Below are positions 1 through 23,241 of a DNA stretch of 23,241 nucleotides, piece after piece. The stretch spans positions 1 through 23,241 of IMG/VR virus record IMGVR_UViG_3300029927_000014. One strand, 5' to 3'. Positions within the stretch are counted from its first letter, which is position 1, and each line of letters opens with the position of its first letter. The stretch is from a virus. The translations under genes were made by a program, and so were the position numbers. The notes under the pieces were generated by a model. It worked only from the letters and a program-made list of their open reading frames with translations, made no database searches and had not been told where the DNA came from.

Positions 1-28
1 GGGGTTGGGGTAGTAAGGGGTAACCCCC
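1..28. other. G-run element with GGGG-TAA-CCCCC hairpin
   Basis: Three GGGG runs occur at 1-4, 7-10 and 17-20, the last followed by TAA and CCCCC (24-28), so a 4-bp G/C stem with a 3-nt loop is possible. Such runs stand out in an AT-rich region. A fourth G-run may lie to the left of the window, which would allow a quadruplex. No T-tract follows, so it does not look like a plus-strand terminator. Confidence 0.4.
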
Positions 29-70
29 TAGAAATACCTGAGGTGAAAATTGAAGTTACCTTGAAAATGT

Positions 71-82
71 ACGATATATCGT
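71..82. other. Perfect 12-bp palindrome ACGATATATCGT
   Basis: ACGATA/TATCGT is a perfect 12-bp palindrome with no spacer. It lies in the gene-free region about 260 bp upstream of the promoter. It could be an operator or a protein-binding site; nothing in the sequence identifies a binding protein. Confidence 0.4.
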
Positions 83-96
83 GAAACTAGTGAATT

Positions 97-153
97 GGTC
101 AAAAAGTAACCACTCCCACTAGTAAGCTCCTAAAAGTGGTCAATAAGTGACCA
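97..153. repeat. Pair of 16-bp imperfect direct repeats, each an inverted repeat
   Basis: GGTCAAAAAGTAACCA (97-112) and GGTCAATAAGTGACCA (138-153) match at 14 of 16 positions. The second is internally a clean hairpin, GGTCA-ATAAG-TGACC. A third partial copy of AATAAGTGG follows directly. The repeats start 41 bp apart. They could be binding sites for a regulator or terminase; the role is unknown. Confidence 0.5.
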
Positions 154-409
154 ATAAGTGGTAAAACCTGTTAATAGCTTAATGGTGAATCCTATTATGT
201 ATGTTCTAAATTGGGTCTTATGATACCTAAATTGGGGATGTTTTGCGCAATAAAACCGTAATAGAGAAATATACTAAGCTCCTAACAGCTCCTAAAGCCA
301 ATAGAAACGTAAATAAGTAAATTAATTTAAAATAAGTGTTGACTTTTAGAGAAAAGTATGATATAATATTTTCCTTTAAAATCTTAGTAAGTACTAATAA
401 GCTCCTTAA
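123..409. repeat. Four dispersed copies of AGCTCCT (core TAAGCTCCTAA)
   Basis: TAAGCTCCTAA occurs at 123-133 and 275-285. CAGCTCCTAA follows at 286-295 and TAAGCTCCTTAA at 398-409. Four copies in the same orientation lie within 290 bp of non-coding DNA, two before and two close around the promoter. The last copy falls in the transcribed leader. AGCTCCT is largely complementary to a Shine-Dalgarno sequence (AGGAG), so the transcribed copy could in principle pair with a ribosome-binding site. That role is speculative. Confidence 0.45.
339..367 (+). promoter_or_regulatory. Sigma70-like extended -10 promoter, main late promoter
   Basis: The -35 element TTGACT (339-344) is followed by a 17-nt spacer and a perfect -10 element TATAAT (362-367). 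TG at 359-360 gives an extended -10 motif. Transcription would start near 374, about 150 nt before the first gene. This is the strongest promoter visible in the window and uses the host-type consensus, so these genes do not appear to need a phage-specific promoter. It should drive the terminase-to-tailspike block. Confidence 0.75.
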
Positions 410-412
410 CAC

Positions 413-449
413 TTAACCTTCGGTTACTTTTACGAAGAAGTTAGGTTAA
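413..449 (+). promoter_or_regulatory. Leader hairpin downstream of the late promoter
   Basis: TTAACC (413-418) pairs with GGTTAA (444-449), and TTCG (419-422) pairs with CGAA (433-436), giving a two-part stem with a bulge on the 3' side. It lies in the 5' untranslated leader of the terminase transcript. It has no T-tract and so is not a terminator. It may stabilise the transcript or be a processing site; this is inferred from position only. Confidence 0.35.
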
Positions 450-455
450 AGGGAA

Positions 456-495
456 TAAGGAGGATAAGAAGTTACTAGGAACTTACTACATGTAA
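456..495 (+). promoter_or_regulatory. Orphan strong Shine-Dalgarno and a start-stop codon pair
   Basis: TAAGGAGG at 456-463 is a near-perfect ribosome-binding site, but no ATG, GTG or TTG follows at a normal distance. The next ATG (490-492) is followed at once by TAA (493-495), a start-stop pair. AAGTT (469-473) and AACTT (480-484) could form a small hairpin between them. The real gene downstream has its own AAGGAG at 511-516. The element may be a ribosome standby site or a decayed leader ORF. Confidence 0.3.
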
Positions 496-523
496 CCTAC
501 CACCGGATTAAAAGGAGAATAGG

Positions 524-976
524 TTGAAACAAAGAATAGAAGATAAAACTGGTCTAGAAGTATATGACCAGATGGAAGTCCCAACACTACATCAAACTGT
601 AATGTTAGAGAACAAAGATAATAGGACTAAGAAGAGACTAGGTAGACCTCCTAAGATTAAGAAGAAGAAAGGAGTGTTAGGTAGACCTAAAGGTGATAAG
701 GCTATAATGGATGAGTATAGACAGAGACTCATAGCCTCTCCTAAGTCTAAGAAGGTATTAGATGTTATTCTTACGGCTGCACTCAACGATGACCATAAAC
801 ATCAAGCAGCAGCTTGGAAGTTACTTGTTGAGCGTTTAATGCCTATATCAACCTTTGACCCTAAATCAGGTAATCAACAACCCTCTATATCTATTAACAT
901 CTCTGGTGTAGGTGAAGTAGATATAGCTAACCTAGAACCCCTAGAGGGGCAATTCGAGGAAGAAGAAGATGAATAA
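524..976 (+). CDS. Putative terminase small subunit, AT-hook-like
   Basis: The 150-residue protein is very basic in its N-terminal third and very acidic at its C-terminus, which ends in a run of Glu/Asp. Two AT-hook-like cores, GRP at residues 40-42 and 53-55, are each flanked by Lys/Arg; such motifs bind the minor groove of AT-rich DNA. A helical middle part (about 60-105) follows. The start is TTG, supported by AAGGAG 8 nt upstream. Assignment as the DNA-recognition subunit of the packaging motor rests on size, charge and position: first gene of the late transcript and upstream of the large terminase, with three small genes between. It could instead be another DNA-binding phage protein. The end overlaps the next small ORF (ATGAATAA). 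Confidence 0.6.
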   Translation: MKQRIEDKTGLEVYDQMEVPTLHQTVMLENKDNRTKKRLGRPPKIKKKKGVLGRPKGDKAIMDEYRQRLIASPKSKKVLDVILTAALNDDHKHQAAAWKLLVERLMPISTFDPKSGNQQPSISINISGVGEVDIANLEPLEGQFEEEEDE

Positions 977-1055
977 CCTAGTAACACTAGTTAATGATGT
1001 ACTAGACCAGATTGAGATTTACCTTATGTACATTGTAGGGGGACACAGAGATTGA
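969..1055 (+). CDS. 28-residue ORF coupled between terminase small subunit and lysozyme
   Basis: This short frame starts with ATG inside the last codons of the upstream gene and stops at a TGA that overlaps the TTG start of the lysozyme gene. It therefore links the two by overlaps at both ends. A purine-rich GAGGAAGAAG stretch lies upstream of the ATG. The peptide begins MNNLVTLVND and has a hydrophobic, mildly amphipathic centre (LVTLVNDVL... IYLMYIVGG) and no Cys. The role is unknown. Its main effect may be to carry ribosomes to the lysozyme start; a small membrane-active peptide is possible. The overlap pattern, not homology, is the evidence. Confidence 0.4.
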   Translation: MNNLVTLVNDVLDQIEIYLMYIVGGHRD

Positions 1056-1522
1056 GTAATTATACTAGACCAGCCCTCAAACTGGTCAAACACTGGGAAT
1101 CTTATGTAAGAGAAGCTTACCTACCAACCCCTAATGATGTTTGGACTGTAGGGTATGGTAAGACAGAAGGGGTTAAAGAGGGAGATGTATTAAGTGAGTA
1201 CGGTGCCTCAGATTACCTATTACGTCAACTCCTTTACACGGCCTATAGGTTTGAGGAAGAGTTAGGAGATGTTTGGACTGCACTTCAAACTGGTCAAAAG
1301 GCTTCCCTTCTATCGTTAGCTTATAACGTAGATATGAATGTGGTAGGACAGTTGAAGTATTCTAAAGCTCTAACTGGTCTAAAAGAGGGAGATGAGTTAA
1401 AGTTTAGGGTTGAGGCCTTCGACAGTGAGGTTGGCTTTGTTCGTCAAAATGGTAAAGTACTACAAGGCCTTATTAATCGTAGACTAGCTGAAAGAGATAT
1501 GTGGTTAGGTGCGGATGAATAG
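1052..1522 (+). CDS. Endolysin: GH24 (T4/lambdoid-type) lysozyme
   Basis: The 156-residue protein has the usual length for phage GH24 muramidases, which cut the glycan strands of peptidoglycan at lysis. The signature region contains Glu16 (HWE), then WTVGYGKT with Thr32, corresponding to the catalytic Glu and Thr. The Asp/Cys normally found nine residues after the Glu falls at a Pro in the segment YLPTPND; a nearby Asp29 may compensate, or the site is degenerate. No signal peptide or SAR domain is seen, so release should depend on a holin. The start is TTG, overlapping the preceding small ORF, with a GGGGG-type ribosome site. The gene sits among packaging genes, over 11 kb from the holin genes. 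Confidence 0.85.
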   Translation: MSNYTRPALKLVKHWESYVREAYLPTPNDVWTVGYGKTEGVKEGDVLSEYGASDYLLRQLLYTAYRFEEELGDVWTALQTGQKASLLSLAYNVDMNVVGQLKYSKALTGLKEGDELKFRVEAFDSEVGFVRQNGKVLQGLINRRLAERDMWLGADE

Positions 1523-1814
1523 GCTAGATGAGGCAGCTAAGCTGCGTGAGAGAGCAAATGAGCTAGAGCGTGAACACCACAGACCACTACCCCTAAAGTG
1601 GGAGGTAGGACAAAAGGTTAGGTTCATAAGGGACCAAGAGCATGTTTGCAGTAAAGGTACAATAGCTGTTATTACTGGTCTAAGGGATGAGTATAGAGGT
1701 ACTAAAGCCAGTGACTATCAAGTGTTCTACACAAGACCAATTGGGTTTAGCTCAGGTAAGTATTGGACAACTCCGGATGATGTGGAGCTAGTAGATGGAG
1801 AGGTGTCGCCTTGA
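1515..1814 (+). CDS. Small protein of unknown function between lysozyme and large terminase
   Basis: I do not recognise a family. The protein has about 99 residues: a charged helical N-terminus (about 1-30, rich in Arg/Glu), then a compact beta-rich part (about 30-95) with several aromatic residues and one Cys. The second half, with VGQKVRFIRD and KGTIAVITGL, resembles a small SH3-like barrel fold; that is an impression only. ATG 1515 is preferred over GTG 1509 because AGG lies 6 nt upstream and it gives a compact 8-nt overlap with the lysozyme stop. The stop overlaps the TTG start of the terminase (TTGA), so translation is probably coupled. Confidence 0.65.
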   Translation: MNRLDEAAKLRERANELEREHHRPLPLKWEVGQKVRFIRDQEHVCSKGTIAVITGLRDEYRGTKASDYQVFYTRPIGFSSGKYWTTPDDVELVDGEVSP

Positions 1815-3076
1815 GTGATGCTCAACTAGACGTTAAACTCCTTCCTTGGCAACAAGAAGTATTCACAAGTAAGAAAAGGTTTCGAGTCATCGTCGCAGGT
1901 CGTCGAACTGGCAAGTCTCGAGAGGTAGCGTGGGAGCTTATAATTTCTGCATTAGACGGAAAACCCGGCAAGGTATTCTATATAGCTCCTACGCAGGGAC
2001 AAGCCAAGGAAATCATGTGGGACACTCTACTTGAACTAGCAGCTCCAGTCATACAGAAGGCTCATATCAATGACCTTAAGATTAAACTGGTCAATGGGGC
2101 TACCATAAGCTTAAAGGGTGCTGATAGACCTGAGACTATGAGGGGTGTATCGCTAAAGCTAGTAGCCTTAGATGAATATGCAGATATGAAGTCCTCAGTC
2201 TTTGAACAGATATTAAGACCAGCCTTAGCAGATAACAAGGGTAAGGCTATATTCATTGGAACCCCAATGGGTAGGAATCATTTCTATGACATATACAACT
2301 ATGCCATATCAGGTGAGGATGATGATTGGCAAGGTTGGCACTTTACTTCGTTTGACAATCCACTACTAGACCCTGAAGAGATTGAAACGGCTAGAAAGAG
2401 TATGTCTAGCTTTTCATTCAAACAAGAGTTCATGGCTTCCTTTGCTGCACAGGGAAGTGAGATATTTAAAGAGGAGTGGGTTAAGTATGGTAAATCACCT
2501 TCTATTGGAGATTATTACATCTCAATCGATTTGGCTGGCTTTGCAGACATTGCCTTGGCTACTACCACTAGGGCTAAGAGGCTTGACAACACTGCCATAT
2601 CTGTCGTTAAGGTTAACGAAGATGGTTGGTTTGTAGAAGATATTATATACGGCAGGTGGGGTATTAAGGAAACAGCAGAGAAGATATTCAATGCAACTGT
2701 CAAGTATAGACCCATTACGGTAGCTATAGAGAAAGGGGCGCTTAAGAACGCTGTACAGCCCTATCTGTGGGACTTAATGAAGGCTAGACAAACCTTCTTT
2801 ACCATTGGGGAAACTACTCATGGTAACAAGAACAAGATAGACAGAATCATCTGGGCTTTACAAGGTCGATTTGAGAATGGTCAAATAACACTAAAGCAGG
2901 CAGATTGGAATGATGAGTTCTTAGATGAGCTATACCAGTTTCCCAATAAACTAACGCATGATGATTTAATTGATTCTCTCGCCTACATCGACCAGATAGC
3001 AAAAGTAGCTTATCACATTGATGAGTTTGAAGATGAAGACGATTATGAACCTATTGACTACGAGGCAGGATACTAA
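1811..3076 (+). CDS. terL: Terminase large subunit (packaging ATPase/nuclease)
   Basis: This is the motor that drives DNA into the prohead and cuts the concatemer. The N-terminal ATPase shows Walker A AGRRTGKS (residues 29-36), Walker B LVALDE with Asp121-Glu122, and the coupling motif GTPMG (150-154). The C-terminal RNase H-like nuclease shows YYISID (Asp240), VAIEKG (Glu307) and THDD (Asp384/385), the expected three acidic sites. At 421 residues it is compact, as in many podoviruses. The tail after 395 is strongly acidic. Translation begins at TTG, overlapping the previous stop by TTGA. The portal gene starts 2 nt after its stop, the usual terminase-portal pairing. Confidence 0.95.
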   Translation: MSDAQLDVKLLPWQQEVFTSKKRFRVIVAGRRTGKSREVAWELIISALDGKPGKVFYIAPTQGQAKEIMWDTLLELAAPVIQKAHINDLKIKLVNGATISLKGADRPETMRGVSLKLVALDEYADMKSSVFEQILRPALADNKGKAIFIGTPMGRNHFYDIYNYAISGEDDDWQGWHFTSFDNPLLDPEEIETARKSMSSFSFKQEFMASFAAQGSEIFKEEWVKYGKSPSIGDYYISIDLAGFADIALATTTRAKRLDNTAISVVKVNEDGWFVEDIIYGRWGIKETAEKIFNATVKYRPITVAIEKGALKNAVQPYLWDLMKARQTFFTIGETTHGNKNKIDRIIWALQGRFENGQITLKQADWNDEFLDELYQFPNKLTHDDLIDSLAYIDQIAKVAYHIDEFEDEDDYEPIDYEAGY

Positions 3077-3078
3077 GT

Positions 3079-5064
3079 ATGGCTGAGCTACCAGAAAAAG
3101 AAAACTTTATGACACTCAAGGTAGAAGAGTGGGTGATGAGTAAGGTAGAAGAGTACCGTGAACACTATGAAACTAACTATAGGTTAAAGCATGACGAGTA
3201 CTACCGCCTATGGAGAGGTATCTGGCATGGTAGTGATAAGCTAAGAGACTCTGAACGCTCTCGTCTAATTGCCCCAGCACTCATGCAAGCTGTAGAAAGC
3301 TCTCAAGCTGAGATAGAAGAAGCTACCTTTGGTCGAGGTGATTGGTTTGATATGACTGATGATGTAGGTGATGCTGAGGCAGAAGATGTAGCATTTCTAC
3401 GTAAGCAACTTAAAGAAGATATGAAGTTTGCTAAAGCTCGTAGCTCTATCTCTGATGTAATCCTTAATGCAGCTGTCTTTGGACAGGGTATTGGTGAGAT
3501 TTACATGGAGGAGATTACAGAGTTAGTCCCTGATACACAACCTGTATTAGATGGTGCTATGTCTGCTGTGGGTGTTGTTGAGAAGGAACGATTCCTAATC
3601 AAGATGCGTCCTATCCTGCCTCAGAACTTCTTTATTGACCCCCTAGCAGCTAGTATAGAAGATGCTCTAGGCTGTGGTACTGATATATACGTGCCTCAAC
3701 ATCAAGTACAGAAGGATATTGACAGTGGTATCTATCGTGATGTGGATATTGGCACAGTAGAGCCTGAAACAGAGCTAGAAGCTAGTGATGACATAGAAGT
3801 AACTGATAGTGATGGTGTTAGATTGACTCGTTGGTACGGTTTAGTCCCAACAGAGCTATTTAATGAAGCAGCTGAAGAGGGAGATGAGGTAGATACTGAT
3901 GATTCTTTTGTTGAGTGTAATATTGTTATTGCTAACGGCAGCACGTTACTTAAAATAGAAGCAAATCCCTTCATGATGAGGGATAGAAGCATTGTAGCGT
4001 TCTCTTGGGACACTGTACCTAGTCGATTCTGGGGTAGAGGTGTCTGTGAGAAGGGCTACAATAGCCAAAAGGCCCTTGATACTGAATTACGGGCACGTAT
4101 AGACGCCCTTGCCCTTACAGTCCATCCTATGGTGGCTGTAGACGCTTCTAGGCTCCCTCGTGGTGCTAAGTTCCAAGTTAAACCCGGTAAGACCTTCCTT
4201 ACTAATGGTAATCCTAGTGAAATCATCCAACCCTTTAACTTTGGCTCTGTAGACCAGATTACATTCAGTCAAGGTGCTCAATTACAACAAATGGTACAAC
4301 AAGCTACAGGTGCTGTAGATGGAGCTGCATTTGCTCAAGCTGCTGCAACTGGTGACACCAACAGTGGTGGCATCTCAATGGGCTTAGGTGCTATTATCAA
4401 GCGTCACAAGCGTACTCTTCTTAACTTCCAAGATAACTTCCTAATCCCCTTCGTGGAAAAGGCAGCTTGGAGATACATGCAATTTGAACCAGAGCTTTAC
4501 AAAGCAAAGGACTACAAATTTGTTGTTTCTTCTTCATTGGGCATTATTGCTAGGGAATATGAAGTTACACAACTGGTACAGCTTCTACAAACCATGGGTC
4601 AAGACTCTCCTCTTTATCCTTTACTTGTCGAAAGTGTTGTGGAGTCTATGAACTTAACTAATAGGGAGAAGATTTTAGCTAGTATTAAAGAGTCACAACA
4701 ACCTAATCCTGAAGAGCAAGAAGAAGCTCAGATTCGTAAAGAGTTTGAACGTATGTTAGCTGAAGCACAGCTCAAGAAGATTGCAGCTGAGACTATGGAG
4801 ATTGAGACTCGTATTGAACAGAATAGAGTTGAGACTCAGATGTTACCTATTGCTGAACAGACTAAGCGTATTCAAGCAGATGCACAGGGTGACTCTAACG
4901 CTGAAGAACAAGCTAGGTTTGATGCAGAGATTAAGATAGCTGATATGCAGCTTAAAGAGCGTCAAGTGGCTGTTGCAGAGGTACAAGCAGCTACACAAGC
5001 TACTATGGCTCAGAACAACCAGAATGACTCAGACAACCTAGATAAGGCATTACGTGAGCAGTAA
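3079..5064 (+). CDS. Portal protein
   Basis: The 661-residue protein is placed and sized as the dodecameric head-tail portal through which DNA enters and leaves. The N-terminal part includes EYYRLWRG and an acidic region typical of podoviral portals (about 25-120). The middle includes a segment with FWGRGVCEKG near residue 315. Residues about 550-650 form a long Glu/Gln/Arg/Ala-rich coiled coil, consistent with the barrel or crown of P22-like portals. A gap of 2 nt separates it from the large terminase, and its end overlaps the next gene, which starts in another frame at 5054. No lesion is seen. Family assignment rests on pattern and context. Confidence 0.9.
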   Translation: MAELPEKENFMTLKVEEWVMSKVEEYREHYETNYRLKHDEYYRLWRGIWHGSDKLRDSERSRLIAPALMQAVESSQAEIEEATFGRGDWFDMTDDVGDAEAEDVAFLRKQLKEDMKFAKARSSISDVILNAAVFGQGIGEIYMEEITELVPDTQPVLDGAMSAVGVVEKERFLIKMRPILPQNFFIDPLAASIEDALGCGTDIYVPQHQVQKDIDSGIYRDVDIGTVEPETELEASDDIEVTDSDGVRLTRWYGLVPTELFNEAAEEGDEVDTDDSFVECNIVIANGSTLLKIEANPFMMRDRSIVAFSWDTVPSRFWGRGVCEKGYNSQKALDTELRARIDALALTVHPMVAVDASRLPRGAKFQVKPGKTFLTNGNPSEIIQPFNFGSVDQITFSQGAQLQQMVQQATGAVDGAAFAQAAATGDTNSGGISMGLGAIIKRHKRTLLNFQDNFLIPFVEKAAWRYMQFEPELYKAKDYKFVVSSSLGIIAREYEVTQLVQLLQTMGQDSPLYPLLVESVVESMNLTNREKILASIKESQQPNPEEQEEAQIRKEFERMLAEAQLKKIAAETMEIETRIEQNRVETQMLPIAEQTKRIQADAQGDSNAEEQARFDAEIKIADMQLKERQVAVAEVQAATQATMAQNNQNDSDNLDKALREQ

Positions 5065-5572
5065 TACAACCAAGCTTCTAGCCTTAATCCAATCCCTTAA
5101 GTCAAGGATAGACTTAATGGGGGCTGAGGTACAGGAAGTGGAGGCTCAAAAGGGTGATACTGGATTAACTGGGGATAAAGGTGATAAAGGAGTCACAGGG
5201 GCTGTAGGAGCCTCTGGAGCTGATGGTAAGGTAGGTAAGGTAGGGTCAAAGGGTAAAGACGGCTCAGACGGGCACACAGGAGCTTCTGTGGCCTCTGCAA
5301 AGATAGATATAGATGACCATCTAGTTCTAACACTCGATAGTGGAGAAGAGTTAGATGCTGGAGAGCTTCCCGTAAGAGAAAGTAATGCACCAACTAATAT
5401 TAGATACACAGGTGGGGCTACTCCCTCAGACATACAGGGTAACATCTACCATGTACTAGAGAGTGAAAGACACGATGTGCCAACAAGAAGACAGGTTACT
5501 ATTCATGGTGAGTATATTCTTGAAGGCATATTAGAACTAAACGGCACAGCACAACTAGTACTGGAGAACTAA
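5054..5572 (+). CDS. Collagen-like phage protein, probable fibre component
   Basis: Residues 34-78 form 15 unbroken Gly-X-Y triplets (glycine every third residue from G34 to G76), rich in Lys and Asp, as in bacterial and phage collagen-like proteins that fold into a trimeric triple helix. Lys and Asp at neighbouring positions could make interchain salt bridges in the absence of hydroxyproline. Before it lies a heptad-like N-terminal helix (about 5-32) that could start trimerisation. After it is a globular, beta-rich C-terminus (about 80-172). The start is GTG inside the portal gene. Its position ahead of a fibre-like gene and a tailspike suggests a virion fibre or stalk; its receptor is unknown. 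Confidence 0.8.
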   Translation: MSSNTTKLLALIQSLKSRIDLMGAEVQEVEAQKGDTGLTGDKGDKGVTGAVGASGADGKVGKVGSKGKDGSDGHTGASVASAKIDIDDHLVLTLDSGEELDAGELPVRESNAPTNIRYTGGATPSDIQGNIYHVLESERHDVPTRRQVTIHGEYILEGILELNGTAQLVLEN

Positions 5573-5577
5573 CAGAA

Positions 5578-6918
5578 ATGGCAGATATACACTTTCAAGA
5601 ACAAGCAGAACCTAGTACACCACAAGGTGGTAAGACTAAGCTTTACGTGGATGAGGCAGACTCTCATTTAAAGACAAAGGATAGTACTGGCACAATAGTT
5701 GATTTAACTAGTATTGGTAATGCACCCTTAACAACGTTCTTAGTACAAGATGCTGGTGGTTTATCTGGGACTCTTGATAGCACTATTGAATATATAATTG
5801 ATGGTGTCATTGATATGGGCTCTCAATCCATTGAAGTACCAGCTGGAGGGTTAAACCTAAAAGGCCACAACTTTAATGTATCAAAACTAATTTCTAGTTC
5901 TGTTGGTTATACTATGTTTACAAGCCCTGTTGGTGGTTCTGGGGACTTGTTAGGTATGGACTATGCAGTTGAAGTAACAGGTTCAGGTTCTAAAGTTTAC
6001 AACCTTGTTGCAGATACAGGGTTTGAGTCTTTTGAGTTTGAACGTATTAATTACAATGACTGTTCTTCTTTAGGTTCTGTTGAGGGATATAGACAAGGTC
6101 TAGAAGGTGGTACTGGCAGGTTTGGGGGAAGGCCAACACTAACCCTAACAGGGACTTGGTTGGGTGGCTACTTTATAGACACATCTATTGTACGAAGCTT
6201 AGACTCTGGTATGACCGGCTCTTTGTATGAAGCAGGGGCTGGATTCTCTATGGGTTCACGATTTAGGTCTAATCAAAATATTGACTTACCTGCATCTGCT
6301 TCTTTCTTTGACTTCTCTTCTTCCAACTTTACCCAACCATCACTTATTCAACTAAGTGGTTGTATTATGACTAGGGATGGTGTTGTAGATTCAGCTGACA
6401 CAAACCTCACTCCAAACATTGATGCTTCTAACTTGATGTGTAAGTGGAGAGATAACATAGGGCTTGCAAATACCTTTGAAGGTGGTGAGTTGGATATAAC
6501 AACAGAGGTAGAGACAGTTATTAATGTATCTGGAACCTATGAAGATGTATTAGGTACATATACCCCAGCTGGACTTCAGCACTTTGATGAACCTGCAAAT
6601 GGGCAATTAAGGCACTTAGGTTCTGACCCCAAAGAATATAAGATACAAGGTCAATTAGTTATTGATGGTGGGGCTAATGATGTAGTAGCAGTTAAAATTG
6701 TCATATTCAGAGATGCCACAACAAGCTTTGAAGATGGAAAGATAATCATTAGACAGATAGCTCAATTACAAGGTGGTCGTAACGTGGGGTACTTTGTCTT
6801 GTATGATAACATAACACTATCCCAGAATGACTATGTTAAACTTCAAATAACAAATCAGACTGATGTAACAAATGTAACAGCAGAACTTAACTCTTATTTC
6901 ACAGTAGAAGCTAGATAA
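5578..6918 (+). CDS. Fibre-like virion structural protein
   Basis: The 446-residue protein is rich in Gly, Ser, Thr and beta-branched residues, with few charged helices, as in phage fibre and spike proteins. The N-terminus (STPQGGKTKLYVDEADSHLK, followed by a TGTIVDL strand) matches a short motif often seen at the head of phage tail or appendage proteins, where it reads as an attachment segment. The rest looks like a succession of beta strands, and the last 120 residues resemble a compact jelly-roll-like domain. No enzyme motif is visible. It follows the collagen-like gene by 5 nt and is probably co-translated with it. It may be a receptor-binding tip or adaptor for the tailspike; exact role unknown. 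Confidence 0.6.
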   Translation: MADIHFQEQAEPSTPQGGKTKLYVDEADSHLKTKDSTGTIVDLTSIGNAPLTTFLVQDAGGLSGTLDSTIEYIIDGVIDMGSQSIEVPAGGLNLKGHNFNVSKLISSSVGYTMFTSPVGGSGDLLGMDYAVEVTGSGSKVYNLVADTGFESFEFERINYNDCSSLGSVEGYRQGLEGGTGRFGGRPTLTLTGTWLGGYFIDTSIVRSLDSGMTGSLYEAGAGFSMGSRFRSNQNIDLPASASFFDFSSSNFTQPSLIQLSGCIMTRDGVVDSADTNLTPNIDASNLMCKWRDNIGLANTFEGGELDITTEVETVINVSGTYEDVLGTYTPAGLQHFDEPANGQLRHLGSDPKEYKIQGQLVIDGGANDVVAVKIVIFRDATTSFEDGKIIIRQIAQLQGGRNVGYFVLYDNITLSQNDYVKLQITNQTDVTNVTAELNSYFTVEAR

Positions 6919-6936
6919 CTTAGGGGATAACATAAC

Positions 6937-7020
6937 ATGGCAATACATCACCACACAGAGAAAGAAAAGAAAGCTATTGTTAGAAAGCGTAAGAAGACTA
7001 TTAAGAGTAGAAAGAAATGA
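6937..7020 (+). CDS. 27-residue highly basic peptide
   Basis: The frame starts with ATG after an AGGGG ribosome site and ends in an ATGA overlap with the lipoprotein gene. The peptide starts MAIHHHTEKEKK and is more than half Lys, Arg and His, with only Thr, Ile, Val, Ala and Ser otherwise. Similar tiny basic peptides occur in phage late operons without known roles; nucleic-acid or coat-surface binding is conceivable. Evidence is the ribosome site and the coupling, not homology. Confidence 0.45.
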   Translation: MAIHHHTEKEKKAIVRKRKKTIKSRKK

Positions 7021-7142
7021 AATTACTTAAATACTTAGCAATAGCACTCTTCTTAACAGGTTGTACCACTATTGAGATTTACGATAACTCAGGTAGTGTT
7101 GCAGTTGAGGTTAGCAAGAATAAACCAGTACAGGAGCAATAG
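7017..7142 (+). CDS. Small phage lipoprotein (41 residues)
   Basis: The frame begins MKLLKYLAIALFLTGC: a short basic start, a hydrophobic core and a lipobox LTGC (residues 13-16), so Cys16 should be lipidated and become the first residue of a mature peptide of 26 residues. The residue after Cys is Thr, not Asp, which favours transport to the outer membrane in enterobacteria. The mature part is short, hydrophilic and not Pro-rich. Candidates are a superinfection-exclusion lipoprotein that masks the phage's receptor (as known for T5 Llp), or an Rz1-type outer-membrane spanin. No partner inner-membrane spanin is adjacent. It is coupled by ATGA to the basic peptide upstream and lies within the receptor-recognition genes. 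Confidence 0.7.
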   Translation: MKLLKYLAIALFLTGCTTIEIYDNSGSVAVEVSKNKPVQEQ

Positions 7143-7146
7143 CAGA

Positions 7147-7224
7147 ATGTCAGCAGGTAGAATCATTAGGGCTATTGTAGCCAAGAAGAAACGTAAAGCT
7201 CCAAAGAAAAAATCAACTAAATAG
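7147..7224 (+). CDS. 25-residue Lys/Arg-rich peptide
   Basis: The frame follows the lipoprotein stop by 4 nt, and AGGAG lies about 10 nt before its ATG. The peptide begins MSAGRIIRAIVAKKKRK and ends in a Lys-rich tail, with 11 Lys/Arg residues. It resembles the other basic peptide of this cluster in composition but not in sequence. Function unknown; it could be a short nucleic-acid-binding or membrane-active cationic peptide. Confidence 0.45.
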   Translation: MSAGRIIRAIVAKKKRKAPKKKSTK

Positions 7225-7235
7225 GATTATATATT

Positions 7236-7448
7236 ATGCCAGTTACAACTTCATTCCCAGTTACAGCAAGTGACTCTGCAATCTTCCGTGCTACTTTCAT
7301 TAGTTGTGCTACAGCAGGTACTATTGTACTTAAGAACGCTGGTGCTGCAACAGTAACCATTACAGCTAATGCAGGTCAATGGTATCCTTGTGAAGGTGCT
7401 GATAGAGTTATGGCAGCTTCTACTGCTGCTGACATGGTGGCGTTCTAG
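7236..7448 (+). CDS. Small Ala/Thr-rich beta protein, probable virion component
   Basis: The 70-residue protein is rich in Ala, Thr and Val, with alternating hydrophobic residues (FRATFISCAT, GTIVLKN, ATVTITANAG) that suggest a small beta-sandwich. It has two Cys (24 and 52) and no charged clusters. Similar small beta proteins lie beside tailspike and fibre genes in other phages and may be decoration or adaptor subunits; I cannot name a family. Its stop lies 2 nt before the tailspike start, so the two are probably made together. Confidence 0.55.
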   Translation: MPVTTSFPVTASDSAIFRATFISCATAGTIVLKNAGAATVTITANAGQWYPCEGADRVMAASTAADMVAF

Positions 7449-7450
7449 TC

Positions 7451-10012
7451 ATGTCACACAAAAGCTTTTTTGATGTTAATTCACCATCATTCAGGTTTAT
7501 TGTTGGAGCTAGTACTGGTGCTTTTTCACCTTTTATTGGTGACATATATGAACCTTCTTGGATAAGTGACTTCAATCTACCCCCACAAGACGCCCAAGGC
7601 TGGTCGATCCTCACGCCTTCAGCCACTAGCCGTATTATGTATGTATCAAATACTGGTAACGATGGTACTGCTACTATCTACAATAGCTCATCCTTTGTGG
7701 ATTATAGAAACCCAACAAGTGAAAATTCCTACCTAACCATTGCAGCAGCAGAGGCGCAACTACGTGATGGATTTGATGATTATGTGCTCCTTAATCGTGA
7801 TGATACGTTTGCATTAACATCTACCTTTAACTTTTTAGATGGGACGTCTATTGCTAAGCGAATGGTATTAAGCTCTTATGGCAGTGGAGCAAACCCTGTT
7901 GTTGAGCATAGGTTTACCACAGATGGAAACATGGTTAGGTGGTGGCAAGGTGCAGGACATTTCACAGCATTACAGCATATTGATTTTGCGCACCCAAGAA
8001 AAGACCCTGATGATGCTGAATTTGATGGTTGGGGTGTGTCTCCAACACGCGACGATGCGTGTTTAAATGCGTTCCATGGCACAACGACAGTTGATTCAAT
8101 TTTAATAGAGGGTTGTAAAATGCCTTTCTTTAATCACGGAATAACAATACAAGGTGACAATCACAACATTATAGCAACAGATGTACTTATTAGGCGTAAT
8201 ATTATTAGTGACAGTTACACAGATGGCGGCGGCTTACCAGCTGGTATATTTTTAAATGGCACTCATGTATTGCTTGAAGAGAATTATTTTTCTCAGTGTG
8301 GTTTTTATGTTCACGCAAGCACCACATCACCGGCAACCGTATTCAATCACAGCTTTTACCACACACATGCTAACTTTTCTATTTACAGGAACAATATATC
8401 GTACAACCCTGCTAACCTGCATATAAAAGAAAGAACTGACCCTTATCAATCAACTATTGCAGTTACATTGAATGGTGCAGCAGAAACAGCTATAGTCTGT
8501 GATGACGCAATATCTACAGAATTGCCATCAACAGGCATATTCACAATAGAATTAGACGGGGGAAGCGCGCTAGATGTGCCTTACACATCTTTTACGGGTA
8601 GTACCTTTACCATACCCTCAACCAACTTTACCGGTGATAACGCAACGCTGGGCAATGAAGTAGGTGCAAACTTTATTGAAAGTGACAGTGTGGCTGCTTA
8701 TGGAAACTCAATGGTAGATGGAGGTGTAGCAGACTCATTTGGCGGTAATCAAAAGAACACTGTAGCTATTAGTGAAGCTATGGCAAGATTTGATAATCAT
8801 TCATATCAAGATAATGTGTCAATTAATATAGGTAAATCCCAAAATACTGGTCAGGTAGTGGGTTTTGGCGCGGATATGTTAGACCACAGCAATGCAGTTA
8901 TTGAGGACAACTACTTCTTACCTACTGACAACGCATCTGTTACAAATACCTTTGCCATTAACGAGGGTGGTTATGCTCAAAGTAACCTAATAACTAATAA
9001 CCATGCTTATCTATCTGGCAACTACCAATTGCAAACACCATCAATATCTAATGCCTTTGATATTAATGCGGCTGAATATACAGACCCAACCGTAAACATA
9101 GAGAGCTTCATGACTTCCATTGGTAAAACGTCAACGGCGGAAGCATTTAGGGCTGAAATTAGATTGCAAGATGTGGGTAATTGGGGTGATATAACATCTA
9201 CCAATTTAAACACCTACTTAAAAGATGGTTTTGCCCTTGTTAATACCAGCGTCTTTATAACTGACCTAGTAGATGCGAATCTAGTGGTTGGTGAAGATTA
9301 TGTAGTATCTGTTGATGTGATAAGTGATGAAACCTACACTGTTGAATGGTTTGTTGACAGTGTAATTGACTTAACCAACACCTCACTCACATTTACAAAA
9401 ACAGCAGCAACAGATACCTTTACATTACGTTGTGATATTGTCTCCTCTAGCAGTACAGTCTCTTCAACCATAGCTGATATAACAGCTCCATCAGCACACT
9501 CAGGTATTATTTTAACTCTTAATGGGACTAATAGCTATTTCACTTACACACCTGTTACCCCAAGTATTGGAGACACTACGTCATTTACATACATTTGGGA
9601 TGGTGTCAATCCATCAGGAAGGGTTACATTAGTTGGTGGAGAGGCATCCAATCAGTTCACAATCAATAGTAGTGGTAACTTGGATATAGGTGGCACCCCT
9701 GTATTCACAGTAACTATTGATACCGTTCCATATTTATCTGGGGCGGCTCTACCTACAGATGGTCTTGAGCATGATGTGGTACTAACATGGACAGATGGTG
9801 GGCACCCTTGCGAGTTTGTAGGAAGGCGTCCTACTGGCGATAGGCATTTTGATGGTGAGATTTGGAATTTATCTCATAATATTGGTGGGGTAGAGACATC
9901 ATACCATGTTGATTCAGAAGGTACAGATGGTCAAACTGAGCCAGCCTTTATTGGTACAGGGACTATTACATATCATAATACTATAGCAGGAGATTGGAAT
10001 GCAATTCCTTAA
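7451..10012 (+). CDS. Tailspike with right-handed beta-helix, Ig-like and lectin-like C-terminal domains
   Basis: The 853-residue protein would form the trimeric spike that binds, and often cleaves, surface polysaccharide. Residues 1-60 are a probable virion-anchoring head. From about 63 (MYVSNTGNDGT) to about 520, repeated short strands with Asn and His turns resemble a pectate-lyase-like parallel beta-helix. Residues about 600-683 look like an Ig/PKD-type domain, and about 684-853 like a concanavalin/LamG-type domain with HFDGEIWNLS near 798. The gene uses GCG and CGC more often than its neighbours and carries one of only two GATC sites found in the window, suggesting recent acquisition or exchange. 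Catalytic residues cannot be assigned by eye. It stands alone as the likely main host-range determinant. Confidence 0.8.
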   Translation: MSHKSFFDVNSPSFRFIVGASTGAFSPFIGDIYEPSWISDFNLPPQDAQGWSILTPSATSRIMYVSNTGNDGTATIYNSSSFVDYRNPTSENSYLTIAAAEAQLRDGFDDYVLLNRDDTFALTSTFNFLDGTSIAKRMVLSSYGSGANPVVEHRFTTDGNMVRWWQGAGHFTALQHIDFAHPRKDPDDAEFDGWGVSPTRDDACLNAFHGTTTVDSILIEGCKMPFFNHGITIQGDNHNIIATDVLIRRNIISDSYTDGGGLPAGIFLNGTHVLLEENYFSQCGFYVHASTTSPATVFNHSFYHTHANFSIYRNNISYNPANLHIKERTDPYQSTIAVTLNGAAETAIVCDDAISTELPSTGIFTIELDGGSALDVPYTSFTGSTFTIPSTNFTGDNATLGNEVGANFIESDSVAAYGNSMVDGGVADSFGGNQKNTVAISEAMARFDNHSYQDNVSINIGKSQNTGQVVGFGADMLDHSNAVIEDNYFLPTDNASVTNTFAINEGGYAQSNLITNNHAYLSGNYQLQTPSISNAFDINAAEYTDPTVNIESFMTSIGKTSTAEAFRAEIRLQDVGNWGDITSTNLNTYLKDGFALVNTSVFITDLVDANLVVGEDYVVSVDVISDETYTVEWFVDSVIDLTNTSLTFTKTAATDTFTLRCDIVSSSSTVSSTIADITAPSAHSGIILTLNGTNSYFTYTPVTPSIGDTTSFTYIWDGVNPSGRVTLVGGEASNQFTINSSGNLDIGGTPVFTVTIDTVPYLSGAALPTDGLEHDVVLTWTDGGHPCEFVGRRPTGDRHFDGEIWNLSHNIGGVETSYHVDSEGTDGQTEPAFIGTGTITYHNTIAGDWNAIP

Positions 10013-10064
10013 TATTAATAATGTGGATATTTAAAATGCACACAATAAAACTAGGGGATATATA

Positions 10065-10226
10065 GTGACAGGCAGTGATTTAGAAATAGCATTAGTAGAC
10101 ATTAACCGCGTTTTCAAGCTACTAGAGGATAGAATAAGTAAACTGGAGAAAGCTCCTAAACCAGCTTCTCCTGCTAAAACAATAACTAAGAGAGTAACAC
10201 CAAAGAAACCTACAAATAAAGCTTGA
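10065..10226 (+). CDS. 53-residue coiled-coil / Lys-Pro-rich protein
   Basis: The start is GTG, 7 nt after AGGGG. The N-terminal half (to about residue 30) has heptad-like hydrophobics (LEIALVDINRVFKLLEDRI) typical of a short coiled coil. The C-terminal half is made of Lys, Pro, Ala and Thr (KAPKPASPAK and similar), as in disordered, cationic tails of histone-H1-like proteins. The -35 element of the next promoter overlaps its stop codon. Function unknown; a DNA- or virion-binding accessory role is plausible. Confidence 0.55.
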   Translation: MTGSDLEIALVDINRVFKLLEDRISKLEKAPKPASPAKTITKRVTPKKPTNKA

Positions 10227-10251
10227 CTTTTGTAAGTCTTTGTGTTACACT
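10223..10251 (+). promoter_or_regulatory. Sigma70-like extended -10 promoter for the head genes
   Basis: TTGACT (10223-10228), a 17-nt spacer and TACACT (10246-10251) form a promoter, with TG at 10243-10244 adding an extended -10. It has the same -35 and spacing as the promoter at 339, and TTGACTTTT is shared. The -10 is weaker. It would give extra transcription of the scaffold and capsid genes, whose products are needed in many copies. The leader to the first gene is about 60 nt. Confidence 0.65.
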
Positions 10252-10318
10252 CCACCGTTCTTACTATGACTACATAACATAGTTTTATATAAATGTCAAT
10301 ACCCTAAGAGGGGAAAAT

Positions 10319-10591
10319 ATGACACCAGAAACACAAACCCATTACGACACCTACTTTAACTTATTTGCCACAGAAGGCTGGAAACAGTTCGTAGCATTTG
10401 CAGAAGAGAGTAAGGAGCGTATCAACCAACTACAAGAAATACGAGATGAGAAACACCTGTACGGTGTACAAGGTCAACTTCTTGTCTTAGACCATGTAAT
10501 TAACTTCCAAACTATGAATGAAAATGCCTATCAATCAGTCCTAGACGATGAGAAGCTTGAATCAGAAGAGGAAGATAATTACAATGTCTAA
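10319..10591 (+). CDS. Conserved-type small protein before the scaffold gene
   Basis: The 90-residue protein is helical, with aromatic residues near the start (YFNLFATEGWKQF) and an acidic end. This pattern of a short FxxEGW-containing protein just upstream of the scaffolding protein is familiar from other podoviruses, but I know of no assigned function. An AGAGGGG ribosome site precedes the ATG. It is the first gene after the second promoter, which suggests a role in head assembly. A 15-codon frame (10584-10631) bridges the gap to the scaffold gene. Confidence 0.65.
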   Translation: MTPETQTHYDTYFNLFATEGWKQFVAFAEESKERINQLQEIRDEKHLYGVQGQLLVLDHVINFQTMNENAYQSVLDDEKLESEEEDNYNV

Positions 10592-10635
10592 ACTTAAATC
10601 CACAATACTTACCCAAGTACGGAGTTACTAATATC

Positions 10636-11448
10636 ATGGCTGCTAAAATTATTGCAGAACCAACTGAGGAAGTTGAACTAGAGCTACTAGACGGAGATGA
10701 GCTAGGTACATTTGAAGAGGAAAAGTCCGTTGAGGATAACCTTGAATCTGAAAGTGTCACTGAAGAAGAACCAGAACCAGAAGATGAACTCCCAGAGAAG
10801 TATCGAGGCAAAAGTGTAAGTGATATTGTTCACATGCACCAAGAAGCTGAGAAGATGATGGGAAGGCAGTCTACTGAGGTTGGTGAACTTAGACGACTTG
10901 TAGATGACTATGTTAAACCAAACCCAACAATAGCACCTGAACCAGTGGAAGAGATTGACTTCTTTGACGACCCTAACAAGGCAATGAATCAAGCCATTGC
11001 AAACAACCCACAGCTTAAAGAGATTCAACAACTACAACAAAGTATGAAGAAGCAAGAGTTTGATACTAAGCTATCAACTAGCCACCCAGACTTTTTAGAT
11101 GTTGTTGCAGACCCTGAATTTGCTGAGTGGGTTAAAAGTTCTACTGTCAGAATCCAACAGTATCAAGCTGCTGATGGTAATATGGACTTTGCAAGTGCTG
11201 ATGAGTTATTGTCCAATTGGGCAGCTAAGAAGAAGATTGTTACTGAGGCTAAATCAACTGCCAAAGCTGACCTGAAGACCCAGCGTAAGAAAGCTACTTC
11301 AGGTTCATCTAAGGGAACAGCTGAAACCAAGTCTAGGAAAATCTATCGACGTTCAGATATTATGAACTTAATGCAGAAAGACCCAGAGCGATATGCTCAA
11401 CTTTCTGATGAAATCATGCTCGCCTATTCTGAAGGCAGAGTAAAATAA
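10636..11448 (+). CDS. Scaffolding (capsid assembly) protein
   Basis: The 270-residue protein has the charge layout of podoviral scaffolds. The N-terminus is very acidic (about 8-55). A conserved-looking segment, LPEKYRGKSVSDIV, follows at 52-65, then a Glu/Arg helix (about 66-92). A long helical middle contains a Gln-rich part, and the C-terminus (about 195-270) is basic. In P22-type scaffolds the basic C-terminal helix-turn-helix binds coat protein; the same role is likely here. It would direct coat subunits into a prohead and then leave. It lies directly upstream of the capsid gene with an 18-nt gap. A minus-strand frame over its N-terminus is only a mirror of the GAA/GAG codons. Confidence 0.88.
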   Translation: MAAKIIAEPTEEVELELLDGDELGTFEEEKSVEDNLESESVTEEEPEPEDELPEKYRGKSVSDIVHMHQEAEKMMGRQSTEVGELRRLVDDYVKPNPTIAPEPVEEIDFFDDPNKAMNQAIANNPQLKEIQQLQQSMKKQEFDTKLSTSHPDFLDVVADPEFAEWVKSSTVRIQQYQAADGNMDFASADELLSNWAAKKKIVTEAKSTAKADLKTQRKKATSGSSKGTAETKSRKIYRRSDIMNLMQKDPERYAQLSDEIMLAYSEGRVK

Positions 11449-11466
11449 ACTTAAAAGGTAAGTAAA

Positions 11467-12408
11467 ATGGCTTTAGGTACATCTCATGTTACAAACACAA
11501 CTGCTGCGGTATTCATTCCAGAACTTTGGTCTGATGAAATTGTAGCAGCTTATAAACAAAACTTGGTTTTAGCAAACCTTGTTAACCGTATGCCCATGAC
11601 AGGTAAGAAAGGTGATACAATTCACATTCCTAAGCCTACTCGTGGTGCTGCTTCAGTGAAGGCTGCTGAAACACAAGTTACACTTATTGCTGCTACTGAA
11701 AGTGAAGTAGTAGTTGTTATTGACAAGCATTATGAATACTCTCGTTTAATTGAAGATATTACAGAAGTACAAGCTCTTAGCTCTATGCGTAAGTTCTATA
11801 CTGATGATGCTGGTTATGCTTTAGCCAACCAAGTTGATGATGACTTGTTTGCTCTAGGTACATCATTAGGTGATGGTTCTGGTGGTTCTGATTGGACTCA
11901 TAGTGCTTCTTGGTACATTGATGGTGCTAATGGTCTAGCTACTTATGCAGAAGATACAGTTGCTGTAACTGATGTATTCACTGATTTAGCTTTCCGTGAA
12001 GCTGTTAAGTTGTTAGATGATGCTGATGTCCCTATGGATAACCGCTTCCTAGTTATTCCACCTTCAGTACGTTCTACTATCATGGGTATTGACCGTTATG
12101 TATCTAGTGACTTTGTAGATGGTCGAGGTGTTGCTAATGGTAAGATTGGTTCATTATACGGTATTGACATCTTTGTTTCTACCAACTGTCCAGTAATTGA
12201 GACAGCAGCAGCTAACACAGCTGGTGATGATGTTCGTGGTTGTATCCTAGGACATAAGGATGCTTTCGTATTAGCTGAACAGCAAGCTGTACGTTCACAG
12301 ACTCAGTACAAACAAGAGTGGTTATCTAACTTGTTTACTTCTGATACAATCTATGGTGTTAAAGTACTTCGTGAAGATGCAGCTCTAGTAATTGCTGTAC
12401 CTACCTAG
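11467..12408 (+). CDS. Major capsid protein
   Basis: The 313-residue protein follows the scaffold gene and has the features of an HK97-fold coat protein: a flexible N-terminus; a long helix-forming stretch with paired acidic residues (YEYSRLIEDI, then ANQVDDDLFALG); and a beta-rich P/A-domain-like region (NRFLVIPPSVRSTIM; GSLYGIDIFVSTNCP). It lacks a long proteolytic prodomain, so maturation by scaffold release is expected. Codon choice is strongly biased to GCT, GGT, GTA and AAC, as in highly expressed genes. It has a good AAGGTAAG ribosome region and is followed directly by a terminator. Confidence 0.92.
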   Translation: MALGTSHVTNTTAAVFIPELWSDEIVAAYKQNLVLANLVNRMPMTGKKGDTIHIPKPTRGAASVKAAETQVTLIAATESEVVVVIDKHYEYSRLIEDITEVQALSSMRKFYTDDAGYALANQVDDDLFALGTSLGDGSGGSDWTHSASWYIDGANGLATYAEDTVAVTDVFTDLAFREAVKLLDDADVPMDNRFLVIPPSVRSTIMGIDRYVSSDFVDGRGVANGKIGSLYGIDIFVSTNCPVIETAAANTAGDDVRGCILGHKDAFVLAEQQAVRSQTQYKQEWLSNLFTSDTIYGVKVLREDAALVIAVPT

Positions 12409-12426
12409 TATTAGATAGGAAATGAT

Positions 12427-12458
12427 GGGGAGGAGTCGATAACGGCTCTTCCCTTTTT
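12427..12458 (+). terminator. Rho-independent terminator after the capsid gene
   Basis: GGGAGGAGTCG (12428-12438) pairs with CGGCTCTTCCC (12443-12453), including two G-U pairs, around an ATAA loop; TTTTT follows (12454-12458). It would end much of the capsid transcript. No promoter is evident in the 24 nt before the next gene, so the tail and lysis genes probably rely on read-through. Confidence 0.85.
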
Positions 12459-12482
12459 CTAGTTTAGAAGGAGCAAGATTAG

Positions 12483-12698
12483 ATGCAATTTCTCATAGCA
12501 TTTGACCAGTTATTGAACACAATGTTTGGGGGTTGGGCTGATGAGAGTATATCAGCTAGAGCATTCAGACTAAGAGACAGAGGGTGGGGAACCGCCTACA
12601 AATATATTAATAAACTATTCTTCTGGCAGAAAGACCATTGTGGGGCTTCTTACTACTCTGAAGTTATCCGCTCTCAGTTACCACAGGAGTATAGATAA
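12483..12698 (+). CDS. Conserved-type phage protein next to the holin
   Basis: The 71-residue protein begins MQFLIAFDQLLNTMFGGWADES and contains FFWQKDHC, with the ending RSQLPQEYR. Proteins with this layout are common in podovirus and prophage lysis or tail regions, but I know of no demonstrated function. The N-terminus is amphipathic and the Trp-rich core suggests contact with membrane or protein. GAAGGAG lies 9-10 nt before ATG. It is followed by the holin-type gene after 2 nt, so a lysis-linked role is possible. Confidence 0.7.
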   Translation: MQFLIAFDQLLNTMFGGWADESISARAFRLRDRGWGTAYKYINKLFFWQKDHCGASYYSEVIRSQLPQEYR

Positions 12699-12700
12699 AC

Positions 12701-13090
12701 ATGTTACAATTACTAATACCAGCTGTTGCCTCACTATTGGATAAAGTCCTACCAGACCCCAAAGCTAAGGCAGAAGCTAAACTAAGATTAGTTGAGTTAG
12801 CCCAAGAAGGCTCATTCAAAGAACTAGAAGCAGCAATGACGGTTATCACAGCAGAAGCTAAATCTGAACATTGGATTGTAGCAGCTTGGAGGCCTATTAC
12901 CATGTTAGTCTTTACGGCTATCATATTCAATAACTATTTACTTTACCCTTACCTTGTACTCTTCTGGGACATAGCACCCCTCTTAGAGCTCCCACAAGGC
13001 CTCTGGACGCTCTTACAGATTGGATTAGGGGGTTATGTAGCGGGTAGGTCAGCTGAGAAGGCTGTAGCGTCTTACAAAGGGAAAGGGTAA
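12701..13090 (+). CDS. Holin, GTA-type three-transmembrane family
   Basis: The 129-residue protein matches the layout of the three-TM holin family known from gene-transfer agents and phages. It has a short hydrophobic N-terminus (about 1-14), then LPDPKAKAEAKLRL (17-30), a helical linker, the hallmark AAWRPI (61-66), a hydrophobic segment with NNYLLYPYL (about 66-90) and a last one with GGYVAGRSAEK (about 100-120). Holins collect in the inner membrane and open pores at a set time, freeing the lysozyme encoded at 1052. It lies between two small genes within 7 nt on either side, making a lysis cassette. Confidence 0.85.
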   Translation: MLQLLIPAVASLLDKVLPDPKAKAEAKLRLVELAQEGSFKELEAAMTVITAEAKSEHWIVAAWRPITMLVFTAIIFNNYLLYPYLVLFWDIAPLLELPQGLWTLLQIGLGGYVAGRSAEKAVASYKGKG

Positions 13091-13097
13091 CGTTGAT

Positions 13098-13364
13098 ATG
13101 GAAAAGTTAATTAAGAGAGTGGATGAGGTAGATGCTAAACTAGCTAGACAAATAAAGGCTGATATGGAATGGCGTAAAGAAATGTTAATCTCACAAGAGT
13201 TAAACACTAAAGCAATTACAGATTTGACAGAAAGTGTAGCAGGTATAGTTACACTCTATGAGACTACCAATAACGTAGGTAAGTTCATAAAGTGGTTAGC
13301 AGGTACAATAGCTTCAATCACAGTTATATGGATTCTTATTAAGGATTCCTTCACAGTTAATTAG
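13098..13364 (+). CDS. XhlA-like membrane protein with coiled coil, probable lysis accessory
   Basis: The 88-residue protein has a charged coiled-coil N-terminal part (about 1-55, heptads with Val, Leu and Ile), then one hydrophobic segment (about 62-83, FIKWLAGTIASITVIWILIK) and a short end. This is the plan of XhlA-type proteins, which assist holins in some phages. An i-spanin normally has its membrane segment at the N-terminus, so that is less likely. The gene starts 8 nt after the holin gene. Confidence 0.65.
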   Translation: MEKLIKRVDEVDAKLARQIKADMEWRKEMLISQELNTKAITDLTESVAGIVTLYETTNNVGKFIKWLAGTIASITVIWILIKDSFTVN

Positions 13365-13377
13365 GGCTATAATACAC

Positions 13378-14022
13378 ATGACTTATATAGATATGGTAAA
13401 CAACATTCTTGTTAGATTGAGAGAGAGGTCTGTAGAGACAGTTAATGAGACTACCTATTCTTCTTTAGTAGGTCTTATCATTAATGATGCTATAGACCAA
13501 GTAGAGTCAGCTTGGCAATGGAGCGCTTTAAGAGAAACAATTACTATAAGCACAGTTGATAATACTTCATCATATTCTTTAGCTGGCTCTAGGAACAACA
13601 TTACAGTAATTGATGTAATCAATCAGACTGAAGAGTTATTTATGCGTTATATCTCAGATACTGAGTTAAACCGTAAAAAGTTATATGGCTCAGATAAAGA
13701 TTTACCTTACTACTATAGCTTCTCTGGTGTAGATGCTAATGGAGATTCAATAACAGAGCTATTCCCTACACCAGACGGTGTATATAATATTGACTTTAAC
13801 TTGTTTGTTCGTTCTCCTTTATTAGTAAGTGATGCTGATACTATCTTAGTTCCTTCACAACCTGTACTACTACTAGCCTTTGCAATGGCTGTAGAGGAAC
13901 GTGGTGAGGATGGGGCTCAGTCTGCTGTTAGTGCCTTTCAAGCAGCTCAACGTAGTCTTACTGATGCTTTAGCTTTAGATGCTGTTAAGCACCCTGAGGA
14001 TATTGACTGGGTGACAGTCTAA
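13378..14022 (+). CDS. Head-tail adaptor / tail tube-type protein
   Basis: The 214-residue protein begins with a helical part (MTYIDMVNNILVRLRERSV), includes ESAWQWSALRETI near 40-53 and ends in helices. This is like the gatekeeper or adaptor proteins that follow the portal in podoviral tails (T7 gp11, P22 gp4 in function). The W-x-W-x-x-L-R-x-T stretch is common in this family. Its stop codon overlaps the next ATG (TAATG), and the pair adaptor plus nozzle is the normal order. The exact homology class is not determined here. Confidence 0.7.
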   Translation: MTYIDMVNNILVRLRERSVETVNETTYSSLVGLIINDAIDQVESAWQWSALRETITISTVDNTSSYSLAGSRNNITVIDVINQTEELFMRYISDTELNRKKLYGSDKDLPYYYSFSGVDANGDSITELFPTPDGVYNIDFNLFVRSPLLVSDADTILVPSQPVLLLAFAMAVEERGEDGAQSAVSAFQAAQRSLTDALALDAVKHPEDIDWVTV

Positions 14023-15587
14023 TGGCTAAACCTTTACAAGCAGTATCAGTAGTAGCTCCGGGGTTCTTTGGGTTAAACACCCAAGACTCTGGTGTGCAAC
14101 TAGCTGAAGGGTTTGCCCTAGAAGCTAACAACTGTATCATTGATAGATATGGTAGACTAGGTTCTAGGAAGGGCTGGAGCTATCGTACAACAGCTTTAGG
14201 TGGTGTTAATGATGATAACATTGGAGTTGACTTAGAAGGCATACACACCTTCCTAGATTTAGGTGGTGTTAAGACTACTCTATCTTGGAATGAGGATACC
14301 TTCTACACTGGCTTAGATGACTTAACAGAAAGAACTCCTACAACTGGGGATACAATTACAACTGGTAACTGGCAAGCTGCTACATTAAATGATAGAGCTT
14401 ACTTTGTTCAATCTGGCCTTGACCCCCTTTACTTTACTAATGAGTCTACACCAAATGAGTTTAAATCTGTACCAAATCACACAGGCTATGCAGGTACAGT
14501 ACCAAAAGGTAATACTGTGTTGTCAGCTTATGGTAGGCTTTGGATAGCTGACTTAGCTAATAATAAGACTACTGTGTTCTTCTCAGACCTGTTAGACGGT
14601 ACAAAGTGGTCTGGAGGTAGTGCTGGTAGCTTAAATATAGCTGGTACGTTTGCTAAGGATAGTGATACGATTACTGGACTAGCAGCTCATAACGGTAACT
14701 TGATTATCTTCTGTACTAACTCTATTATCATATATAGTGATAGTGATGGGTTTGCTACTTCAGTTGATGTTACTACCTTAACTCTAGTTGAGACAATTCA
14801 TGGTATAGGTTGTATTAGTAGAGATTCAATTCAATCTACTGGTGAGGACGTATTGTTCTTATCTTCTACTGGATTAAGAAGTTTAGGTCGTACAATACAA
14901 GAGAAGTCTCAGCCCTTCCGTGACCTGTCTAAGAACATTAGAACAGACTTATCGGAGCATGTGGATAACCAAGCTACAGCTTCTGCTATTAAGGCTACCT
15001 ACTTCCCTAAACAAGCTTTCTACCTATTAACCTTCCCTACCACTGGCCACGCTTATTGCTTTGATACTAAACAGAGCCTACAGGATGGTAGCTTAAGGGT
15101 TACATCTTGGGACGGGGTTACTCATGCTGGTCTACATTATGACCAAGTGGATGAAGATTTGTTATTCGCTTCTCCTAATGGCATATCAAGGTACTTTGGT
15201 TACTTAGATGATACTGCACCTTATCGTATGGGCTACTCAACTAACTACTTTGATATGGGTGACTCTAATACCACTAAGATTGTTAAGAAGTTAGGTTGTA
15301 CACTTATTGCCCCTTCAGGTCAATCCTTTGTATTGAAGCTAGGGTTTGATTACTCAACAATATTTACATCTTACCCCTTTACCTTAGAAACAGGTGTTAA
15401 TTACAACTATGGTATTGATGAGTATAATGAAGCTGAGTACTCTGGTGGTATTAATATTGAGAGTATAAAGTCTCCAGCTGGTGGTAGTGGTTCAGTAATA
15501 CAAGCTGGTTTTGCAACAGATATAAATGGTGCCCCGTTATCAATCCAGCGTATGGATGTATTCGTTAAGGGTGGAAGATTAATTTAA
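14022..15587 (+). CDS. Tail nozzle / hub-like structural protein
   Basis: The 521-residue protein begins with a conserved-looking head: GFFGLNTQDSGVQL (about residues 13-26) followed by LEANNCIIDRYGRLGSRKGW. This start is typical of large beta-rich podoviral tail proteins, comparable in place with T7 gp12 or P22 gp10. The rest alternates short beta strands and turns (for example LIIFCTNSIIIY, DVLFLSSTGLRSLG) in a way that suggests a beta-propeller. It would extend the portal-adaptor tube and close it before DNA ejection. Translation is coupled to the upstream gene. Confidence 0.72.
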   Translation: MAKPLQAVSVVAPGFFGLNTQDSGVQLAEGFALEANNCIIDRYGRLGSRKGWSYRTTALGGVNDDNIGVDLEGIHTFLDLGGVKTTLSWNEDTFYTGLDDLTERTPTTGDTITTGNWQAATLNDRAYFVQSGLDPLYFTNESTPNEFKSVPNHTGYAGTVPKGNTVLSAYGRLWIADLANNKTTVFFSDLLDGTKWSGGSAGSLNIAGTFAKDSDTITGLAAHNGNLIIFCTNSIIIYSDSDGFATSVDVTTLTLVETIHGIGCISRDSIQSTGEDVLFLSSTGLRSLGRTIQEKSQPFRDLSKNIRTDLSEHVDNQATASAIKATYFPKQAFYLLTFPTTGHAYCFDTKQSLQDGSLRVTSWDGVTHAGLHYDQVDEDLLFASPNGISRYFGYLDDTAPYRMGYSTNYFDMGDSNTTKIVKKLGCTLIAPSGQSFVLKLGFDYSTIFTSYPFTLETGVNYNYGIDEYNEAEYSGGINIESIKSPAGGSGSVIQAGFATDINGAPLSIQRMDVFVKGGRLI

Positions 15588-15602
15588 TATGAGGATTTTA
15601 TA

Positions 15603-16412
15603 GTGAGCCAGTACGTCAAAGCAGTAAATTTCGCCACAAAAGATGGGTTACTTACAGGTGACCCCCTAAAGATTGTAAGTGGTACAGAGATTAATGATGA
15701 GTACAATGCTATTCAAATAGCTGTAAACTCTAAAGCTAACTCTAACTCTCCAGTGCTTACAGGTAATCCAACAACCCCTACAGCATCTGCACTAACCAAC
15801 ACAACACAGATAGCCTCTACACAGTTCGTAACAGCTGCTAACACAGCTCAATCAATTGTATTATCAAATGCTTACATAGCTGCTGATGTAGTGGTAACTG
15901 AAGCCTTTGAGACAGCTGACCAAGTATTACAGGATAACATAGATGCTTTGGATTTAATTCCAGTAGGCTCAGTGTTTGCAATGCCTCACTCTACCCTCCC
16001 TGAAGGTTTCTTAGTTGGTGATGGGTCTGCTGTTAGTAGAACTACTTATTCAGACTTATTTGCTCTGCTGGGGACTGTATATGGGGTAGGTGATGGTTCT
16101 ACCACATTTGAACTCCCAGACTACAGAGCTGGGTTTTTGAGAGGGCTTGATTCTGGTAAAGGTGTTGACACCGGTCGTTCATTAGGCACAAGTCAAGTCG
16201 ACCAAGCAAACAGCATTGAGCACTTTTCCGTATCTCAAACAACAGGAACATCCGTCACTGGAACAGCCACAGTCCCTGATAATGGCACCACATCTGCATT
16301 AAAAGACTTCCAGTTTGGTGATACTGGCTTTAGGTCTAGGCTATCTATGAAAAAGTATGGTAGAGAGACTAGACCACTAAACCAAGCTGTAGTGTTCGTA
16401 ATCAAATATTAA
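15603..16412 (+). CDS. Tail fibre with collar domain
   Basis: The 269-residue protein starts at GTG. Residues about 50-76 carry a fibre motif (SPVLTGNPTTPTA, TQIASTQFV) seen in many phage side-tail fibres. Residues about 120-182 are a phage tail collar domain: VGSVFAMPHSTLPEGFLVGD, then TTYSDLFALLG and STTFELPDYRAGFLRG. The C-terminus (to NQAVVFVIKY) is typical of these fibre tips. It is the second candidate for host contact, separate from the tailspike. The next gene is a fibre assembly-type chaperone, which fits. Confidence 0.85.
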   Translation: MSQYVKAVNFATKDGLLTGDPLKIVSGTEINDEYNAIQIAVNSKANSNSPVLTGNPTTPTASALTNTTQIASTQFVTAANTAQSIVLSNAYIAADVVVTEAFETADQVLQDNIDALDLIPVGSVFAMPHSTLPEGFLVGDGSAVSRTTYSDLFALLGTVYGVGDGSTTFELPDYRAGFLRGLDSGKGVDTGRSLGTSQVDQANSIEHFSVSQTTGTSVTGTATVPDNGTTSALKDFQFGDTGFRSRLSMKKYGRETRPLNQAVVFVIKY

Positions 16413-16424
16413 GGTTAATATAAT

Positions 16425-16940
16425 ATGACAACAATATACCATTACCAGAGCGATACAGGTGAGTATATCTCCTCTGGTGTAGCTAACAAAGACCCAATTG
16501 ATAAATTAGATTTAATACCAGCTAATGCAACCACCTTAACCCCTTCAACACCTTCTTCTAATCAGGCTGTGGTGTTCAACGGAGTTGAGTGGTTGTTAGT
16601 AGCAGACCACAGGGGGGAAGGTGGTTATGATGAGGGTGGTGACTACAAAGAGGTCACACAGTTAGGTGTAGTTCCAGACAGCTCTTGGACGAATGAGCCA
16701 CCTACAGTTGTAGTCACACGTATGTCCAGCCTAACCTTCCTTGACCGATTTACTGGAACTGAGCAAGATGCAGTAATCTCTTCTACAATCTTAGATGTAA
16801 AGAAGATATATGGACGGATGATGGGTGCTGACTTTATTGATACAACAGATACTGATACCATTGCTGGTGTAGATGGTCTTATTGCTTATGGCTTGGTAGA
16901 TAGCTCACACAAAGCTACTATCCTAGCCCCAGCCTCATAG
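16425..16940 (+). CDS. Tail fibre assembly chaperone-like protein
   Basis: The 171-residue protein begins with TIYHYQSDTGEYISSGVA, then a Pro/Thr-rich part (IPANATTLTPSTPSSNQAVVF) and NGVEWLLVADHRG. This is the layout of fibre assembly proteins that follow fibre genes in many phages. The C-terminal 70 residues (VVVTRMSSLTFLDRFTGTEQ onward) are helical and resemble a domain often found in such proteins and in appendage tails. Some members remain in the virion. It starts 12 nt after the collar-domain fibre gene. Confidence 0.72.
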   Translation: MTTIYHYQSDTGEYISSGVANKDPIDKLDLIPANATTLTPSTPSSNQAVVFNGVEWLLVADHRGEGGYDEGGDYKEVTQLGVVPDSSWTNEPPTVVVTRMSSLTFLDRFTGTEQDAVISSTILDVKKIYGRMMGADFIDTTDTDTIAGVDGLIAYGLVDSSHKATILAPAS

Positions 16941-16941
16941 C

Positions 16942-17358
16942 TTGGACATTACAGTAGTAGAGGCCAAGGACGTAGATAAGATATGGTCTAAGATTGACTC
17001 CTACGCCCAAGGAGCTGCTGATTACACTTATGGTAGGTTTACTAAGGGTGACATTAGAAGTAGGCTTAAAACAGCCCCACAGACGCTCTGGATAGCACAT
17101 GAAGGTGAAGAGGTGTATGGATTCGTAGTAACTGAGTTTGTGGACTACCCTCAGATGAAAGCTCTAGTGATGCACTTCACAGGTGGTAAAGAGTTAGAGA
17201 AGTGGAAGACTCCAATGCTAGACCTGCTCCAGAAGTTCTGTAGAATGAATGGGGCAGAAGTAATAGAGTCATTTGGAAGACCCGGATGGGCTAAAGTATT
17301 TAAAGAGGATGGGTTTAAATCCCTATTTAACTTTTACGAACTACCAGTAGGAAACTAA
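16942..17358 (+). CDS. GNAT-like acetyltransferase-type protein
   Basis: The 138-residue protein resembles small GNAT-fold proteins found in podoviral tail operons: TLWIAHEGEEVYGFVVTEFV (central beta strands), a following strand ALVMHF, a GGKELEKWK stretch where acetyl-CoA is usually bound, and ESFGRPGWAKVFKEDGFK near the end. The standard Q/RxxGxG/A loop is not clear, so catalysis is uncertain and the protein may be a structural derivative. The start is TTG, 1 nt after the previous stop. No substrate can be named. Confidence 0.65.
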   Translation: MDITVVEAKDVDKIWSKIDSYAQGAADYTYGRFTKGDIRSRLKTAPQTLWIAHEGEEVYGFVVTEFVDYPQMKALVMHFTGGKELEKWKTPMLDLLQKFCRMNGAEVIESFGRPGWAKVFKEDGFKSLFNFYELPVGN

Positions 17359-17362
17359 TAAT

Positions 17363-18469
17363 ATGAGTAAGTATATAAACCCAGACCAGTCTTGGATGCA
17401 AGGTATGTCCTACCGTAAGGGTGGAGGTAAAGGTGGTGGTAAAGGTGGGGGTGGAAGTGATGGGGGTATTCCAGAGGAGATTCAAAAGTTAGTAAACCAA
17501 GGAACCTTTAAACCCTTTACACTTACTACTAGCGCTGGCACAGGCTCTGGTACAGCAAATGGTAAATTCTCTGGACAAGCCTCAGATGTATTTAGTGGTA
17601 TCCAGCAAGGTGCTCTAGGTGGTGTAGGTCAATTCCTTCCTCAGATAGCTGACCAGTTTAGTAGAGAAGCCTCTCAGTTTGACTTCCAAGGTCAAGACCT
17701 TAATCAAGTACAACAACAGTTATTTGCAGACCAAAGTGCTCTCCTACAACCAGCTTTCCAACAGCAGAACCAACAGCTAAAGAATGATTTGTTTGGTAGT
17801 GGTCGTATGGGACTATCTGTAGCTGGTAGTGCTGCTGGAGCTGGAGGTGATGGGTTTGTTAACCCTGATGCCTTTGGTCTAGCTCAAGCTCAGAATCAAA
17901 CATTAGCTCAGTTAGGTGCTTCCACTAGACAACAAGCTCTTGGTGAACAAGCTCAACAGTTTGGTTTACAATCTGGTCAATTCAATATCAATGAAGCCCT
18001 TCAACAACAACGTGCTGATAACCTATTACGTGGTGCTGGTGGGTTGTTTGGGTTGGGCAGTGCTGTATCTGACCAAGAACTTCAGCTACTACAAGCTGGT
18101 AGCCAAGCAGAGGCGTTACGTGGACAATCATTCTTAGGTGGGGCTGGTGCTCTAGCAGCTGGTTTCCAGAAGCCACAGCAAGGTGGTGGTAAAGGGTTAC
18201 TAGGTTCAGCTATTGGGGCTGCTGGTAACATTGGAGCTGCTAAGTTATCAGATATGAGACTGAAAGATAACATTACTAAGGTAGGTGAGTTACCTAATGG
18301 CCTTAACCTATACACTTGGACTTGGAATAAGATAGCCTTAGCAATGGGTGTTACAGACCAAGAGGTAGGTGTAATGGCTCAAGAGGTATTAGATGTATTA
18401 CCAAGTGCTGTTATTACAGGCTCAGATGGCTACTATCGTGTAAATTATAGTGAGGTTCTAAATGGCTAG
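17363..18469 (+). CDS. Virion/ejection-type protein with C-terminal S74 intramolecular chaperone domain
   Basis: The 368-residue protein has three parts. Residues 19-34 are a Gly/Lys repeat. Residues about 70-290 are Gln/Ala/Gly-rich with no clear enzyme motif, as in internal or ejection proteins of short-tailed phages. Residues about 292-368 match the intramolecular chaperone auto-processing domain (peptidase S74): LSDMRLKDNI holds the expected Ser296 and Lys301 pair, then GVMAQEVLDVLPSAV and YYRVNYSEVL. In fibres and endosialidases this domain guides trimer folding and then cuts itself off. Here it may act at the end of a virion protein that is not a typical fibre. The stop overlaps the next start by 8 nt. 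Confidence 0.75.
   Translation: MSKYINPDQSWMQGMSYRKGGGKGGGKGGGGSDGGIPEEIQKLVNQGTFKPFTLTTSAGTGSGTANGKFSGQASDVFSGIQQGALGGVGQFLPQIADQFSREASQFDFQGQDLNQVQQQLFADQSALLQPAFQQQNQQLKNDLFGSGRMGLSVAGSAAGAGGDGFVNPDAFGLAQAQNQTLAQLGASTRQQALGEQAQQFGLQSGQFNINEALQQQRADNLLRGAGGLFGLGSAVSDQELQLLQAGSQAEALRGQSFLGGAGALAAGFQKPQQGGGKGLLGSAIGAAGNIGAAKLSDMRLKDNITKVGELPNGLNLYTWTWNKIALAMGVTDQEVGVMAQEVLDVLPSAVITGSDGYYRVNYSEVLNG
17420..17455 (+). repeat. 12-bp tandem repeat GGTGGNGGTAAA, three units
   Basis: GGTGGAGGTAAA (17420-17431), GGTGGTGGTAAA (17432-17443) and GGTGGGGGTGGA (17444-17455) are three in-frame units coding for Gly-Gly-Gly-Lys-like repeats. The tract may vary in length by slippage without a frameshift. It gives a flexible, basic linker near the protein's N-terminus. 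Confidence 0.75.
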
Positions 18470-19805
18470 TCAATTTGGTACACAATTCAAAACTAGTGCT
18501 GATATATTAGCTGAGATGCAAGCTCAAGCTAAGGCTCAACAGCAAGCTACTATCCAAGCTAACATCTCTAGGGCTTCAACTCCTGATGAGATTGCCGGAA
18601 CAGGAATTGGAAATTTCTTAGGGGCTTTAGGGGTTAAGGCTTGGGATAAGTACTTCCCCAGTGACCCTACAACAGCTCAACAAAATGCCCAAGCATTAGG
18701 TGGTATCTTAGGTCAAGTAAATCAAGCAGGTAGTAGTTTTGTTCCTAATCAAAATACTCCTCCCATCCAAGGTGGTATTGTACCAACACAACAAAGTATG
18801 CCCCAATCTCAGATATTCTCTTTACAAGCACAAAAGCTACAAAGTGAGATGGCTAATGCTTCTCCTGAGAACCAACAGATTATGTCTCAGATGCTAACCA
18901 ACTTGTTAGGTCAATCTGCTGCTGCTCGTAAGGAGGAAGATAGGATTGCTGGAGCTGCTTCACAAGCTGCTGGTCAAACCTCTTTCCTAACTAGTATTGA
19001 AACTAAACACCCCCGTGTTGCTGATGCTGTTAGGGCTGGTATGCCTATTAAGGATGCTTTATCCACAATTGAGACAAGAGAGAAGGTAGCTCCACTCACA
19101 GCTCCTAAGATGATTGAGTATGAACGTAATGGACAAATAGTAACAGAGCTTTGGAATCCTAAGACTGGGCAATATGAAATTAAGGCTACTAGCCCTGTCC
19201 AAGCTAACTTTATGAGTGTTGAAGACTCTATTGAAGTAGCTGGTGAAACTAAGCGTAGTGAAGAGATTAACAAGAAGAGAGCTGCTGGTATTGCTGAAAG
19301 AGAGAGTGTAGATATGGCAGCGGGTGTAGGTGCCATTGATGCTACACCTGTCCTTAACAGAAGCCTTGAGTTATTAAATCAAATTGAAACTGGTAATACT
19401 GAAGGCCTATTACTTAAGGGTAAGAGGTTCCTTGGTGTTGAGTCAGCTGATGAAGCAGAGTTGATTAACAACCTTAACAAACGTGTTATCTCTCAACTTA
19501 AACCTGTCTTTGGTGCTCAGTTCACTGCTAAAGAGGGTGAGTGGTTAAAAGCTATTGAAGCTAGTGAGGGTAAGAGTACAGTAGCTAACATACGTCTAAT
19601 GAAGGTTGGTGTTAATCTAGCTATTGACAAAGCTGAAAGAGGTTTAGAAGCTGCTAAGTTTGCTGGGGATGGGCGTAAGGAGGCTGAGTTCAAAAGGTTC
19701 CTTAAAGACAATAAGCGTTTGGAGTTAGGTGAGGCGGTTGAGGAAGATGTAGTACAACCCTCTCCTGAAGTTACTCTATCACCTAATGCAGCTAAGTATT
19801 TATAA
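18462..19805 (+). CDS. Probable internal virion / DNA-ejection protein
   Basis: The 447-residue protein is Gln/Ala-rich and mostly helical, with a central Pro/Gln-rich part (about 85-125). A stretch near 346-366 (KPVFGAQFTAKEGEWLKAIE) resembles a short motif seen in ejection-type proteins of podoviruses and prophages. No transmembrane segment or catalytic motif is clear. Its position between the S74-domain protein and another large internal-type protein matches the ejection trio common in short-tailed phages. It likely leaves the particle with the DNA to form a channel through the cell envelope; this is inferred from context. Confidence 0.65.
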   Translation: MASQFGTQFKTSADILAEMQAQAKAQQQATIQANISRASTPDEIAGTGIGNFLGALGVKAWDKYFPSDPTTAQQNAQALGGILGQVNQAGSSFVPNQNTPPIQGGIVPTQQSMPQSQIFSLQAQKLQSEMANASPENQQIMSQMLTNLLGQSAAARKEEDRIAGAASQAAGQTSFLTSIETKHPRVADAVRAGMPIKDALSTIETREKVAPLTAPKMIEYERNGQIVTELWNPKTGQYEIKATSPVQANFMSVEDSIEVAGETKRSEEINKKRAAGIAERESVDMAAGVGAIDATPVLNRSLELLNQIETGNTEGLLLKGKRFLGVESADEAELINNLNKRVISQLKPVFGAQFTAKEGEWLKAIEASEGKSTVANIRLMKVGVNLAIDKAERGLEAAKFAGDGRKEAEFKRFLKDNKRLELGEAVEEDVVQPSPEVTLSPNAAKYL

Positions 19806-19816
19806 GGGTCGATATT

Positions 19817-21280
19817 ATGGCAACAAGAGATGAGTTAATATCTGGGTTAAGGAAGGCTCATGCAGCAGGGGATATAGCGGCTGTTAATGAGTTCACTAGT
19901 ACCTTAGATGCTATGAGTGGGGATAATGCCCCTACGGGCTCTGTAGAGCCTCCTACGGCTATTGCTGAACCTGACTTTACCCAGCGTATGCGGGAGATAC
20001 TAGATAGACGCACTAATCAACAATCACAAGCTATTGAAAGGGCTTTTAGTGGAGAGAATACACCACAGGTAGCGGCTACCCAGTTAGTAGGACAAACTTT
20101 AGGTAATGCCCTTGCAGGTACAGCCCTTGATACAGCTGGTGAGATAGTTAGTACAGCTGGGGGAGCCTTAGCAGATGCTACTATATCTGAAGAGAAACAG
20201 AAGCAGGTAGGTGAGTTTGTTACAAATCTAGTACGTAAAGGTCTTAGCACTGATGGTGCTCAGTTTGTAATGAAGTGGTGGGATGGGTTAAGTATAGACA
20301 CACAAGAGAACCTATCAGCTGGTGGTAACCTATTACCTACTGTTATTGCTAAAACCCCTAGTAAGTTCTTTACTGACAAAGGGCAAGCTATGAAGGAGGC
20401 TAGGCTTAGGGACACACTCAAGCCACCTCAAACAGCTGCTGTAAAGGAAGCAGAGGCGTTAGGTGACTTTAGGATTGACCAGAACTTTGAGGATATGGTT
20501 ACTGAGGTAGCTACAATCAAAGGTGTTAAGTCTAGTAATGCTCCTATGAAGAACTTAAAGCTTATTAGTGATAAGAGGGAAGCTATCAATAATGACCTGT
20601 TAGCTAAACTAGAGGGTATTGATGTTGATATTAGTCCTCAAGACATACAAGCTACGTTAGATAACCATGTAGACCTTGTACGCTCTAGTAAGGCATTTAT
20701 AGCGGATGATGCAGCTATAGAGAAGGCTTTCAATCGTAATGTAGATGCAGCTATTAAGATTATCAAGTCTAACCCCCTCACCCCTGCTGGTGTTCTTAAG
20801 TCCAGACGGGAGTTTGACAAGTTACTATTCAAGGATGGTGGTAAAGCTCCAGAGGTGGAGAGACTAGCTAAGGATGCTGCTGGAGATGCAATGCGTAAGG
20901 CTATGAGTGAGTTAGTAGAGGTAAATGCACTGAAGGCTGGTATTGACGTTAAGACACCCATCAATCGTATGCACAAGTTATTCATAGCTAGAGAGAACTT
21001 AGCTAAGTCTCATGGTATTAGTAAATCTAAGATGGATAAAGTTATTGGGTTTGCTAAAGCTCATCCTTATATAGCGTTTGGCCTAGCTACTGGCACTGGA
21101 GGCTCTTTAGCTGGTGTAGGTGTTGCTGGAGCTGCATTAGGGGCTGCTGGTGTAGGTGCCTTTAGAGCTGCGCCTTCGGCTGTAAGTGCTTTAGGAAGTA
21201 GGGGAACTCAATCTGGGTTTGGATTAGCTGGAGCTGGTTTACTAAGGAATCAAGAAGATGAAAGAGGTGAAGTTAGATAA
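19817..21280 (+). CDS. Probable internal virion / DNA-ejection protein with hydrophobic C-terminus
   Basis: The 487-residue protein is helical and charged for most of its length. Its early part has two Ala-rich stretches (about 95-125), and its end (about 413-465) is a long Gly/Ala-rich hydrophobic segment (IAFGLATGTGG, GVAGAALGAAGVGA) that could insert in the host membrane. This is a usual mark of ejection proteins. No lytic transglycosylase motif (ES...GAxG type) is visible, so peptidoglycan cutting is not evident. It is the last gene of the plus-strand block and ends 78 nt before a terminator. Confidence 0.65.
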   Translation: MATRDELISGLRKAHAAGDIAAVNEFTSTLDAMSGDNAPTGSVEPPTAIAEPDFTQRMREILDRRTNQQSQAIERAFSGENTPQVAATQLVGQTLGNALAGTALDTAGEIVSTAGGALADATISEEKQKQVGEFVTNLVRKGLSTDGAQFVMKWWDGLSIDTQENLSAGGNLLPTVIAKTPSKFFTDKGQAMKEARLRDTLKPPQTAAVKEAEALGDFRIDQNFEDMVTEVATIKGVKSSNAPMKNLKLISDKREAINNDLLAKLEGIDVDISPQDIQATLDNHVDLVRSSKAFIADDAAIEKAFNRNVDAAIKIIKSNPLTPAGVLKSRREFDKLLFKDGGKAPEVERLAKDAAGDAMRKAMSELVEVNALKAGIDVKTPINRMHKLFIARENLAKSHGISKSKMDKVIGFAKAHPYIAFGLATGTGGSLAGVGVAGAALGAAGVGAFRAAPSAVSALGSRGTQSGFGLAGAGLLRNQEDERGEVR

Positions 21281-21358
21281 ACCTTAAAAGATGTTTAATA
21301 TTATATCATGTTTTTAAGTGATTGTCCAATTTAATTTAGTATAGTGGTAGAAACAAAG

Positions 21359-21397
21359 AAGCCCCAAAGAGAGTTTAAATACTCAATGGGGCTTTTT
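21359..21397. terminator. Terminator between convergent operons
   Basis: AAGCCCCA (21359-21366) pairs with TGGGGCTT (21387-21394), followed by TTTTT (21393-21397). An inner pairing GAGT (21371-21374) with ACTC (21381-21384) adds a second stem. On the other strand the stem is followed by TTCTTTGTTTC, which is T-rich but not a clean tract. Plus-strand late genes and minus-strand genes both end here, so it probably works in both directions, more strongly on the plus strand. The flanks 21281-21358 and 21398-21409 hold nothing else recognisable. Confidence 0.88.
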
Positions 21398-21409
21398 ATT
21401 AACTTAAAT

Positions 21410-21493
21410 TTATAGGAACATTGTTAGAAATACAAGTACTATTACTGTAACACCTATTGTATATACGGTATATCCTATCCAATCACTCATCAT
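21410..21493 (-). CDS. 27-residue single-span membrane peptide
   Basis: The peptide starts ATGATGAGT; the first ATG lies 6 nt after GGAG, so it is chosen over the second. After MMSDW it is almost wholly hydrophobic (YTIGVTVIVLVFLTMF), enough for one membrane span. The start overlaps the end of the upstream 46-residue gene by 11 nt. It is the last gene before the terminator. Small single-span phage peptides can be holin-like, lysis-timing or host-membrane factors; no family is recognised. Confidence 0.55.
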   Translation of the reverse strand: MMSDWIGYTVYTIGVTVIVLVFLTMFL

Positions 21494-21623
21494 AATATTC
21501 TCCAAGCCTAAACTTTTGATCTTTAATCAAAGTCTTACCCTCCAACTTCTGTCCCTCAATGATACGGAGGTTAGCCTTCTCCCTCCGCTTCTGTTCAGCT
21601 AGACTCTCTTTCTTGGTACTCAT
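21483..21623 (-). CDS. 46-residue charged protein, unknown
   Basis: The frame starts at ATG within an ATGA overlap with the upstream gene's stop. The product (MSTKKESLAEQKRREKANLR at the start, GEYYDE at the end) is helical and strongly charged, with 13 Lys/Arg. A purine-rich GGAG-type site is present for the following gene inside its last codons. No family is recognised. Evidence is the double overlap and the uninterrupted frame between coupled genes. Confidence 0.55.
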   Translation of the reverse strand: MSTKKESLAEQKRREKANLRIIEGQKLEGKTLIKDQKFRLGEYYDE

Positions 21624-21970
21624 ATATCATACTCCTTGACAATCTCAAGTGTCAGACAGTGTGCAAACACTCTATCCCCTAAATCTCTAGGTTGTACAGC
21701 ACTTCCAATGTTCTTGTATACGCCATCTACCAAGTGCTTCACAATAGAGGGTGGAGAGCTCCTGTAAGCCCCTGTAAGCTGTTCAATTGCCTTACCCCTA
21801 CCTACCATAGCTCTCTTAAGTTCTAAGTCGTCCTCCGCTACGTGAGACACGAATACACACCCCTCTACCTGCTCAACTGAGTTAGCTTCACCCTTTGAAG
21901 CGTAGGTAAGGCCAACACAGAATACAACCCAGCCTATTACTAAGTACCAGTTACAATTAATCATAATCAA
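21620..21970 (-). CDS. Small exported or membrane-anchored protein, unknown
   Basis: The N-terminus (about residues 6-23, CNWYLVIGWVVFCVGLTY) is a hydrophobic segment followed by ASKGEA, so it is either a signal peptide or a membrane anchor. The mature part (about 90 residues) is soluble and has two Cys (38 and 105) that could form a disulphide in the periplasm. The start may be TTG 21970, with GAGG 5 nt upstream and a TTGA overlap with a tiny ORF, or ATG 21964. I recognise no family. A periplasmic product from a metabolism operon is odd; superinfection exclusion or a host-envelope role is possible. Confidence 0.65.
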   Translation of the reverse strand: MIMINCNWYLVIGWVVFCVGLTYASKGEANSVEQVEGCVFVSHVAEDDLELKRAMVGRGKAIEQLTGAYRSSPPSIVKHLVDGVYKNIGSAVQPRDLGDRVFAHCLTLEIVKEYDI

Positions 21971-22011
21971 TATAACCTCATCTTAACTATCCAATTATTA
22001 TCCTTCACCAT
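21967..22011 (-). CDS. 14-codon micro-ORF in the coupled chain
   Basis: ATG 22011 (or GTG 22008, in the same frame) opens a frame for MVKDNNWIVKMRLY. Its stop overlaps the TTG start of the next gene (TTGA), and its start overlaps the previous stop. It begins with GTGAAGGATAA, the same junction sequence as the two larger upstream ORFs. It may be a real micro-peptide, a coupling leader for the weak TTG start, or a remnant of a longer gene. Confidence 0.3.
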   Translation of the reverse strand: MVKDNNWIVKMRLY

Positions 22012-22133
22012 ATGTACCACCCCTCTTCATCATCCCAATAGTGCCAATAATCAGACAACTCATCTGGGTCATAGTACAGAGGATGGTCTTCTTCAACCAA
22101 CTCATCCTCTAGTAATTGCCTTTTAGCCTTCAC
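22005..22133 (-). CDS. 42-residue acidic, aromatic-rich protein
   Basis: GTG opens within the end of the 70-residue gene, sharing an 11-nt overlap of the form GTGAAGGCTAA. After a basic start (MKAKRQLLEDELVEEDHPLY) the protein is rich in Asp, Glu, Trp and Tyr, with 4 Trp and 5 Tyr in 42 residues (YYDPDEL, YWHYWDDEE). Its net charge is strongly negative. Small acidic phage proteins sometimes mimic DNA or block host enzymes; that is only a possibility here. No family is recognised. Confidence 0.5.
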   Translation of the reverse strand: MKAKRQLLEDELVEEDHPLYYDPDELSDYWHYWDDEEGWYIW

Positions 22134-22335
22134 AAGCAAATAACTCCCTTAAAGCCTCTTCATCCCAGTAGTCTAAAGGTACGTTATGTAACTTTACCGG
22201 CTCATAGCCATCCTGTTTAAGCAAGGAGAACAAATCTTTTGCAAACTCCTTAAACAAATATGGAGTGAGACTGTAAAACATAAAGTCACCATCACAGTCT
22301 GTGCCCCTCAGATATAACTCTATTTTATCCTTCAC
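22123..22335 (-). CDS. 70-residue protein of unknown function after nrdA
   Basis: It starts at GTG within the last codons of nrdA (11-nt overlap, GTGAAGGATAA). The product has two-part character: MKDKIELYLRGTDCDGDFMF (beta-like) then YLFKEFAKDLFSLLKQDGYE (helix) and a short end in FACEG. That end repeats the ACEG end of NrdA at the DNA and protein level. No enzyme motif is visible. Context suggests linkage with nucleotide metabolism, or simply a small gene placed at a favoured junction. Confidence 0.6.
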   Translation of the reverse strand: MKDKIELYLRGTDCDGDFMFYSLTPYLFKEFAKDLFSLLKQDGYEPVKLHNVPLDYWDEEALRELFACEG

Positions 22336-23241
22336 AAGCTACACACTCCCCTGTTGAACCCACTACACCAGCTTCACTACGAATATAGTAAAGAGATTTA
22401 ATCCACTTGTCTTTAAACGCTCTCTTATGTACAGCGCTAATAACAGCTTCATCTTCATCTGCTGCAAAGGCTAGATTGATAGATTGAGCTTGACAGATAT
22501 GTCTTTGTCGTGTACTGGCTTGGTCTATGATTACATTCTGGTTAATCTCAAAGAAGGTTCTAAATACTAACTTCTCTTGTTCATCTAACCAGTCTACGTT
22601 CCTTACAGAACCACCATCTGCAATGATAGCATTAATACTATTTGGAATATCAACATCTCTATCCTCCATTATCTTTAACAATGTTGGGTTTAGTCTGTTT
22701 ATCTCTCCTCCTGCACTACCCTGTACGTAAGCATTCTTGTATATAGGTTCTATCCCTTGACTTACTCCACCACAAACCAGTGCAGAAGACGTATTGGGGG
22801 CGATAGCTAACAAGTGGGTATTCCTCAAACCATAACCTTTGCACCATTCTGGTTCACCCTTTAGTTTAGCTAGCATCTTACTAGCCTTAGTTGCCTCTTT
22901 CTTCATCTTACTAAAGATAGAGTTGTTAATGATATGAGCCTCAGTAGACTCAAAGGGAATCATTTTAGACTGGAGATAGCTGTGGTATCCTAATGCCCCA
23001 AGACCTAACGCCCTACTCTTTTCTGTGAATCGTACAGCTTTTTCAAGACCCTTGATGCCTCGTCCCATGTGTATAAATTCTTCTGCAACACAATCCAGAA
23101 AGATGATGGCATGTTGGACTGCTTCTGTATCCTTCCATTCATCATATTTACTCAAGTTCATAGATGACAGTACACACGTAAAGGTGTGGAACTCATCTGA
23201 GTGTAAAGTAATCTCAGTACAAAGGTTAGAAGCCTTAACTG
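22325..23241 (-). CDS. nrdA: Ribonucleotide reductase large subunit, class Ia (C-terminal part, cut by window edge)
   Basis: NrdA reduces ribonucleotides to deoxyribonucleotides; phages carry it to supply dNTPs. The frame is open to the window edge, so the start lies outside. ASNLCTEI near the edge matches the active-site Asn-x-Cys-x-Glu of E. coli NrdA (N437, C439, E441), with its Cys at 23219-23221. The next Cys, in FTCVLSS (23174-23176), matches the redox Cys462. Later come PNTSSALVCGGVSQGIEPIY, KSLYYIRS (matching Tyr730/731 of the radical path) and a C-terminal CVAC pair followed by EG, which recharges the active site from thioredoxin or glutaredoxin. All key residues seen are intact. An ATG at 23161 is internal, not the start. 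A partner nrdB would be expected nearby but is not in view. Confidence 0.95.
   Translation of the reverse strand, partial: VKASNLCTEITLHSDEFHTFTCVLSSMNLSKYDEWKDTEAVQHAIIFLDCVAEEFIHMGRGIKGLEKAVRFTEKSRALGLGALGYHSYLQSKMIPFESTEAHIINNSIFSKMKKEATKASKMLAKLKGEPEWCKGYGLRNTHLLAIAPNTSSALVCGGVSQGIEPIYKNAYVQGSAGGEINRLNPTLLKIMEDRDVDIPNSINAIIADGGSVRNVDWLDEQEKLVFRTFFEINQNVIIDQASTRQRHICQAQSINLAFAADEDEAVISAVHKRAFKDKWIKSLYYIRSEAGVVGSTGECVACEG

Follow-up and report, generated by a model that had tools for sequence, protein, structure and literature searches.

Gene order at the end of the window

The window is the whole stretch of viral DNA that was analysed, 23,241 nucleotides in length, and makes up nearly all of contig C207 (placed at 14-23254) of a 5.18 Mb genome bin (G000). 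C207 itself is given as 23003 nt against this placement, its copy lacking the window's last ~250 bases. On a second contig, C245 (16.1 kb), positions 1-62 (L113) are identical to window positions 23180-23241 at the nrdA end; C245 carries the 5′ end of nrdA and encodes nrdB, a DNA polymerase, a primase/helicase and an exonuclease. Because of the 62-base overlap and this gene set, the two contigs are probably parts of one phage of about 39 kb.

The order on the minus strand at the end of the window is nrdA, ORF2, ORF3, a micro-ORF, ORF4, ORF5 and a hairpin. The nrdA segment (22325..23239) is the 3′ part of the gene for the large subunit of class I ribonucleotide reductase (phrog_84, 1.3e-85), and its product ends in ...GECVACEG*. 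ORF2 (22123..22335; 70 amino acids) opens at a putative GTG start inside the nrdA tail and ends in ELFACEG*, and ORF3 (22005..22133; 42 amino acids, acidic, VKAKRQLLEDELVEEDHPLYYDPDELSDYWHYWDDEEGWYIW*) would likewise open at a GTG inside the end of ORF2, with an alternative TTG start at 22139. In these GTG frames both ORFs show gene-like codon usage, and their N-termini read VKDK.. and VKAK.., respectively. The micro-ORF (21967..22011; 14 amino acids, MVKDNNWIVKMRLY*) is followed by ORF4 (21620..21964), which is signal-peptide-like and shares 72% amino acid identity with its homologue in C105, a contig from another related phage that shares the bin; ORF4 is a flanking gene that is kept across relatives. 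ORF5 (21483..21623; 46 amino acids) is also conserved in C105 and is the last gene before the hairpin (about 21355-21400), which lies between ORF5 and convergent structural genes. At the place of the micro-ORF, C105 (L110, 96-311) encodes a gene of 73 amino acids whose C-terminal end (LEDNKIISATRLY*) resembles the micro-ORF, so that the latter may be a gene remnant.

Searches of phages, of 22 related viral records and of IMG/VR, its own record aside, found no homologue of ORF2; a match to a Shewanella phage was dismissed as weak and as straddling the start of an integrase. No PHROG family matches ORF2 and Pfam gives a weak match to DUF4283 alone (E 0.1), while ORF3 has no Pfam match, and no HNH or GIY-YIG nuclease match is seen for either ORF. 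The predicted structure of ORF2 has a pLDDT of 55. The start of ORF2 (VKDKIELY, N-terminus at 22335) resembles the VKDKIEIW start of glutaredoxins found behind nrdA elsewhere, for example in L137; identification of ORF2 as a glutaredoxin was rejected, the likeness ending after eight residues and finding no support in Pfam.

T2S2 (Zobellviridae) and Pseudomonas phage PA11 are among the best phage DNA matches, all of which span nrdA only; PA11 is probably a member of Paundecimvirus, a genus of the Zobellviridae, as judged from its name alone. A protein of 446 amino acids that matches phrog_16509 (window 5578-6918; L087) is 100% identical in IMG/VR contig 3300029868_000013, so the same phage is present in another record. 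Phages related through this protein have no nrdA within their fragments, ORF4 and the neighbour of 487 amino acids used as anchors recovered no relatives from IMG/VR, and genomes of the host class yielded distant nrdA genes only.

Two copies of the end of nrdA

The sequence-only reading had proposed that one junction sequence recurs at three successive gene starts, and for two of them this is confirmed. Copy 1 (GCTTGTGAAGGATAAAA, 22323-22339, minus strand) and copy 2 (GCTTGTGAAGGCTAAAA, 22121-22137, minus strand) match GCTTGTGAAGG(A/C)TAAAA exactly and are identical to each other at 16 of 17 positions. As had also been claimed, each provides an ACEG-type end for one gene and, putatively, the GTG of the next (22335 for ORF2, 22133 for ORF3). 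The two copies stand in the same register at adjacent stop/start overlaps, with ...ACEG* in one frame, GTG in the next, and the GTG placed 8 nt ahead of the stop codon; overlapping stops and starts between genes with coding signal, the arrangement of a coupling junction, are thus present at both. The similarity reaches further upstream over a GGGAG lying at equal distance in both copies, 10 nt ahead of the GTG in copy 2, so that the extended copies (GGGAGTGTGTAGCTTGTGAAGGATAAAA versus GGGAGTTATTTGCTTGTGAAGGCTAAAA; 22121-22148 compared with 22323-22350) agree at 22 of 28 positions.

The supposed third, shortened copy at the start of the micro-ORF (21995-22011) shares only GTGAAGGATAA (21998-22008), that is 11 contiguous bases and 13 of 17 in all; sites this good number 4 against 1.9 expected by chance, and with a chance-level score it is ruled out as a true copy. 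A gene end in C105 can be aligned to this DNA, with homology that is solid for the last ~12 nt only.

Across the window's entire minus strand, seven pairs match at 16 of 17 positions, so such a match says little by itself; when the local 440 bp were shuffled 1000 times, however, no pair this close appeared. Among the 153 ORF ends of this phage the best score against the end of nrdA, after the 16/17 of ORF2, is 11/17. No other junction in the window carries a copy with three or fewer mismatches, and the search for further linkers that the sequence-only reading had suggested returned no exact copy in the rest of the ~39 kb phage or in the 5.18 Mb bin. With two copies only, a genome-wide family of linkers is ruled out, and the sequence does not recur at several module junctions of the genome as a conserved boundary would. 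The repeat is genuine but confined to this locus, and its parts are ordinary.

The identity of the motif emerges from an exact 17-mer scan of IMG/VR, which located it at 109 places, nearly all of them the 3′ end of a phage nrdA gene (...C(L/I/V)ACEG*). Of 111 proteins tested at the 17-mer, 107 match NrdA; the remaining four are L152 (cut by a contig edge, with an NrdA-like tail), two apparent chance sites, and ORF2. Similarly, among the 8275 ORF ends of all loci collected, those that score at least 16/17 carry the exact motif or one near-variant and, with the exceptions of ORF2 and a single chance site, belong to nrdA. Since the 17-mer sites are nearly all NrdA ends, copy 1 is nrdA coding sequence, specifying the last four residues of the ribonucleotide reductase. 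In copy 2 this tail DNA closes ORF2, an ORFan that otherwise has nothing in common with NrdA (ELFACEG against ECVACEG). The motif is kept since it encodes the NrdA tail and is not a generic linker; the tail DNA (tGT GAA GGN TAA) encodes the C-terminal Cys-x-x-Cys-Glu-Gly redox tail.

The nrdA tail and the changing gene behind it

The same tail DNA is associated with the start of the next gene. In 55 of 97 distinct nrdA loci with a GA(A/G)GG tail, an ATG followed by an open frame of 30 codons or more is located no further than 25 nt from the stop codon, mostly 4-8 nt past it. A start at +3 to +9 is found in 40 of 60 loci with GARGG tails versus 3 of 33 with other tails (p 6e-8), and conversely a Shine-Dalgarno-like motif after the stop occurs in 7/60 versus 24/33 (p 3e-9), these Shine-Dalgarno p-values being optimistic because loci within a clade are not independent. 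Both differences persist in loci chosen independently of the motif (p 1e-4 and 7e-4). Elsewhere the embedded GTG is the sole plausible start, as for the glutaredoxins VKDKIEIWGTEDC.. (L137, L217, L237) and for proteins of 54 amino acids beginning VKAKIWTIWKY.. (L143, L164, L169, L235). These patterns suggest two ways in which the tail could be used: either the Glu-Gly codons (GARGG) would serve as the Shine-Dalgarno sequence of a next gene that starts 4-8 nt beyond the stop, or that gene would start at the out-of-frame GTG itself (tGTGaa). Genes joined to the nrdA tail would in either case be expressed at once. The idea that the linker acts as a translation-coupling signal is thus upheld in part: the start-position association supports a role of GAAGG in translation, but AAGG would act mainly as a Shine-Dalgarno sequence for starts past the stop.

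The gene behind nrdA changes among relatives. Within one nrdA clade, the segment between nrdA and nrdB holds either a glutaredoxin, or a gene of 54 amino acids, or a lipoprotein with two more genes (L137, L169, L239 and relatives), and the last gene of the lipoprotein set is a homologue of the 54-amino-acid gene with an N-terminus of its own. Several of the next genes in this clade open with the GTG in the tail and have VKDK/VKAK in common. Other nrdA clades, too, have more than one kind of next gene. L003 and L004 possess nrdA without ORF2, but with a different next gene. Gene content thus varies at this junction, as the sequence-only reading had anticipated, while the start signals persist, and because several next genes per clade share the same functional tail, the neighbour of nrdA changes at this point without the junction ceasing to work. 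What stood of the notion of linkers that let small genes be gained and lost is this variation at the nrdA tail; their spread through the genome did not. The 54-amino-acid gene between nrdA and nrdB is membrane-like, and downstream of nrdA in L195 an ORF of 402 amino acids has a glutaredoxin-like beginning, so that its product may be a fusion with glutaredoxin.

Origin of the second copy

The repeat is probably the 3′ end of nrdA plus a second copy that was brought in by insertion of ORF2 through recombination. The end of ORF2 in one phage would have recombined with the end of nrdA in another, a non-allelic exchange over ~17-28 nt of similarity with the product nrdA-ORF2::tail-ORF3, in which ORF2 and ORF3 would each start at a GTG within a tail copy; more generally, phages would repeatedly swap the gene behind nrdA at its tail. 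Such a history accounts for an ORF2 whose 3′ end repeats that of nrdA in both DNA and protein. The event and its direction are reconstructed, since no empty site, with nrdA joined directly to ORF3, was encountered among the relatives found; the closest neighbouring contig, C105, stops short of nrdA, and loss elsewhere would fit as well as insertion. A further point against insertion is the length of the repeat (17 nt exact-like, 28 nt extended), which is under the ~30 bp of similarity that RecA or Red need, RecET acting on 5-13 bp at low frequency (PMC2327257).

Convergence, in which the constraints of a GTG/stop overlap and a G-rich ribosome site produced the same 17 bases twice, is unlikely. 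The GTG, the stop and the Shine-Dalgarno-like bases do account for some of the identities, and copy 1 is fixed by the protein of nrdA, but about 11 free positions are left over, no other junction of the phage exceeds 11/17, and, once ORF2 and one chance site are set aside, practically all high-scoring ends among the 8275 are those of nrdA. A selected cassette, whereby the phage keeps copies of an optimal reinitiation sequence between small genes, appears distinctly improbable: a functional signal would not require identical ACEG codons, no more copies exist in the rest of the phage or in the host bin, and the motif is essentially absent from IMG/VR outside the end of nrdA, which together weigh against the use of the tail as a start and Shine-Dalgarno region in many phages and the extension of similarity over an equally placed GGGAG. 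That ORF2 is a degenerate duplicate of ORF3 or of an nrdA-adjacent gene such as a glutaredoxin, with the repeat as part of a tandem duplication, is very improbable, for the resemblance to the L137 glutaredoxin is confined to the first eight residues and the weak YWDEE-like stretch common to ORF2 and ORF3 comes with a p of about 0.04-0.08 for the two proteins.

For the favoured reading, insertion with a copied tail, comparable cases were sought by checking 194 nrdA loci for a downstream copy of their own 3′ end. The top rank goes to the window and the next to a near relative (L005), both with the repeat at the next gene junction; the other survey loci look like chance, so that tail repeats are rare (the window, L145, possibly L005). 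L005 has an ORF4-like gene between nrdA and the gene that stands directly behind nrdA in L003/L004, with GGGGTAGAG(G)TATGA at both of its edges; this repeat may be partly coincidence, and its second copy partly the ORF4 family's own conserved end. L145 has an nrdA end, a gene of 203 amino acids and then a second nrdA end (159/185 nt identical, 86%), the truncated second end being fused to the first codons of a third gene (L145:807-1136) inside a stretch of about 12 shared nt. This third gene directly follows nrdA in L161, L183 and L203, and by its arrangement L145 appears to be an illegitimate recombination caught in place, of the same kind as is proposed for the window.

The closest precedent is gene 68 of mycobacteriophage Island3, an inserted ORFan of 85 amino acids that duplicates, in its final 18 residues and in the DNA behind them, the end of gene 67 upstream; this was attributed to recombination between gene-end copies of ~50 bp (PMC3029335, Pope et al. 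2011). Like ORF2, it is an inserted ORFan that ends as the upstream gene ends; for Island3, whose repeat is longer, Brujita is known as the empty relative, whereas the window has a repeat of 17-28 nt and a donor end that is the nrdA redox tail, which also carries the start of the next gene. Conserved boundary sequences at phage module junctions, a concept cited in the same study, and the 29 bp repeats of LRRHood (PMC3029335) similarly place short repeats at the edges of exchanged genes, but the repeat in the window is conserved for encoding the NrdA tail, not for exchange. In T-even phages, mobE lies between nrdA and nrdB with a UAAUGA overlap suggestive of translational coupling (PMC2988022), and like ORF2 it is an inserted gene that comes immediately after nrdA and has a start overlapping it. 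Whereas mobE is a homing endonuclease, ORF2 and ORF3 lack a nuclease match, and the part of that account drawn on here does not describe a tail duplication for mobE. Shine-Dalgarno sites that overlap the end of the upstream gene, its last codons or stop acting as ribosome site, are known in general (PMC2784483); the overlap in the window is with a catalytically required protein tail that different genes use. New points appear to be what the "linker" is, the duplication of the nrdA tail, and the evidence for that tail as a start and ribosome site for changing neighbours.

It is possible, and put forward tentatively, that the phage nrdA 3′ end serves quite generally as a docking junction through which new genes enter again and again. 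As the redox tail must be (A)CEG*, a Shine-Dalgarno sequence would be supplied unavoidably and a GTG often; any gene recombined behind nrdA would be translated, borrowing its first residues (VKDK/VKAK), and a duplicate tail would sometimes be left behind, as in the window and L145. The reason offered for the repeated use of one spot is that a ribosome site and a start codon happen to lie within the codons of a protein tail, which would make gene acquisition behind nrdA predictable and testable. The ways in which phages acquire small genes while keeping expression intact are mostly deduced from scarless mosaics, and here the scar appears readable. For annotation, genes after phage nrdA may often start with a GTG inside nrdA; in an L137-type nrdA-glutaredoxin pair, such a start would yield N-terminal peptides beginning MKDKIEIWGTED.
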